From Rheinheimera sp. (lineage in GTDB: Bacteria > Pseudomonadota > Gammaproteobacteria > Enterobacterales > Alteromonadaceae), in NCBI GenBank assembly GCA_008015325.1, contig SSFI01000003.1, positions 102,328-166,327 of the forward strand: 64,000 nucleotides of DNA, given 5' to 3'. A program made the translations under genes and the position numbers. The notes below the pieces were generated by a model that saw only the letters and a list, made by a program, of their open reading frames with translations, did not search any database and had not been told where the DNA came from. Shown piece after piece: positions 1 to 64,000 of this stretch (the stretch's first letter is position 1; each line of letters begins with the position of its first letter).

Positions 1-913
1 TGAGGAAGTAATCACCAGCCTGGGCTCTGAGCTGTGGGTCATCAGAGAGCAGGCTGTCGAGAATAGTGGCAAATTCATTTGGCAGGCCCAGGCTTCGCGC
101 CGGTATAGCTTTGCGGCCAAAACGACAACCTTGCCCGGATGCCAGAGCGTACAATGTGCCCGCCACGCCCTGTTCGTCAAAACGTGGGCTGGACAAGGCA
201 CCGGCCCTTTGCTCAGCGCCGATAAAATACACGTCGCCAAGCCGCGCATTGGAATGCTGTAAATCGGCAGACATCAGGCTCATCACGTTATTACCGAGAT
301 AATTGCCGTGCTCGTCCGTCTGCGCAAACACTGAACTGCCCCAATCCACCAGACTGATCTGACCGCTGACTTCGTCATACACCAGATTGGACGGCTTGAT
401 ATCGCCATGCACTATCGGACAGGCCTCACCGTCTTTCTGATGGCTGCGTAAAAACTTCAGCAAACTGGCAAGCTGGGCGGCGATTTCAATAATCAGCCGC
501 ACCGGCAAGCGGCCATGGCGCAGGCTGTATTGTTCGAGGTCAATCCCCCGCGCCCGGCCCATCATCAGAATGCCTTGTTTTTTCACCAGCTGATACGTGA
601 TATAACGCGGCACATTCGGGTGCTGGATTTGCGACAGCATATAAGCCTCGTCGGCCAGCCGCTCCTGGATATGCTGCGGCAGATTAACGCGGGAGAACTT
701 AAACACACATTGCTCACCGGCTTTATCAAGGCCAGCGAAAGCAAAACCGTAAGCGCCTTTGCCCACCAGTTCGATGTCGCGATAGCCGAGTTTAGCCAGC
801 TCGTCCATACAAAGCGCGACCCAGTCTTTGAGTTTTTTCGCGTCGTTGGCGTTGAGCAGGTAAATCGACTGCTCTTCCGGAATATAAAAATTACGTAGTT
901 GGTGTTTGTACAT
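1..913 (-). CDS. Protein kinase-like protein (partial, C-terminus beyond left edge)
   Basis: An open frame starts at ATG 913 and runs off the window at position 1, giving 304 visible residues. It has the landmarks of a Hanks-type Ser/Thr kinase: a glycine loop GKGAYG at residues 51-56, a probable ATP-anchoring lysine in VFKFSR (K72), a candidate helix-C glutamate near residue 89, a catalytic loop HGDIKPSN (169-176) and DWG (190-192). HGD and DWG replace the canonical HRD and DFG, a variant seen in bacterial kinase families, so activity is likely but not proven. The start codon lies only about 10 bases past the hairpin that ends the upstream bkd operon, and no good ribosome-binding site is visible. 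Expression may therefore depend on readthrough or on a promoter inside bkdB. The substrate is unknown. Confidence 0.8.
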   Translation of the reverse strand, partial: MYKHQLRNFYIPEEQSIYLLNANDAKKLKDWVALCMDELAKLGYRDIELVGKGAYGFAFAGLDKAGEQCVFKFSRVNLPQHIQERLADEAYMLSQIQHPNVPRYITYQLVKKQGILMMGRARGIDLEQYSLRHGRLPVRLIIEIAAQLASLLKFLRSHQKDGEACPIVHGDIKPSNLVYDEVSGQISLVDWGSSVFAQTDEHGNYLGNNVMSLMSADLQHSNARLGDVYFIGAEQRAGALSSPRFDEQGVAGTLYALASGQGCRFGRKAIPARSLGLPNEFATILDSLLSDDPQLRAQAGDYFL

Positions 914-922
914 CGCGAAAAC

Positions 923-948
923 AAAAAAGCCCCGTGTGGGGCTTTTTT
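923..948 (-). terminator. Intrinsic terminator after bkd operon
   Basis: An A6-GCCCC / GGGGC-T6 hairpin with a 4-base loop has T-runs on both sides, so it could work in either direction. It follows bkdB on the minus strand and lies immediately before the kinase start codon. Confidence 0.8.
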
Positions 949-999
949 AACAGGTTTTCAGCGCATTAGATAGCTTCTGCGCGTGCTTTAGCGCCTTCG

Positions 1000-2580
1000 T
1001 CAGCGCATCGCCACCAACATGGCAGACGGCTCTTCGAGGTATTTTTTCCACAGGTTGGTAAAGCGCGCGATAGTACCACCGTCGATGACACGGTGATCGC
1101 CCGACCAGCTGACCTGCATGATGGAGCGCGCCACCACATGGCCTTTGCTGTCAAAACGCGGCAGTTGCTGCACTTTGCCCAAAGCCACAATTGCCACTTC
1201 CGGTTTGTTGATAATCGGCGTCGCGACAGTACCACCGATAGCGCCAATATTGGAAATGGTGATTGTGCCGCCTTTTAAATCCGCCGGACTGACGCGGCCT
1301 TCGCGCGCTAAATCAGTTAAACGCGTTAAATCCTGCGCAATTTCGACAATAGATTTACGCTGGCAATCTTTCACATTAGGCACTAAAAGACCGACTTTGG
1401 AATCCACCGCGATACCGATGTTATGCTCGTCAAAATACGTCAGCGCCGTGCAATCCGCATTGACTTGACTGTTTAAGATTGGGAACTCATTGAGCGCCAG
1501 TGACATCGCTTTGATAAAAAACGGCATCATCGTCAGCTTCACACCTTGTTTGGCTAAACCATCTTTCAGGCTTAAACGCAAAGCAATCAGCTCGGTCAGG
1601 TCAATCTCTTCGCAATAGGTAAAGTGCGGAATGGTCGCTACGGATTCAGCCATCTGCCGCGCCATCGCAGCTTTAATGCCTTTAATCGGCTCAACCCGGC
1701 GGCCGGTGCTGCCTGCAGTTACTGGCGCTGGCGCAGTGTCACGCGTCGCTGCAACTGGTGCGGCGGTGGCTTGTGCTGTTACGGCACCAGAAGCAAACGC
1801 TTGCACGTCTTGTTTAAACACCCGGCCTTTAGGGCCAGTGCCCGGCACCCGGTGGATGTCGACGCTGAGCTCGCGCGCCAGACGACGCACGGCCGGACTT
1901 GCCAGTGCTTTATGGCCGGCTGGCAGGCTGGTCGCAGTTGCTGTAACAGATGCCGTAGCAGACGCAGCAACTGGCACGCCCGACTGAACCGCTGCTGGTG
2001 CAATGGCGTGTGCAGAGCCCGGCGTTGCAGAGGCCAGCGTCGCGTCCATTTCAATGGCAAACAGTGGCGCATGTACTTTAGCGATATGGCCTTTGGCAGT
2101 ATAAAGCTTGACCACTTTGCCCGGATGTTTGGCCGGGATTTGCACTAAGGCTTTGTCGGTCATCACATCACAAACCGGTTGATCTTCAGCGATGATATCG
2201 CCTTCTTTGACCAGCCATTCGACCACTTCACATTCAACGATGCCTTCACCGATATCCGGCAGAATAAAATCTTCCACCACTTTACCGCCAACAGCCACAG
2301 GTGCAACCGGCGCTGCAACCACAGGGGCATCCCCCGCAGCCACATCCACAATCATTTCAAACAAAGGCGCATGCACTTTGGCGATATCGCCTTTTGCGTA
2401 ATACAGCTTGCTGACGACGCCGTTGTATACTGCCGGAATTTGTACCAGCGCTTTGTCGGTCATCACGTCGCAGATCGGCTGATCTTCAACAATGCGGTCG
2501 CCTTCTTTCACCAGCCAGTCGACCAGTTCACATTCGACGATGCCTTCACCAATGTCCGGCAGGATAAAATCTTTTTTCAT
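1000..2580 (-). CDS. bkdB: Branched-chain 2-oxoacid dehydrogenase E2 (lipoamide acyltransferase)
   Basis: This is the E2 core of the branched-chain 2-oxoacid dehydrogenase complex, which transfers acyl groups from E1-bound thiamine diphosphate through lipoyl-lysine to CoA. The 526-residue protein has two tandem lipoyl domains (about 1-80 and 103-180), each with the lipoylation motif MTDKALVQIPA. An Ala/Pro/Thr-rich linker follows, then a peripheral-subunit-binding domain (about 228-265, with the sequence SPAVRRLARELSVD) and the catalytic domain ending in DHRVIDGG, whose His/Asp are the catalytic residues. Two lipoyl domains are more than most bacterial BkdB proteins carry. It is the last gene after bkdA1 and bkdA2; no E3 (lipoamide dehydrogenase) gene is in the operon, so E3 is presumably shared with other complexes. 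A start in AT-rich ATG 2580 follows bkdA2 by 13 bases. Confidence 0.93.
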   Translation of the reverse strand: MKKDFILPDIGEGIVECELVDWLVKEGDRIVEDQPICDVMTDKALVQIPAVYNGVVSKLYYAKGDIAKVHAPLFEMIVDVAAGDAPVVAAPVAPVAVGGKVVEDFILPDIGEGIVECEVVEWLVKEGDIIAEDQPVCDVMTDKALVQIPAKHPGKVVKLYTAKGHIAKVHAPLFAIEMDATLASATPGSAHAIAPAAVQSGVPVAASATASVTATATSLPAGHKALASPAVRRLARELSVDIHRVPGTGPKGRVFKQDVQAFASGAVTAQATAAPVAATRDTAPAPVTAGSTGRRVEPIKGIKAAMARQMAESVATIPHFTYCEEIDLTELIALRLSLKDGLAKQGVKLTMMPFFIKAMSLALNEFPILNSQVNADCTALTYFDEHNIGIAVDSKVGLLVPNVKDCQRKSIVEIAQDLTRLTDLAREGRVSPADLKGGTITISNIGAIGGTVATPIINKPEVAIVALGKVQQLPRFDSKGHVVARSIMQVSWSGDHRVIDGGTIARFTNLWKKYLEEPSAMLVAMR

Positions 2581-2593
2581 CGATAACTCCGGC

Positions 2594-3574
2594 TCAGAAA
2601 TTGACTGAAGCTTTAATGGCTTCGAAGGTTTTTAAATGGTCGGCGACGTATTCTTTTTCCAGCGCCAGCGGGTACGGTGTATCCAGACCACAGACGCGCA
2701 GGATTGGGCTTTCCAGATGCAGGAAACAGCGCTGCTGAATAGTCGCGGCGATTTCACCGGCAAAACCACCGGTTAGCGGCGCTTCGTGATTAATCACCAG
2801 CCGGCCGGTCTTTTTCACCGACTCTGCGACGGTATCGACGTCCCACGGCAGGATACTGCGAAGGTCAATCAGCTCACAGGAAATGCCGATGGCTTCGGCC
2901 ATTTCGACCGCTTTTTCCACGATCTCCATCTGGGCGCCCCAAGCAAGCACAGTGACTTGCGTGCCGGTTTTCATTACTTCGGCCTGACCAATCGGCAGCT
3001 CGTAATATTCTTCCGGCACTTCACCGACGGACGCGCGGTACAGCTTCTTAGGTTCAAAGAAAATCACCGGGTCCGGGCAGTTAATCGAAGCCAGCAACAA
3101 ACCTTTGGCCTGATGCGGGTTGCGTGGTACGACGATTTTTAAACCCGGCGTGTGGGCAAAATAAGCTTCCGGCGACTGACTGTGGTAGTGACCACCGGCA
3201 ATGCCGCCACCATATGGCGTGCGGAATACCAGTCCACCGACGTTAAATTCATTACCTGAGCGGTAACGGAACTTGGCGGTTTCGTTGACGATTTGGTCAA
3301 AGGCCGGGAAGATATAATCAGCGAACTGAATTTCCGCCACCGGCTTCATACCTTGTGCCGCCATGCCGTTGGCAAAACCAGCAATGCCCTGTTCGGTCAA
3401 AGGCGTGTTAAAACAACGGGCTTTGCCGTATTTTTCCTGCAATTTTGAGGTGGCGCGGAACACGCCGCCGAAATGGCCAACGTCTTCACCAAAACACACC
3501 ACACCGTCATCTTTGGCCATCGCTAAATCGAGCGCGTTGTTGATGGCCTGCAACATATTCATCTTCGGCATCAT
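2594..3574 (-). CDS. bkdA2: Branched-chain 2-oxoacid dehydrogenase E1 beta subunit
   Basis: This is the beta chain of the thiamine-diphosphate-dependent E1, which decarboxylates 2-oxoacids derived from Leu, Ile and Val. The 326 residues match the family length. Recognisable family segments are [13 protein letters not shown] near residue 29 (with the TPP-activating Glu), [31 protein letters not shown] and the [11 protein letters not shown] region. Its start overlaps the end of bkdA1 by four bases (ATGA), which indicates translational coupling. Confidence 0.95.
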
Positions 3575-4752
3575 ATTCTCCCCGACGTGATTGGATACGC
3601 ATCCGGATATTTGCGGATGTGGTCTTTCAGGTCCGCCAGCTGGCGTTCCAGTTCAGGGATAGGTTCGGCGTAAACATCACTGATCAAATGTTCGATACCT
3701 GGCTTGGCAACTTTTTCCGCCACTTTTAACGCTTCGAGAATGTCCTGACGCAGCTGCTCAGTGGCAACTTTGTCGGCTTCATCATCCAGCCAGCATTTTT
3801 GCAACAGGTATAAACGGAAACGAGAGATCGGGTCGTTTTTGCGCCACAGCTCTTCTTCTTCTTTTGAGCGATAACCGCTTGGGTCGTCTGACGATGAATG
3901 CGCACCTAAACGGTAAGCAATAGATTCCAACAGCACCGGCTCGTTATGGGCTAAAGCGTATTCACGCGCCATTTTGGTGGCCTGATACACCGCTAAAATA
4001 TCTGCGCCATCCACGCGGATAGTTTTCATGCCATAACCAACGCCGCGACAGGCAATGCCGTCGCCTTTAAACTGCTCGTTGGCCGGTGTTGATATGGCAT
4101 AACCGTTATTGCGACAGAAAAACAGCACCGGCGCTTTGTGCACGGCGGCCATATTTAAACCAGCGTGGAAGTCGCCTTCAGAGGCTGCGCCTTCACCAAA
4201 ATAACAGATGGTGACGTTTGATAAACCACGCAGTTTTTGCGCATACGCATAACCGGCTGCTTGTGGAATCTGCGTGCCAAGCGGGCTTGAAATCGTCATG
4301 TAATGAATGGCATTGCTGCCGTAATGCACCGGCATCTGCCGGCCTTTACCTAAATCTTTTTCGTTGGAGAACAGCTGGTTCATAAACTGCTCCAGCGTAA
4401 ACCCACGGTAACGCAAGGCGCCTTGCTCACGGTATTGCGCCATGATCATGTCGGCATCATCCAGCGCTGCCGCGCTGCCGACGGTGGCAGCTTCTTCACC
4501 CAGGCACTTCATATAAAAGCTGATGCGGCCCTGACGCTGTGCGCCTAACATCCGTTCATCTAATACCCGGATAAAGGTCATGGTCTGATACATTTTTAAT
4601 GCGGTGGCCTTGTCCAGCTCGGGCGCCGTGGCACCGGCGTACAAAGTGCCGTCATCCTGTAAAATGCGCAGTGTTGGGATCTGCAAAGCGTGGCCACTGG
4701 TGAATTCGGCCTGATGAACAGTCGAAATCGTGGCGTTATTCGGGTTGGTCAT
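3571..4752 (-). CDS. bkdA1: Branched-chain 2-oxoacid dehydrogenase E1 alpha subunit
   Basis: This is the alpha chain of the E1 decarboxylase and the first gene of the operon. The 393 residues include [17 protein letters not shown], the thiamine diphosphate motif [23 protein letters not shown], and the loop [16 protein letters not shown], where the mammalian enzyme is phosphorylated. The N-terminal extension of about 60 residues is typical of bacterial BkdA1. A palindrome resembling a LiuR operator lies about 150 bases upstream, consistent with control by branched-chain amino-acid catabolism. Confidence 0.95.
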
Positions 4753-4902
4753 AGATCTCTCTTTGTCATGCGGGTAACGCGGACCTTGGTGTTTGCCGGC
4801 TTTACCTTGATGTTAAACCCATCTGACCGACAGTCTGTCGCTGTTTAGGTCAGCTTCTCCCCTGGATTTTTGCAGATGTCTGGCCGCGTCATATTTTTAT
4901 AC

Positions 4903-4918
4903 TTGACGTTAACGTCAA
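4903..4918 (-). promoter_or_regulatory. LiuR-like operator upstream of bkd operon
   Basis: TTGACGTTAACGTCAA is a perfect 16-base palindrome. It resembles, from memory, the site of LiuR, a MerR-family regulator of branched-chain amino-acid degradation in Alteromonadales. On the minus strand its first half can serve as a -35 (TTGACG) with TATGAC 19 bases further on. That long spacer is typical of MerR-controlled promoters, but the -10 is poor. The regulator gene is not in this window. Confidence 0.6.
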
Positions 4919-5082
4919 CCAAACCCCTGCAGGATGCTGTTATTGTTTTTATTCCAGCGCGGCTGACTTTACCTTTACGTAAACTGCATTGCAACTGCGC
5001 CAGCTTGTAAAACGTAGCACAGCCGGGGTTTTTACGGTGAATTTTTCCGAGCTCTCGAATAAGGAAAACTAATGTGAAGGAA

Positions 5083-5103
5083 AAACGGGCGTAAAGCCCG
5101 TTT
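5083..5103 (-). terminator. Intrinsic terminator after astE
   Basis: An AAACGGGC / GCCCGTTT hairpin with a 5-base loop is followed, on the minus strand, by a T-run. It lies 17 bases after the astE stop. Confidence 0.75.
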
Positions 5104-5120
5104 ATTAAAGGTGGACGGAT

Positions 5121-6188
5121 TTAGTCACACAACTGCCCGGCAACTGAAACCGGCTTTACCAGCAACATAGCGCGCTGACCGATGGCAACATCAGCATTGG
5201 GGAAAATAATGGCTTCGCCTGGCTCGTCGACACGGTACTCGACTGTACCATCCCGCGCCAACACAGTACCAAGTGGGAACTGGGTAAAGTTTTCGATATT
5301 GCGGGCAAAACACAGCTCAAACTGTTCAGTGTGTTTATTCACCGCACGGCTGACGACAAAGAAGTTGAACTGGCTTTCGTCAAATTCGGCAAGTGTTGGC
5401 ACTGTATCTGTGACCAAAGCCCGCAGCATCAAATCACATGCGGCAAAACGGCTCATATCGTTCTCGCCAAAGGGCCGCACTTTACCCAGCTCCAGCGTAA
5501 AAGCATGGGCGCCGCAGCTTTGCGCGCCGAAATAGCTGAAAGTCGAGGCCGGTGTTTGCATCAGCAGAAAAGTTTCTACGCCGCAGGCATGTAAAAAACG
5601 CAGCTGGGTTTTGTTCCACGGTTTGCCATGTAAAAACGGATAAACAGCGAATTTTTCAAACTGCGAGCCACGAATAGCCGTATGCAGGTCGTAGAGCAGA
5701 CGCTCGCGCCCGTCGCCACCGGCCTGATAAAAGCGCTGTACATAGTGTTCAAGTCTTGCTGCGCGCTGACGCTCCCAGGTAGGTTCACCCTCACCTTTGC
5801 TGTGATGACCAGAGAACAAACGATTCAGGTTGTCGACCAGTTCCCGTTTACCCGCATTGATCGCCGGCGGATTGCCGAATAAAAACAAGGTGCGTTGTTT
5901 GAGTTGCAGTTTACCTGCCAGCACGTCCTGACACAGCGCAGCACAAAGTTCAATCGGCGCCGTTTCATTGCCGTGCACACCAGATGACAACACGATATCG
6001 GTATTGCCATGCTGCACTGGTGTCAGACAAATAACGCCGGTATCCCAAATCTCGGCAACAGTGCCATCCGCCAGCACATAAGAAAATGGGGTTAATTGTT
6101 CCGGATGACTTAGTGTCAGCGCGAGAAAATCACCGCTTATCTCGAGTTCTGCCGGGCTCAGCGCACGGCCAAGAATATTTGTTGTCAT
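5121..6188 (-). CDS. astE: Succinylglutamate desuccinylase
   Basis: Last enzyme of the arginine succinyltransferase (AST) pathway, hydrolysing N-succinylglutamate to glutamate and succinate. The 355-residue protein has the zinc ligands of the M14/AstE-AspA family: GVHGNETAP supplies H72 and E75, and YDLHTA supplies H169. A catalytic Glu is likely in the TLELGKVRPFG segment. The other ast genes are not adjacent, so astE stands alone here. A broader aspartoacylase-like role is the alternative, but length and motifs favour AstE. Confidence 0.88.
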   Translation of the reverse strand: MTTNILGRALSPAELEISGDFLALTLSHPEQLTPFSYVLADGTVAEIWDTGVICLTPVQHGNTDIVLSSGVHGNETAPIELCAALCQDVLAGKLQLKQRTLFLFGNPPAINAGKRELVDNLNRLFSGHHSKGEGEPTWERQRAARLEHYVQRFYQAGGDGRERLLYDLHTAIRGSQFEKFAVYPFLHGKPWNKTQLRFLHACGVETFLLMQTPASTFSYFGAQSCGAHAFTLELGKVRPFGENDMSRFAACDLMLRALVTDTVPTLAEFDESQFNFFVVSRAVNKHTEQFELCFARNIENFTQFPLGTVLARDGTVEYRVDEPGEAIIFPNADVAIGQRAMLLVKPVSVAGQLCD

Positions 6189-6237
6189 GTTTTGGCTTTG
6201 TTATCTCAAAAAATGCGTTAACCCATTCTACGCAAAA

Positions 6238-7122
6238 TCAGGCCCACATCACCAGCACAGCCGCCACTACGACCAATGCAAGGCCCAGCAAGTCGGTGCG
6301 TTTAAGCTTTTCTTTAAACCAGAACACTGAAATCAACAAGGTAAACAGCACTTCCACCTGCCCCAGTGTTTTTACCAGAGGTACGGTTTCGAGGCTCATC
6401 GCAGTAAACCAGCCGAGTGATCCAACACAGCTGAAAAAACTTGTCGCCATTGTCAACCGGGGCCTGTTCCACAGCGCCACCAGCACCGCCCGGTCACGAA
6501 GCAGCAAATAACTCAGCAACAGCAAGGTCTGGCAGCTGATAACAAACAGCAACACCCAGGCCGCGCCATAAGGAAACGGCAACCCCAGCGTGAGGCTGGC
6601 TTCTCTGATCCACAAAGAAGTAAGCGCAAACGCTGCGCCGCAAGCCGCGCCAATCGCAACAGTTCTGAGCGGCAGCTCGCGGATCTTCTTCACACCGCTG
6701 AGTAAAAACACCGCCACAGCACCCACCGCTACGCCAAGCCAACCCAGCGGACTGAGCGCGCTGGCAAAAAATAACACGCCAAGCACTGCCGCGAAGATCG
6801 CCTCTGATTTCGCCAGACCAACACCGATGGCATAATTTTTTTGTTTAAACAGCACTACCATGAGGGCCGTCGCCAGAATTTGCATCAGTGACGCGGCCAG
6901 TACAAAACCAGCAAATCCCAACGAAAACTGCGGCACTTCTGGCCGCTGTAAGGGGGGAGTCAGCGCATACAAAGCCCATAAATAAAGCGCCGCTAACGGA
7001 CCCGCGTAGATAAAACGCGCTAGCGTCACACCCAGCACTGAGACTTCTCTGCTGAGTTCCTTTTGACAGGCATTGCGAACCGCCTGCATTGACGCGGCCA
7101 ATAAGGTAAATAGAATCCACAT
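6238..7122 (-). CDS. EamA/DMT-family membrane transporter
   Basis: A hydrophobic protein of about 294 residues with roughly ten predicted membrane helices and two EamA repeats, as in the drug/metabolite transporter superfamily. The C-terminal repeat shows ETVPLVKTLGQVEVLFTLLISVFWFKEKL, typical of EamA proteins. The start is placed at ATG 7122 because it begins the first membrane helix (MWILFTLLAA) and has a GGAGG about 10 bases upstream. The frame is open to 7167 and would add 15 hydrophilic residues. The substrate cannot be told from sequence; members export amino acids or other metabolites. Confidence 0.8.
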   Translation of the reverse strand: MWILFTLLAASMQAVRNACQKELSREVSVLGVTLARFIYAGPLAALYLWALYALTPPLQRPEVPQFSLGFAGFVLAASLMQILATALMVVLFKQKNYAIGVGLAKSEAIFAAVLGVLFFASALSPLGWLGVAVGAVAVFLLSGVKKIRELPLRTVAIGAACGAAFALTSLWIREASLTLGLPFPYGAAWVLLFVISCQTLLLLSYLLLRDRAVLVALWNRPRLTMATSFFSCVGSLGWFTAMSLETVPLVKTLGQVEVLFTLLISVFWFKEKLKRTDLLGLALVVVAAVLVMWA

Positions 7123-7271
7123 AAATTTCCGGCCTCCGGCGTGGCGCAGCTGATTAAACGCAGACATCCGGATGGATGTAGCCAGCTACTACCATAACCG
7201 AAACAGAGGCCAGAGTTTGGCCTATTTGCCTGATAAACCGGCTAAAAATGCCGCAGTCAGCATGGACAGCA

Positions 7272-7299
7272 TTGCAATCAGACAGAAAGACAGTAAGAT
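7272..7299 (+). promoter_or_regulatory. Promoter candidate for tRNA-Pro
   Basis: TTGCAA and TAAGAT are separated by 16 bases and followed by the GC-rich discriminator GGCGC, as expected of a stringently controlled stable-RNA promoter. The -10 ends 11 bases before the mature tRNA. Confidence 0.55.
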
Positions 7300-7310
7300 A
7301 AGGCGCTCGT

Positions 7311-7387
7311 CGGTACGTAGCGCAGCCTGGTAGCGCACTGTCATGGGGTGTCAGGGGTCGTGGGTTCGAATCCCGCCGTACCGACCA
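7311..7387 (+). tRNA. tRNA-Pro (anticodon GGG)
   Basis: A 77-base cloverleaf with acceptor arms CGGTACG/CGTACCG, a D-arm containing AGCCTGGTAGCGC, the anticodon loop ATGGGGT, the T-arm GGGTTCGAATCCC and an encoded CCA. The anticodon GGG reads CCC and CCT proline codons. The anticodon stem has a T-T mismatch that the E. coli proL tRNA shares. It is a single gene with its own terminator, and no integrase or repeated 3' end is seen nearby. Confidence 0.97.
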
Positions 7388-7401
7388 TTAAATTTCGCTC
7401 G

Positions 7402-7425
7402 AAAAGCCTGCTTTTGCAGGCTTTT
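7402..7425 (+). terminator. Intrinsic terminator after tRNA-Pro
   Basis: The hairpin AAAAGCCTGC-TTTT-GCAGGCTTTTT lies 15 bases after the tRNA and ends in five Ts. Confidence 0.9.
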
Positions 7426-7865
7426 TGCATTTAGGTGGTTTGCTTTTGTGATGTACCGCACGGTTTGATAATTTTTGGCTCAGGGGACGTTTCAGCCGGC
7501 GGGCATACATTTAGCTGCAAGCTAAATTATTCAGTAGAAAGACAACGTTGTCTTGTAACTAAATGCGGACAACAGTGCAATGACGTAAATTTACTGCGTT
7601 GATTTCTGTGGCAATTAATTAGTGATTTTACTACTGCCAGTACTTTTTCATTTTGACCGTCCGCCAAAATAACGCATAGCTCCAGTTAGCAAAAACCGGC
7701 ATTCTTTACAATTATCAGGCTTTGGCCGGAACGGACGCCGACGCTTAGCTCAGATGAAGATCTGCCCGCATGCCGGTTTCGTCATTCACGTCATGCTGAT
7801 CATCTGACTGCAACACATAACTGGCATTCTGCCAGCGTGGTCTGAGATTTTACTGAGGTGATGTG
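7426..7865. other. Intergenic region with inverted repeats
   Basis: About 440 bases without a convincing gene. It contains an inverted repeat TTTAGCT-GCA-AGCTAAA (about 7510-7526) and a perfect 16-base palindrome at 7539-7554, both upstream of a small reading frame at 7866. Nothing else is recognised. Confidence 0.6.
7539..7554. promoter_or_regulatory. Perfect 16-bp palindrome, LacI-type operator candidate
   Basis: AAGACAACGTTGTCTT is identical to its reverse complement. The central CG and the GACAACGTTGTC core look like sites of LacI-family regulators. No sugar gene or LacI regulator is nearby, so its target is unclear. Confidence 0.4.
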
Positions 7866-8054
7866 ATGAAGACGGAACAACTGAACAGAACATTTCAGCC
7901 GGAATACTACCCAACCGCGGGGTTTGGCAGTGTGGCGCCGCCCTGGATTAAGGCGGATTTACTGGTGGCAACACCTTCAAAGCCAGCAAACTTAAAACCT
8001 GCAGCACCCGGCTGGCAATGGCTCAGGCGCCAGCTCGGCTGGCACCTGGGATAA
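7866..8054 (+). CDS. Small hypothetical protein (62 aa)
   Basis: ATG 7866 has a good ribosome-binding site, GAGGTG, five bases upstream. The 62-residue product is Pro/Trp-rich, has no signal peptide, and ends in a Trp/Arg-rich segment (WQWLRRQLGWHLG) that could form an amphipathic helix. I do not recognise the family. It converges on the SbtA-like gene, leaving 17 bases between stops. The ribosome-binding site supports translation, but length alone is weak evidence; two palindromes upstream could regulate it. Confidence 0.45.
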   Translation: MKTEQLNRTFQPEYYPTAGFGSVAPPWIKADLLVATPSKPANLKPAAPGWQWLRRQLGWHLG

Positions 8055-8071
8055 AGCCATACAGTCTGCTG

Positions 8072-9001
8072 TTAATAAAACCAGCTGACCCAGTGCTGAT
8101 ACAGAGGTAAGCCAATCAGTACGTTGACCGGAAACGTAATGCCCAGTGCCGCTAACATAGCAAGTCCAATGTTAGCTGTTGGCACTGCAGCACGGATCGC
8201 AGCCGGCGCGGCAATGTATGACGCGCTGGCCGTTAAACCGGCAAGCACCACAGCACTGCCTTGCGGCAATTCGAGCCAGAGCGCAGTCGCTATCCCACTC
8301 CAGGCCAGCGCAAACGGCATGATTGCAGCGAACGCCAGTAATCGCCATTGCGCCAGTGGCAACGGTGAGCAAACTTTCGCGGTACACAAGCCCATTTCCA
8401 GTAAAAACAGCGCCAGCATCGTTTTAAAACCACCTAATAATGCCGGGGCAATCGGCTCCAGCCCTACCGGACCATAGACATAACCAATCAGTACCCCGCC
8501 ACCGAGCAGCAACACGCCACGGCTGGTCAGCGATTCGCGCACTATACCGCCCGCGCTGCCCTGACCGGTCAGACGGCGGTGCAGCCATAGCATGACGATA
8601 ATTGCCGGCAACTCCAGCAGCACCAGATAAAGTGTCGTCTGCGGCGCCACCGGTAAACCAGCGCGTTCTGTCATCGCCAGTACCAGCGCAAAAGTACCGG
8701 CACTGACCGAACCATAGTGTGCAGCGATACTGGCAGCATCGTCGATATTCAGCCGTACCAGCTTGCGTAAAATCGGGTAACACAATAACGGCAGGATAAA
8801 TCCCAGCAACGCCACCGGCAGCAATTCCAGCAGCAAGGTCGAAGTGACATTACCGTGCAGCGCCAGGCCGCCTTTTAACCCCAGCACCAGCATCAATAAA
8901 ATCGACAGCGTCTCATAAATTGAATGCGGTACTTTTAAATCAGATTTCAGTAAACCGGCGATTAAACCAAAGGCAAAAAACGCTATCACAATATCTGGCA
9001 T
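8072..9001 (-). CDS. SbtA-like sodium-dependent bicarbonate transporter family permease
   Basis: A 309-residue membrane protein with about ten helices, starting PDIVIAFFAFGLIAGLLKSDLKVP, a pattern typical of the SbtA (DUF897) family. SbtA in cyanobacteria is a Na+/HCO3- symporter. The start at ATG 9001 has GGAGGA upstream; an earlier ATG in the same frame would add 13 residues. No SbtB-like PII protein and no carboxysome or CO2-fixation genes are seen, so in this heterotroph it may supply bicarbonate for anaplerosis or carry another anion. It is divergent from a LysR regulator that is its likely controller. Confidence 0.75.
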   Translation of the reverse strand: MPDIVIAFFAFGLIAGLLKSDLKVPHSIYETLSILLMLVLGLKGGLALHGNVTSTLLLELLPVALLGFILPLLCYPILRKLVRLNIDDAASIAAHYGSVSAGTFALVLAMTERAGLPVAPQTTLYLVLLELPAIIVMLWLHRRLTGQGSAGGIVRESLTSRGVLLLGGGVLIGYVYGPVGLEPIAPALLGGFKTMLALFLLEMGLCTAKVCSPLPLAQWRLLAFAAIMPFALAWSGIATALWLELPQGSAVVLAGLTASASYIAAPAAIRAAVPTANIGLAMLAALGITFPVNVLIGLPLYQHWVSWFY

Positions 9002-9082
9002 CTGTATTTCCTCCGCTCTGAGCCGGGCGCTATTGTGCACGTCACTGCATCTGATGAATAATAAATGTATGAACTCACCAAT

Positions 9083-9098
9083 ATAGATAATTATCTAT
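9083..9098. promoter_or_regulatory. LysR-type operator candidate overlapping lysR start
   Basis: ATAGATAATTATCTAT is a perfect 16-base palindrome in the 95-base divergent gap between the permease and LysR genes. Its last two bases are the first two of the LysR ATG. It contains T-N11-A spacing, fitting a LysR-type site for autoregulation. Confidence 0.55.
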
Positions 9099-10065
9099 GA
9101 ATATCCGCCATCTGAGTTTTCGTCTGTTGCAGGTTTATCAGGCCGTGGTGCAGCACGGCAGTGTTTCGCAGGCGGCACGCCAGCTGCATCTGACCCAGCC
9201 GACGGTGTCCATCCAACTGAAAAAGCTCAGTGAATGGGCTGGCGAGCCGTTACTTGAAACTAATCAGGGTTTATTAGTGCCAACGCCGGTGGGTGCTGAG
9301 TTATATCGCGCCAGTCAGGATGTGCTGGGCCGTTTTGCTGATTTTTCACAGTTTGTGCAAAGCGCCCGCGCTGGTAATAGCGGTAGCTTAAGCCTTGGTA
9401 TCGTCACCACCGCCAAATACATTTTGCCACCGCTGCTGGCAGAGTTTTCCCGCCGGTTTCCGCAAATCGAACTGACGTTAAATATTGGCAACCGGGCACA
9501 AATTTTAAGCCGATTTGAACAACAACAGGACGACCTGTTTCTGTTCAGCCATCCACCGGCCGGCAATCAGGTGCTGGCGCGCCGGTTGCTGAAAAACCCG
9601 TTGCAACTGATTGCGCCGCCCGGCCACTGGGCGTCAGATCGCACTGATTTGACGATGGCAGATTTAAAAGCCGAACGCTTTCTAATCCGCGAGCCCGGCT
9701 CCGCAACGCGGCTGATGCTGGAGACCTGGCTTAGTAATCAGGGCCTGGCGCTGGAGAAGACCATGCAGATTGAGAGTAACGAAGCTATCCGGCTCAGCGT
9801 TGCTTCAGGCCTTGGTCTGGCGGTGTTGTCGGCGCATACGCTGAAGGCTGGTACTGAACCGGTGCAGATTTTGCCAGTAAAAGGTTTACCGCTGGAAAGT
9901 CACTGGTATCTGGTCGCCAGACGCGACCGGCGCCTGTCGGCGACTGCGCTGCAGCTCATTCGCCATTTACCGGCCGGATTGAAACAACATCTGGACCCAG
10001 CCTGGCTGGTCAGTGACCTCGACACTCTGACGCAGTCATTTATTGCCGAACCGATAGTCCCCTGA
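9097..10065 (+). CDS. LysR-family transcriptional regulator
   Basis: A 322-residue LysR-type regulator. The N-terminal winged helix-turn-helix (about 1-60) reads VVQHGSVSQAARQLHLTQPTVSIQLKKL, and the effector-binding fold follows from about residue 90 (GSLSLGIVTTAKYILPPLLAEFSRRFP). That stretch resembles the CbbR/CmpR branch, whose members sense carbon metabolites, which fits the adjacent SbtA-like permease. There is no clear ribosome-binding site, because the position is occupied by the palindrome at 9083-9098. The effector is unknown. Confidence 0.88.
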   Translation: MNIRHLSFRLLQVYQAVVQHGSVSQAARQLHLTQPTVSIQLKKLSEWAGEPLLETNQGLLVPTPVGAELYRASQDVLGRFADFSQFVQSARAGNSGSLSLGIVTTAKYILPPLLAEFSRRFPQIELTLNIGNRAQILSRFEQQQDDLFLFSHPPAGNQVLARRLLKNPLQLIAPPGHWASDRTDLTMADLKAERFLIREPGSATRLMLETWLSNQGLALEKTMQIESNEAIRLSVASGLGLAVLSAHTLKAGTEPVQILPVKGLPLESHWYLVARRDRRLSATALQLIRHLPAGLKQHLDPAWLVSDLDTLTQSFIAEPIVP

Positions 10066-10187
10066 CGCAGCGCAGGATTTTAGTCGCAAAGTAGTCGCTG
10101 TTGGGCAGATTTCACAGCACCAGCCGCTGCAGAATGTACCACGCGGTATGTTAAAGTTGCTCCATCGCAACTTTGGCAGGACTCTTT

Positions 10188-11267
10188 ATGATTGATTTTC
10201 GCTCCGATACCGTGACGCAACCTACTGCGGCCATGCGTGATGTGATGGCTGCTGCCCCGCTTGGCGACGATGTGTTTGGTGATGATCCGTCGGTCAATGC
10301 GTTGCAACAATATGCCGCCGAGCTGCTGGGTTTTGAAGCGGCGTTATTCGCGCCCAGCGGCACTATGACCAACCTGATTGCGCTGATGAGTCACTGCCAG
10401 CGCGGCGATGAAGCCATCGTTGGCCAAAACTGGCATACCTATAAATGGGAAGGCGGCGGTATGGCAGTGCTGGGTTCTATTCAGCCACAGCCATTGGCTA
10501 ATCAGCCAGATGGCAGTCTGTTAGCGGCTGACGTACTGGCGGCGATTAAACCGGACGACCCGCATTTTGCCCACACCCGCTTACTGGTGATTGAGAACAC
10601 CACCGGCGGCCAGGTGCTGAGCCTGGACTATATGGCGCAAATGGCGGCTTTGGCCAAAGCGAATCAACTGACCTGTCATATTGATGGTGCGCGCATTTTT
10701 AATGCCGCGGTCGCCATTGCATCAACAACACAGGCAGATCCTTATCAGGTCGCCCGGCAGCTGGTCAGTGGTTATGACTCGATTTCGGTGTGTTTGTCCA
10801 AAGGGCTGGGCGCACCTGTTGGCTCTTTGCTGTTAGGTTCAGCGGAATTTATTGCCCGGGCCCGCCGCGTGCGCAAAATGCTCGGTGGCGGCATGCGTCA
10901 GGCCGGCGGTTTAGCCGCTGCCGGTTTGTATGCGCTGCAGCAGCATGTCAGACGGCTCCAGGATGACCATCAACATGCAGAGCAGCTGGCAACAGGATTG
11001 CAGCAGATCGTGTCAGATTGCGCTTTGGAAACTCAGTTTTCACTGCAAATGCCACAAACTAATATCATTTTCTGCGATCTGGACGCTGCGCTGGCCAGCC
11101 ATTTTGTGGCAGAATTGGGCAAACATCAGGTCCGGTTGACCAGCAGTGTGTATCAAAGTGCTGGTCAGACTAAATCCCGCTTACGCTTAGTTACTCATCT
11201 GGATATTACTCAGCCACAGATACAGACCATGCTGAGCTGTAGCCGGGATATTTTGCGCCGTTATTAA
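10188..11267 (+). CDS. ltaE: Low-specificity L-threonine aldolase
   Basis: A PLP enzyme cleaving L-threonine/allo-threonine to glycine and acetaldehyde. The start at ATG 10188 gives [13 protein letters not shown], which aligns with the family start, and has AGGA upstream; a GTG 15 bases earlier is in frame. The 359 residues include [11 protein letters not shown] (28-36), APSGTMTN (55-62), CHIDGARI (163-170) and the PLP lysine in [11 protein letters not shown] (K205). An 8-bp hairpin (AAAGTTGC/GCAACTTT, 10153-10174) sits just before the ribosome-binding site and may be an operator or translational control element. Confidence 0.93.
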
Positions 11268-11305
11268 CACCTGCCGCGCAAGTGGCAGGCACACAGAGGT
11301 CTGCC

Positions 11306-13138
11306 ATGCTGCAGTTTTTCGAAAAATTAACCAAACCTTTCCCGGCCGAAGAACCAACACAACCGCCTAAAGGCTTGTATGCGTTTTGTCGCCATTACAG
11401 CAAAGGTATGGAAATTCCGTTGCTAGTGATGGCGCTGCTCACCGCCTTACTGGCAATGCTTGAAGTGTCATTATTCGGCTTTATGGGTCAGCTGGTCGAC
11501 TGGCTGGTGCAAAAAGACCCGGCCACTTTGTGGCAAACCGAGCAAGACACTTTGATCCGCATGGGTTTGCTGACCGCCGTCGGCATGCCGCTGCTGGTGC
11601 TTATTCATTCCGCCGTGTTACACCAAACATTGCTGGGCAATTATCCGATGTCGATCCGCTGGCAGGCGCACCGGTATTTACTCAAACAAAGCGTCAGTTT
11701 TTATCAGAATGATTTTGCTGGTCGTATCGCCACCAAAGTGATGCAGACCGCCCTCGCCGTGCGGGAAACCGCGACTAAGCTGCTGGATGTGATGGTCTAT
11801 GTGCTGGTGTATTTCAGCACTATGCTGTATCTGGTGTTTGATGCTGACTGGCGTCTGGTGTTGCCGTTATTAGTCTGGCTGGCGCTGTATATCTGCCTGC
11901 AGATCTATTTTATTCCGCGTTTAAAAGATGTTGCGAGCCGTCAGGCCGACGCCCGCTCTGATATGACCGGCCGTATTGTCGATAGCTACACTAATATCAA
12001 TACGATTAAGTTGTTTTCGCACACCAGCCGCGAAGCCGATTACGCCAAAGACAGCATGTCGCGTTTCCTAAATCCGGTGTACGAGCAGATGCGCCTGGTC
12101 ACCTGGTTAAGTTTCAGCGTGCAGGCGCTGAACTACTTGCTTGTGTTCTCAATTGGCGCTTTATCAATTTGGTTATGGATGGCGCAGGCTGTCAGTGTCG
12201 GTGCAATTGCGATTGCGGTCAGTCTGTCGCTGCGCTTAAACGGCATGTCGCAGTGGATCATGTGGGAAGTCAGCAGCTTGTTTGAAAACATCGGCACAGT
12301 AGCCGATGGCATTACCACGCTGGCACAGCCACAACAAGTACTGGACCAGCCTGATGCCAAACCGCTACAGGTACAGGGCGGCGCGATTCATTTTGACCAC
12401 GTCAGCTTTCAATATGCCAGCCAAGGGCGGCAGGTACTGCAGCAGCTTGATTTAAAAATAAAACCGGGCGAGAAAGTCGGCCTGGTCGGCCGTAGTGGCG
12501 CCGGAAAATCAACTTTAGTCAATCTGCTATTGCGCTTTTATGACCTGGAAACCGGTCAAATCCGCATTGACGGACAAAATATCCGCGACGTCAAACAAGA
12601 AAGCCTGCGCGCACAAATTGCGATGGTGACGCAGGATACGTCGCTGCTGCACCGCACAGTCCGGGAAAATATTCTGTACGGCAAACCGGATGCCAGTGAA
12701 GCTGAGCTGCTGGCTGCCGTCAAAGCGGCTGAAGCGGACCAGTTTATCAGCGAGCTAAGCGACCCCCGTGGTAACCATGGCCTGGACGCGCAGGTCGGTG
12801 AACGCGGCGTGAAGTTATCCGGCGGTCAGCGTCAGCGCATTGCGATTGCGCGGGTGCTGCTGAAAAACGCACCGATTTTAATTCTGGATGAAGCAACCTC
12901 AGCACTGGATTCAGAGGTGGAGGCAGCGATCCAGCACAGTCTGAACCGGCTGATGGCCGGCAAAACCGTGATAGCTATCGCCCACCGCTTGTCGACTATT
13001 GCGGCGATGGACCGGCTGATCGTGCTTGATCAAGGCGCTATTGTGGAGCAAGGCAGCCATCAGGAGTTAATTGCCAAAGGCGGTATCTACGCGCAGTTAT
13101 GGGCGCATCAGACCGGCGGTTTTATTGGGCTTGACTAA
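11306..13138 (+). CDS. ABC exporter, fused membrane and ATPase domains
   Basis: A half-transporter of about 610 residues. The membrane domain has about six helices (about 30-320) and the ATPase domain follows. The latter has Walker A GRSGAGKST, the signature LSGGQRQRIAIARVLL, Walker B ILILDEATSALDSE and the switch His in AIAHRLST. It resembles the MsbA/HMT-like subfamily often annotated only as multidrug/lipid exporter. ATG 11306 has AGAGG upstream; a GTG at 11282 would add eight residues. It lies 38 bases after ltaE on the same strand and may be cotranscribed with it. The substrate is unknown. Confidence 0.88.
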   Translation: MLQFFEKLTKPFPAEEPTQPPKGLYAFCRHYSKGMEIPLLVMALLTALLAMLEVSLFGFMGQLVDWLVQKDPATLWQTEQDTLIRMGLLTAVGMPLLVLIHSAVLHQTLLGNYPMSIRWQAHRYLLKQSVSFYQNDFAGRIATKVMQTALAVRETATKLLDVMVYVLVYFSTMLYLVFDADWRLVLPLLVWLALYICLQIYFIPRLKDVASRQADARSDMTGRIVDSYTNINTIKLFSHTSREADYAKDSMSRFLNPVYEQMRLVTWLSFSVQALNYLLVFSIGALSIWLWMAQAVSVGAIAIAVSLSLRLNGMSQWIMWEVSSLFENIGTVADGITTLAQPQQVLDQPDAKPLQVQGGAIHFDHVSFQYASQGRQVLQQLDLKIKPGEKVGLVGRSGAGKSTLVNLLLRFYDLETGQIRIDGQNIRDVKQESLRAQIAMVTQDTSLLHRTVRENILYGKPDASEAELLAAVKAAEADQFISELSDPRGNHGLDAQVGERGVKLSGGQRQRIAIARVLLKNAPILILDEATSALDSEVEAAIQHSLNRLMAGKTVIAIAHRLSTIAAMDRLIVLDQGAIVEQGSHQELIAKGGIYAQLWAHQTGGFIGLD

Positions 13139-13160
13139 TTTTTACCTGGACCGGGTTTTA

Positions 13161-13196
13161 AAAAACAAAGGGCTGCAACTGCAGCCCTTTGTTTTT
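13161..13196. terminator. Bidirectional terminator between ABC exporter and GST gene
   Basis: A 17-bp perfect stem (AAAAACAAAGGGCTGCA and its complement) with a two-base gap has A- and T-runs on both ends. It serves convergent genes on both strands. Confidence 0.92.
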
Positions 13197-13206
13197 CAAT
13201 TGCTGA

Positions 13207-13782
13207 CTAACCCAGACGCGGATCTGTCTCCGCCACACCCACTTTATTCTGATGGGCAATTTTAAACTGCAATAAAGCGCCAAACGGCTGCATATCCGCA
13301 AGCTCGCGGAAACAAATCCAGTCAACCAGACAGTACAAACTCATCGCCAGATAGTCCCATTGCTGAAATTCACCGGCGGCCACTTTGCTGTTTAAAATCT
13401 TCAGTGTGGCATGCACTCGTTCGTGCTGCAGATTAAAAAATAATTTGTTATCCCGGACATCAAAACCTGAGCGTTTACACAGCAGCAGCTCGACCAGTGA
13501 GTCATTGGCCGCATTAATAATGGTCAGCAAATTTTCCTGCGGCCAGCTCAGCGGGCTTAAGCCAAATTTCTGTGTCAGGTAGCGGTAAATTACACCGGAG
13601 TCAAAGACCACCTGCTCACCATCGGCCAGCATTGGCACTTTGCGTGTCGGGTTCAGCGCAATCAGCCGCTCGCGATCGGCTGATTCAAAAATATTCAGGC
13701 TGATGAACTCATGCGGGTGCTCGGCCAATAACAGACGCAAACGGCGGACAAACGGCGACGAGGTAGAACCATATAACTGCAT
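13207..13782 (-). CDS. Glutathione S-transferase family protein
   Basis: A 191-residue protein with the thioredoxin-like N-terminal domain of the GST superfamily: MQLYGSTSSPFVRRLRLLLAEH, then the NPTRKVPML segment and the E/D-SGVIYRYL glutathione-binding motif. The C-terminal half is helical. The start at ATG 13782 has GGAGAC upstream; the frame is open further, but the added residues do not resemble the family. The electrophile substrate is unknown. It follows the DUF3300 gene on the same strand, but a terminator lies between them, so it probably has its own promoter or low readthrough. Confidence 0.85.
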   Translation of the reverse strand: MQLYGSTSSPFVRRLRLLLAEHPHEFISLNIFESADRERLIALNPTRKVPMLADGEQVVFDSGVIYRYLTQKFGLSPLSWPQENLLTIINAANDSLVELLLCKRSGFDVRDNKLFFNLQHERVHATLKILNSKVAAGEFQQWDYLAMSLYCLVDWICFRELADMQPFGALLQFKIAHQNKVGVAETDPRLG

Positions 13783-13798
13783 AATGTCTCCTGAAAAA

Positions 13799-13820
13799 CA
13801 GGCAGCCAGCCGGCTGCCTG
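13799..13820 (-). terminator. Intrinsic terminator after DUF3300 gene
   Basis: The hairpin CAGGCAGCC-AGCC-GGCTGCCTG is followed on the minus strand by five Ts. It lies between the DUF3300 stop and the ribosome-binding site of the GST gene. Confidence 0.85.
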
Positions 13821-13827
13821 ACATAGA

Positions 13828-15546
13828 TTATTGAATACCGCTTTGCTCAATGACCGGCTGGCTGACCGGTTCCGGCTGCTGATACACTGGCTCTGGTTGT
13901 TGGTACACCGGCTCTGGTTGTTGGTACACAGGTTCAGGCTGCTGATACACCGGCTCTGGTTGTTGGTACACAGGTTCAGGTTGCTGATACACCGGCTCTG
14001 GTTGTTGGTACACAGGTTCAGGTTGCTGATACACCGGCTCTGGTTGTTGGTACACCGGCTCCGGTTGTTGGTATACAGGCTCTGGCTGCTGGTACACCGG
14101 CTCCGGTTGTTGGTACACCGGTTCTGGTTGTTGGTAAACCGGCAGCTCTGTGATCGGTTGCTCTGTGACTGGCTCCGGCATTGGCTCAACCGGCTGTGGC
14201 TGCTCATACACTGGCTGCGGCTCAGGTTGTGGCACTATTTCTGGCGCTGCGATTTGCTCTGGCGAGCCAATCTGGTCAACCGGCGCTCGCATATCCGTCA
14301 CTGGCGTTTCATGCACCGGTTGCTCAAATACCGGTTGTTCGATAATACCGTCTTTGTTGTTATCAACGGTTTCAGCGACCGGTTGCACTGGCGTTGTGGT
14401 GTCGCCCTGGTCCGGCATCACAACAACAGGCTCCGTCTGCGAATTTAACTCATTGACCGGCTGCGCAAATACCTGCTCGCGGTCCTGTTGCTGCCGGCGT
14501 AGCTGCTCATGGTCTGGATCAGCCTGTGTGATAATTTGCTGGTCGCCGGGCATCGCGACATTATTATCTTGGCGTTTTTCTGCAGCCCAGCGCCGGCGTT
14601 CCCCCTGGTCTTCATAACGCCAGGTTTCGCCGCGAGTCTCGCGCACAGGTTCATAACCGGCCTGATAGACCACACCATGGCGGTGCTCAGGGTTATGTCG
14701 CCAGTGCCGGCGTTCTTCGTGTTGATAGATATCATGGCTGCGGTAATATTGCCGCGGACGATAATCATGATGATGGATCACCACAATCTCATTGCGTGGC
14801 CAGTAAAAAGTAGAGAAATAGAAATTTGGTGCAACTTGCACGCCAGCGCCCCAGTAGAAAGACGCATGACGACGATAACCGGTTGGGTATGGCCAGTGCA
14901 CTGGCGGATAAGAACGCCACCACCAGTCACCATACACGACGCGAGTGTCATAAACCGGCACGTAAATCACTTCAGGCCGCGCCGGCTCAATCACAATGAC
15001 CTTTTCTTTACGTTCAACCCGAAGATGTTCCTGATTGGTCAAATTGCCAGCGGTGTAAGCTTTTTCGCGCAGCTTCTGCACTGTTGCCATCACCTGCTTT
15101 TCCTGCACCAAAAACGCGTCGCCGAGTTTTTGCGTCCAGTCCAATTCGTTATTCATCTTGGTTAACAGTGGCGGGAATGCGACCAGCGCACGTACGCTCG
15201 GGTCCCAGGATTCGTTCTCGGCCGCTTTTAACGCCTGTTCCGACGTCATGCCTGGTTTTGACGATAACCAGCGGGTGGCTTTGATAATTTCCAGCGGATA
15301 AGTCGCTGCAATAAGGACGTGAGATAGTACCGTATCCGGATACAGCGCCACTGGCGCCAGCATCTGGTCTAGTTCAGCCTGAGAAAATTGTTTTTTTGCT
15401 GCGGCCTGCGGTTTAGCCGTGGCAGCTGCAGGTTGACTCAGTTGTTGCGTCGCCTTGGCTGCAGCCTGTTTATCTGCCGCAACAGCCGGGAACTGGGTCA
15501 CTAAAGCGAGAGTAATGGCAGATAAGAACGGCACACGGCACGACAT
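13828..15546 (-). CDS. DUF3300 secreted protein with C-terminal heptapeptide repeats
   Basis: A 572-residue exported protein. The N-terminus is a Sec signal peptide cleaved after about residue 24 (VAA). An Ala/Gln-rich linker follows, then the DUF3300 core (about 50-270) with DQMLAPVALYPDTVLSHVLIAATYP and, further on, PEVIYVPVYDTRVVYG and several Trp/Tyr/His-rich stretches. The second half is Pro/Gln/Glu-rich and ends in about 13 copies of a QPEPVYQ heptapeptide, coded by 21-bp repeats at 13874-14146. DUF3300 function is not established, and the repeat tail suggests an extended, surface- or wall-contacting region. The start has AAGGAG upstream. Confidence 0.9.
   Translation of the reverse strand: MSCRVPFLSAITLALVTQFPAVAADKQAAAKATQQLSQPAAATAKPQAAAKKQFSQAELDQMLAPVALYPDTVLSHVLIAATYPLEIIKATRWLSSKPGMTSEQALKAAENESWDPSVRALVAFPPLLTKMNNELDWTQKLGDAFLVQEKQVMATVQKLREKAYTAGNLTNQEHLRVERKEKVIVIEPARPEVIYVPVYDTRVVYGDWWWRSYPPVHWPYPTGYRRHASFYWGAGVQVAPNFYFSTFYWPRNEIVVIHHHDYRPRQYYRSHDIYQHEERRHWRHNPEHRHGVVYQAGYEPVRETRGETWRYEDQGERRRWAAEKRQDNNVAMPGDQQIITQADPDHEQLRRQQQDREQVFAQPVNELNSQTEPVVVMPDQGDTTTPVQPVAETVDNNKDGIIEQPVFEQPVHETPVTDMRAPVDQIGSPEQIAAPEIVPQPEPQPVYEQPQPVEPMPEPVTEQPITELPVYQQPEPVYQQPEPVYQQPEPVYQQPEPVYQQPEPVYQQPEPVYQQPEPVYQQPEPVYQQPEPVYQQPEPVYQQPEPVYQQPEPVYQQPEPVSQPVIEQSGIQ
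13874..14146. repeat. Tandem 21-bp coding repeat (about 13 units)
   Basis: About 13 contiguous 21-base units encode the heptapeptide QPEPVYQ on the minus strand. Units differ at a few positions. In the middle, a 42-base pair of unit types is repeated three times, a sign of recent expansion by slippage or unequal exchange. Confidence 0.93.
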
Positions 15547-15833
15547 TTCAGGCTCCTTGCTGCAGCTGAGGCAGCTTGTTTATCACGGGTATCAAGCACA
15601 ACTGTTCGAACGATAGCCCAGTTATATGCCGTTGTTTCTGAATCGCTTCTGAATAGAAACTCGGCACTTGGACTGTTTTTACCACCACAAGTTCGAAAAG
15701 AACAATCGGTTGACCAGTGCGGTTCAGTACAGCATCGTCAGAGTTCCGCCAAATGGATGCAAATCCACAGAGCCTCCGCCAAAAAAGCTTATCCAAAGCA
15801 GCGGCCTGCAACGGCGTTATTCCGGGTTTACCA

Positions 15834-16433
15834 CTAGCCTTGCTGGCCCGGGTCATCCTGGCCAATCCGGCTGGCGACTGCGCCGCTTTGCTGGCGATAC
15901 TTGGCATCTTCACGTTTGTTATAAGGCCGGGCCGCTTCACCGGTCATTAATTCAAAATTCAGCGCACCGATTTTCATGTTCGGTCTAAGAGCCAACGGCA
16001 GCCGGCCACTGTTGTAGAATTCCAGCACGATATTGCCAGACCAGCCCGGGTCAATCCGGTGGGCGGTCACGTGCACCATCAGGCCCAATCGTGCCAGACT
16101 GGAACGCCCGTCCAGCCAGCCAACAATGTCGGCTGGCAATGTGACCGATTCGAGCGTGATCGCCAGCGCCAGTTCGCCCGGATGCAGAAAAAATGCTTCG
16201 TCATCGGTCAGTACAATTTCGTCACTCATCACAGAATCGAGCGCAGCCTGTACTTCTTCACGCGGGCCGGACAAATCGATAAAAGGCGCGGCATAAGCGC
16301 GAAAAGTGCGGAATTTGTGGCCGAGGCGGATATCGACGCTGACGCCACTGATCATGTCGGCAGCAGGTCTTGGCTCAATTTGAATTCGGCCTTCTGCCAG
16401 ATATTGTTCGATGTCGCGATCGCAAAGTCTCAT
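15834..16433 (-). CDS. dcd: dCTP deaminase
   Basis: Converts dCTP to dUTP and ammonia, feeding dTTP synthesis. The 199-residue protein starts [12 protein letters not shown] at ATG 16433 and contains GVSVDIRLG, the nucleotide-binding [17 protein letters not shown] and [10 protein letters not shown] with the probable catalytic Glu. This matches the E. coli enzyme (193 residues) closely. The C-terminal tail after about residue 180 is a Lys/Gln-rich stretch, as in other Dcd proteins. It follows mrp with a single base between stop and start, so the two are likely translated from one message. Confidence 0.95.
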
Positions 16434-16434
16434 G

Positions 16435-17511
16435 TTAATCATCCGTCATTAAAATTTCGACCGCCTGTTGCGGGCTGAGCCGGGTTTGCCAGTATAAAGT
16501 GAAGATCAGCTGCTGTGCTATTTTTCTATAGATTTCAGCTGTTTGATTATCTTTTGCTAATGCGATGGGTATCCCGTCATCGCCCGCCTCGCGGATTTGC
16601 GCCTGCAGCGGTAATTGCCCCAGCACACTGACCTGATAACGCGCGGCCAGTTCCAACCCGCCATTAGTACCGAAGATATCGTCCTGATGACCACAGGACG
16701 GACACTGATAAAAACTCATGTTTTCAACAAGGCCGAGCAGCGGAATATTGACCTGGCGGAACATCTGAATGGCTTTTTTCGCATCAGCAAGCGCCACATC
16801 CTGCGGCGTGGTCACAATCACCGCCCCTGCTACCGGCAGTTTTTGTGACATGGTCAGCTGGATGTCGCCGGTACCTGGCGGCATGTCAACGACCAGATAA
16901 TCGAGCTCCGGCCAGATAGTTTCGTTCAGTAGCTGCATCAAAGCCTGACTGGCCATCGGACCACGCCAGACGGTGGCATTTTCCGGGTCGACCAGAAAGC
17001 CAATCGATTGCAGCACAATGCCGTGTTTATGCAGCGGATTCAGATGTTTTTCATCCGGTGAGGTGGCCCGGCTTTGCGCTTCACCGAGCATCAACGGAAT
17101 AGATGGCCCATATATATCAGCGTCAAGCAAGCCTACTTTGGCACCTTGCTGCGAAAGCGCGACTGCAAGATTGACGGCCGTAGTGGATTTACCGACGCCA
17201 CCTTTACCGGAAGCAACAAGAATCACTTGCCGCACTTTAGCAAAAGCAAACGGCAGCTCTGATTGCCAGTTGACCTCAATTATATAGCCAAGCCCCAAGG
17301 CTTTACACTGTGCGGTTAACCAATCTTGCAGCCACAAAGCCGGGAATGGCAGTGTCAGATGAACAGTGTTGCGGTCTAGGCGGATTTTAGCAATTTCGCC
17401 AAGCGGCAGCGGAATGGCATCATGGCAAGGCATGTCGAGCAATGGTCGCAGCGGCTCAGGGAAACTTTCTGCGGGAGAAGAATCGGCTGTTTTTTTCCAG
17501 AATGAAAACAT
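16435..17511 (-). CDS. mrp: Mrp/NBP35-family iron-sulfur carrier ATPase
   Basis: A P-loop ATPase that binds and delivers Fe-S clusters (ApbC/Mrp family). The 358 residues include the deviant Walker [17 protein letters not shown] (about 105-120), the [10 protein letters not shown] motif, PPGTGD and the Cys pair CPSC (in YQCPSCGHQ) that holds a bridging cluster. The N-terminal ~95 residues replace the usual DUF59 domain and look degenerate. The start at ATG 17511 has AAGGA upstream; the frame is open 20 codons further. Divergence from metG is the standard arrangement in gammaproteobacteria, as in E. coli. Confidence 0.93.
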
Positions 17512-17669
17512 AACAAATCCTTGCAAAGTACAGGGGCACATCGGCTTTTGGCCTTTGCGCGGGCCAGACAAAAAGCCGGCACTTAGTGCGCTGCTGTCGC
17601 GCTTTGTGGCTGGCTATTGTATCATGTTGCACATTGTTTTTATTGCATTCATCGATACAGAGCCGGCTC

Positions 17670-19715
17670 ATGACGACACGTAAAATCTTAATCACCAGCG
17701 CCTTACCTTATGCCAATGGCCCTATTCATTTAGGTCACCTGCTTGAATACATTCAGACCGACATCTGGTCGCGTTTTCAAAAGGCTCGCGGCCATCAGTG
17801 TTATTACGTCTGTGCCGATGACGCCCACGGCACGCCGATTATGCTGAAAGCGCAGCAGTTAGGATTAACCCCAGAGCAAATGATTGCTCAGACCGCTATT
17901 GAACATCAGGCCGATTTTGCAGAGTTTTTGATTGGTTTTGACAATTATCACAGCACCCACAGCAGCGAAAATCTGGCCTTTGCCAGCGAAATTTATACCA
18001 AGCTCGACGCAGGTGGTTATATCAAACGCCGTTCGATCAGCCAGCTGTTTGATCCGGAAAAACAAATGTTTTTGCCGGACCGTTTTGTCAAAGGCGATTG
18101 CCCGAAATGTGGTGCGCTCGATCAAAACGGCGACAGTTGTGATGTCTGCGGTGCAACCTATAGCCCGACTGAGCTGAAAAACCCGAAATCTGTGGTTTCA
18201 GGCGCAACGCCGGTATTAAAAGATTCTGAACACTATTTCTTCGACCTGCCGGCCTTTGAACAAATGCTGCAGGACTGGACCCGCGGCGGCGCGCTGCAGA
18301 GCGAAATGGCCAACAAACTGCAGGAGTGGTTTAAAGACGGCCTGCAGCAGTGGGATATCAGCCGTGATGCGCCCTACTTTGGTTTTGAAATTCCGGGCGC
18401 GCCGGGCAAGTTTTTCTATGTCTGGCTGGACGCGCCAATTGGCTATCTCGCCAGTTTCAAAAATTATTGCGACAAAACCGGCATCGATTTTAACCAGTTC
18501 TGGCAATTAGATTCAGACGCTGAGGTTTACCACTTTATCGGTAAAGACATTATCTATTTCCACAGCCTGTTCTGGCCGGCGATGTTGCATGGTGCCGGCT
18601 ACCGTAAACCAACCAGCGTCTTTGCCCACGGTTTTGTCACGGTCAACGGCGCTAAAATGTCGAAATCGCGCGGCACTTTTATCAAAGCCCGCACTTATCT
18701 AGAGCATTTAAATCCGGAGTGTTTGCGTTATTACTTCGCCTCAAAATTAACCTCAGGTATTGTCGATCTAGATTTAAATCTCGAAGATTTCGCGCAGAAA
18801 GTGAATGCCGATTTAGTCGGTAAAGTGGTCAATATCGCCAGCCGCTGCGCCAGCTTTATCAGTAAAAAATTCAATGGCACTTTATCGTCAAATCTGGCCG
18901 AGCCAGAACTTTTTGCCGAGTTTATTGCTCAAGGCGACAGCATCGCTGCCGCCTTTGAAGAGCGCGAATATGCCCGCGCTATCCGCGACATTATGGCGCT
19001 GGCTGATAAAGCCAACCAATACATCGACGCCAAAGCCCCATGGGTTCTGGCCAAAGATGACAGCAAACAGCAGGAAACGCTTGATGTTTGTTCTATGGGC
19101 ATCAACCTGTTCCGCGTGCTGATGCATTATTTAAAACCAGTACTGCCGGCGATGGCGCGTGAAGTCGAAGTATTTTTAAACAGCGAACTGCGTTGGGATA
19201 ATTACCAGCAGCCGCTGCTTAATCATGCAGTCAATCCGTTTAAAGCGCTGATGCAGCGCGTAGATCCGGTCAAAGTACAGGCGATGGTCGATGCATCGAA
19301 AGAGAACCTGCAAGCTACAGCCGCTCCGGCGGTTCAGGCGTCAGCCGCGCAAACCAGAGCTGTTGCAGCTGAGATTGAAGCGATAGCCCCGACTATTAAC
19401 ATTGATGATTTTGCCAAGCTCGACCTGCGGATCGCGAAAATTGTCAGCGCAGAGCATGTCGAAGGCGCTGATAAGTTATTACGGCTACAGCTTGACCTTG
19501 GCAACGAACAACGCCAGGTGTTTGCCGGCATCAAAGCCGCTTATCAGCCGGAACAATTAGTCGGCCGGTTAACGGTGATGGTCGCCAATCTGGCGCCACG
19601 CAAAATGAAATTCGGCATGTCCGAGGGCATGGTGATGGCAGCAGGCCCAGGCGGCAGCGAGATTTTCCTGCTGAGCCCGGACGACGGTGCCACACCTGGG
19701 ATGCGGGTGAAATAA
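17670..19715 (+). CDS. metG: Methionyl-tRNA synthetase
   Basis: Charges tRNA-Met in the cytoplasm. The 681-residue protein (E. coli: 677) starts at ATG 17670, giving [17 protein letters not shown]. It has the class I HIGH motif as HLGH (20-23), the zinc finger [23 protein letters not shown] in [11 protein letters not shown], an anticodon-binding helical domain and a C-terminal EMAP/Trbp111-like domain from about residue 580 ([22 protein letters not shown]) that promotes dimerisation and tRNA binding. The open frame extends 28 codons upstream, but those residues are not family-like. Confidence 0.97.
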
Positions 19716-19724
19716 TTAAGTCAG

Positions 19725-19748
19725 AACCGCAGCCAGGCTGCGGTTTTT
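19725..19748 (+). terminator. Intrinsic terminator after metG
   Basis: Stem AACCGCAG / CTGCGGTT with a 5-base loop, followed by a T-run, nine bases after the metG stop. Confidence 0.88.
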
Positions 19749-19773
19749 CTTTTAGCTCAGACCAGGAGCATGC

Positions 19774-21135
19774 ATGGCGGCGACTATCCGCTCGTTTTCT
19801 TCGTTATATAGCGCAACCTTGCTGATGGTATTGGCGGCGGGTTTATTGACCACTTATCTGGGTCTGAAGCTTGCTTCAATGGAAGTGGCCAGGGTCTGGA
19901 TCGGCGCCATGATGTCGGCCTATTACCTCGGGCTGGTGCTTGGCTCTAAAATCGGCCATAAGCTGATTGCCCGCGCCGGCCATATCCGTGCTTTTGTCGC
20001 GAGCGCTGGTGTCGTCACAGCTTCCGCGCTCGGGCACGCCATGATTGAACAACTGGAAGTCTGGTTATTACTGCGGCTTATTGTTGGTATGTGCATGATG
20101 TGTCAATACATGGTGCTGGAGAGCTGGCTGAACGAACAGGCCGACAGCAAAAACCGCGGTACGATTTTCGCCAGTTACATGATTGTGTCTTATCTTGGGC
20201 TGGTGCTCGGCCAGGGCGCGATGAGTTTAAACCCGGAACTTACCATCAAACCGCTGTTGCTGGTGGCGATGTGTTTTGCGCTTTGTATCGTGCCGCTGGC
20301 GCTGACGCGGCGTATTCACCCGCAGCCACTGAAGCCGGCGCCGCTGAAAATCAGAGTATTCTGGCAAAAAGTGCCGCAGTCGCTGACCACTATTGCGATG
20401 GCCGGTGTCATCGTGGGTTCGTTTTATGGTCTGGCACCGGCTTATGCTGCCAGTCAGGGTATGAACACCGAACAGGTCGCGGCTTATATGGCGACCACAG
20501 TACTGGCCGGATTATTGGCGCAGTGGCCGATGGGAAAATTGTCGGACCGGGTGCGGCGCAGCCGGCTTATTCGCACTAACAGTGTGATCCTGGGTTTATT
20601 AGTACTGGCGATGGCGCTGCTACCGCTCAGTGGTGTGGTACAGCTTGGTTTTACTTTTGTGTTTGGCGTCTTTGCTTTTACGCTGTATCCGCTGGGTGCC
20701 GCGCTTGCCAACCAAAATATCGAACAAAATGAACGCGTTGCGCTGTCTGCCACCATCCTGCTGACTTTTGGTTTGGGTGCCAGTATTGGCCCGTTGCTGG
20801 CGTCAGCTTTTATGCAGCTTGGTGGCAGTCAGATGTTGTATGCCTTTATGGCGGCAGTCGCTGCTTTATTATTTGTCCGCTTGCAACAAGTGAATTATCA
20901 GCAGAAACAACAGGAAAAAATTGCGCCAAAAGACTACATGATGGCCGCCGGCGACTTGGTCGGCTCCCCGCTCGCCGCCGCGCTGGACCCGCGGGTCGAC
21001 CAGCAGACGGTTGACAGCCAGATGCGGGCGGAACGTTATCCGGTAAAAGATACGTCGCCCGATCCGGCCCAGTTTGAACTGGATTTGACCGGCCAGGCCG
21101 AGCAAGCCAACAGCCCGGCAAAAAGTACCGACTAA
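19774..21135 (+). CDS. MFS transporter (YcaD-like)
   Basis: A 453-residue major facilitator protein with about 12 membrane helices from residue 10 to 375 and a hydrophilic C-terminal tail of about 75 residues. The segments YYLGLVLGSKIGHKLIARAGHIRAF (the loop 2-3 signature region) and LGLVLGQGAMSL resemble E. coli YcaD. AGGAG lies upstream of ATG 19774. The substrate is unknown. The stop overlaps the stop of the convergent oxidoreductase gene. Confidence 0.87.
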   Translation: MAATIRSFSSLYSATLLMVLAAGLLTTYLGLKLASMEVARVWIGAMMSAYYLGLVLGSKIGHKLIARAGHIRAFVASAGVVTASALGHAMIEQLEVWLLLRLIVGMCMMCQYMVLESWLNEQADSKNRGTIFASYMIVSYLGLVLGQGAMSLNPELTIKPLLLVAMCFALCIVPLALTRRIHPQPLKPAPLKIRVFWQKVPQSLTTIAMAGVIVGSFYGLAPAYAASQGMNTEQVAAYMATTVLAGLLAQWPMGKLSDRVRRSRLIRTNSVILGLLVLAMALLPLSGVVQLGFTFVFGVFAFTLYPLGAALANQNIEQNERVALSATILLTFGLGASIGPLLASAFMQLGGSQMLYAFMAAVAALLFVRLQQVNYQQKQQEKIAPKDYMMAAGDLVGSPLAAALDPRVDQQTVDSQMRAERYPVKDTSPDPAQFELDLTGQAEQANSPAKSTD

Positions 21136-22133
21136 CCGAGCTTTAACACCACTTTGCCCACCAGTTGATTGCTCGCCAATAACTGGTGGGCAGCATCCGC
21201 TTCCTGCCAGGACAAAACCCTGGCAATGACCGGTTTGATAGCTCCGGCCTCTAAACCGCTGCCAAATTGCGCTAAAAACCGGCTGACTAAATCAGCTTTG
21301 TAATCGTCAGTACGATTACGCAATGTCGAACATATCAGCTGACCGCGTTTTTTAAACATCTGTGTTAAATCAAACGCCGGCACTGTCCGGCCACCCAGCA
21401 TTGCCAGCACCACAATGCGGCCATCCAGGCCAAGAACCTGCAGGTTTTTTGGCAGGTAGTCGCCAGCAACCGGGTCCACAATCACCTGAAAGCCCTGAGG
21501 TACCTCAGCTTTTAGTACAGCGGCAAAATCAGCGGTTTTGTAATTGACGGCAACATCAGCACCAAGCTCTAAGCAGGCCGCTGTTTTATCATCAGAACCC
21601 GCAGTGACAGCAACCAAAGCACCGGCCGTCTTGGCCAGTTGAATGGCCGCAGTGCCGACACCACTGGCACCGGCGTGTAACAACACCGCCTGATCAGCAC
21701 TGAGTTCCCCCAGGACAAACATGGCCTGATAAGCGGTCAGAAATACCTCAGCGCAACCAGCGGCAGCTTCCACACTCATCGCCGCAGGACGACGCAGCAA
21801 ATGCGCAGCCGGCATTTTGACATATTCAGCATAACCACCGCCCGGCACTAAACCGAACACTTCAGCACCCAGCCACTCGTTACTGACGGCAGCGCCACAG
21901 GCTACGACAGTACCTGCCACTTCCAACCCTAAAATTTCACTCTCCCCCGGTGGCGGCGGATAATAGCCGGCGCGCTGGGCCAAATCGGCGCGATTCACGC
22001 CAGCCGCGGCCACTTTAATCATTACTTCATTGTTACTGATGTCTGGCAGGGGTACTGTGACAAACTGCAGTTGCCTGGAGGCTGTCACGTCAATCGCCTG
22101 CATCGAGGCCGGTAAAGCGGTGAAAGTCAGCAT
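21132..22133 (-). CDS. NAD(P)H quinone oxidoreductase (PIG3/Qor-like MDR family)
   Basis: A 333-residue zinc-free medium-chain dehydrogenase/reductase. Features are [32 protein letters not shown], a segment typical of the PIG3/TP53I3-like quinone oxidoreductases, and the NADPH-binding loop [19 protein letters not shown] (about 150-168). ATG 22133 has AAGGA upstream and is preferred over an internal ATG at 22103 (MQAIDV), which has no ribosome-binding site but is closer to the usual N-terminus. The natural quinone is unknown. Confidence 0.88.
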
Positions 22134-22287
22134 TGGAAATTCCTTGGAGGTGGTTTTTGCTGCGGTGGCTGGCGCAATTCGCAGTTTTACTTTAGCTTTT
22201 GCTACGGCCGCACTAAAATGGCGCCCTTTTCACAGAACGGGTTACTTGTGGCCCGAACTTCACAGATTATCAGACTCGGAACTTCTT

Positions 22288-23478
22288 ATGGCCGCCAGCA
22301 TCATTTTACAAGCCGATCGGGAAAAATCATTAAAACGCCGCCATCCCTGGGTGTTTTCCAAAGCAGTAAAACAGGTCAAAGGCAAAGCCAACAGCGGTGA
22401 AACCGTGGAAATCCGCAGCCATGACGGTGTGTTTATCGCCACTGGCGCTTATTCGCCAGAGTCACAAATCCGCGTGCGGGTCTGGTCTTTTGATGAACAC
22501 GAAGCCATAGACGCAACGTTTTTTCAGCGCCGCATCAGCGCGGCCTGGCAAGTACGCCAACAATTATTTGACCTCAACGACACCAACGGAATCCGCGTCG
22601 TCGCGGCCGAATCTGACGGGCTGCCGGGCGTGACGGTCGATTTGTATAGCGACATTCTGGTGGTGCAGTTATTAAGTGCCGGTGCCGATTATCAGCGCGC
22701 CAACATTGTAGCGGCACTGCGGCACGAATTTCCGCACTGCAGCATTTATGAGCGCTCTGACGTTGATGTGCGTAAAAAAGAGGGTTTAGCACCGGTCACA
22801 GGCTGGTTGCACGCGCCGCGTGACAGTGGCGAGGTGGTGATGTTAGAGCACGGTATGAAAATTCTGGTGGATGTAGTGAATGGCCACAAAACCGGTTTTT
22901 ATCTCGACCAACGCGATAGCCGCGCGGCCGCTGCCCGTTATGCCAAAGATAAAACCGTGCTCAATTGTTTCAGCTACACCGGCACTTTTGCCGTGGCCGC
23001 GGTCGCAGGTGGTGCCCGTCATGTCGTCAATGCCGACATGTCAGAGCTGGCGCTGCAGACGGCGCAACGTAATGCTGAACTCAATCAGCTGGACCTCAGC
23101 AAATTTGATTTTACCAAGGCCGACGTCTTTAAGCTGCTGCGCCAATATAAAGAACAAGGCCGCGAGTTCGACATGGTGATCCTCGACCCGCCAAAATTTG
23201 CCGAAAGCAAAGCCCAACTGATGGGCGCCTGCCGTGGCTATAAAGACATCAACCGCGTGGCGATGCAAATCGTGAAAAAAGGCGGTTGGCTGCTGACGTT
23301 TTCCTGTTCTGGCCTGATGGAAGACAGTCTGTTTCAGAAAATCGTCGCCGATGCGGCGCTGGATGCCGGCCGGGATTGTTTGTTTATCGAAAAGCTGAGC
23401 CAGGCCAAAGACCACCCAATCGCCAGTTTTTACCCGGAAGGCCATTACCTCAAAGGCTGGGTTTGCCTGATCCGCTAA
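22288..23478 (+). CDS. rlmI: 23S rRNA m5C1962 methyltransferase
   Basis: Methylates C5 of C1962 in 23S rRNA. Starting at ATG 22288 (GGA upstream) it is 396 residues, exactly the E. coli RlmI length. It has an N-terminal PUA domain (about 1-80, containing [11 protein letters not shown]), a central domain with DRNDTNG-like features, and the SAM-binding Rossmann fold with [23 protein letters not shown] and the catalytic motif DPPKF; a catalytic Cys is expected in FSCSG. The frame extends far upstream but is not coding-like there. Confidence 0.95.
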
Positions 23479-23494
23479 TGGAGTTTTCGACTAT

Positions 23495-23521
23495 AAAGCC
23501 CTGTATCTACGGGGCTTTTTT
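23495..23521 (+). terminator. Intrinsic terminator after rlmI
   Basis: AAAGCCC and GGGCTTT arms with a 10-base loop, followed by a T-run. Confidence 0.8.
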
Positions 23522-23673
23522 ATTTGCCAGCATTCTCTGCCGGAAATTTAGCCAAATTCGGCGAATGCACAGCAACAGGCAGTAAAAACACTTGGACCTG
23601 TTTTGCCAGTCAAGTATGCTGCTGGGCGAAAAGCCATACACTTCCCCTTTGTTATTATCAACCGGAGTTTGTC

Positions 23674-24240
23674 ATGAAAAAATTAATGCTCGCCCTGGCG
23701 CTTGCCGCCGGTTCTGCCCAGGCCGCCTGGCAACTGGACGCTCAGCAGTCGTCTCTGCATTTTGTCACTGTAAAAAATGATGTGGTGGCTGAGACGCATA
23801 GTTTTAAACAACTGCAGGGTCAGTGGGCCGATAACGGCCAGTTTACAGTCGAGATCGCGGTGCAAGGCCTCGATACGCTGATCCCAATCCGTAACGAACG
23901 CATGCTGGAACACCTGTTTAACGCCAGACAGTTCCCGCTGATTAAAGCGACTGGTTCCATCGATACTGCAAAAATCTCGGCATTAAAAACCGGTGCGGCG
24001 CATCAGGAAAAAGTCGAACTGAGCCTGACCTTGTTAGATCAGACGCAGAAACTCACTGTAGATTTAAGCGTGGTGAAACTGGCTGACAACAGAGTGTTGG
24101 CTTACACCAAAGCGCCGGTGCTGGTCAAAGCCACCGACTTTAAACTGGATGGCGGCGTGAAAAAACTGCAGGAAATCGCCAAGTTAAACCGGATTGAGCT
24201 GGTCGTGCCGGTCAGCTTTGATGTCCAGTTCAGCCGTTAA
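23674..24240 (+). CDS. YceI-family periplasmic protein
   Basis: A 188-residue exported protein with a Sec signal peptide (MKKLMLALALAAGSAQA, cleaved near residue 17). The mature part has the YceI lipocalin-like fold: it opens AWQLDAQQSSLHFVTVKND, has FNARQFPLIKATG, and ends with the VPVSFDVQFSR strand. YceI proteins bind isoprenoid quinones or similar lipids in the periplasm; the ligand here is unknown. The start at ATG 23674 has CGGAG upstream. Confidence 0.9.
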   Translation: MKKLMLALALAAGSAQAAWQLDAQQSSLHFVTVKNDVVAETHSFKQLQGQWADNGQFTVEIAVQGLDTLIPIRNERMLEHLFNARQFPLIKATGSIDTAKISALKTGAAHQEKVELSLTLLDQTQKLTVDLSVVKLADNRVLAYTKAPVLVKATDFKLDGGVKKLQEIAKLNRIELVVPVSFDVQFSR

Positions 24241-24254
24241 ATCCGCTAAAGCAA

Positions 24255-24276
24255 AAAGGGAGCACTCGCTCCCTTT
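24255..24276. terminator. Intrinsic terminator between yceI-like and yjiH-like genes
   Basis: Stem AAAGGGAGC/GCTCCCTTT with a 4-base loop. The better T-run is on the minus strand, so it mainly ends the gene at 24296-25654, and weakly the plus-strand gene. Confidence 0.75.
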
Positions 24277-24295
24277 CTTAGATCACCACAAATTG

Positions 24296-25654
24296 TCAAA
24301 ACAGCCAGTGCGCCATGCCAGCAATGACCGGCAGCGTGATCAGGGTCCGCAGAATAAAGAGTAAAAACAAGTCCCATAAAGTGACCGGAATTTTACTGCC
24401 AAGCAATAATGCCCCGACTTCAGACATATAAATCAGCTGTGTCACCGACAAAGCTGCAATGACAAAACGCGTCATTTCGCTTGGCACTTCGCTGACGAGG
24501 ATTGACGGTACAAACATATCGGCAAAGCCAACCATTACAGATTTAGATGCTTGTTCCGCATAAGGAATTTGCAGTAGTTCCAGCAGCGGTACAAAAGGTG
24601 CGCCAAGCAGACTAAATACGGACGTGTATTCGGCGATAATTAACGCCGTGGTACCTACGGCCATAATTACCGGCAACACACCAAACAGCATATCGATCAC
24701 CGCCTCAACCCCTTCGCGCAGCGTGGCTTTGACGCCTGTTGCCTGACTGGCACGGTGCAAACCATGCGCTAAGGCCCGGCCAAACACCGATTTTTGCGGG
24801 AATTGCCCGCCTTCGGCACGCATATGGTCGTAACCGTCAATATAAGTGTCTGGTTTATTGCGCAGCGGCGGCAGATAAGGCAATACAATGGCTGCGACCA
24901 GACCTGCGGTACAGATAGTGGCGTAAAACGGCAGAAACAGATGCTCCAGCCGCACTTGCCCCAGCACCACGATACAAAAAGTGATAGAAACCGCAGAGAA
25001 AGTCGTGCCAATCACGGCAGCTTCCCGCGCGGTATAAAAGCCTGCTTCATATTGCTTGCTGGTGAGCAAAATCCCCACACTGCCATCGCCAATCCAGGAG
25101 GCGATACAGTCCACCGCAGAACGACCCGGTAAACGAAAAATCGGCCGCATCACTTTGGTCATCAGGGTGCCGATCATTTCCAGCAGTCCGAAGTTAAGCA
25201 ACAGCGGTAGTAACAAACCGGCAAACACAAACACGGACAACAACACCGGCAACAGGTCATTGAGCACTAAAGCGCCAGTGGCTTTACTGGTGACAAACTC
25301 AGGACCAGTGCCAGTCAGCACCAGTAGTAAAAATACTGCGCCCAATAGTCGCACCAGTACCCAACCCCAACCCGGGCTGAATAACTTGCCGGCAAAACTG
25401 CCGGCGACAATAGCTCGCGGTTTGAATACTTTGACGCCAAGCGTGGCCAGCGCCGATACCGTAACAATCAACGCCAGCAAATAAGGCATCCAGCTGCCGA
25501 CCGTTGTTTTTAACGCATTCGCCATCACAGCAACCGGAATAGTCAGACCTTTTTCTGCCGGAATTGGCGTCATAAATAAAAAGACGCCGAGTAATGACGG
25601 CACCAACAGCGTCAGCCAGTTGCGCAGCGTAGAGTAATTTTCAGATGCAGACAT
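24296..25654 (-). CDS. YjiH-type nucleoside-recognition (Gate domain) membrane protein
   Basis: A membrane protein of about 452 residues with many hydrophobic segments. It carries nucleoside-recognition/Gate domain signatures: RSAVDCIASWIGDGSVGILLTSKQYEAGFYTAREAAVIGTTFSAVSITFCIVV (about 190-240), and a second copy-like block with YAEQASKSVMVGFADMFVPSILV. YjiH-like proteins are uncharacterised and may transport nucleosides or similar compounds. The start is put at ATG 25654; a GTG at 25690 is in frame but adds no recognisable sequence, and neither has a strong ribosome-binding site. Confidence 0.82.
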   Translation of the reverse strand: MSASENYSTLRNWLTLLVPSLLGVFLFMTPIPAEKGLTIPVAVMANALKTTVGSWMPYLLALIVTVSALATLGVKVFKPRAIVAGSFAGKLFSPGWGWVLVRLLGAVFLLLVLTGTGPEFVTSKATGALVLNDLLPVLLSVFVFAGLLLPLLLNFGLLEMIGTLMTKVMRPIFRLPGRSAVDCIASWIGDGSVGILLTSKQYEAGFYTAREAAVIGTTFSAVSITFCIVVLGQVRLEHLFLPFYATICTAGLVAAIVLPYLPPLRNKPDTYIDGYDHMRAEGGQFPQKSVFGRALAHGLHRASQATGVKATLREGVEAVIDMLFGVLPVIMAVGTTALIIAEYTSVFSLLGAPFVPLLELLQIPYAEQASKSVMVGFADMFVPSILVSEVPSEMTRFVIAALSVTQLIYMSEVGALLLGSKIPVTLWDLFLLFILRTLITLPVIAGMAHWLF

Positions 25655-25791
25655 GCTCAGATATCGGTAGTTAAGATTGAACGGCGGCACAGCCTAATCA
25701 AAAGCGCTGCAACTGTCACGGTACAATCCGCACTTTGCGGCGGACCGGCGAAAATTTAAGCAGCGCGCTGTCGCGCCGCGTGATGTCGACT

Positions 25792-26091
25792 TTAATTCAG
25801 TTCCATAAAAATCAGGCCAAGCTGATACAAGTCTTCAGCTTCCTGGCTGCAGCGTACCACTTTGGCATGTGCATCCAGCGGCACGATAGAGCTGTTGGTG
25901 GATTCAAGCCGCAAATGAATTAAAGTACCCATTTCCAGCGGTTCGTCGACTTCCACCGCCATGCCGGTGGCACTCAGATCGCGACAGATGCCGCTGAATA
26001 CCCGGCCCGACTCCGGGTCATTAATCATCATCTGAACTTCGGCGTTCACCATCATCCGGAAGTAGTTACGTTTGTCGTTTCTGTTCAGCAT
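25792..26091 (-). CDS. PilZ-domain protein (probable c-di-GMP receptor)
   Basis: A 99-residue protein consisting only of a PilZ domain. The c-di-GMP contact motifs are visible: the arginine-rich start RNDKRNYFR (RxxxR) and DLSATGMAVE (D/NxSxxG). It therefore probably binds c-di-GMP, unlike the second PilZ protein at 59767-60093, which lacks them. The start ATG 26091 follows a GAG; a TTG four codons earlier is in frame. It lies after a response-regulator gene on the same strand. Confidence 0.85.
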   Translation of the reverse strand: MLNRNDKRNYFRMMVNAEVQMMINDPESGRVFSGICRDLSATGMAVEVDEPLEMGTLIHLRLESTNSSIVPLDAHAKVVRCSQEAEDLYQLGLIFMELN

Positions 26092-26172
26092 GGCAAATCT
26101 CAAATAGCATGGAGCAAATGTTTATAAAGCTTTCTGCCTGACCTGTAAAGTCCGGCCGGTAAAGCCACAGCG

Positions 26173-26568
26173 TCAACACCAACCAGCAAGCTGTTCTATC
26201 TGCCAACTGATCTCCCGCGCCGAAAAAGGCTTAGCGATAAGCCCCAGCGCCCCAGCGGCCGTGGCGGCTCTGACATCAGCTGGCGAGTCCAGTCCGGACA
26301 ACATAATCACTGGAATATCTGCGGTAAGCGGATTGTGTTTCAGCAGGATACACAGGTCGATGCCGGTGAGCCCCGGCATCAGAATGTCCAACAAAACCAA
26401 ATCGGGTTTTTCTTCATGAATTTGTGTCAGCGCAGCCTGGCCGAGTGCGACATAACTGAGCTGATAATGCGGCGCCGGCAACGCCAACTTTAATAAGTCG
26501 AAGTTAAAAGCTTCATCGTCCACCAACAAAACTTTTTTTGTGCCGGTACCCGCCACTGCATGTTCCAT
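26173..26568 (-). CDS. Single-domain response regulator
   Basis: A 131-residue CheY-like receiver with no output domain: acidic pocket VDDEAF (17-21), phosphoacceptor Asp in LLDILMPG, Ser/Thr-like switch residue in MLSG and Lys in AKPF. GGAAG lies upstream of the ATG. No histidine kinase is adjacent, so the partner is unknown. It is on the same strand as hrpA upstream and the PilZ gene downstream, which together suggest signalling linked to c-di-GMP, although linkage is only positional. Confidence 0.9.
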   Translation of the reverse strand: MEHAVAGTGTKKVLLVDDEAFNFDLLKLALPAPHYQLSYVALGQAALTQIHEEKPDLVLLDILMPGLTGIDLCILLKHNPLTADIPVIMLSGLDSPADVRAATAAGALGLIAKPFSAREISWQIEQLAGWC

Positions 26569-26635
26569 TGCAACTTCCTTTTTTGCGCTGTTGAAAAAGT
26601 TGTAGCTGAAATTTAAGGAGCCGACAAGCAGGCCT

Positions 26636-29600
26636 TTACTTCAGCTCCTGCACCGCCAGCAACACCCGCTTGGCGGAAATGGGATATGGCGTACCCAGCT
26701 GCTGTGCAAATAACGATACCTTGAGCTCCTCCAGCATCCAGCGGATCTCCTTCACTGGTTCTGGCTGGACCTTACCGGCAAACTTGCCAAGCAATTGCTG
26801 ATAAGCGTCGGCGGCTTTTTGATACTCGTGCATCATTAAACGGTCGCGCTGCGGATCCACCGGCAACTTCTCCAGCCGCTTTTGTAAAGCCTGCAGATAA
26901 CGTTTGATATCATCGAGCCTGCCGGCACCAAATTCACTGACAAAACCTTTAAATAACAACGCATCGAGCTGCTGCTTGATATCGGCATGGGCATACGCGA
27001 GCGCCAGGTCCATCCGGCCACGCAATTTTTTACTTATCTCATGACCAACCGTCAGAATTTGCTCCACCTGCAGCGCCACCGCAAGCACGGTATCGCCAAG
27101 CTCGGCACGCACCGCATCACGCAGCTGTATAAACTCCTGCTGATTATGTGGCCAAGATTGTTGACTAATCAGATGGTCAATCCCGGCAGCGATACAGTCG
27201 TCAATCAGCTCCAGCACTTTACCAAAAGGATTAAAATACAGTCCCAGTTTGGCTTTGTTTGGCAAATGGTCCTGCAGATATTTCACCGGCGATGGCAGGT
27301 TCAATAGCATTAAACGCCGTAACCCCAGACGCGACTGAGCTGCCGCCTGTTCCGGACTGTCGAGTAACTGAATAGCGACACTGTTTTTTTGGTCGACCAA
27401 AGCCGGGAAGGCTTTAATTTCATAGCCAGACTGAATGCGGATATATTCGCGTGGTAATTCACCAAAGCTCCAGTCGGTCAGTTCCTGCTGTTCGATGCCC
27501 TTTTCGGCGACCTGACTTAAGGTTTGCTGCACTTGCCCTTGCAGTTGTTGTTTCAGCAGTGCCAGCGAGCGGTGCTGCGCTATCACGGCACCTTTGTCGT
27601 CTGTGACTTTAAAGTTCATTTTTAAATGCGCCGGCAGCTCTGTCAGCTCCCAGGCATCATCCGGAATAGTCACGCCACTCATCCGCTTTAAACGCTGGGT
27701 CACTACCGCCAACAAAGGCCCGTCTTCCGGCTTGATGGATTGCAGCAACGCATCGGCATAATTTGGCGCCGGCACAAAATTACGCCGGTACATTTTCGGC
27801 AGACACTTTATCAGCGCGACCAACAATTCATGGCGCAGACCCGGAATAAGCCAGTCAAAACCTTGTTCTTCCACCTGATTAAGCAAAGCCAGCGGAACAC
27901 ACAAGCTGACACCATCGTCCGGTGCCCCCGGCGAAAAATGATATTCCAGTGGCAGACGCAAATTGCCCTGGCGCCAGAATTCCGGGTAGCTGTCGTCAGT
28001 GATATGCCCCGCCTCGTGGCGTTTCAGCATCTCCGGGTCAAAATTGAGGTAGCTGGCGTCTTGTTGCTTCTGCTTTTTCCACCAGGTCTGAAAATCAATG
28101 CGGTTATTGGCGTGTACCGGCACTTTTTCGGCATAAAACGCCACCAGCGTTTCTTCATCGACCAGAATGTCGCGCCGGCGCGATTTGTCTTCCAAATCAG
28201 TTACCGCATCAATCAGCCGGGCGTTATGCGCAAGGAACGGCTCGTTTAAGCCAAGCTCCTGATTGACCAGCGCCTCGCGGATAAAAATTTTATGGCACAG
28301 CTCAGGCTCAATTTTGCTGTATTGCACCGCACGTTTGCCGACGATGATGAGGCCGTACAAAGTCACCTGTTCAAAGGCAATCACAGCACCGCGCTTTTTC
28401 TCCCAGTGCGGTTCGCTGTAACTGCGGCTGACCAGATGCTGCGCCAGCGGTTCGACCCACTCAGGTTCTATTTTTGCCACAGTGCGGGCATACAACTTAC
28501 TGGTTTCGACCAGCTCGGCGGTCATCACCCACTTGGGTTTGCGTTTAAATAAATGACTGCCGGGGAACACATAAAACCGGCTTTGCCGCGCACCGAGATA
28601 ATCGGCTTCACTGTCTTTAGTGCCGATCTGGCCAAGCAAACCAGTCAGAATGGCAGTGTGAACGGACTGATAGTCTGCTGATGTGGTGTTTTTGTTCAGG
28701 CCCAGTTCTTCTGCAACTTGCGACAACTGCGCGTATAAATCCTGCCATTCCCGCACCCGCAGGTAGTTCAGCAGTTCCTGTTTGCATAAACGGCGGAACT
28801 GATTATTGCTTTGACTGTCCTGCTGTTCCTGCAAATAGCGCCACAGCTTCAGCCAGCTGGCAAAGTCAGAATCGGAGTCGGCGAAACGGCCATGGAATTC
28901 ATCAGCTTTTTGCTTTTTATCCAAAGGCCGCTCACGCGGGTCCTGAATGGATAAGGCTGCGGTGATCACCAACAACTCATCCAAAGCGTTGCGCTCGGCT
29001 GCTGCCAGTACCATCCGGGCTAAACGCGGGTCAATCGGCAAGCGGCTTAATTGCCGGCCCAAGGGCGTCAGCTGTAAACCAGCTTTGCGCTCGGTTTTGA
29101 GCGCCCCAAGTTCATCGAGCAAACGCACGCCGTCGTTGATAAAACGGCTGTCCGGTTTTTGCAAAAACGGGAACTGCTGGATATCACCAAGGCCCAGCGC
29201 CAGCATCTGGAGAATGACCGAGGCTAAATTGGTGCGCAGGATCTCCGGATCGGTAAAAGCATCGCGATTATTAAAATCATCTTCACTGTACAGACGAATA
29301 CAGATACCGGCAGCAACCCGGCCACAACGGCCCTTTCGCTGATTGGCACTGGCCTGGCTGATGGCTTCAATCGGTAATTGCTGGACTTTAGACCGATAGC
29401 TGTAGCGTGAAATGCGCGCCGTACCGGGGTCTATCACATAACGGATGCCTGGCACTGTTAACGAGGTTTCCGCCACGTTGGTCGACAACACAATGCGCCG
29501 GCCCGGATGGCTCTGGAAAATACGGTTTTGTTCGGCCGCACTCAAGCGCGCATACAATGGCAGGATTTCGGTATGCGGTAATTTCAGTTTTTCCAGCGCA

Positions 29601-30520
29601 TCGGCTGTGTCGCGAATTTCGCGCTCACCGTTTAAGAAAATCAGAATGTCGCCCGGCGGTTCCCGATACAGTTCTTCCACCGCATCAAAAATGGCCTGTA
29701 ACTGGTCGGCATCTTTGTCTTCGTTTTCAATGGCGGCCCGGTAACGCACTTCAACCGGATAAGTGCGGCCAGATACTTCCAGCATCGGTGCGTTGGAGAA
29801 ATGCCGGGAAAAGCGTTCAGGATCAATAGTTGCTGAAGTAATAATCAGTTTCAGGTCCGGACGCTTTGGCAGAATTTGCTTAAAATATCCGAGTAAAAAG
29901 TCGATGTTGAGGCTGCGTTCGTGCGCTTCATCGATGATGATGGTGTCGTATTGATTAAGAAATTTATCCTGCTGAATTTCAGCCAGCAAAATACCGTCGG
30001 TCATCAGCTTCACCAGCGTATTAGCGCCGGTATGGTCACCAAAACGTACTTTATAACCGACTTGCTGACCAAGCGGCACTGACAGTTCATCGGCCAGGCG
30101 CTGGCCGACACTGCGCGCCGCAAGCCGGCGTGGCTGAGTATGACCAATCAGGCCAGCAACACCACGGCCCAGCTCTAAACAAATCTTCGGAATTTGGGTA
30201 GTTTTACCCGAACCGGTCTCACCGGCGATAATCACCACCTGATGGGCCGCAATGGCAGCTTTGATATCGTCTTTACGCCCCACCACCGGCAGCTCAGCCG
30301 GATAAGTGATGCGCGGCATCGCCTCAGCACGGCGCTGACGCGCTGCTTGCGATGCCAGAATGTCGGCCTGCAGTTGCTGTTGTTTTTTCTGATCAGGTTT
30401 TACCTGCAGGTCACGGCAAAGCCGGCGCAGGCGGAATTGATCTTTTAGCAAACAAAAAGCCACTGCATCCTGCAGAGCACGCAGTGGTAACAATTCAACA
30501 GCAGACGATAAATCAGACAA
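26636..30520 (-). CDS. hrpA: ATP-dependent RNA helicase HrpA
   Basis: A DEAH-box helicase of 1294 residues, the same size range as E. coli HrpA (about 1300). Walker A GETGSGKTTQ (100-109), DEAH at 197-200 (IIIDEAHERS), motif III SAT, and the C-terminal helicase motifs are present, followed by the HA2/OB-fold and the long HrpA-specific C-terminal domain. Linked to mRNA processing and ribosome rescue in E. coli. The likely start is TTG 30520, preceded by a G-rich GAGGGGG about seven bases away. Three smaller same-strand genes follow. Confidence 0.95.
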   Translation of the reverse strand: MSDLSSAVELLPLRALQDAVAFCLLKDQFRLRRLCRDLQVKPDQKKQQQLQADILASQAARQRRAEAMPRITYPAELPVVGRKDDIKAAIAAHQVVIIAGETGSGKTTQIPKICLELGRGVAGLIGHTQPRRLAARSVGQRLADELSVPLGQQVGYKVRFGDHTGANTLVKLMTDGILLAEIQQDKFLNQYDTIIIDEAHERSLNIDFLLGYFKQILPKRPDLKLIITSATIDPERFSRHFSNAPMLEVSGRTYPVEVRYRAAIENEDKDADQLQAIFDAVEELYREPPGDILIFLNGEREIRDTADALEKLKLPHTEILPLYARLSAAEQNRIFQSHPGRRIVLSTNVAETSLTVPGIRYVIDPGTARISRYSYRSKVQQLPIEAISQASANQRKGRCGRVAAGICIRLYSEDDFNNRDAFTDPEILRTNLASVILQMLALGLGDIQQFPFLQKPDSRFINDGVRLLDELGALKTERKAGLQLTPLGRQLSRLPIDPRLARMVLAAAERNALDELLVITAALSIQDPRERPLDKKQKADEFHGRFADSDSDFASWLKLWRYLQEQQDSQSNNQFRRLCKQELLNYLRVREWQDLYAQLSQVAEELGLNKNTTSADYQSVHTAILTGLLGQIGTKDSEADYLGARQSRFYVFPGSHLFKRKPKWVMTAELVETSKLYARTVAKIEPEWVEPLAQHLVSRSYSEPHWEKKRGAVIAFEQVTLYGLIIVGKRAVQYSKIEPELCHKIFIREALVNQELGLNEPFLAHNARLIDAVTDLEDKSRRRDILVDEETLVAFYAEKVPVHANNRIDFQTWWKKQKQQDASYLNFDPEMLKRHEAGHITDDSYPEFWRQGNLRLPLEYHFSPGAPDDGVSLCVPLALLNQVEEQGFDWLIPGLRHELLVALIKCLPKMYRRNFVPAPNYADALLQSIKPEDGPLLAVVTQRLKRMSGVTIPDDAWELTELPAHLKMNFKVTDDKGAVIAQHRSLALLKQQLQGQVQQTLSQVAEKGIEQQELTDWSFGELPREYIRIQSGYEIKAFPALVDQKNSVAIQLLDSPEQAAAQSRLGLRRLMLLNLPSPVKYLQDHLPNKAKLGLYFNPFGKVLELIDDCIAAGIDHLISQQSWPHNQQEFIQLRDAVRAELGDTVLAVALQVEQILTVGHEISKKLRGRMDLALAYAHADIKQQLDALLFKGFVSEFGAGRLDDIKRYLQALQKRLEKLPVDPQRDRLMMHEYQKAADAYQQLLGKFAGKVQPEPVKEIRWMLEELKVSLFAQQLGTPYPISAKRVLLAVQELK

Positions 30521-30606
30521 AACACAGCCCCCTCAACAACGAGGCGGCTATGCTAGCACAAAGAACATAAAGCCGGCAGCGCCGGCACTGAGGTAAATCG
30601 CAGCTG

Positions 30607-31026
30607 TCAGCTGACTTTGCGATAGTGGGAATGCAATTCCTGGTCAATGGCTCGCAGCACATCAGTACGGCTAATCACGCCCTGCAACACACCATTGTCG
30701 TCAACCACCGGGTAGATTTTTGGTTTTGCACCAAGCATCAGCTGAGCAAGCTCAATGATGCCGCTGTGCATATGAACGGTTAGTACATCTTTGCGCATCA
30801 GGTCGCGCACATAAGCGAGGCCTTCGTCATGGTAGGAGCTCAACAGCATCCGGGCCAAACAATCCTGCTCCGATAAAAATCCTACCACTTTGCGGTTGGC
30901 ATCAACGACTGGCCCACCCAACTGTGCCACATCGGTCAAACGATCTACTGCAGCTTCCAGTGTCATATCCTGATTAAAAGTCACCGGATGGTGGTTCATA
31001 TGATCAGACACTTTTAATAGGTTCAT
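30607..31026 (-). CDS. CBS-domain pair protein
   Basis: A 139-residue protein of two CBS domains (MNHHPVTFNQDMTLEAAVDRL... and MRKDVLTVHMHSGIIELAQLM...), which pair into a Bateman module that senses adenosyl ligands. There is no attached effector domain. GGAGG lies seven bases before ATG 31026. It sits between hrpA and the isoaspartyl peptidase on the same strand; its partner is unknown. Confidence 0.88.
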   Translation of the reverse strand: MNLLKVSDHMNHHPVTFNQDMTLEAAVDRLTDVAQLGGPVVDANRKVVGFLSEQDCLARMLLSSYHDEGLAYVRDLMRKDVLTVHMHSGIIELAQLMLGAKPKIYPVVDDNGVLQGVISRTDVLRAIDQELHSHYRKVS

Positions 31027-31121
31027 GCATTTCCTCCAGATTTTACACCCTGAAATAGCGGGAGCCCGCAGACTCCTTAAGCCAAGCTTAGTGCAAAATC
31101 GGCGGCTTGCCTTGCTGCAAA

Positions 31122-32138
31122 TCAGTCTTTAAAAATAGCAACTTCCGCGGCTTTACCTTGCTGACGTTTAGCGCGGTACATGCCTTCTGAATTTAAATGC
31201 CAGCTGAGGCCGCCTTTGCTATCGACCACAATGACACCACCAAGGCCACCGACAGTTTTCAGTTCCTGCATCACTTCATCGGCCGCGACAGAGGCCGATT
31301 TGCCTTGATAACGCACCCGGGCGCAGATATCACCCGCGACCTGATAACGGATAAAAAATTCACCATGACCAGTTGCTGACACGGCACAGCTTTGATTGTC
31401 GGCAAAAGTGCCGGCGCCAATTAATGGCGCGTCGCCAATCCGGCCATAGCGTTTTGCTGTCATACCGCCAGTTGAAGTTGCCGCAGCCAACATCCCCTGC
31501 TGGTCAATGGCGACGGCGCCGACTGTGCCCACATTCCATTCCAGCGGAAACGCCGGGCTTAAACGCAGCTGCGCCTGATGCGGGGTTTTAGTTAAGGCTT
31601 TCAGCGCTTTTTGTAGCGCTTGATAGCGGAACTCAGTATCAAAATAGTTGTTTTTAACCAGTTCCAATTGCTGCTCTTTGGCAAATTGTTCCGCGCCACG
31701 GCCTGCTAATAGCACATGTTCAGAATGCTCCATCACAGCACGCGCCAGCTTAATCGGATTTTTCACAGTGGTAACACCAGCCACGGCACCGGCGGCTCTG
31801 TTATCACCGCGCATGATGGCCGCATCCAGTTCGTGTTTGCCGTCATAAGTATACACAGCACCTTTACCGGCATTAAACAACGGCGAATCTTCCAGGATCA
31901 CCACAGCAGCGCTGACTGCATCCAGACTGCTACCGCCATTGGCCAATACCTGATAGCCTGTATCGACTGCGTGTTTCAGAGTAGTTTCATAGGCTTGCTG
32001 TTGTACCGGCGTCATACTGTCGCGTGAAATGGTACCGGCACCACCATGGATCACAATACCAAATGGCGCCGGCGCGGCTTGTGCCACCGGTAAGGTTAAA
32101 AAACTAAACGCGACAAACACTGCAGATTGCAATTTCAT
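31122..32138 (-). CDS. iaaA: Isoaspartyl peptidase/L-asparaginase (type III, exported)
   Basis: An Ntn-hydrolase that cleaves itself into alpha and beta chains and hydrolyses isoaspartyl dipeptides and asparagine. The 338 residues open with a Sec signal peptide (MKLQSAVFVAFSFLTLPVAQA, cleaved near residue 21). Family motifs are IHGGAGT, NAGKGAVYTYDG, DAAIM and the autocleavage site WNVGTVGAVA, where Thr becomes the new N-terminal nucleophile. E. coli IaaA has no signal peptide, so the location here is probably periplasmic. GGAG lies upstream of the ATG. Confidence 0.93.
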   Translation of the reverse strand: MKLQSAVFVAFSFLTLPVAQAAPAPFGIVIHGGAGTISRDSMTPVQQQAYETTLKHAVDTGYQVLANGGSSLDAVSAAVVILEDSPLFNAGKGAVYTYDGKHELDAAIMRGDNRAAGAVAGVTTVKNPIKLARAVMEHSEHVLLAGRGAEQFAKEQQLELVKNNYFDTEFRYQALQKALKALTKTPHQAQLRLSPAFPLEWNVGTVGAVAIDQQGMLAAATSTGGMTAKRYGRIGDAPLIGAGTFADNQSCAVSATGHGEFFIRYQVAGDICARVRYQGKSASVAADEVMQELKTVGGLGGVIVVDSKGGLSWHLNSEGMYRAKRQQGKAAEVAIFKD

Positions 32139-32299
32139 GGGCCAGAACTCCGTTAAGATTTAGACTCACCATACGTGAGCGCATCGCGGCTGTGACCAGT
32201 CCTTGGGACCAAATCACTGCAGGTTGCGCCAGATCAAAAGTTTATTGCAAGAGCGCGGTTATGCTGCGCTCAGTAACTTGGTTAAAAAAGGAATACGGC

Positions 32300-32539
32300 A
32301 TGAGCCTGGAAAAACATGATTTAGTCCACGAATTCCCGGAGTACCGCGAAAAAATTCACCAGCTGAAAACCAGCGACCATCATTTTGCGAAGCTCTTTGC
32401 ACAGTATCATGACGTAGACCATGAAGTGTACCGACTGGAGCAAGGCGCGGAAACCGCTGCAGCTGACTACCTGGAAGAACGGAAAAAATTGCGTCTGCAG
32501 TTAAAAGACCAACTGTATCAAAGCTTATTGCAAGCATAA
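32300..32539 (+). CDS. YdcH-family (DUF465) small protein
   Basis: A 79-residue helical protein starting MSLEKHDLVHEFPEYREKIHQLK, typical of DUF465/YdcH, a family of unknown function often found near stress genes. AAGGAA precedes the ATG. The frame is open further upstream, but the family starts here. It is divergent from iaaA. Confidence 0.9.
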   Translation: MSLEKHDLVHEFPEYREKIHQLKTSDHHFAKLFAQYHDVDHEVYRLEQGAETAAADYLEERKKLRLQLKDQLYQSLLQA

Positions 32540-32555
32540 GCTTTGATATCTCATG

Positions 32556-32585
32556 ACACAGCAGCCATCAGCGCTGCTGTGTTTT
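32556..32585 (+). terminator. Intrinsic terminator after YdcH gene
   Basis: Stem ACACAGCAG / CTGCTGTGT with a 9-base loop, then TTT. It overlaps the 3' end of the convergent endonuclease gene. Confidence 0.7.
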
Positions 32586-33527
32586 ACAATTTCCAGCCAA
32601 CTGAAATCCTGCTGCTTCAGCCTCTGCTGCAGTGCCAAACTCGACCTGATTTTTTGATTTGAGCGATGCATAATCAATGCAATGGCTGAAATGGTACTTT
32701 TTACTGTTTTTATTGCCACGTACTGTGGACCGGTTTTGGTTTGCGCTTGATGTTGACGGGGGCAACTGCTGCGCTGCAACGCTGCTGTTAAGCTCAGCCT
32801 GGTGCGACAGATAACCCGGATACCAGCGTTTATTGCCGCTGACGAATTCGTTCTGGTGGCCCATATGCTGGGCGGTGCGACGCATTAATGCAAGTTCGCG
32901 ATCATCAACCGGGTCTTGCTGATGCCAGCGTAAAAACAGCTGCTGTTCAGCATCCGATAGTTTCAATTGATAGCGGTCGGCCATATAAAAATAGATGCGG
33001 GCTATATCGCCGCGGATCTCAGCGCGTGGCTGCGCTAACTGCCGTTTAAAGTCGATACGCACCGGGCAGGCGCCGTGTTGTGCTGGTATTTCCGGCAATT
33101 CTGCGAAGCGAAAATGCGCCCGATCGCCGTTTACCTCACCCAAAGCGGGTTTTAAATTAAATAGATCAGCTTCCATCTGCCGAAATGTCTGATCCGTATA
33201 GCCGCATTGTTCACGCCCCCCCTGTCGCCAGCAAGCCCTGCCCACTCCAAACTGCTGAGCCGGTACCACATGCTCCCATTCGATACGCTGCGCTCTAGGG
33301 CCGTTTTTGCGTACCTGATAACCACAGCTGCGCAAATCAGGCTGACCTTTGCCGCCGACCCAGCGGATCTGACAGTTGCAATAAAAGTCTGCGACTTCAT
33401 CACTGTATATTTTCTGCGCGATACGTTTAGCTGCATCAAAATCCGCGGGCGCAGCCTGGATCGCAAAAGGAAATAAAACAAATAAAAACATGAACAAAGG
33501 TCGAACAAACAGCACAAACAACCTCAC
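32568..33527 (-). CDS. Endonuclease I (EndA-like) with C-terminal Cys/His domain
   Basis: A 319-residue exported nuclease of the EndA/Vvn family. A signal peptide (about 1-25) precedes the nuclease core, whose catalytic segment is EWEHVVPAQQFG (His-Asn type) with further contacts NLKPALGEVNGDR. After about residue 240 a linker leads to a C-terminal segment KYHFSHCIDYASLKSKN..EAAGFQLAGNC, which is not in the plain E. coli EndA and resembles the Cys-containing repeats appended to some nucleases. The start is GTG 33527; a later ATG at residue 13 is possible. Role is probably scavenging or degrading extracellular DNA. Confidence 0.85.
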   Translation of the reverse strand: MRLFVLFVRPLFMFLFVLFPFAIQAAPADFDAAKRIAQKIYSDEVADFYCNCQIRWVGGKGQPDLRSCGYQVRKNGPRAQRIEWEHVVPAQQFGVGRACWRQGGREQCGYTDQTFRQMEADLFNLKPALGEVNGDRAHFRFAELPEIPAQHGACPVRIDFKRQLAQPRAEIRGDIARIYFYMADRYQLKLSDAEQQLFLRWHQQDPVDDRELALMRRTAQHMGHQNEFVSGNKRWYPGYLSHQAELNSSVAAQQLPPSTSSANQNRSTVRGNKNSKKYHFSHCIDYASLKSKNQVEFGTAAEAEAAGFQLAGNCKTQQR

Positions 33528-33653
33528 AACTTATGTTTGCTGCCCAAAGCGGCGAGGCGCCAGCATAGCAGAAAGTTAGCGCTTTTTAAGCCTGCGCCTT
33601 TGACTTATACTTATGCCCTTTGTGACCCGCCACATGGCAAAAAGGAAGCTGGA

Positions 33654-35087
33654 TTGAGTGCTGCATCTTTTTATTTTTATGACCTGGAAACCTGGGGCGC
33701 AGACCCGAAAAAAGACCGCATAGCCCAATTTGCCGGTGTCAGAACTGATCTGGAGTTGCAGGCAACTACGCCCGCGGATATGGCATACTGCCAGTTAGCG
33801 CCCGACTATCTGCCGGCGCCAGAAGCTGTGCTCATCACCGGTATCACACCACTAAAATGCCAGCAGCATGGCCTGAGGGAAGTTGATTTTGTCCGGCAGC
33901 TGCACCAAAAACTGGCGGAACCCGGTACTTGTGTTGTTGGCTACAACAACATCCGCTTTGACGATGAAATGGTGCGCCACACCTTATTTCGCAATTATAT
34001 AGACCCCTATGCGCGCGAATGGCAAAACGGCAACAGCCGCTGGGACCTGATTGACGTGGTCAGAGCCTGTTATGCACTGCGTCCTGAAGGCATCAACTGG
34101 CCCCTGCGGGAGGATGGCAGCCCGAGTTTCCGGCTGGAAGATTTATCCAAAGCCAATCAGATAGAACACCTGCATGCCCACGATGCCAGCAGCGATGTGT
34201 ATGCCACTATCGCGCTTGCCGCCTTAATACGAAAAGCACAACCGCGATTGTTTGATTACCTGTTCCAGCACCGGCAAAAAAACGCATTAAGCGCATTGAT
34301 TGATGTTGCCGGACTCACGCCGTTAACCCACGTGTCATCGCGTTTTCCGGCGCTGCAAGGTTGTTGCAGCTGGATAGTGCCTGTTGCCTATCATCCGACC
34401 AATAAAAACGCGGTGATTTGTTTTAATTTGCAACAAGACCCCAGTTTTATGCTGCCTCTGGATGCTGCTGAAATTCGTCGCCGCTTGTATGCCAAAGCTG
34501 CCGATTTAGCAGAAGACGAACTACGACCGGCCATAAAACTGGTGCATCTGAATAAATGTCCGGTGCTGGCGCCGGCAAAAACCTTGTCTGCTGAACGGGC
34601 AGCTGAGCTTGGTATTGACCGCACGGCTTGTCTGCGTCACCTGGAAGTTGTTCGTTGCAATCAAGCGGCTTTCCGCACGTTGTTACTGGCAATTCACCAG
34701 CAAGACGAGCACGCTCCAGCTTCGCATAATCCCGATTTCAGCCTGTATCAAGGGTTTATTTCCGACCAAGATCGGCGCCTATTACCACAAGTCCACCAGA
34801 TGACCCCGCAACAGTTGGCTATCAACCCGCCGGTGTTTCAGGACGACAGATTAAATCAGCTGATGTTTCGGTTCAGGGCGCGGAATTTTCCTGAATCACT
34901 GAGTCATATCGAGCTGTCGCAGTGGCAACGATATTGTAAAGACCAACTGCAATTTGGCACTGAACAGCCAGCCCGAACACTGGATGACTTTGTTTTACAA
35001 CTGGAGTCTTGTGCTGAGCTGAAACAAGACGATGCCAAAGCGATGGCATTGCTGAAACAATTATTCAGTTATATCAGTCACATTTAA
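33654..35087 (+). CDS. sbcB: Exodeoxyribonuclease I
   Basis: A single-strand 3'-5' exonuclease. From TTG 33654 it is 477 residues (E. coli ExoI: 475) and matches along its length. The exonuclease motifs are FYDLETWGADP (ExoI), GYNNIRFDDEM (ExoII) and HDASSDVYAT (ExoIII); ALRPEGINWP is also conserved. The TTG is preceded by AAGGA at seven bases, while longer in-frame starts (33537) have a non-family N-terminus, so the start is set by this ribosome-binding site. It is divergent from the endonuclease I gene. Confidence 0.95.
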   Translation: MSAASFYFYDLETWGADPKKDRIAQFAGVRTDLELQATTPADMAYCQLAPDYLPAPEAVLITGITPLKCQQHGLREVDFVRQLHQKLAEPGTCVVGYNNIRFDDEMVRHTLFRNYIDPYAREWQNGNSRWDLIDVVRACYALRPEGINWPLREDGSPSFRLEDLSKANQIEHLHAHDASSDVYATIALAALIRKAQPRLFDYLFQHRQKNALSALIDVAGLTPLTHVSSRFPALQGCCSWIVPVAYHPTNKNAVICFNLQQDPSFMLPLDAAEIRRRLYAKAADLAEDELRPAIKLVHLNKCPVLAPAKTLSAERAAELGIDRTACLRHLEVVRCNQAAFRTLLLAIHQQDEHAPASHNPDFSLYQGFISDQDRRLLPQVHQMTPQQLAINPPVFQDDRLNQLMFRFRARNFPESLSHIELSQWQRYCKDQLQFGTEQPARTLDDFVLQLESCAELKQDDAKAMALLKQLFSYISHI

Positions 35088-35298
35088 TTCTGCAGATTCA
35101 TCTCAATCAGCAGTGGTCAGGCAATTTTTTGCCGTGTAGACTATATAACAGCATTTTAAGATTTACACAGTGTCAGCTAATTTTACAAATCGACAATCCC
35201 AGCTGATGCACGCGCAATTTAAGCTTTAAATAACAACCAGTTACGCAAAAGGCACACTTTATGCATGAGTTGGTTAGTATTTATATGAGGATGAAGTT

Positions 35299-35952
35299 AT
35301 GCAAGAGCGATCCGGGATTCAAACTAATAAACCTACACTGTCTTTGGACTCTGAGCATGGTGTTACACCTCAATCTTCACGCCGTAAATTTTTAACCAAA
35401 GCCTCTGTAGGCATTGTCGTCGCAAGCCTGCCAGCCCGCTCCGTTTGGGCCCGTGATGGTGGCGTTGCGCAATCCATCGTTGCTTCCGGGCATGGCTCAG
35501 ATTTTGCTGATGGGAAAAAAATAGCTTTACTTTCTCCCGGTTATTGGAAAAATCACTGTCAGGGTGTTTACCATTCTTATAATTTTAAAACCGTTTTTAA
35601 TGGTCTCGCTTTTGCAAAGACGTCGGGTAAATATTTGGATGATTCAACAACATTTGGAGACATACTTAAATCGAAAGGCGCAGAATTTAAAGGTCCTGGT
35701 AACATAAATTTCCATTTAATTGCGATGTATCTTAACGCGTTAAATCATGGTCAATTTGGTCTTTATTATCCTGTAGGTCAAGGTAAGCCATTTAGCTCAC
35801 CAGGGGCATTTGCTCAACACATTTATGATAAAGCTAAATCTATTAGTCCCCAGAAAGTCGGTGAAGAGTTAGCTGCAATTATTAAGACTTACCATGTCGC
35901 AGGTAAAATATATGATGACGGGTCAGGTAAAGGTAAATGCGAAAACTCTTAG
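35299..35952 (+). CDS. Tat-exported GYWKNH-motif protein, candidate substrate of the HPr-rel-A-like cassette
   Basis: A 217-residue protein whose function is not known. Residues 27-32 (SRRKFL) followed by a hydrophobic stretch ending near SVWA (about 51) form a twin-arginine signal, so it should be exported folded. The mature part has SPGYWKNH (79-86), a motif shared with secreted surface-protein domains, and the related segment HLIAMYLNALNHG (139-151). It contains two Cys, at 87 and 214. GAGG precedes the ATG at 35299. The 3' end overlaps the PqqD-like gene by up to 59 bases, so the two are translationally coupled. Base composition is visibly more AT-rich than the flanks. The role as substrate is inference from position. 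Confidence 0.75.
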   Translation: MQERSGIQTNKPTLSLDSEHGVTPQSSRRKFLTKASVGIVVASLPARSVWARDGGVAQSIVASGHGSDFADGKKIALLSPGYWKNHCQGVYHSYNFKTVFNGLAFAKTSGKYLDDSTTFGDILKSKGAEFKGPGNINFHLIAMYLNALNHGQFGLYYPVGQGKPFSSPGAFAQHIYDKAKSISPQKVGEELAAIIKTYHVAGKIYDDGSGKGKCENS

Positions 35953-36169
35953 TTGCATTTCGGCTACAGTTTCTTTGCAAATTCATAACTTTAGCGATAA
36001 TTCAGGCACTGTTCTGTTTAACTCAGGTAGCGGAGAAACCACGGTTATTTCCCTGACAGTGACGGAATTGAAACGACAAATTAAAGAGCCAGACTCGGAT
36101 CTTTGGAAAGATACTGGTCTGGCTTTCGTTTTGAGCTCCATTTTTACGGATCTAGGGATTGGTTCCTAG
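35894..36169 (+). CDS. PqqD-like small protein (HPr-rel-A type)
   Basis: Up to 91 residues. The segment SGTVLFNSGSGETTVISLTVTE (about residues 38-59) resembles the PqqD fold pattern (V-x-[FY]-N-x-x-S-G-[ED]-T), in which a strand and a Ser-Gly-Glu-Thr turn are conserved. PqqD proteins bind leader peptides of modified precursors and present them to enzymes. ATG 35894 lies inside the upstream gene; ATG 35912, with AGG eight bases before it, is an alternative. The next gene, an HprK-related kinase, starts nine bases later. I am moderately sure of the PqqD relation, which a profile search should settle. Confidence 0.6.
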   Translation: MSQVKYMMTGQVKVNAKTLSCISATVSLQIHNFSDNSGTVLFNSGSGETTVISLTVTELKRQIKEPDSDLWKDTGLAFVLSSIFTDLGIGS

Positions 36170-36178
36170 AATGACTCC

Positions 36179-37054
36179 ATGACATTTTCCCAACAGTTTT
36201 TGTCGATTCCACCTTTTTGTTTTGAACTGTCAACAGATGTTCCTTTAGTTTCAAAGAACATACGCAATATTTATCCACAATCAGTGATCAATTCGTCAGA
36301 CTGCCCCGACTACTTTTTTGCAGTCCAGTACGGGAATGGTCTGCGACGGATTATCCGACCACAAGCCAGATTTTTTAGCGATCAACATGAACCATTTAAG
36401 CCCATCAGCCTTGATTGCAGTTTTGCTTTACTAGAATGGGGTATGAATTGGTGTATCGCGACGCAGGAAATGCGCTTTGTCATCGTGCATGCTGCGGTGT
36501 TAGAAAAAGATGGCAAGGCGATTCTGTTTCCTGCACCACCGGGTTCAGGTAAAAGCACACTGACTGCCTGGCTTGCATTTCATGGCTGGCGGTTGTTATC
36601 GGATGAAATGGCGTTGCTATTGCCAGGAAGCCAAACCGTAGTGCCTTTTGTCAGACCGATTTGCCTGAAAAACAACTCAATAACGCTGGCAAAAAGCTGG
36701 TTCCCAGACGCAAGGTTTTCAACTATTGCCAGAAATACCCATAAAGGCGACGTTGTACATTTATCGCCACCGGCACACAGTTGGGAAAACAATAGGGTAC
36801 CGGCTCAGGTTGTCGCTATTGTTTTTCCCAAGTATCAACAAGAACAGCCACTTACTGTGACCCAACTGAATCAGGCTCAGGCATTTAGTGCTTTAGCCGA
36901 AAACGCATTTAATTTCAGTTTAGGTGGTCAGGCTGGCTTTGAGACCATTGTTAAGCTGGTTGAAAAATCGCAATGTTATGAAGCCTGTTACAACGATGTC
37001 GCTGAACTCGAAGAGTTTCTAACTCAGGATGTACTGCCCTATGCCAATATCTGA
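36179..37054 (+). CDS. HprK-related kinase (HPr-rel-A type)
   Basis: A 291-residue protein related to HPr kinase/phosphorylase. Residues 118-127 (PAPPGSGKST) form a Walker A loop, preceded by VIVHAAVLEKDGKAILF, and LLSDEM (139-144) is a Walker B-like acidic motif, as in the HprK core. It lacks the HprK N-terminal domain. HPr kinases phosphorylate a serine of their protein substrate. Bacteria with this cassette usually have no known sugar-PTS link for it, so a different target is likely. Downstream, the nucleotidyltransferase gene overlaps it by up to 26 bases. Confidence 0.8.
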   Translation: MTFSQQFLSIPPFCFELSTDVPLVSKNIRNIYPQSVINSSDCPDYFFAVQYGNGLRRIIRPQARFFSDQHEPFKPISLDCSFALLEWGMNWCIATQEMRFVIVHAAVLEKDGKAILFPAPPGSGKSTLTAWLAFHGWRLLSDEMALLLPGSQTVVPFVRPICLKNNSITLAKSWFPDARFSTIARNTHKGDVVHLSPPAHSWENNRVPAQVVAIVFPKYQQEQPLTVTQLNQAQAFSALAENAFNFSLGGQAGFETIVKLVEKSQCYEACYNDVAELEEFLTQDVLPYANI

Positions 37055-38177
37055 GCTGATTGTCGTTATATACCACGGCATTATTCCTGAACACCTAACC
37101 TTGTCTCAGTGGTCACAGATTGTTCGTGTGCTTCGCCATCAGCAATGTCTCGCTCGCTTAAACTGGCGCCTGCAACAGTTGGGCATCGATATCAAGTCAC
37201 TGCCGCAATTCGTGCAAAACCACTTGAAAAATGCAGAGATCATCGCGAATAAGCAAAAGCATCAAGTGCATTATGAAGCCAAGGAATTGCTGAGATTGCT
37301 GCAGCCATACACAGCTAAGCTGCTTTTTCTAAAGGGGGCAGGCTATTCGCTGGCAAATAATGCGTCTGTCGGTCATGGCCGCACTTACAGTGATATTGAC
37401 TTGCTCGTCGATAAAGCAAGCCTCCCTGACGTTGAAAAGGAACTCGCTTTAAACGGTTTTTTTGCCGAAGATTTAGACGAATATGACCAAAAGTACTACC
37501 GACAGTGGTCACATGAAATTCCTCCTTTAAGGCACGGTAGCCGCGGTACGGTTTTGGATGTGCACCACAATCTGGTCCCATTAATCTCGGGCCGTGCACC
37601 TGATATAAATTTGTTCTTCGCTCACACCCAAACTACCGAACTTGGATATACAATTTTTAAACCCGCAGCTATGTTCTTGCACAGTACTGTGCATCTGTTT
37701 CTCAATGAAGAAATAAAACATGGTTTTCGTGATCTGACAGATTTGGGACTTTTAATTGAACAATATCAAAGTGAAGAGTTTTGGCGGGAATTGGTCGAAC
37801 TTGCTATTCAAAGCAATTTTGCCCGTGAGCTCTGCCTTGCGCTCAGATACACCAACAAGATATTAGGTCAGGACATTCCAGCGTCGGTACAAACGCTGCT
37901 GTTACCTTATCTACCAGGAAAAATGGCGTTAAGATACCTTGATTTTATCTTTGTTCGTGTGTTGAGGCCAACACATCCTGTCTTTAGCGACCGGAAAGAC
38001 CAACTTGCTCAATTTCTGCTGATGACTCGGGGGCATTACCTGAAAATGCCCATGCCTATCCTGCTGAAACACACTTTTTGGAAAGGCTACAGAAACATCG
38101 CGACTACGCTGCTTGGTAGTAATTTTTGGGACAAAGCTGAACCAGATAACAATAAAGATGTGGTCGGCAGACAATAG
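37029..38177 (+). CDS. Nucleotidyltransferase-fold protein (NTP_transf_5 type)
   Basis: A 382-residue protein with the segment LFLKGAGYSLANN (about 99-111) and YSDIDLLVD (120-128), whose G-S and D-x-D pattern is that of the uncharacterised PF14907-like nucleotidyltransferases, and HEIPPLRHGSRGTVLDVHHNL in the central part. The family may transfer a nucleotide to a protein or small molecule. It overlaps the kinase gene; starts 37029 and 37041 are both possible and neither has a clear ribosome-binding site. It is the last gene of the run, followed by a 60-base gap. Confidence 0.78.
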   Translation: MYCPMPISELIVVIYHGIIPEHLTLSQWSQIVRVLRHQQCLARLNWRLQQLGIDIKSLPQFVQNHLKNAEIIANKQKHQVHYEAKELLRLLQPYTAKLLFLKGAGYSLANNASVGHGRTYSDIDLLVDKASLPDVEKELALNGFFAEDLDEYDQKYYRQWSHEIPPLRHGSRGTVLDVHHNLVPLISGRAPDINLFFAHTQTTELGYTIFKPAAMFLHSTVHLFLNEEIKHGFRDLTDLGLLIEQYQSEEFWRELVELAIQSNFARELCLALRYTNKILGQDIPASVQTLLLPYLPGKMALRYLDFIFVRVLRPTHPVFSDRKDQLAQFLLMTRGHYLKMPMPILLKHTFWKGYRNIATTLLGSNFWDKAEPDNNKDVVGRQ

Positions 38178-38237
38178 CGCAAGCATTTATCCAGTCTCAG
38201 GTGCAACTTTACTTCTTTGATAAAGGAAATCGATTCG

Positions 38238-39509
38238 ATGCAACTTTGGCTCAAAGTCCGTTATGGCGCCTTGACGCTGTTATTAACTCTGTTCCTCGTA
38301 AGCTGTGTCGCTCCGGCATTAATACTTGCGCCGCAAAGCCAGTTGATGTGGGCGTTGCTGAAACCTATGGTCGGGCTTGACCCAAAAGAAGCCAATTTAT
38401 TTAAACAACCAATAATTCAATCGCGTCTGGAGCCTTTACTTGGTAACCACTATGCCGGAGCAGTGCAATTACTGGAAACTGCTGACAAAATCCAGCAGGA
38501 AGGGCCGCTGTTTTATGTAGTCTCCAAATACACACCTGTGCCGGAACTCGCGGAAAAAGCCGGTTTTGTCTGGAACTCTGAAACCAATCAGATGGCAGTT
38601 TTATTAGTGAGCGGCGGCGCGCCACAAATTTTTGCGGAAAAACTGAATAGCGAAATCGCTGAGCAGGTACCTGTTTGGCCAGCCGAACTCAGTGATTACA
38701 CCGATCCAGCGAAGTTAAAACAACAGGCACTTGAGCAAGCGAAACAGCAAATCAGTGCTGCTGTGCCGGTGCCGGCGGCCATAGCACCGGTTGCAGACAA
38801 AGTAGAACAACTGAAGAACCTGAAACAGCAAGCAGAAAGCCAGTTACAACAAACTCAACAAGCCGTTGCCACACAAGTGTTGTCACCGGTGCATCTGGTT
38901 AAAGACCAGTTAGAACAGCAACGCGTACAAGCGGAAGATCAAGCCAAAGCGACTGTGGCGCAACCCATGAAAGCAGCACAACAACAGCTGAAACAAGCCG
39001 GGACAGAGCTGCAACAACCCGTCAAACAGCTGCAACAGCAAAGCGAACTACAACTGCAACAGACCAAAGATGACGCAAAATCATTGCTCAATCCAGCTGA
39101 ACCACCGACTGTCAGCACCGCGATTAATAATGTTGGGCTACCGCTCACTACCGGACAAACATCAACAACACTGACATCGCAAATATCTGCTACGACCAGC
39201 ACTGCCGATGCGACTGTCAAGGATGTAAAGGCCACAGCCATGCAAGCAAAAACCACGCTAGCAGAAGCCGCCACTCCGACACTTGCGGCGACCGAAGACG
39301 CCCCGGATGACGACTTAGCCGCGGAGCTGGCAGCCGAACAACAAAGCCTTGCGAGCAATCCAAGCATGAAAGTTTTGCAGCTCCAACAAGATATTGCGGC
39401 AACCGGCAGTAAGTTGAGCCAAACCGATAATGCTGCCGAAGCGCTGGAGCTAAAACACAAATTGCAACAGCTACAGGACGAGCTCAAGCGGCTGACATCC
39501 GACAAGTAG
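38238..39509 (+). CDS. Gln-rich coiled-coil lipoprotein, function unknown
   Basis: A 423-residue protein that opens with a signal and lipobox (LFLVSC, Cys at about 23), so it is probably a lipoprotein. The first ~150 residues look globular. Residues about 155-300 are Gln/Lys/Ala-rich and predicted to be long coiled coil, and residues 300-423 are low-complexity Thr/Ala-rich with a final helical segment. I do not recognise the family. AGGA lies before ATG 38238. It is on the same strand as the HPr-rel-A-like genes but separated by a 60-base gap; a link is not shown. Confidence 0.7.
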   Translation: MQLWLKVRYGALTLLLTLFLVSCVAPALILAPQSQLMWALLKPMVGLDPKEANLFKQPIIQSRLEPLLGNHYAGAVQLLETADKIQQEGPLFYVVSKYTPVPELAEKAGFVWNSETNQMAVLLVSGGAPQIFAEKLNSEIAEQVPVWPAELSDYTDPAKLKQQALEQAKQQISAAVPVPAAIAPVADKVEQLKNLKQQAESQLQQTQQAVATQVLSPVHLVKDQLEQQRVQAEDQAKATVAQPMKAAQQQLKQAGTELQQPVKQLQQQSELQLQQTKDDAKSLLNPAEPPTVSTAINNVGLPLTTGQTSTTLTSQISATTSTADATVKDVKATAMQAKTTLAEAATPTLAATEDAPDDDLAAELAAEQQSLASNPSMKVLQLQQDIAATGSKLSQTDNAAEALELKHKLQQLQDELKRLTSDK

Positions 39510-39568
39510 ATGAAACAAGCTAATCTGACAGGCACCAGCACAAAACTGGTCACTGCCAGATAAAGTCT

Positions 39569-39624
39569 GAGCTAGTACATATGAGCTAGTACATATGAGC
39601 TGGTACATATGAGCTGGTACAACT
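39569..39624. repeat. Four tandem 14-bp repeats
   Basis: Four direct units of GAGCTAGTACATAT (the third and fourth have GAGCTGGTACA) in the intergenic gap between two convergent genes. They contain AGCT and GTAC palindromes. No function is recognised. Confidence 0.85.
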
Positions 39625-39657
39625 AAGCCCAGCTAACATGCTCCAGGCACTGGCGGC

Positions 39658-39978
39658 TCAGGCCGCCTCGGCTAACTCAGCAACAGGTTTTGCTTCATCT
39701 GCACTCTGTTCCGGCTCAACACCCTGCTCCTCTTTTGATTTTTTCACCGCTTTGGCCTTACCCTGTAACGCCAGCAATAATTCATCTTTTTGCTGGGCCA
39801 GATATAACGATACAGCTTCGGTTTGCGCTTCGCCGAGTAAATCACTGCGGCCGATAATTTCCTGCATCATCTCTGCAAGGTCGAGCATTTTGTCATAAGC
39901 ATCCGCTTGCTGTTTGCTGGCAAAAGTCATTTTGGCTTCTCCATCACGTTCTACTACGTATTGAATGACAACTGGCAT
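39658..39978 (-). CDS. yebG: YebG-family SOS protein
   Basis: A 106-residue protein starting MPVVIQYVVERDGEAKMTFASKQQADAYDKMLDLAE, matching E. coli YebG (about 96 residues), a DNA-damage-inducible protein of unknown biochemical role. The start ATG 39978 has CAGGAG upstream and is preceded by two LexA boxes at 40011-40052. The C-terminus is an acidic Ala/Glu-rich tail. It is divergent from dgt. Confidence 0.92.
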   Translation of the reverse strand: MPVVIQYVVERDGEAKMTFASKQQADAYDKMLDLAEMMQEIIGRSDLLGEAQTEAVSLYLAQQKDELLLALQGKAKAVKKSKEEQGVEPEQSADEAKPVAELAEAA

Positions 39979-40010
39979 GATTAGCTCCTGAAGGTGAATC
40001 ACTTCTTAAT

Positions 40011-40030
40011 TACTGTGATTTTATACAGCA
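40011..40030 (-). promoter_or_regulatory. LexA (SOS) box 1
   Basis: TACTGTGATTTTATACAGCA fits the gammaproteobacterial SOS consensus CTGT-N8-ACAG exactly (CTGT GATTTTAT ACAG). It lies 33 bases before the yebG start. Confidence 0.9.
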
Positions 40031-40032
40031 CA

Positions 40033-40052
40033 CACTGTATGCATGTCCAGTA
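40033..40052. promoter_or_regulatory. LexA (SOS) box 2
   Basis: CACTGTATGCATGTCCAGTA fits CTG-N10-CAG with an imperfect right half (CCAG for ACAG). It is almost adjacent to box 1 and so is probably a weaker second site shared with the divergent dgt promoter. Confidence 0.65.
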
Positions 40053-40129
40053 TTTTTTGTGCATATCGAGCAATGTCGCAGTTATCCAATAATTTCAGTA
40101 AGATAGGGATACCAGCACAGGAGAAGCAT

Positions 40130-41380
40130 ATGGACATCTGGACTGCACGACACTTATCCAGTCAAGGCGAAAGACCGGGAGACCACCGATCGCCCTACCA
40201 ACGGGATAAAGCCCGCATCCTGCACAGTGCAGCTTTTCGCCGCCTGCAGGCAAAAACTCAGATCATGAGCATTGGCCAGAACGACTTTTACCGCACCCGG
40301 TTGACCCACTCGCTGGAGGCTGCCCAAATCGGCACGGCTTTAGTGGCTCAGTTGCGCACGAAAATCCTGCCGCCTACCGTAACTGCTAATTTGTTACCGG
40401 ATGAAGCCCTGATGGAATCGCTGTGTCTGGCCCATGATCTTGGCCACCCGCCCTATGGACATGGCGGCGAAACGGCTCTGAATCATAAAATGCACGCTTT
40501 TGGTGGTTTTGAAGGCAATGGTCAGACATTTCGCATCGTCGGGAAACTAGAACCTTACACCGAAACTGGTGGTATGGATTTGTGCCGGCGTACCCTTCTT
40601 GGCCTGCTGAAATACCCGGTCTTGCAGCCGGAAGTCATGCCAGAAGGTCTCTCGAAGCCGGTCAAAGCCATTTACCGTGAAGACGCAGCGTTACTGGACT
40701 GGGTGTTGGCGCCATTGTCTGGCACTGACCGCGATATTTTTCAGCGCCAAACGTACGCTGGCAAAGTGCCGCGGTCCTGCTACAAGTCACTGGATGCCTC
40801 TATTATGGAGCTGGCCGACGATATCGCCTACGGCGTCCATGACCTCGAGGATGCCGTAGTTACCGGCACTGTCAGTGCTGAGCAATGGCTGCAGACGCTG
40901 CAAGATGCGACGCTCGACAACGCTGAACTGGCATTCCTGCGAGTTATCGGCGCCCAACTGTTTCACAGCGAACACCATATCCGCAAAACAGCGATTGGCA
41001 GCCTGGTGAATCGGCTGATCACTTCGATACAACTTGTGGAAGTACTGCCAGAAGTGACTGAGCCGCTACTGCGCTACAACGCGGTTCTGCCGCAAGCCGA
41101 ACATCAAATGCTGCAACTGTTAAAGAACTTCATTTTTCACTATGTGATCCGACACCCGGAATTGCAGCAGAACGAATTTCGCGGTCAGCGCACAGTACAG
41201 GCGCTGTTTGACGCCTTCGCCGCAGAGCCTGAACGGCTGTTACCAGCCAATACCCGTCAACGTTGGCGGCTATTAGCCACTCAACAACGTGGCGAACGCG
41301 TGGTTTGCGACTATATCGCCGGTATGACTGATGAGTATGCCAGCCGAATGATGCAACGTTTGTACGGAGGTATCAGTTGA
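40130..41380 (+). CDS. dgt: dGTP triphosphohydrolase (type 2)
   Basis: Cleaves dGTP to deoxyguanosine and triphosphate, controlling the dNTP pool. The 416-residue protein shows the HD motif in RLTHSLEAAQIG and LAHDLGHPPYGHGGE, and starts MDIWTARHLSSQGERPGDHRSPYQRDKARILHSAAFRRL. ATG 40130 has CAGGAG upstream; the frame continues 29 codons further, through the LexA boxes, which is not a plausible coding start. The shared SOS-box region suggests that it is damage-inducible, unlike E. coli dgt. The 3' end overlaps the lipase gene. Confidence 0.92.
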   Translation: MDIWTARHLSSQGERPGDHRSPYQRDKARILHSAAFRRLQAKTQIMSIGQNDFYRTRLTHSLEAAQIGTALVAQLRTKILPPTVTANLLPDEALMESLCLAHDLGHPPYGHGGETALNHKMHAFGGFEGNGQTFRIVGKLEPYTETGGMDLCRRTLLGLLKYPVLQPEVMPEGLSKPVKAIYREDAALLDWVLAPLSGTDRDIFQRQTYAGKVPRSCYKSLDASIMELADDIAYGVHDLEDAVVTGTVSAEQWLQTLQDATLDNAELAFLRVIGAQLFHSEHHIRKTAIGSLVNRLITSIQLVEVLPEVTEPLLRYNAVLPQAEHQMLQLLKNFIFHYVIRHPELQQNEFRGQRTVQALFDAFAAEPERLLPANTRQRWRLLATQQRGERVVCDYIAGMTDEYASRMMQRLYGGIS

Positions 41381-42435
41381 AGCCCCTGCGCTTGCCCCCT
41401 CGACTGCAATTGTTCGCCGGCACCAACGCTTATGCCCGGATCAGCCGCGATGGTTTACGCGCACAGGACATCGACATGCTGGTCGGCGCCAGCGGTGGTC
41501 CTAAATGGTTTAGTCTGTTTGGTCTGGACCAGTATCTGCTCAGCACATTCTTTAAAGACCGCCAGCGGCCATTGGAATTATTGGGCAGTTCAGCCGGCGC
41601 CTGGCGTTTTGCCTGTTATGCGCAACATGATGGCGCTGGCGCCTCCCGGCGTTTTTGTGATGCTTACCGAACTTTATGTTATCCGGCCAAAGCCCCTACC
41701 AGCGAAGTAACCGCCATCTCCAAAACAGTGCTTGATGCGGTATTTCCAAATGCTGCACATGTGACGCAAGTGATCAGCAATACGACGTTTCGGCTGAATT
41801 TTATTGTGGCGCAGAAAAAAGGCCGGCCTCTGGCGCAAAACCGGTTGGGTCAGCTTGGACAAATCAGCGGCACAGCGGCGCTGAATCTGCTGCATCGCCC
41901 CTGGCTTGGGCGCTTTTACCAGCGCGTGCTGTTTGCGCAAAAAGACAGTGACGTAACGGCGCCGACGGACCTGCCGACTATCCGTCAGGTGCTGACCAGC
42001 GCCAACCTGCAGCCGGCGCTGCTGGCTTCGGGCTCTATTCCGTTAGTGCTGGACCCGGTCACTGAAATTGCCGGTATGCATCCAGGTCAATTTATTGATG
42101 GCGGCCTCACCGATTACCACTTTGCCTGGCCATTTCAGACTTCAGGCCTGGTGCTATTCCCGCACTTTTATCCGCACGCAAGCCCGGGCTGGTTTGACAA
42201 ATCACTGCCGTGGCGGCGGGCAAAAGCAAAAGATTTTAAGCAAGTCGCGCTGCTGTGCCCAACACCTGAATGGGTCGACAGCCTGCCGTTTGGCAAAATT
42301 CCGGACCGCACTGATTTTAATAAGCTCCCGGATCCGGTCCGTATTGCATATTGGCAGGAAGTCACCGAGCGCTCATTTGAGCTGGCTGAAGACCTTGCCA
42401 ACGGGCATTTTCTCCTCCGGTCATTTGGTAAGTAA
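41377..42435 (+). CDS. Patatin-like phospholipase family protein
   Basis: A 352-residue protein with the patatin Ser-Asp dyad pattern: GASGGPKW (near 38, oxyanion-type loop), GSSAG (about 71-75, GxSxG) and DGGLTDYHF (DGG motif near 232). The enzyme is cytoplasmic as no signal peptide is seen, and the lipid substrate is unknown. The start is TTG 41377, with GGAGG seven bases before it, overlapping the dgt stop. This indicates translational coupling with dgt. Confidence 0.85.
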   Translation: MKPLRLPPRLQLFAGTNAYARISRDGLRAQDIDMLVGASGGPKWFSLFGLDQYLLSTFFKDRQRPLELLGSSAGAWRFACYAQHDGAGASRRFCDAYRTLCYPAKAPTSEVTAISKTVLDAVFPNAAHVTQVISNTTFRLNFIVAQKKGRPLAQNRLGQLGQISGTAALNLLHRPWLGRFYQRVLFAQKDSDVTAPTDLPTIRQVLTSANLQPALLASGSIPLVLDPVTEIAGMHPGQFIDGGLTDYHFAWPFQTSGLVLFPHFYPHASPGWFDKSLPWRRAKAKDFKQVALLCPTPEWVDSLPFGKIPDRTDFNKLPDPVRIAYWQEVTERSFELAEDLANGHFLLRSFGK

Positions 42436-42464
42436 AACGAGGTTTGTCGTAATTCCGTCACACC

Positions 42465-42492
42465 GAAGTCGCAGTTTTGTCACTGTGACTTC
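42465..42492. promoter_or_regulatory. Inverted repeat upstream of TonB receptor
   Basis: GAAGTCGCAG and CTGTGACTTC form a 10-bp stem (one G-T pair) with an 8-base loop, not followed by a T-run. It lies 62 bases before the receptor start and could be an operator or part of a 5' leader. Confidence 0.35.
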
Positions 42493-42553
42493 ACACCATC
42501 GTCATTGAAGCTGCAGAGAATATCCGCGATTTTATAACAATACGGAGAATATC

Positions 42554-44872
42554 GTGCAGTTTCGCAAATCACTGATCAGTCTGGCTTTGACCAGCACCTT
42601 TTTCACCACGAGCCCTAGTTTTGCCGCTGCAGAAGCCAACGCTGCTGCAGATGCCAGCGCAGAAGCAGCCATTGAAAAAATTGCCGTCACCGGCCAACGC
42701 ATTGCTTACGCCAATAACAGCACAGACGAGGCGATGCTGGATACTGTATCACCGGCCGGTAACGTGCTGGATGCCATCAAATATTTGCCAGGTGTCAGCG
42801 TTGGCCAAGGCGATGCTTTTGGTGCTGACGACTGGTCCACAACCATTTCCATGCGTGGTTTTAACGTAAACCTGAACGAACAGCAGCTCGGCATCACTAT
42901 TGATGGACTGCCAAACGGCGGTTCTGCATATGGTGGCGGTAGCAAAGCCAATCGCTTTTTAGATACTGAAAACACTGCAGCGGTTGAAGTGGCGCAAGGT
43001 ACAGCGGATATAGCATCGGCTTCCTTGGACGCACTCGGCGGCACACTGAACTTTGTCTCAGCAGCACCAGAAGCAGAAGCCGGTGTCCGGGCTGGTTTTA
43101 CCGGCGGCGACCACAATGCACGGAAGTATTTCACCCGTTATGACACTGGCCAGCTGTTTGGCAACACCACCGCATATTTCAGCTTGTCGGACGGCTTTAA
43201 CAACCGCTGGATTGGCACCGGCAGCAATGGTTTTGCAGAGCGGACGCATTTTGAAGCCAAGACAGTGACTGAACTGGAGCACAGCAAAATCACTGCGCGT
43301 TTTTCTTATGACGACACCGCAGAGGACAACTACAACACAGTTTCACTGGCAGATTTTGAACAAAATCCGACCTGGGACCGCCTGACCAGCCAGTGGACCG
43401 GCGATCCGGAGATTGACCAAAACTTCGCCGAAACCTGGTCCACACTGCGTGAAAACAGTTTTAGTTATGTGAAATGGGAACAGGAACTTGCTGATGAAAC
43501 TGATTTAACCGTCACGCCTTATCTGCATTTACAAAGTGGCCGCGGTGATTGGCTGCCACCTTATCAGGTGTATGTCACAGACAAAGACGGCAAACGTGTC
43601 AACAAAGGCACTGGCAACGGTCAGTTGCAACGTTATACCCACGTGGACGCACAAGGCCGGCCCATTTTGGACCCGAAAGCGGATTTGTCCAAAGCCACCC
43701 GGGTCGCTTCATATCGCCATACTCACTACGAAAAAGACCGTGTGGGCCTGACCTCAGAGTTGAAAATGCAGCTGGATAATCATCAGCTGCGTGCCGGCGT
43801 CTGGTATGAACAACAGGATCGCAACGAGACGCGCGACTGGCATCAAGTGCTGGATACCAAAATCTATCATTATTTCAACGAAACACCGTACTGGGTTCAC
43901 TATGACCGTGACTACAGCACAGACACGCTGAAGCTGTTTGCACAGGATACTATTGAACTGGGCGACCTGACGCTAACCGCTGGTGTGAAACAGTTTTATG
44001 TCGACGTAGAACGTCAGGACAATATTGTCACCAGCAACGCCGGTGATTTATCCAGTGATTCAGACCCTTTATGGTCATTTGGTGCTGTCTACCGCCTGAC
44101 CGACGAGCTGGAAGCTTTTGCCGGCTTTAGTCAAAACTTTAAAGCCATTGGTGATGCGATTCTGGAAACCAGCCAGGATTTCAGCAACCTTGAAGCAGAA
44201 ACGGCTGACAACATCGATTTTGGTCTGCGTTATAACGCGGATAATCTGTCGCTGAACCTGACGTTGTACAGTACGACCTTTGATAACCGCATTACCTTCC
44301 TGCAGCTAGGCGCCAATCAGGGCGCTCCGGATTATTTAAACGAGCTGGACGGCACTTACATCAACGTCGGTGGTATCGATGCCAAAGGTATTGAGACCAG
44401 CCTGAACTGGCAATTAAACGACGTTTGGTCCTTATATGGTGCGCTGACGCTGAATGATGCCGTGTATAACCAGACCATTAATGGTTCGATTAAACAAGGC
44501 AATCAGACGGTGAAGAACCCACGCGGCATCTTTAAAGATGAACAGGTGGCAGGCTCGCCAGAAACTATTGTGACTGTGTCTGCCCGCTTTAACACAGACA
44601 AATATCATGGCGCCCTGACTGCACGTCATACTGCGGAATATTACGGTGCTGCGCTTGGTGGTAACAAAGATGAACTGCCAGCCTCTACAGTACTGGATTT
44701 ATCTTTAGGCTATCAGAAGACCCTGAGCCAGGATGCGATGTTCCAATACGTTGATTTATCTTTGTTGGTTAACAACCTGACGGACGAAGAATATCTGTCC
44801 GGTGGCCAGGAAGGCGCTTATTACATCGGTGCCGGCCGTACCGCCAGTTTCACGGTAAGTCTGGGTTTCTAA
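42554..44872 (+). CDS. TonB-dependent outer-membrane receptor
   Basis: A 772-residue beta-barrel receptor for an unidentified substrate. A signal peptide (1-25, ending PSFAAAEA) precedes an Ala-rich linker and a TonB-box-like segment (IEKIAVTGQ). The plug domain follows with DAIKYLPGVSVGQGDAFGADD and RGFNVNLNEQQLGITIDGLPNGG, and the barrel ends with the usual C-terminal Phe (TASFTVSLGF). It starts at GTG 42554 with GGAG upstream. No substrate-pathway genes are next to it. Confidence 0.93.
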   Translation: MQFRKSLISLALTSTFFTTSPSFAAAEANAAADASAEAAIEKIAVTGQRIAYANNSTDEAMLDTVSPAGNVLDAIKYLPGVSVGQGDAFGADDWSTTISMRGFNVNLNEQQLGITIDGLPNGGSAYGGGSKANRFLDTENTAAVEVAQGTADIASASLDALGGTLNFVSAAPEAEAGVRAGFTGGDHNARKYFTRYDTGQLFGNTTAYFSLSDGFNNRWIGTGSNGFAERTHFEAKTVTELEHSKITARFSYDDTAEDNYNTVSLADFEQNPTWDRLTSQWTGDPEIDQNFAETWSTLRENSFSYVKWEQELADETDLTVTPYLHLQSGRGDWLPPYQVYVTDKDGKRVNKGTGNGQLQRYTHVDAQGRPILDPKADLSKATRVASYRHTHYEKDRVGLTSELKMQLDNHQLRAGVWYEQQDRNETRDWHQVLDTKIYHYFNETPYWVHYDRDYSTDTLKLFAQDTIELGDLTLTAGVKQFYVDVERQDNIVTSNAGDLSSDSDPLWSFGAVYRLTDELEAFAGFSQNFKAIGDAILETSQDFSNLEAETADNIDFGLRYNADNLSLNLTLYSTTFDNRITFLQLGANQGAPDYLNELDGTYINVGGIDAKGIETSLNWQLNDVWSLYGALTLNDAVYNQTINGSIKQGNQTVKNPRGIFKDEQVAGSPETIVTVSARFNTDKYHGALTARHTAEYYGAALGGNKDELPASTVLDLSLGYQKTLSQDAMFQYVDLSLLVNNLTDEEYLSGGQEGAYYIGAGRTASFTVSLGF

Positions 44873-44893
44873 GTACAACACTTCACTAAACAA

Positions 44894-44917
44894 CAAGGGC
44901 GCCATGTGGCGCCCTTG
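44894..44917. terminator. Hairpin between TonB receptor and RND operon
   Basis: Perfect stem CAAGGGCGCC / GGCGCCCTTG with a 4-base loop. It has only a weak T-run on the plus side, so it is a probable rather than certain terminator for the convergent genes. Confidence 0.6.
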
Positions 44918-44937
44918 CTATTTCCGCATAAAGCCTA

Positions 44938-47900
44938 TCAGGATGCCGGTGTTTCAATTGTGGCGTGAGCCGCAGTTGCTTTTTTACCTTTAAAACGCGC
45001 TTTAATCCGGCGCTTCAGCGTTTCCAGACTATCGTAGAAAGTCGGCACCACCAATAAAGTCAGGATGGTGGACGTGATAGTCCCGCCAATAACGGCAATG
45101 CCGAGCGGCCGGTAGAAACCAGAGCCTTCACCGACACCGATAGCAACCGGCAACATACCGGCCACCAGCGCAAAAGTGGTCATCAGGATTGGACGCAGGC
45201 GTTCACGGCCGGCGGCGATCAGCGACTCTTCCAGGGATAACCCGTCGATTTGCTCTTTTTTACGCGCACAATCGACCAGCAGAATGGCATTTTTCGCCAC
45301 GATACCCATCAGCATCACCACGCCAATCAGGCTCATCAGATTCAGCGTTGAGTTACCGATTAACAGCGCCAATACCACGCCAATCAACGACAACGGCAAC
45401 GACATCATAATCGCCACCGGCGCCATAAAGCTGTGGAACTGCACTACCAGAATCAAATACATCAGTACCACGGCAAGACCCAAAGCACCGAAGATTTTAC
45501 CAAACACTTCCTGTTGATCGCGGCCTTCACCACCGACCACCAAATCATATCCAGGCGGGAAGTCGATTTGCTTGGCAAGCTTCATCGCATCAGCGAATAC
45601 TTCACCAAAACTGCGGCCCTGCACGTTGGCAGTGACTGCCATCATGGTTTCGCGATCTAAGTGTTCAATCAGCGCCGGACCTTTCCCCAGAGTCACTGTC
45701 GCGACTTGCTCCAGCGGCACTAAAGCGCCGGTTTTACTGGATAACAGCGGTAATTGCTCAAGGTCGGCAACTGTGGCCCGCTCCTCCGGCCTTACCCGGA
45801 CAAAGACGTTACGGGTTTCACCGGTCGGGTCAACCCAGTCGCCAATTTCAGCGCCGGCAAAGGCCAGTCGCATCGCATTGGCGGCATCGCTCATCGACAA
45901 ACCAACACTGGCAGCCAGGCCACGATCAAACTCGACCTGCAGCTCAGGTTTTGGATCCTGCGCTGACAAACCGACATCGACTGCACCCGGTACTTTTTTC
46001 AGTTTTTCAACGAAATCCATCACGATGCCTTCCAGCACGCGGGTTTCCGGGCCACGGAACTGGATTTGCAACGGTTTACCGTCGCCACCGCCGCCACCGC
46101 CCATATCGGCAGAGACAGTAAACTCGGCACCAACCAGCGCTTTGATTTTGCCGCGCACTTCTTCAGCAACTTCTTTCGCACTGCGGTCACGCTCTTTTTC
46201 CGGCACCAGCCGCACAAACACCTGAGCCCGGGTAATATTACCCTGCACACCAACAGTGGTTTGGGTATAACGGTGCTCCGGCAGTACTTGCGTGATCTCG
46301 GCCACCTGCGCCGCTTTGGCTTTGGTGTATTCGATACTGGCCTCACTCGGTGCGCGGATAGACACGATAAAAGCGCCGTTATCGGTATCCGGCATAAAGC
46401 CCGATCCACCGAATTTGGCTTGCAAAACCAAAGCACCGAAGAAGCTTAAAAAGGCCAGCGACCACATCGACTTACGGTGTTTCAGTGCCCAGCCAATCAG
46501 CCGTGAATAACGCTCTGCCTGATGGTCAAACCAAATGTTGAACTTCTGGAATACTTTACCAAGGCCCCTGCGTTGTTTGTTTTTGTCATGATCCGGGTCA
46601 TGCCAGTAGGCCGACATCATCGGGTCGATAGTAAAAGAGATAAACAACGACACTAACACCGAACAGGCCACCGTCAGGCCAAATGGCTTAAACCATTGGC
46701 CGGTAATGCCGTCCAGAAAGGCAATTGGAATAAACACGGCCACAATCGACATGGTTGTTGCAATAACCGCCATACCAATCTCACGGGTACCATCGCGGGC
46801 CGCCGTCATATTGTCCTTGCCCATCTCCATATGGCGCACGATGTTTTCCCGCACCACAATGGCATCGTCAATCAGCACCCCAATCGCCAGTGACAGGCCC
46901 AGCAGCGACATAAAGTTAAGCGTAAAACCACAAGCCCAGACCGCGATAAAAGACGCTAACACCGATGTTGGCAGCGCCAAAGAGGTAATCAGTGTCGAAC
47001 GCCAGGAGTTCAGGAAGACAAACACGACCACGATAGTCAGCAGCGCACCTAACCCCAGTGCTTCAGTGACGTTACGCATACTGGCGGCAACGTCTTCGCC
47101 CTGATCGGACACAATCACCAGTTCAACTTCTTTCGGCAGGGTTTTCTGGATTTCTTCCAGCTTGGCTTTGATATCGTCGGTAACAGAAATCGTTGAGGCT
47201 TCGCGTGCTTTGGTGATATCGATACCCAGAGCTTTTTTACCGTTGAAATAAGATAAACGGCGCTGCTCTGCGCCACCATCAACAACGTCGGCAACCTGGC
47301 CTAAACGAATGGCCTGATCACCGTTTTGTTTGACCACCATCTGCTCAAATTCAGTGACGTCTTTCAGCCGGCCCTGTAAGCGGATGCTTTGCTCTTCCAG
47401 ACCATTGACCACACGGCCGACCGGCGCCGCCAGGTTTTGCGCACGCAGTGCCGCCACCACTTCCTGCGCTGACACTTTGGCTTCCCGCATCGCATGGCTA
47501 TTGAGGAACACCGTCATTTCGCGTTCCAGTTCACCCTCCAGTTCGACCAGTGCAACGCCCGGCACCGAACGCAGCTGCCGGCCAATCTGAATATCTGCCA
47601 GACGGGATAACTCCAGCGGCGTTAACACGTCAGACGACAATGCCAGCGACATCACCGGTTGCGCATTCGGATCTGCCCGGTTGATAAAAGGCTCCTTCAT
47701 TTCCGTCGGCAGTTTGTCACGCACTGTGGAAATACTGTCCCGCAGCTCTTGCGCCGCAGCCGTTAAATCTTTGTCAAAATCAAAGAACACCACGATAGTC
47801 GCGCTGGATTCCCGCGCATAAGAGCGGATATCGCGGATGCCCTGAATGGTCGACATGGAGTCTTCCACCCGGTTTAAAATTTCCCGTTCGACCGTTTCCG

Positions 47901-48066
47901 GTGACGCGCCCGGATAAGGTACATTCACCACCAGTACCGGCGGTTGCACGTCCGGGAACTGGTTGGTTTTCAGGTTAGTCAGGGCGAAATAGCCAAATAA
48001 CATCAAAGCGATGGTCACAACCACCACGACCAGTGGCCGTTTAATACTAAAATCGGACAGGATCAT
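44938..48066 (-). CDS. RND efflux pump permease (HAE1-type)
   Basis: A 1042-residue inner-membrane permease of the AcrB/MexB-like family. TM4 contains GLSLAIGVLIDDAIVVRENIV with the proton-relay Asp pair, and TM10 shows the matching GIVAKNAILLVDCARKKE. PGASPETVEREILNRVEDSMSTIQGI at the N-terminus is typical of HAE1. It starts two bases after the adaptor stop, in one operon. The outer-membrane partner is not in this operon, so a TolC homolog elsewhere is expected. Substrates are unknown. Confidence 0.95.
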   Translation of the reverse strand: MILSDFSIKRPLVVVVVTIALMLFGYFALTNLKTNQFPDVQPPVLVVNVPYPGASPETVEREILNRVEDSMSTIQGIRDIRSYARESSATIVVFFDFDKDLTAAAQELRDSISTVRDKLPTEMKEPFINRADPNAQPVMSLALSSDVLTPLELSRLADIQIGRQLRSVPGVALVELEGELEREMTVFLNSHAMREAKVSAQEVVAALRAQNLAAPVGRVVNGLEEQSIRLQGRLKDVTEFEQMVVKQNGDQAIRLGQVADVVDGGAEQRRLSYFNGKKALGIDITKAREASTISVTDDIKAKLEEIQKTLPKEVELVIVSDQGEDVAASMRNVTEALGLGALLTIVVVFVFLNSWRSTLITSLALPTSVLASFIAVWACGFTLNFMSLLGLSLAIGVLIDDAIVVRENIVRHMEMGKDNMTAARDGTREIGMAVIATTMSIVAVFIPIAFLDGITGQWFKPFGLTVACSVLVSLFISFTIDPMMSAYWHDPDHDKNKQRRGLGKVFQKFNIWFDHQAERYSRLIGWALKHRKSMWSLAFLSFFGALVLQAKFGGSGFMPDTDNGAFIVSIRAPSEASIEYTKAKAAQVAEITQVLPEHRYTQTTVGVQGNITRAQVFVRLVPEKERDRSAKEVAEEVRGKIKALVGAEFTVSADMGGGGGGDGKPLQIQFRGPETRVLEGIVMDFVEKLKKVPGAVDVGLSAQDPKPELQVEFDRGLAASVGLSMSDAANAMRLAFAGAEIGDWVDPTGETRNVFVRVRPEERATVADLEQLPLLSSKTGALVPLEQVATVTLGKGPALIEHLDRETMMAVTANVQGRSFGEVFADAMKLAKQIDFPPGYDLVVGGEGRDQQEVFGKIFGALGLAVVLMYLILVVQFHSFMAPVAIMMSLPLSLIGVVLALLIGNSTLNLMSLIGVVMLMGIVAKNAILLVDCARKKEQIDGLSLEESLIAAGRERLRPILMTTFALVAGMLPVAIGVGEGSGFYRPLGIAVIGGTITSTILTLLVVPTFYDSLETLKRRIKARFKGKKATAAHATIETPAS

Positions 48067-48068
48067 AA

Positions 48069-49214
48069 TTATTTCCCACTGACAGACTGAGTTTTCTCAG
48101 CCGCTTTGCTGGCAACAGCCGGTGCTGAACCAATAGTCACACTGATGCCATCTTTGAGCGCACCTTGCGGATGACGCAGGATCTGCTGACCCACCGTCAG
48201 ACCACTGACGACCTGCACTGTGCCAAAACGCGGGTCCTTGGCGCCGGTTTCAACCTGCGTTTTCACCAGCTTGTTGTCTTTTAATAACCAGACAAACTGC
48301 AGGTCACCTTCGTTAATCAGGCTCGATGGCGACAACATCACACTTTGTTGTTGTTCAACGGAGATAAAGCCTTCGGCATAAAGACCAGCGACAAAACTGG
48401 CCTGTTCACGCAATTTGACAAACACCTGAACCTGACGGGTTTGCTCATTGGCCTGTGGATTAATGCGTTCAATTTCGCCGTCAAAACGCCGGCCCGGATA
48501 ACCGTTGACCTTAAAGCTCACGGCAGAACCTACCTTGACGCTGCCGACCTGATCTGCAGCAATATAACCTTCAAAACGCATACTTTCCGGATTGATAATC
48601 ACCATCAGCGACTTGCCGATCTGTGCGGTGTCGCCGGAAGACACTTTGCGCACTGCGACTACACCGTCAAATGGCGCTTTGACTTCAGTACGTTCCAGTT
48701 GCTGACGGGCTTCGACGGTACGAGCCTTGGCGGACGCTAAATCGGATTGGGTTTGATTGGCTTTGATCTCGGCGGTTTCTAATACTTCAGCTGTGACTAG
48801 ATTCTGCCGGTTTAACTGCTGCATGCGTTTTAATTGCTTGGCAGCCTGATCGGCAGCGACAAGGGCTGAACGCTCAGCTTCTTGTGCCGACAGTAATTTA
48901 TCACGGAAGGTAGTCTGGTCTATCTGCACCAGCACTTCGCCGGCTTTGACCAAATCACCATTGTCTTTTAACACACGGGTGACGATACCGCCCACTTCGG
49001 CGTTTAACTCCGCTTTTATCACCGGCTGTAACGTGCCGGAAATCATCGGTCCTTTTGACAGCTCACTGGTTGCTATAGTCAGAATATCCTGAGATACCAG
49101 CGCCAGACTGGAAACAGCATCAGTCTCAGTTTCCGGTTGCGCCGGCTTGGAACAGGCGCCCAGCGTCAGCGCCATCACCAGGGCTAACAAAGTAAGTTGT
49201 GGGTGAGCTTTCAT
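48069..49214 (-). CDS. RND efflux periplasmic adaptor (lipoprotein)
   Basis: A 381-residue membrane-fusion protein. The lipobox LGAC (Cys 21) gives a lipid anchor. A barrel-sandwich (lipoyl-like) domain, a coiled-coil hairpin (about 110-175, with QEAERSALVAADQAAKQLKRMQQ) and a beta-barrel domain follow, the order of AcrA/MexA. It precedes the permease in the operon. GGAAG lies upstream of the ATG. No TetR-type regulator is adjacent. Confidence 0.93.
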   Translation of the reverse strand: MKAHPQLTLLALVMALTLGACSKPAQPETETDAVSSLALVSQDILTIATSELSKGPMISGTLQPVIKAELNAEVGGIVTRVLKDNGDLVKAGEVLVQIDQTTFRDKLLSAQEAERSALVAADQAAKQLKRMQQLNRQNLVTAEVLETAEIKANQTQSDLASAKARTVEARQQLERTEVKAPFDGVVAVRKVSSGDTAQIGKSLMVIINPESMRFEGYIAADQVGSVKVGSAVSFKVNGYPGRRFDGEIERINPQANEQTRQVQVFVKLREQASFVAGLYAEGFISVEQQQSVMLSPSSLINEGDLQFVWLLKDNKLVKTQVETGAKDPRFGTVQVVSGLTVGQQILRHPQGALKDGISVTIGSAPAVASKAAEKTQSVSGK

Positions 49215-49334
49215 AAACGACTTCCAGGTAATTGAAAAAATAATTATTCCAAAGCCTAGTCTATCGAAAGCACGGGTAAAACCAACTTGTTAACAGTAAC
49301 AAGTTATGTCAGGTCTCTGCGGATTGAGTAACCT

Positions 49335-50468
49335 TTATTTAGAGCAAGCCTGAGCCCGGCTCCGCACAGCGATTGCAGTAAAATCAGTAAAAACCCCGTC
49401 TATGCCCTGCTGATACACCTGCTGTAATTCTGCAGATAAATCCGTCACGCCAGAGGGCAGAAAGGTCGTTTCCGCTCGAAAGGTGTAAGGATGGACTTTG
49501 AGTGGGCTATCAGAACGCAGAAAAAACTGCCGATGGGGTTGGTTCTGACTGAACCATTGCTCTTTCCAGGGGCCGATACCATCGGCATAACTTTGCAGGA
49601 ACTGCAGCCCTTCTACTGTTGACAACTTGCCGTAGTGAAAATCTGGCTGTTGCAGCACAGGGTTGATCCTGCGTGCTTCTGCAGCCGTCTGTCCTACTAA
49701 ATCCCAAGGCTCAGCGAAATTGGAGGTCGGATATAAGTTCTTCCCGCTCATATCACCCAGCAATTGAATGAGCGCTGCACGAACCTGATATTGCTGCAGC
49801 CCCTGCCGGCGCATCCACCAGAGATTACTGATCTCAAACGACTGAATGTAGACCGGGTTATCAGCCAGCCGTTGCCACTGTGCCAACTGTTGCAGCAACA
49901 TCACAGAAGTGTCTTGATTGATTTGCTGACCATCCTGGTAACGGCCCTCCACACGGAAATAGGTCGGATGTTTTGTTTCCAGATAAAGGCCTACCCGACG
50001 GCCGTTCTGCAGTTCAAAACGCATCACTAACTGCATGAGCTCCGCGAGCGTGACCAGCGGATAGCGGTCATTATGAGCTGCACTGCCTGGCCTGAGTTCC
50101 GGTTTTGATTCACGGGCCCTGAGCGTGCGGATCTCCGCCAAAGTGAAATCCTCGCTGAACCAGCCTTCCACTGCGACACCGTCGATAATCTTACGGCTTC
50201 TGCGATTGGCGAACTGGCTGAGCGTCGCCACATTGGTACTCTGGCTCAGCTCATTTTCATGCCGGCTAATCAACACACCATCTTTCGTTGGCACTAAATC
50301 GGCTTCAATAAAATCAGCACCTTGCAGCATCGCCTGCCAATAAGCCATTGCCGTATGTTCCGGATAATCACCACTGGCGCCCCGGTGTGCTATGACTAAC
50401 GGCCAGACCGGGCAAGTCGCGCCGGCTTCATTGACGACTAACAACAAGATTGCAAACAAACGCCACAT
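49335..50468 (-). CDS. glpQ: Periplasmic glycerophosphodiester phosphodiesterase
   Basis: Hydrolyses glycerophosphodiesters to glycerol 3-phosphate and an alcohol. Motifs of the GDPD TIM barrel are IAHRGASGDYPEHT (catalytic His), FIEADLVPTKDGVLISRHEN (catalytic Glu/Asp and His) and the metal-binding LYLETKHP. A hydrophobic N-terminal signal ends near GATCP. The start at 50468 has GAGG nine bases upstream; the in-frame ATG at 50477 lies right against that GAGG. About 377 residues. Confidence 0.92.
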   Translation of the reverse strand: MWRLFAILLLVVNEAGATCPVWPLVIAHRGASGDYPEHTAMAYWQAMLQGADFIEADLVPTKDGVLISRHENELSQSTNVATLSQFANRRSRKIIDGVAVEGWFSEDFTLAEIRTLRARESKPELRPGSAAHNDRYPLVTLAELMQLVMRFELQNGRRVGLYLETKHPTYFRVEGRYQDGQQINQDTSVMLLQQLAQWQRLADNPVYIQSFEISNLWWMRRQGLQQYQVRAALIQLLGDMSGKNLYPTSNFAEPWDLVGQTAAEARRINPVLQQPDFHYGKLSTVEGLQFLQSYADGIGPWKEQWFSQNQPHRQFFLRSDSPLKVHPYTFRAETTFLPSGVTDLSAELQQVYQQGIDGVFTDFTAIAVRSRAQACSK

Positions 50469-50533
50469 CAACGCCATCCTCAGCTGATAAAAATCAGCAG
50501 TCTGGCTGGGATTAATGACCGGAAGATGACAAA

Positions 50534-51031
50534 TCAGACGGGCCTGACGAGGTACAACGCCTGGCTGCCATAAGTGGCGAGCGCGGCACGTGCTTGCTCC
50601 CCGAGAGCTGTATGGCTGATAAAGTGTTGCTGTTGCCAGAAAGAGGCGGAATTCTGCACGGCGACTAAGGCCAAATGAGCCAGACCCAAAGTACCGGCAT
50701 AGGCGAGTGCACTTTGCAGCAACGCACTGGCAACCCCCTGACCACGTGCATCCGGACTTACTGCCATATCGTGTAAATACAAGCAGTTAGCCTGCTCATA
50801 CTGGCCAAATTCGGCGCCTAACGGATTAATTTGCGATAACTTCGATGGATAGGTAAACAGGTAACCCCAGATTTTATCCTGATACTCCGCCACCCAGCAG
50901 GACTGTGGGTACAGCATCAGTCGTTGCGATACGACCTGAGGGGATTCATAAAACTCATCGGCATAACAGTGGTCCTGTAACCGGACCACTTTGCCGAGAT
51001 CTGCGACTTGCATTAAACGGATTTGGAACAT
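50534..51031 (-). CDS. GNAT-family N-acetyltransferase
   Basis: A 165-residue acetyltransferase. The motif A segment LHDMAVSPDARGQGVASALLQSAL contains the R/Q-x-x-G-x-G/A loop that binds acetyl-CoA. ATG 51031 is preferred over the longer frame (to 51073), whose extra residues are not family-like. The substrate is unknown. A small secreted protein gene lies 45 bases upstream on the same strand. Confidence 0.88.
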   Translation of the reverse strand: MFQIRLMQVADLGKVVRLQDHCYADEFYESPQVVSQRLMLYPQSCWVAEYQDKIWGYLFTYPSKLSQINPLGAEFGQYEQANCLYLHDMAVSPDARGQGVASALLQSALAYAGTLGLAHLALVAVQNSASFWQQQHFISHTALGEQARAALATYGSQALYLVRPV

Positions 51032-51076
51032 AACTCTACAGACTGCGATGGACCCTGCCGTTGCGGCTTGCAAAAC

Positions 51077-51460
51077 TCACTCAATCGCTTTGAGCAACGT
51101 TTTGTCTAAACCGTCTGCCGTTAATAACTTAATCACGGCATGGCAGTGATCAACAGTAAAGTCACCATCTTTGATTTGTGCATTTAACGCATCACGGCGC
51201 TTTTGCACTACGGCATTTAACATGCCGGAATCAATACTGCCTTTGGTTTTGGCATCCAGCTTGTCCAGCCAGGGATATAAACTGCTTTCTGCCGCGTAGG
51301 CTTCTTTGCGCACCGATGGATGAAAATCCTGGCAGGCATTTAAATTCAACAGATAAAAGTTCAGATAACCCGCGACCGTGACTAACTTATAATCCTGATC
51401 TGCCGCCTGAACCGGCAACAGGCTACTTAACAATAATCCAGCTAAACACCATTTTTTCAT
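51077..51460 (-). CDS. Small secreted protein, function unknown
   Basis: A 127-residue protein with a Sec signal (MKKWCLAGLLLSSLLPVQA, cleaved near 19). The mature part of about 108 residues is helical with two Cys (NACQDF and DHCHAV). I do not recognise the family; the length and helical character resemble proteins of unknown function near GNAT genes. The ATG at 51460 is at the signal-peptide start; two ATGs a few codons earlier share the frame. Confidence 0.72.
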   Translation of the reverse strand: MKKWCLAGLLLSSLLPVQAADQDYKLVTVAGYLNFYLLNLNACQDFHPSVRKEAYAAESSLYPWLDKLDAKTKGSIDSGMLNAVVQKRRDALNAQIKDGDFTVDHCHAVIKLLTADGLDKTLLKAIE

Positions 51461-51543
51461 CGGAAGCATCCCGCTTAAGTTGCGACATTTAATCAATCTA
51501 ATCAGAAAAAACTTAATTTGCAATCAACTGCAGAAAAATCAAT

Positions 51544-51576
51544 AGCGAAGGGCGCCGTGACAGACGCCACTTCGCT
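51544..51576 (-). terminator. Intrinsic terminator after prpF
   Basis: Long stem AGCGAAG...CTTCGCT with an inner GGCG/CGCC pair, followed on the minus strand by a T-rich tail. It ends the propionate operon. Confidence 0.8.
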
Positions 51577-51586
51577 TTAGGGCGGA

Positions 51587-52780
51587 TTAATCCAGCGTTT
51601 GTGCCGGCACGCGCACCAGCCCTTCCATTAACACGCGGGCACTGCGGCTCATGATCGCCTTCGTTACCTGCCACTGCCCTTCCTGCAGCACTGCAGCAGC
51701 GCCAACCCGCAAAGTGCCGCTCGGATGGCCAAAACGCACCGCTGTGCGTTCACCGCCGCCGGCCGCCAGATTGACTATAGTTCCCGGGATAGCGGCAGCA
51801 GTACCGATAGCGACCGCACAAGTCCCCATCATGGCGTGGTGCAGTTTCCCCATCGATAACGCCCGGACCAAGAGGTCCACATCTGAAGCGTCAACAGCTT
51901 TACCGCTCGAAGCGGTGTAGCTCTTAGGCGCACTGACAAAAGCAATTTTTGGCGTGTGCTGACGCGCTGCCGCTTCACTTAAATCCTTGATCAGCCCCAT
52001 TTTCTGGGCGCCATAAGCGCGAATGGTCTCAAACTTCGCCAGCGCTTTGGCATCGCCATTAATCGCTTCCTGCAATTCGGTGCCCTGATAGCCGAGTTCT
52101 GCTGCGTCGAGGAATATAGTTGGAATGCCGGCATTGATAAAAGTCGCCTGAAAACTGCCAAGTCCCGGCACTTCTAGAGTTTCCAGCAGCTGTCCGGTCG
52201 GAAACATTGCACCGCCACCTTCGCCTTCGTCGGCGGCCGGGTCGATAAACTCCAGCTGCACTTCCGCTGCAGGGAAAGTCACGCCATCGAGCTCAAAGTC
52301 ACCGTCTTCCTGCACTTGGCCGTGAGACATCGGGATATGGGCGATGATAGTTTTTTTAATATTGACCTGCCAGATTTTTACCGTGGCAAGACCATTTGCC
52401 GGCAATGTCGACGCGTCAATTAAACCGGACTGAATCGCAAAAGAACCCACAGCGGCCGACAGATTGCCACAGTTACCGCTCCAGTCGACAAAAGCTTTAT
52501 CGATAGCGACCTGGCCAAACAGATAATCAACATCATGATCAGCGCGGCTGCTTTTGCTCAAAATCACCGTTTTACTGGTGCTGGATGTTGCCCCGCCCAT
52601 CCCATCAATTTGTTTGCCGTAAGGATCAGGGCTGCCAATGACCCGTAACAACAAAGCATCGCGCGCAGGCCCGGGTTGTTGGGCAGCTTGTGGTAAATCC
52701 TCTAAACGGAAAAACACACCTTTACTGGTGCCACCGCGCATGTAAGTGGCCGGAATTTTTAACTGAGGTGCATAACTCAT
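51587..52780 (-). CDS. prpF: 2-methylaconitate cis-trans isomerase
   Basis: A 397-residue PrpF-family protein. It works with AcnD: AcnD's product 4-methylaconitate is isomerised so that aconitase can rehydrate it to 2-methylisocitrate. Diagnostic segments are MRGGTSKGVFFR at the start, GNCGNLSAAVGSFAI (with the catalytic region), and ILMEGLVRVPA near the end. AGGTGA lies before ATG 52780. A terminator-like hairpin separates it from acnD. Confidence 0.95.
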   Translation of the reverse strand: MSYAPQLKIPATYMRGGTSKGVFFRLEDLPQAAQQPGPARDALLLRVIGSPDPYGKQIDGMGGATSSTSKTVILSKSSRADHDVDYLFGQVAIDKAFVDWSGNCGNLSAAVGSFAIQSGLIDASTLPANGLATVKIWQVNIKKTIIAHIPMSHGQVQEDGDFELDGVTFPAAEVQLEFIDPAADEGEGGGAMFPTGQLLETLEVPGLGSFQATFINAGIPTIFLDAAELGYQGTELQEAINGDAKALAKFETIRAYGAQKMGLIKDLSEAAARQHTPKIAFVSAPKSYTASSGKAVDASDVDLLVRALSMGKLHHAMMGTCAVAIGTAAAIPGTIVNLAAGGGERTAVRFGHPSGTLRVGAAAVLQEGQWQVTKAIMSRSARVLMEGLVRVPAQTLD

Positions 52781-52804
52781 CAGATCACCTTAATTCTCAA
52801 AGGA

Positions 52805-52830
52805 AAAAGCCGGCAACGAGGCCGGCTTTT
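52805..52830 (-). terminator. Hairpin between acnD and prpF
   Basis: AAAAGCCGGC-AACGAG-GCCGGCTTTT has a perfect 10-bp stem with A/T runs on both sides, so it could be an intrinsic terminator. It is inside the operon, between acnD and prpF, and could lower prpF expression. Confidence 0.75.
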
Positions 52831-52835
52831 GTCTG

Positions 52836-55436
52836 TTACAGATTGCCGCCTAAGAAATCTTTGGCAAACCGTTGCAACACGCCACCGGCGTCGTAAATTG
52901 ACACTTCTTCCGCGGTATCCAGCCGGCAAGTGACCGGCACCTGCAGCGTTTCACCATTGCGGCGATGAACCACCAGCGTCAGCGTCGCTCGGGGCAGACG
53001 TTCGCCAATCACGTCAAAACTCTCAGTCCCGTCAAGCCCTAACGTCAACCGGTTGGTACCGGCTTTAAACTCCAGCGGCAACACGCCCATACCAACCAGA
53101 TTGGTACGGTGGATACGTTCAAATCCTTCCGCCACAATCGCCTCAACACCGGCTAACCGCACGCCTTTGGCGGCCCAGTCACGGCTCGAGCCCTGACCAT
53201 AATCAGCACCGGCGATAATAATCAGCGGTTGTTTGCGCTGCATGTAGGTCTCAATGGTTTCCCACATCCGCATGACTTTGCCTTCCGGTTCCAGTCGTGC
53301 CAGCGAGCCTTGCTTCACTTTGCCATCCACGACGGCCATCTCATTGATGAGCTTGGGATTGGCAAAAGTAGCCCGCTGCGCCGTTAAATGGTCGCCGCGG
53401 TGGGTGGCGTAAGAGTTAAAGTCTTCTTCCGGCAAGCCCATTTTGTGCAGGTATTCACCGGCGGCACTGTCCAGCATAATGGCGTTGGACGGCGATAAAT
53501 GGTCGGTGGTGATGTTGTCGCCCAACAGCGCCAGCGGCAACATGCCTTTGAGTGTACGTTCACCGGCTAAAGCGCCCTCCCCCTCTTTTTGCCAATAGGG
53601 CGGGCGACGGATATAAGTACTTTGTGGCCGCCAGTCATACAGCGGGCTGATCTTTTCGCCATAATCGACGTCGACTGCAAACATCGGCTCATAGACTTTG
53701 CGGTACTGCTCAGGTTTGACACTGACAGCGACTACCGCATCAATCTCAGCGTCACTTGGCCATAAATCTTTTAAGCGTATTTCCGCGCCATCTGCAGCGT
53801 AACCCAGCACATCTTTTTCGATATCAAAGCGGATGGTGCCGGCGATGGCATAGGCCACTACTAAGGCCGGAGATGCCAGAAATGCCTGTTTGGCGTAAGG
53901 ATGAATACGGCCATCAAAGTTACGGTTACCCGACAACACGGCGGTCGCGTACAAGTCACGCTCGATCACTTCCTGTTGAATGACAGGGTCCAGCGCACCG
54001 CTCATGCCGTTACAGGTGGTGCAAGCAAAAGCGACTATACCAAAACCCAGCGCTTCCAAGTCCTCAAGTAAACCAGCTTCCTGTAAATAGAGTTCAACCG
54101 CTTTAGAGCCTGGTGCCAGCGAGGTTTTGACCCAAGGCTTACGCATCAGCCCCAGTTTCCGCGCGTTACGCGCCAGAATACCGGCCGCAATAACGTTACG
54201 CGGGTTACTGGTGTTAGTGCAGCTGGTGATGGCCGCAATAATCACTGCACCATCCGGCATCAGACCTGGGGTATTTTCCACCACACCACTGATGCCTTTG
54301 GCAGCTAAATCAGTCGTGGCGACCCGTGCATGCGGGTTCGACGGACCGGCGATGTTACGCACCACAGTCGACAGATCAAAACGCAGCACGCGTGGATAGA
54401 CTGCTGTGGTTAAACTGTCAGCCCAAAGTCCTGCGGTTTTAGCGTAAGTTTCCACCAGCTTAACTTGTGCCGCATCACGCCCGGTCAGCGTCAGATAATC
54501 CAGCGTCTGCTGGTCGATGTAAAACATCGCTGCGGTGGCGCCATATTCCGGTGTCATGTTGGAAATAGTGGCGCGATCACCAAGGCTCAGGCTGTTCGCG
54601 CCTTCACCGAAGAATTCGAGATATGCCGACACCACTTTTTGTTTACGCAAAAATTCGGTCAGCGCCAGCACAATGTCAGTCGCCTGAATGCCGGGTTGCG
54701 CTTTGCCGGTCAGCTCAACGCCGATGATATCCGGCAGCCGCATCCAGGACGCGCGGCCTAACATCACACTTTCAGCCTCCAAGCCGCCAACACCAATGGC
54801 GATGACACCCAGCGCATCCACATGCGGCGTGTGGCTGTCGGTGCCGACCAGCGTATCCGGATAAGCCACTCCGTCTTTGGCGTGAATAACCGGTGACATC
54901 CGCTCCAGGTTAATCTGGTGCATGATGCCGTTACCCGGCGGGATCACATCGACGTTTTTAAAAGCTTTTTTTGTCCAGTTAATAAAATGGAAGCGGTCGT
55001 CATTACGCCGGTCTTCAATAGCGCGGTTTTTGGCAAAAGCGTCTTTTTCAAAACCGCCATGCTCAACCGCCAGTGAGTGGTCGACGATGAGCTGAGTCGG
55101 AACCACTGGATTGACTTTGGCCGGGTCACCACCCTGTGCCGCGATGGCATCACGCAGACCAGCCAGGTCCACTAATGCAGTCTGACCCAGAATATCATGG
55201 CAGACGACACGCGCCGGAAACCACGGGAAATCCAGCTCCTGTTTGCGTTCAATCAGTTGCATTAAATAGGCATTGAGCTGTGCCGGATCTGCCCGGCGCA
55301 CCAGGTTTTCCGCGTGCACACGCGAGGTGTAAGGCAGCGTTGCCCAGGCGCCCGGCTGCAGGCTGTCTACCGCAGCGGCCGCATCGAAATAATCAAGGCC
55401 GGTACCGGCCAGAGGTTTACGGAATAAAGTGTTCAT
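52836..55436 (-). CDS. acnD: Fe-S-dependent 2-methylcitrate dehydratase
   Basis: An aconitase-family enzyme of about 866 residues that dehydrates 2-methylcitrate in the PrpD-independent version of the methylcitrate cycle. Fe-S cysteines are seen in SCTNTSNP and FACTTCNGMSG, and GTDSHTPHVD, AGADYGQGSSRDWAAKG are typical aconitase segments. The N-terminus MNTLFRKPLAGTGLDYFD matches AcnD and puts the start at ATG 55436. The pairing with prpF identifies it as AcnD rather than AcnA. Confidence 0.95.
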   Translation of the reverse strand: MNTLFRKPLAGTGLDYFDAAAAVDSLQPGAWATLPYTSRVHAENLVRRADPAQLNAYLMQLIERKQELDFPWFPARVVCHDILGQTALVDLAGLRDAIAAQGGDPAKVNPVVPTQLIVDHSLAVEHGGFEKDAFAKNRAIEDRRNDDRFHFINWTKKAFKNVDVIPPGNGIMHQINLERMSPVIHAKDGVAYPDTLVGTDSHTPHVDALGVIAIGVGGLEAESVMLGRASWMRLPDIIGVELTGKAQPGIQATDIVLALTEFLRKQKVVSAYLEFFGEGANSLSLGDRATISNMTPEYGATAAMFYIDQQTLDYLTLTGRDAAQVKLVETYAKTAGLWADSLTTAVYPRVLRFDLSTVVRNIAGPSNPHARVATTDLAAKGISGVVENTPGLMPDGAVIIAAITSCTNTSNPRNVIAAGILARNARKLGLMRKPWVKTSLAPGSKAVELYLQEAGLLEDLEALGFGIVAFACTTCNGMSGALDPVIQQEVIERDLYATAVLSGNRNFDGRIHPYAKQAFLASPALVVAYAIAGTIRFDIEKDVLGYAADGAEIRLKDLWPSDAEIDAVVAVSVKPEQYRKVYEPMFAVDVDYGEKISPLYDWRPQSTYIRRPPYWQKEGEGALAGERTLKGMLPLALLGDNITTDHLSPSNAIMLDSAAGEYLHKMGLPEEDFNSYATHRGDHLTAQRATFANPKLINEMAVVDGKVKQGSLARLEPEGKVMRMWETIETYMQRKQPLIIIAGADYGQGSSRDWAAKGVRLAGVEAIVAEGFERIHRTNLVGMGVLPLEFKAGTNRLTLGLDGTESFDVIGERLPRATLTLVVHRRNGETLQVPVTCRLDTAEEVSIYDAGGVLQRFAKDFLGGNL

Positions 55437-55504
55437 CGCCATCTCTTATTCAGACTGTTCAACAAGTTCAGCGCGCCGATGGTGACCCACCGGCGCCAGC
55501 GACT

Positions 55505-56635
55505 TTAGCCACGTGCAGCAATTGGCTGCACTTCACGTGGTTCAACCCCGACATAATCCGCACTTGGCCGGATAATGCGGTTGTCAGCACGTTGCTCCAT
55601 CACGTGCGCGGCCCAGCCGGTTAAGCGTGAACAAACAAAAATCGGCGTGAAGAGCTTAGTAGCGATGCCCATGTAGTTATAAGCCGAGGCATGGAAAAAA
55701 TCGGCGTTGCAGAACAGTTTTTTCTCGCGCCACATCACAGCTTCGCAGCGGACAGATACATCGTACAAACGCGTGTCGCCGTTGGCTTTGGCCAGTTGCT
55801 CAGACCATGCCTTGATCACGGCATTGCGTGGGTCTGATTCAGAATAAATCGCATGGCCAAAGCCCATGATTTTATCTTTACGCGCCAGCATACCGAGTAA
55901 GGTCTCTTCAGCGTGCTCAGGGTCGCGCATATTCTCAATCAGTTCCATCGCCGCTTCGTTAGCGCCGCCGTGCAGCGGGCCGCGCAACGAACCAATAGCA
56001 CCGGTAATACAGGAGTGCATGTCAGACAGCGTTGAAGCACAAACGCGGGCGGTAAAGGTCGAGGCGTTAAATTCGTGCTCTGCGTACAAAATCAGCGATG
56101 CGTGCATCACAGTCACATGCAGTGGCTCTGGTTTTTTGTCATGCAATGTCCAGAGGAATTGCTCAGCAATGGAATCCGCGCCTGTTTCCACGTTGATACG
56201 CTTGCCATGATGGCTGTAGTTGTACCAGTAGTTGATCATGCCAGGGAAAATCGCCAGCATGCGGTCGGTAACATCCTGCTGTTCGCTGAAGTTGTGCTCA
56301 GTTTCCAGATTGCCGAGCATAGAACAGCCAGTACGCATCACGTCCATCGGATGGGCGCTGGCCGGAATACGTTCCAGCACTTCTTTTAATGCCTGCGGCA
56401 GGCTGCGCAGCGCTTTCAGTTTGGCTTTATAAGCAGCAAGTTCAGCTTCAGTCGGTAACTCGCCTTTTAAAATCAGGTGTGCAACTTCTTCAAATTCACA
56501 TTTCGCGGCTAAGTCTTTGACATCATAACCACGGTAAGTCAGGCCTGAGCCGGTTTTCCCAACCGTAGATAATGCTGTTTTCCCGGCAATTTGACCGCGT
56601 AAACCGGCACCGGTCAGTTGTTTAGTTGTCGACAT
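55505..56635 (-). CDS. prpC: 2-methylcitrate synthase
   Basis: Condenses propionyl-CoA with oxaloacetate. The 376-residue citrate-synthase-fold protein opens with the PrpC-type LTGAGLRGQIAGKTALSTVGKTGSGLTYRGYD, and has the catalytic His in GPLHGGANEAAM and GFGHAIY. It resembles PrpC rather than GltA because of its length and N-terminal sequence. A ribosome-binding GGAG precedes the ATG. Confidence 0.95.
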   Translation of the reverse strand: MSTTKQLTGAGLRGQIAGKTALSTVGKTGSGLTYRGYDVKDLAAKCEFEEVAHLILKGELPTEAELAAYKAKLKALRSLPQALKEVLERIPASAHPMDVMRTGCSMLGNLETEHNFSEQQDVTDRMLAIFPGMINYWYNYSHHGKRINVETGADSIAEQFLWTLHDKKPEPLHVTVMHASLILYAEHEFNASTFTARVCASTLSDMHSCITGAIGSLRGPLHGGANEAAMELIENMRDPEHAEETLLGMLARKDKIMGFGHAIYSESDPRNAVIKAWSEQLAKANGDTRLYDVSVRCEAVMWREKKLFCNADFFHASAYNYMGIATKLFTPIFVCSRLTGWAAHVMEQRADNRIIRPSADYVGVEPREVQPIAARG

Positions 56636-56676
56636 ATTCGGTTCTCCAGAGGCAGATAAGTTATAAGTTACTGTGA

Positions 56677-57561
56677 TTATTTGTTTTTGCCTTGGGCAAA
56701 TAACGAGTCCAGTTTTTCTTCGTAACTGTGATAATTCAGGAAATCATAAAGTTCAGCGCGGGTCTGCATGCTGTCGACCACCGCTTTCTGGTCGCCGTTG
56801 GTCAAGATCGACTGATACACATTCAGCGCCGCTTTGTTCATCGCGCGGAAGGCAGACAGCGGATACAACACCATCTTGACGCCAACCCCGGCCAGCTCAG
56901 CCGTGTTAAACAGCGGGGTCTGACCAAATTCAGTGATATTGGCCAGCACCGGAACTGACAGAGCCTGAGTAAAGGCCTGATATTGCTCCAGCGTATACAC
57001 AGCTTCGGCGAAAATGGCATCAGCACCTGCTTCGACACAGGCCTGCGCCCGTTCAATGGCTGCGGCTAAACCTTGTTGTTGCAACGCGTCAGTGCGCGCC
57101 ATGATGAAAAAGCTGGCGTCGGTACGGGCGTCCACGGCAGCTTTCACACGGTCAACCATCTCGTCCTGTGACACAATTTCTTTGTTCGGTCTGTGGCCAC
57201 AACGCTTTTGCATGACCTGATCTTCAATGTGAAAACCCGCAGCGCCAGCCCGCGTCATTTCACGCACAGTGCGGGCGATGTTAAAGGCCCCCCCCCAGCC
57301 GGTATCCGCATCAACTAACAGCGGCAGATCAGTGGCGCCGGTAATACGGCGAATGTCTTCACACACATCATTCAGTGAAGTCATGCCCAAATCCGGCAAA
57401 CCAAAAGAGGCATTGGCGACACCGGCGCCGGATAAATACAGCGCTTTGTGGCCAACGCGTTCGGCCATCATGGCTGTGTAAGCGTTGATGGTTCCCACAA
57501 GCTGTAATGGCTGGTTGGCGCTGATGGCCTGACGGAGTTTAAAACCTGCAGTTGCTGTCAT
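56677..57561 (-). CDS. prpB: Methylisocitrate lyase
   Basis: Cleaves 2-methylisocitrate to pyruvate and succinate. The 294-residue ICL-superfamily protein has the catalytic motif [12 protein letters not shown] with its Cys and metal-binding [15 protein letters not shown]. The start ATG 57561 has GGGGAA upstream and lies one base after the stop of prpR; the frame is open 16 codons further. A run of nine Gs on the coding strand (57288-57296) falls in the codons for WGGA. Confidence 0.95.
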
Positions 57562-57562
57562 T

Positions 57563-58249
57563 TCAGTTCCCCTGTTGTAAATGCAATTCGATATTACGGC
57601 GCGACGCACTGATATGGCGGCGCATTAAAAGTTCGGCCAATTCGCCATCACGATTGGCAATGGCATTCAGTATGGCTTTATGTTCATCAAAAGCGCGCGA
57701 GACGCGTGGCCCGGCCATGCCCATCTGTACCCGGTACATCCGCACCAGATAATAAAGTTCGTCACACAAGATATTGATGAGATATGGATTTTTGCTGGCC
57801 TGGATAATTCGGTAATGAAAATCGACGTCGCCGGCTTCCTGATAATAACTCTCGCCTTCACGCACGCGCTGCGTCGCCAGATGCTGATCGAGCAGGCTTT
57901 GCATTTGTTTGATGTCGGCATCGGACATTTGTTCTGCTGCCAGCCGGCAGGCCATGCCTTCGAGATTTTCGCGGATTTGATACAAAGAAATTAAACCTTG
58001 TGGCGTCAGTTTCACCACCCGAGCGCCGGCATTCGGAATACGTTCAATCAGGTGGCAACGCTCCAGACGGGCTAAAGCTTCACGTAGTGGTGCACGACTT
58101 AAATCAAACTGCTTCGCCAGTTCTGGCTCGGAAATTTTGCTGCCAGGCGCTATTTCGCCGGCAACTATAGCGCGCTGGATCTCCAGCAGCACTCTGTCAG
58201 CGGCAGTAATAGGTTCTTTTTGCATGAGAAAATCGCAATCTGTCGACAT
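57563..58249 (-). CDS. prpR: GntR-family (FCD) regulator of the propionate operon
   Basis: A 228-residue GntR-type repressor or activator. The N-terminal winged helix has [33 protein letters not shown] (about 40-72), and the C-terminal FCD domain has the metal-binding [16 protein letters not shown] and DEHKAI. It is the first gene of the operon and ends one base before prpB, so it is very probably its own operon's regulator, sensing 2-methylcitrate or a related intermediate. The name prpR is used for this GntR-type regulator by analogy; it is not the sigma-54 PrpR of E. coli. Confidence 0.88.
58241..58248. promoter_or_regulatory. Half-matching operator at prpR start
   Basis: TGTCGACA is an 8-base palindrome identical to the core of the operator at 58312. 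It overlaps the prpR start codon. Confidence 0.45.
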
Positions 58250-58266
58250 AAACTTACCATGCTGCA

Positions 58267-58295
58267 GTTTTAGAGGCTTTTTTCAGCTAAGTCAA
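58267..58295 (-). promoter_or_regulatory. Promoter candidate for prpR-prpBC-acnD-prpF
   Basis: On the minus strand TTGACT and TAAAAC are 17 bases apart. It would place transcription start about 11 bases before the start codon at 58249, a very short leader. Confidence 0.5.
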
Positions 58296-58311
58296 GCCAG
58301 ACAAAAGTAGT

Positions 58312-58323
58312 ATTGTCGACAAT
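58312..58323. promoter_or_regulatory. GntR-type operator (ATTGTCGACAAT)
   Basis: A perfect 12-base palindrome upstream of the promoter candidate. GntR/FCD regulators bind short symmetric sites of this type. With the copy of its core at 58241-58248 it flanks the promoter. Confidence 0.7.
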
Positions 58324-58504
58324 TATGCGATGAAAAGCGTTTTTTTGGCAAGTTGCATACACAGACACTTGTAACAAATTTCTTCCAATTCAACTAAAAC
58401 TCAATGGCAATAATTTTTTTATTAGAATATTTGGTGATTAAAAGTTAAATGGATAAGTGTTAATTAATATGTCAACGATAAGTAGCATATTTAGGGAAAC
58501 CTAA

Positions 58505-58770
58505 AGCAAAGCCTTAGATAATGCTTTGCTGACTGGATAAAGCTGGGGATAACCTATGAATAAACTGGGTGAAAGCTGTGTCGCAATTACAGATTGTTTA
58601 CCAATTCAACATTTTATTACTCACGTCTCTCTGCGCAAAAAATGTGCACTTAGCTACACTGATTTTATCTGTCTGGTGCCATTATCTGCACCTCTCCCTC
58701 TAGCGCACGGCTCATCCTTGAGCCATTCCCCTAAGCCCGGAACAATGCGGATTCGTTCTGGGCTTTTTTT
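58505..58770 (+). ncRNA. Candidate structured small RNA in a gene-poor gap
   Basis: Plus-strand sequence of about 266 bases with three hairpins: AGCAAAGC/GCTTTGCT (58505-58530), GGCTCA/TGAGCC (58709-58724) and an 11-bp terminator stem at 58733-58770 that ends in T7. Neighbours on both sides are transcribed leftwards (minus strand), so the plus-strand terminator has no protein gene to serve. A reading frame (58556-58822) lies within but runs through the terminator, so it is probably not a normal gene, although a short peptide is not excluded. No promoter could be assigned with confidence. Confidence 0.4.
58733..58770 (+). terminator. Intrinsic terminator of small-RNA candidate
   Basis: AAGCCCGGAAC and GTTCTGGGCTT pair over 11 positions (one G-T) around an 11-base loop and run into TTTTTTT. 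Confidence 0.85.
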
Positions 58771-58851
58771 CTTTTTGCGACATTATTTACCGGCAGGTTT
58801 GCTGAAAAGTCTGCGGCAATAGCATCGCAAAACAGCTGCTTATTTGCGGGC

Positions 58852-59628
58852 TCAGACGTTGGTGAGCGGAAATAACCGGCGGAAATTCTGACTGGTTTGT
58901 TCGGCTAATAATTCGACGCCGACCTGCCGTTCACGGGCGATGGCAGCAGCAACAGCGGCGACATAAGCTGGCTGATTGGTCTTGCCACGATATGGCACTG
59001 GCGCCAGATAAGGTGAGTCCGTTTCAATCAATAACCTGTCTGATGGTACCTGCCGCACCACTTCCCGCAGCGCGTCAGCGTTACGAAAGGTCATAATGCC
59101 GGAAAACGAAATATAAAAGCCTAAATCCAGCGCCGCTTTGGCGGTATCCCAATCTTCGGTAAAACAGTGCAACACACCGCCACAATCCTGCGCCTGCTCG
59201 CTTCGCAGCAAGGCTAAAGTATCAGCCCGCGCATCCCGGGTATGCACAATCAGCGGTCTATTCAGCTGACGGGCCACCGCAATATGGGCGGCAAATGCGG
59301 TTTGCTGGGTGCTTTTGTTGTCCGGGCTGTAAAAATAATCCAGACCGGTTTCGCCTACTGCCACCACTGAATCGCTCTGGCATAAACGTAATAAATCGTC
59401 GTGGCTAAAACCCAGTTGTTGATGCAGCGGATGTTCACCACACGAGACAGAGACTTGCGGATAGTCTTTGACCAGCGCAGCCATCGCCGGAAACTCCTGC
59501 AAACTAACACTGACACACAGCATATGGCTGACTTGGGCAGTGGCTGCGGCAGCGAGAACTGCCGGTAAATCCATCCCGAGTTTATCCAGTTCAAGACGGT
59601 CAAGGTGGCAATGGGAATCAATAAACAA
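58852..59628 (-). CDS. tatD: TatD-family metal-dependent hydrolase (YcfH-like)
   Basis: A 258-residue TIM-barrel metallohydrolase of the TatD family. Motifs are DSHCHLD (metal ligands), GETGLDYFYSPD, HTRDARADTLALL, HCFTEDWD and ETDSPYLAP. Of the E. coli paralogues it is closest to YcfH, a gene beside holB, which fits this location. The start is taken as TTG 59628, with GGAG six bases upstream and giving an LFIDSHCHLD N-terminus like E. coli YcfH; ATG 59655 is a longer alternative without a good ribosome-binding site. It is probably a DNase or D-aminoacyl-tRNA deacylase-like repair enzyme. Confidence 0.9.
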   Translation of the reverse strand: MFIDSHCHLDRLELDKLGMDLPAVLAAAATAQVSHMLCVSVSLQEFPAMAALVKDYPQVSVSCGEHPLHQQLGFSHDDLLRLCQSDSVVAVGETGLDYFYSPDNKSTQQTAFAAHIAVARQLNRPLIVHTRDARADTLALLRSEQAQDCGGVLHCFTEDWDTAKAALDLGFYISFSGIMTFRNADALREVVRQVPSDRLLIETDSPYLAPVPYRGKTNQPAYVAAVAAAIARERQVGVELLAEQTSQNFRRLFPLTNV

Positions 59629-59766
59629 GAGCAGCTCCGGGACTTGGTTGGCCATCACAGAAAAAGGCGGCAGTGTACCTGAAGCAAACCTTGCCGTGAA
59701 GGCGTGTCATGAAGCTGCTTGTCATGAGTTGAATGGCATGAAGCTATGTTGTGGTCTCAGCAAGCA

Positions 59767-60093
59767 CTACAGCGTAAAGGTCAATTCCACCGAATCTTGT
59801 GTGCCGCTTAATAACTTCTCGATTTTGTCGCGCAAATTCTGTTTGTCATCAATAAATGCCACGCCAATGCCAGCCGGACTGGTGTTTTGCGCGCCTTGTG
59901 GCGTTAACCAGGCAACTTTGCCTGACACCGGGATCGCTTCGAGCGCGTCCGGTAAGGTAACCTGCAACGCCAGCGACTGCCCCATTTTATAATGCCGGCT
60001 GGTGCGGACAAAGAGCCCGCCTTGTTTAAAAAATGGCATGTAAGAGCGGTATAACTCTTTTAAGTCCGCGAAATCTAACGTCAGTTCTTCCAT
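59767..60093 (-). CDS. pilZ: PilZ-type protein of type IV pilus assembly
   Basis: A 108-residue PilZ-domain protein that is the direct homologue of P. aeruginosa PilZ, which sits between holB and tatD and is needed for type IV pilus biogenesis. It has no RxxxR motif at the N-terminus, as in the P. aeruginosa protein, so it is unlikely to bind c-di-GMP. It overlaps holB by 13 bases and lies 138 bases before tatD. Confidence 0.9.
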   Translation of the reverse strand: MEELTLDFADLKELYRSYMPFFKQGGLFVRTSRHYKMGQSLALQVTLPDALEAIPVSGKVAWLTPQGAQNTSPAGIGVAFIDDKQNLRDKIEKLLSGTQDSVELTFTL

Positions 60094-60989
60094 GGCGTGC
60101 CTCTTAACATTTGCTGCAGATCTAACAACAAAGTCGTCAGTGCTAATGATTTATTCTGCCCCAAAATCCGCTGTTCGTCACGGCACCATTGCGCCACGCG
60201 CTGAAAAAGCTGCACCGGCGGCAACGCCTGCTGTATCGACCAGTGCCTGAGCGTGTAGTACAGCAAAGCAGGCAGTTCCGGCTGTGCCTCCAGCTGTTTT
60301 TGCAGCGTGCTAAGCCCATTACCGCTTTGCAGAAATTGTTGCAGTTGCTGTAACTGTGCCGCCAATGTCAGCGCTTCGCCGCTTTGCAGCAATTCCAGCG
60401 CTTTGAGTGGCGCACCACCCGACAGCTCCAGCAAGAAATCTGGCACAGGGTCCGGGCTGTGTTGCTGCAGCCACTGCGCCGTTTGCGAACTGTACTGCGC
60501 AGGCAGGTCCCAGCGCTGGCAACGCGACAAAATTGTCGGCATCAGCTGGCCGGCATAAGCAGTCTGTAAAATCAGATAACTACTTTGGCCGGGTTCTTCC
60601 AGCGTTTTCAGCAGCGCATTAGCCGCCGATTCAGTCATTTTTTCTGCTTGCGGGATCACTACCACCCTGGAACCGCCCTGCTGCGGCGCATTTTGCAATA
60701 AATGGCTGATATCACGAATTTGGTCGACGGAAATACTGCTGCCGACTTCCAGTGTCAGCAGATCCGGGTGATGACCAGCCGCCCCCAGCAAACAGCTTTT
60801 ACAGCGACCGCAAGCGCCTTCAGCCAGAGGATTTTGACACAACAGCAGATGCGCCAGTTGTTTGGCGAGTATGTGCTTGCCAATGCCCACCGGGCCGGTC
60901 AGCAAAATCGCGTGATGCAGTTGTTGGCTGATAGCCAGTTCAAACAGACGTAGTTCAGTCTGCTGCAGCCAGGGTAATGACGTAGTCAC
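60081..60989 (-). CDS. holB: DNA polymerase III delta prime subunit
   Basis: Clamp-loader subunit of the replisome, 302 residues. Walker A-like [15 protein letters not shown] (about 32-46), zinc ligands in [17 protein letters not shown], and [13 protein letters not shown] (sensor/SRC-like region) are visible. The Walker A has His after Lys, not Ser/Thr, in keeping with delta prime not hydrolysing ATP. It overlaps tmk by four bases. Confidence 0.94.
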
Positions 60990-61606
60990 GCGAAATGTTG
61001 CTCCAGCGCCACGCGCAATTGCTGCTGCACATCAGCCAGCGGCTTTGCTGCATCAATCACCACTATATTTGCTTCGCTGGCGGCAACAGCCAGATATTTC
61101 GCCCGCGCGCGCTGAAAGAAACCGAGCTGCTCTTGTTCAATCCGGTCCAGCTCGCCACGGGCTCTGGCGCGCTCCAGCCCAATCACCGGGTCAATATCGA
61201 GATACAGCGTCAAATCCGGCCTTAAATCTGCCAACACCAGCTGGCGGATCGGGTCCAGTACCTCGTCCGGAATTTGCCGGCCACCGCCCTGATAAGCACG
61301 GGAGGATAGATCGTGCCGGTCGGCCAACACCCAGTCACCGCGGGCCAGTGCCGGGCGGATCACGTTATCGAGCAGCTGAGCTCGGGCCGCGTACATCAAC
61401 AGCAGTTCAGTGACCGGTGACACCTTCTCCTGCTGTACCGATTTAACTAAAGTGCGGATTTGTTCGGCTAACGGCGTGCCACCGGGTTCACGGGTTTGTA
61501 CCAGCGGATGCCCCTGCTCGCGCAGCCACTGCTGTACTGTCTCGATGGCAGTCGTTTTACCGGCGCCTTCCAGTCCTTCAATCACCACAAAACGGCCTTG
61601 ATTCAT
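60986..61606 (-). CDS. tmk: Thymidylate kinase
   Basis: Phosphorylates dTMP to dTDP. The 206-residue protein has the P-loop [15 protein letters not shown] (8-22), [11 protein letters not shown], the DRH motif [15 protein letters not shown] and the LID region. It overlaps mltG by four bases and holB by four bases, so it is part of one tightly packed operon. Confidence 0.96.
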
Positions 61607-62622
61607 GATTTTTTCCCAAAAATATATTGCTGTACCGCTTTGTTATGTTCAGCCAGACTTTGTGAAAACTGATGAGTGCCATCACCTCTGGCAACAAAAT
61701 ATAATTTGTCTGACTGAGCAGGTTGCGCTGCAGCCTGCAAGGAGCCCCAGCTGACCAGCGCGATGGGCCCCGGCGGTAAGCCGGCATGTACATAAGTATT
61801 GTATGGATGCGGGTCTTTCAGATGCTCGCGTTTAATATCGCCCTGATACCTGTCGCCCAAACCGTAAATCACTGTCGGGTCGGTCTGCAGCTTCATTTTG
61901 GTTTGTAACCTGTTAATAAAAACCGCCGCGATCAAAGGTTTCTCCGGCAAGTAACCAGTCTCTTTTTCCACAATAGAGGCCAGCGTCAACAAGTCATAAC
62001 GATTTTGCAGCGGTAAGCCGCCTTGTTTGCTCTGCCAGGCGGCATCGAGTTTCTCCAGCAACACCTGATTGGCTCTTTTGAGCACCACAGATAATTTCGT
62101 ATGAGCGGTATAAAAGTAGGTGTCCGGAAACACCAGCGCTTCAGCGGACGCGGGCAGCGCGCCCCACTCGGCTGGCCAGCGCAACAGCTGACGCGCTTTG
62201 TCGGCGTCAGCGACATCAGCATCCAGATATGGCAGTTGTTGTAGCTGCTGCAGGTTTTGCGCAAATGTCTGGCCTTCGCGGATAGTCAGACTGAACTGGG
62301 CGACTTTGCCGCTGCGCAATAACTGTAATAGTTGCTGCAGACGCATCGGTTTGACGGGATAAACGCCGGCCTGTAGCTGCCGTAATTGCGGGTTAAACAG
62401 CGACTGCAATTTCAACTGCTGACATTGCCATGCGGTCAACAATTGCTGTTGTTGCCATTGCCGGCATAAAGACGACAAATTCGCGCCGGGTTTTAGCTCT
62501 AAATAGGTATCTGGCAACTTTATCTGCACCTGCAGCACCTGCAGCACTTGCTGCAATTCGTTGCGTACGCCAAAAGCCGCAACGGCCAGCACAATCAGCC
62601 CCTGCAACAAAAACTTTTTCAT
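61603..62622 (-). CDS. mltG: Endolytic peptidoglycan transglycosylase
   Basis: Cuts nascent peptidoglycan strands at the inner membrane. The 339-residue YceG-family protein has an N-terminal membrane anchor ([15 protein letters not shown]), a LysM-like N-domain and the catalytic region with [22 protein letters not shown] containing the catalytic Glu (about 218). The stop of pabC is directly adjacent to its start codon. Confidence 0.95.
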
Positions 62623-63390
62623 TCAGACTTCCTGTAATAATTCATCGACCTGCTGCTGCAATACAGCGGCAGGCCCTGTATCCAGCTGTCGGCCTGCAAA
62701 AGCAGCAACCGGTACTACGCCCATGAGCGCATTACACAAAGCCAGCGCAGGCACTTCAGACAACAGGCTGGCAGAAAGTGGTTGCACCGACACCAGCTTT
62801 TGTTCCAATAACAGTTGGCGCAGCACACCGGCGACGCCAGCTTGTTGCAGGTCGGGCGTCCACCACTGTTGCTGATGCCAAATCAGCACGTTGGCGGCAC
62901 TGGCTTCGATTAAAAAACCTTGCTGATCACAGACCAGCAAATCGTCATATTGGCTTTGCTCAGCTTCGCGTTTTAATAAAACGGTTTCGAGACGACTGCA
63001 GTGTTTGATACCTGCAAGCAAAGGTTGTTGCGAGAGCCGCATGCTGGCAAGGCCAAGCGTGACGCCTTGCTGGCGTATAGTGCTATAGTCCGGCATTGGT
63101 GCCGTCCAGCAATAAATCTCAGCTTCGTTTATCCCTAAAGTGCCGTAACCTCTCGCACCCTGCCCCCGGCTAATCAATACCTTGAGCACCAGATTCGGTG
63201 CACTGATTGCTGCGCGGACCTGCGATAACACCACATCTTCACGCGGGGCGTTAAAGCCAAGCCGCTGCATCGAATCAGTCAGCCGTTGCCAGTGTAATGA
63301 CCAAAGCTGCGGCTCACCATGACAAATCCGGATGGTTGAAAAGATACCGTCACCGTACTGAAAGCTGCGGTCTGAAAACTGGATTTGCAT
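62623..63390 (-). CDS. pabC: Aminodeoxychorismate lyase
   Basis: PLP enzyme forming 4-aminobenzoate for folate. The 255-residue class IV aminotransferase fold shows RSFQYGDGIFSTIRICHG at the N-terminus, the PLP Lys in the LKREAEQ region (preceding DDLLVCDQQGFLIEASAANV) and the family segment LVSVQPLSASLLSEVPALALCNALMGVVPV. It lies between fabF and mltG, the usual order in gammaproteobacteria. Confidence 0.93.
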   Translation of the reverse strand: MQIQFSDRSFQYGDGIFSTIRICHGEPQLWSLHWQRLTDSMQRLGFNAPREDVVLSQVRAAISAPNLVLKVLISRGQGARGYGTLGINEAEIYCWTAPMPDYSTIRQQGVTLGLASMRLSQQPLLAGIKHCSRLETVLLKREAEQSQYDDLLVCDQQGFLIEASAANVLIWHQQQWWTPDLQQAGVAGVLRQLLLEQKLVSVQPLSASLLSEVPALALCNALMGVVPVAAFAGRQLDTGPAAVLQQQVDELLQEV

Positions 63391-63476
63391 CGGTGTTGTG
63401 AAATAAATAAAGAATTGAACGGCAGTATGCCTGAAAAAAGCTAAGGGTTAAATCTGCCAGAACAGCAGCTTGCAAA

Positions 63477-63507
63477 AAACAAAAGGCTGCGACGCAGCCT
63501 TTTGTTT
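63477..63507 (-). terminator. Intrinsic terminator after fabF
   Basis: Stem AAACAAAAGGCTGC / GCAGCCTTTTGTTT with a 3-base loop; T-runs on both sides. It separates fabF from pabC. Confidence 0.9.
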
Positions 63508-63527
63508 CATTTTGTCAGAGCGGCAAA

Positions 63528-64000
63528 CTAGATTTTCTTAAATAAAATCGAGCCGTTGGTGCCACCGAAACCAAAAGAGTTACACAGCGCATACTCCATT
63601 TTCGCCTGACGCGAATGATGCGGCACATAATCCAAATCACAACCTTCGTCCGGATTATCCAGGTTGATGGTTGGCGTAACGATTTGATCCTGCAGCGACA
63701 ATACCGTGATAATGGATTCGACTGAACCAGCAGCACCTAATAAGTGACCTAACATCGACTTGCTGGAGCTGACCATCAGGCCTTCCGGCTTGGCGCCAAA
63801 CACTGATTTAATCGCCATAGTTTCGGCAATGTCGCCGGCTGGCGTCGAAGTACCGTGCGCATTGATGTATTGCACCTGCGACGGATTTACTCCGGCATCG
63901 CGCAGCGCATTGACCATCGCAGAAGCGGCACCGCGGCCGTTTTCCGGCGGTGATGTCATATGATAAGCATCACCGCTCATACCGAAGCCAACCAACTCAG
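63528..64000 (-). CDS. fabF: 3-oxoacyl-ACP synthase II (partial, N-terminus beyond right edge)
   Basis: About 157 C-terminal residues of a condensing enzyme for fatty acid elongation. The catalytic His residues are in [12 protein letters not shown] and [12 protein letters not shown], and the protein ends [17 protein letters not shown], typical of FabF. The upstream half, with the active-site Cys, lies outside the window. The gene order fabF-pabC-mltG-tmk-holB supports the assignment. Confidence 0.95.

What the first reader, a model, noticed from the sequence alone, without database searches (positions are those of the whole stretch)
35299..38177. AT-rich four-gene HPr-rel-A-like cassette with an adjacent Tat-exported candidate substrate
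Seen: four overlapping or nearly abutting plus-strand genes encode a Tat-signal protein, a PqqD-like small protein, an HprK-fold kinase (Walker A PAPPGSGKST) and a protein with a YSDIDLLVD nucleotidyltransferase motif. The first two genes overlap, the second and third are nine bases apart, and the third and fourth overlap, so they are very probably one transcription unit. Composition is visibly more AT-rich than the flanks, suggesting gain by transfer. Known: HprK phosphorylates serine in proteins; PqqD proteins present leader-type peptides to modifying enzymes; HPr-rel-A cassettes have been noted bioinformatically but their substrate and chemistry are, to my knowledge, not established. Inferred: the Tat protein is held by the PqqD-like protein, phosphorylated or nucleotidylated in the cytoplasm, then exported folded.
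Basis: partly seen in the sequence, partly recalled or inferred. Interest (0 to 1): 0.85.

Follow-up and report, generated by a model that had tools for sequence, protein, structure and literature searches.

The report
Kinase operon with swappable exported protein
Four neighbouring bacterial genes encode a protein with a predicted export signal and three proteins that likely tag it with phosphate before export, and in two pairs of related bacteria the part meant for export differs sharply while the signal and the surrounding DNA stay much more alike.

Summary
Window 35299-38177 encodes a Tat-signal protein, a small PqqD-like protein, an HprK-related kinase A (TIGR04352, 316 bits, cut-off 200) and a PF14907 nucleotidyltransferase. 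Does the Tat protein belong? Yes: of 96 assessable TIGR04352 kinases (47 of the 101 collected are from near relatives, 54 from a phylum sample), 89 have a Tat-signal ORF just upstream (controls 5 of 100 and 5 of 97). In 395 family genomes, 102 of 113 matches to the window-type Tat profile lie just upstream of the kinase; 10 of the other 11 are weak. Behind the signal lies a conserved serine motif (S59, S63, S67) in a predicted disordered stretch: the likely phosphorylation site. Related RRE + HprK + NTP-transferase trios phosphorylate serines of Bacillota peptides; here the partner is a 217-residue protein with a predicted folded domain and Tat signal. Unexpected: signal and motif stay while the folded core changes abruptly. 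Alishewanella jeotgali and A. aestuarii match at about 95% around the locus except one ~800-bp block starting 5 bp after the motif; two Paraglaciecola genomes show a core-only change. Phosphorylation, NTase chemistry, export and role are inferred. The window's PqqD gene misses its family cut-off.

The parts
35299..35952 (+). Tat-signal protein, 217 aa: proposed modified and exported protein
   Evidence: ORF; 61 similar proteins besides itself; Tat ORF upstream of 89 of 96 assessable kinases
35299..35499 (+). constant part: N-region, RRKFL Tat signal, and serine motif SIVASGHGS (S59, S63, S67)
   Evidence: S59, S63, S67 invariant in 49 aligned sequences, window included; GC 0.522; pLDDT under 50 up to residue 67 apart from single residues
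35500..35952 (+). variable core with GYWKNH, predicted folded
   Evidence: GC 0.364; residues 71-200 at mean pLDDT 84-97 per block of ten, mostly helical; 36% identical to the P0024 core although the 67-residue leaders are identical
35894..36169 (+). PqqD/RRE-like small protein; start uncertain (ATG 35894 or TTG about 35975)
   Evidence: TIGR04353 13.4 bits, below cut-off; hhalign E 3.4e-6; predicted three strands then three helices behind a leading helix of low confidence
36179..37054 (+). HprK-related kinase A; GSGKS, H104, K125, D142, K164 conserved
   Evidence: TIGR04352 316 bits; invariant or nearly invariant columns in 28 sequences
37029..38177 (+). nucleotidyltransferase-fold protein with SDIDLLVD, H162, D177, H179, H180
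   Evidence: PF14907 E 8e-41; conserved columns in 44 sequences, window included
33537..35087 (+). sbcB-type exonuclease: left neighbour that marks the fixed site
   Evidence: Pfam Exonuc_X-T_C and RNase_T; match in 22 of 22 genus genomes, two of them partial
38217..39509 (+). right neighbour of the site (430 aa, function unknown)
   Evidence: its homologue follows sbcB within about 0.4 kb in 11 of 12 genus genomes without the kinase

Best explanation
These four genes form an HPr-rel-A-like cassette whose kinase is predicted to phosphorylate a conserved serine motif just behind the Tat signal of the neighbouring protein, which would then be exported by the Tat route. Steps: (1) inferred: the PqqD/RRE-like protein docks the precursor onto the kinase. 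(2) inferred: the kinase puts one or more phosphates on a serine of the motif S-x3-S-G-x2-S (best candidate S63, the most conserved Ser column of the wider family), which lies in a predicted unfolded stretch. (3) inferred: the PF14907 enzyme adds a nucleotide or sugar to that phosphate. (4) predicted: the core folds in the cytoplasm, Tat exports it, and signal peptidase cuts near SVWA (read by eye). (5) shown: signal and motif stay alike while the core, alone or with PqqD and about 55 codons of the kinase, differs in one abrupt block between related genomes; inferred: this came about by homologous recombination. (6) inferred: the exported protein is under pressure to differ between strains.
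For: Linkage: Tat-signal ORF directly upstream of 89 of 96 assessable TIGR04352 kinases (85 of 100 placed kinases by a strict pattern plus 4 by eye; controls 5 of 100 reverse strand, 5 of 97 downstream). Window-type Tat family in 31 of 147 relatives, all 31 with the kinase 244-888 bp downstream on the same strand, none in the 93 genomes without a kinase match. In 395 family genomes 102 of 113 matches (99 of 108 genomes) lie up to 1017 bp upstream of a kinase over cut-off; at E 1e-6 or better 81 of 83, the two others being a contig-end fragment and a 37-codon match. Motif: Ser columns 34, 32 and 31 of 36 non-redundant sequences, invariant in 49 aligned sequences, predicted disordered. Chemistry by analogy: a trio of discrete RRE, HprK-like kinase and NTP transferase; LppK phosphorylates S3 of the LPP core, products with one to four phosphates seen (section 7 read); lasso kinases phosphorylate a C-terminal Ser, and PsmN is needed for hexose on it (passages of a review). 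Block change: A. jeotgali/A. aestuarii match at 95.9% up to L146:5128 and 95.1% from 5926, with no match between (40-bp windows); Paraglaciecola L155/L158 likewise over the core, against flanks of 82-88%. Four protein pairs with identical 55-67-residue leaders have cores 29-36% identical. GC step at the same boundary in the window.
Against: No modification or export has been observed; every chemical step is analogy. The window's PqqD misses TIGR04353 (13.4 against 35 bits), and in five other genus members the slot holds only 59-62 codons. 7 of 96 kinases have no Tat ORF, and the NTase was not detected in 26 of 96. Only 2 of 9 genome pairs with leader DNA at least 80% identical show the block change; a fifth protein pair with identical leaders has 69% identical cores. 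In Paraglaciecola the core changed without PqqD. Core distance also goes with NTase distance (partial r 0.45), so core and enzymes share history to a degree. Deleting lppN changed no product in the Bacillota system. The GC step is not unique: 99 of 63350 positions are as steep. 11 of 113 Tat-profile matches are not beside a kinase.
Confidence: 0.6

Rival explanations
1. The kinase, PqqD and NTase modify the folded core (or its C-terminus), not the serine motif; the constant motif is only a spacer or a Tat/processing determinant.
For: PqqD and the kinase's first ~55 codons change with the core in Alishewanella and core and PqqD distances correlate. In lasso precursors the phosphorylated Ser is C-terminal.
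Against: Of 15 invariant columns in 49 sequences only two, A147 and P158, lie in the core, while three are Ser of the motif; in Paraglaciecola the core changes and the enzymes do not.
Confidence: 0.2
2. Polymorphic toxin with immunity: constant export part, variable toxic core, and the small variable gene behind it acts as immunity protein.
For: Constant head and variable tail, small gene right behind it that can change together with the tail; no recognised family or fold for the core.
Against: The small gene has profile-profile similarity to PqqD proteins of other cassettes; in Paraglaciecola it did not change with the core; kinase and NTase would be unexplained.
Confidence: 0.1
3. The trio makes or modifies another substrate, and the Tat protein is a secreted partner that uses or binds the product.
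For: 5 of 65 neighbour proteins taken from 20 distant loci match TIGR03108, an amidotransferase of XrtA/exopolysaccharide loci, at E 1e-20 or better, so a polysaccharide-linked role is possible.
Against: Close linkage with the Tat gene upstream, and the precedent of ribosomal precursors for the same trio.
Confidence: 0.12

Closest known systems
HPr-rel-A system (NCBIfam TIGR04352/TIGR04353)
   Same: kinase passes the curated cut-off; gene order as in an annotated Sphingomonas plasmid copy: hypothetical protein, PqqD, kinase, NTase
   Different: window PqqD below the TIGR04353 cut-off; in the two annotated copies seen the first gene is only 'hypothetical protein', and in the Vibrio one no gene is listed in the PqqD slot
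LPP peptides of Bacillota (LppA/K/B/S/D/N; PMC13381572)
   Same: discrete RRE, HprK-like kinase, NTP transferase; phosphorylated Ser near the start of the released part; polysaccharide genes around the P. alginolyticus cluster
   Different: the released part is a 45-residue peptide cut by its own SpI-type peptidase, with an export pump in the cluster; here a 217-residue protein with a predicted folded domain and a Tat signal
Paeninodin/pseudomycoidin lasso peptides (PadeK, PsmK, PsmN; PMC9266682)
   Same: kinase plus, in pseudomycoidin, a nucleotidyltransferase homologue acting on a ribosomal precursor
   Different: C-terminal Ser and lasso-forming enzymes; among the ORFs read by eye around the window cassette none looked like these

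Membership tests
HPr-rel-A system | HprK-related kinase A, TIGR04352 at or above 200 bits | tested here: met
   316 bits, residues 8-282
HPr-rel-A system | PqqD-family chaperone, TIGR04353 at or above 35 bits | tested here: not met
   13.4 bits, E 0.12; 33 of 66 PqqD-slot proteins match at E 0.01 or better, not the window's
HPr-rel-A system | a PqqD/RRE homologue of any divergence in that slot | tested here: inconclusive
HPr-rel-A system | PF14907 nucleotidyltransferase next to the kinase (as seen in annotated copies) | tested here: met
   140.7 bits; 41 of 44 NTase-slot ORFs scanned match
LPP/lasso-type phosphorylated RiPP | short precursor peptide | tested here: not met
   217 aa, residues 71-200 predicted folded
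LPP/lasso-type phosphorylated RiPP | kinase-dependent phosphoserine on the precursor | not testable with these tools
   needs mass spectrometry
LPP/lasso-type phosphorylated RiPP | dedicated peptidase and exporter in the cluster | not tested
   flanking ORFs only read by eye
Polymorphic toxin | recognisable toxin domain in the variable part | tested here: inconclusive
   no Pfam match at E 1; no significant PDB fold match
Polymorphic toxin | immunity gene that changes with the toxin part | tested here: inconclusive
   changes together in Alishewanella, not in Paraglaciecola

The most novel reading that the evidence does not exclude
HPr-rel-A is a phylum-wide machine that puts phosphate-based tags on Tat-exported proteins, and in the window's family its product is a strain-identity protein: a constant export signal and phosphorylated motif carry an exchangeable folded domain, with the PqqD protein and the kinase's N-terminal part travelling along as specificity parts.
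Probability: 0.25. Interest if true: 0.88.

Novelty: new variant of a known kind. Interest (0 to 1): 0.72.

Why it matters
In the sources seen here HPr-rel-A is a database name without a substrate or chemistry; searches of an open-licence library for the name and its accessions found no paper on it. Finding a Tat-signal ORF beside 89 of 96 assessable kinases gives a likely substrate and a candidate site, so the function becomes directly testable. If right, it would extend the phosphorylating RRE-kinase-transferase trio of Bacillota peptides to folded proteins exported by Tat. The block change right behind the serine motif is a natural chimera that shows where signal, likely modification site and cargo divide.

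Tried and rejected

Rows dropped before counts: 101 over-cut-off kinases (47 plus 61 minus 7 shared); one (L101) could not be placed; 3 at contig edges (L072, L135, L142) and 1 broken (L079) were set aside, leaving 96. No Tat ORF: L096, L097, L098, L104, L119, L125, L130. The 4 added by eye are L078, L111, L138, L140. PqqD 87 of 96 and NTase 70 of 96 use profiles built partly from the same sequences. A2 held 49 of 62 proteins; A3 66 of 81 kept PqqD-slot proteins (of 96 found); A4 44 of 79 NTase-slot ORFs. One search used all 62 proteins: 57 pairs have leaders at least 90% identical; the 25 lowest by core were printed, 16 of them at 46% or less. Of the 11 Tat-profile matches not beside a kinase, one is a contig-end fragment (G600) and ten are weak (E 6e-7 to 9e-4) matches of 35-40 codons, probably other Tat signals; kinases in genomes without a Tat match were left out of that script.
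Full report
WHAT IS THERE. Window 35299-38177 holds four plus-strand ORFs: a 217-aa protein with a twin-arginine signal, a 91-aa ORF, a 291-aa kinase and a 382-aa nucleotidyltransferase-fold protein. The kinase passes HprK-related kinase A (TIGR04352, 316 bits, cut-off 200). The last protein passes PF14907 (140.7 bits). The Tat protein matches no Pfam family at E 1 and TIGR01409 only weakly (13.6 bits against 16.7). The 91-aa ORF is below the TIGR04353 cut-off (13.4 against 35 bits).

THE TAT PROTEIN BELONGS TO THE CASSETTE. TIGR04352 occurs over cut-off in 47 of 147 relatives and 61 of 398 genomes drawn from the phylum: 101 distinct kinases. Of 100 that could be placed, 85 have an ORF with RRx[FLIVMW] and a hydrophobic stretch ending within 1.3 kb upstream; the same test rings in 5 of 100 on the reverse strand and 5 of 97 downstream. 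Four more were recognised by eye. Leaving out three contig edges and one broken cassette, that is 89 of 96; PqqD-like 87 of 96, NTase 70 of 96, all four genes 63 of 96. In the relatives, the window-type Tat family is found in 31 of 147 genomes, all with the kinase 244-888 bp downstream on the same strand, and in none of the 93 genomes without a kinase match. In a wider set of 395 family genomes, 108 have a Tat-profile match and 144 a kinase over cut-off; 102 of 113 matches, in 99 genomes, lie up to 1017 bp upstream of such a kinase on the same strand; of the 11 others one is a contig-end fragment and ten are weak, short matches. In two annotated plasmid copies the first gene is called hypothetical protein; in the Vibrio copy no gene is listed in the PqqD slot.

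A CONSERVED SERINE MOTIF. In 36 non-redundant sequences (of 44) from the relatives three Ser columns behind the signal are conserved in 34, 32 and 31. In 49 aligned sequences of the window type S59, S63 and S67 are invariant. The model of the window protein is unconfident up to residue 67 and confident (84-97 per block of ten) from 71 to 200. So the motif is predicted to be an unfolded link between signal and folded domain. Other groups of the phylum carry different mature parts behind a Tat signal.

THE CORE IS A REPLACEABLE MODULE. Four protein pairs with identical 55-67-residue leaders have cores 29-36% identical: P0001/P0024 (window), P0026/P0042 and P0027/P0042 (Alishewanella by the names of P0026 and P0042), P0028/P0033 (P0033 named Alkalimonas); P0030/P0038 also share a leader but their cores are 69% identical. 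In DNA, Alishewanella jeotgali KCTC 22429 (L146) and A. aestuarii B11 (L161) match at 95.9% up to L146:5128 and at 95.1% from 5926; between lie about 800 bp without a match, with 10-27 matching bases per 40-bp window. The block starts 5 bp after the last Ser codon of the motif and contains the core, all of PqqD and about 55 kinase codons. It has GC 0.389 in A. aestuarii against about 0.51 around it, 0.495 in A. jeotgali. Two Paraglaciecola genomes (L155, L158) show the same 5' boundary, 9 bp after the motif, but there the leader is 84-88% alike and only the core has changed abruptly; the PqqD-to-kinase stretch stays at 72-90% per 60-bp window. Of 9 genome pairs with leader DNA at least 80% identical, 2 show a block change. 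In the window, GC falls from 0.522 to 0.364 at the same boundary; 99 of 63350 positions have as steep a step, and 4 of 1271 windows of 450 bp are as AT-rich as the core.

WHO GOES WITH WHOM? Over 43 loci, after removing kinase-catalytic and NTase distances, core distance correlates with PqqD distance (r 0.32, p 0.001) and with the kinase's N-terminal part (r 0.19, p 0.001), while leader and PqqD do not (r -0.01, p 0.61); leader and core barely do (r 0.06, p 0.04). Because PqqD lies between core and kinase, recombination alone could carry it along, and Paraglaciecola shows that it need not change. Core and NTase distances also correlate (partial r 0.45).

A FIXED SITE. All 22 genus genomes match sbcB. 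Of the 12 without the kinase, 11 have the window's right-hand neighbour within about 0.4 kb after sbcB: an empty site. The genomes without the cassette are also more distant in sbcB (55-58% against 60-88% among the full-length matches with it), so presence follows the genus tree at least in part.

MECHANISM. A related trio phosphorylates ribosomal precursors in Bacillota: in LPP, LppK is needed for phosphorylation, products with one to four phosphates were seen, the site is S3 of the core, and lppN deletion had no visible effect (PMC13381572, section 7 read, passages). In lasso peptides PadeK-type kinases act on a C-terminal Ser and PsmN is needed for hexose on it (PMC9266682, passages). I infer similar chemistry on the serine motif here. 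The kinase keeps H104, K125, D142 and K164, the NTase its SDID and HH residues. Export through Tat is predicted from the signal. Not shown: any modification, any export, any role.

LITERATURE. Searches for HPr-rel-A, HprK + PqqD + nucleotidyltransferase, HprK + lasso peptide + nucleotidyltransferase, exosortase + HPr kinase + PqqD and twin-arginine + RRE + kinase gave no paper; TIGR04352 and related names gave one, on cacaoidin, by 'PqqD-related' (listing only); RRE + HPr kinase gave two on lasso peptides (listing only). The library is open-licence; most subscription journals are not held.

VERDICT. A real, widespread and understudied cassette: a new variant of the RRE-kinase-transferase kind, with a Tat-signal protein as partner and an exchangeable core.

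Noticed in passing
23 of 72 loci with wide flanks, e.g. L074, L078, L111, L158: A Trypsin_2-type protease gene lies near the cassette, mostly upstream of the Tat gene; the profile was built from four of these; absent from the window.
   Followed up: partly
L109-L128 flanks: In some distant loci the cassette sits beside exopolysaccharide genes: 5 of 65 neighbour proteins match TIGR03108 (XrtA/PEP-CTERM amidotransferase) and 5 match PhoR-type histidine kinases at E 1e-20 or better.
   Followed up: partly
L069, L070, L071, L073, L075: Other members of the genus carry a different Tat protein type, with the PqqD slot shrunk to 59-62 codons.
   Followed up: no
L079 (G056): A broken cassette: kinase and Tat gene are both split over frames.
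   Followed up: no
G593:C1:2338749-2339330 and 2898895-2899488: Two separate Tat-family loci in one genome, each with its own kinase downstream.
   Followed up: no
window 58001-59000: Another AT-rich stretch, GC 0.447, not examined.
   Followed up: no
L155 versus L158: About 3.2 kb of extra DNA lies between the left flank and the Tat gene in L158.
   Followed up: no
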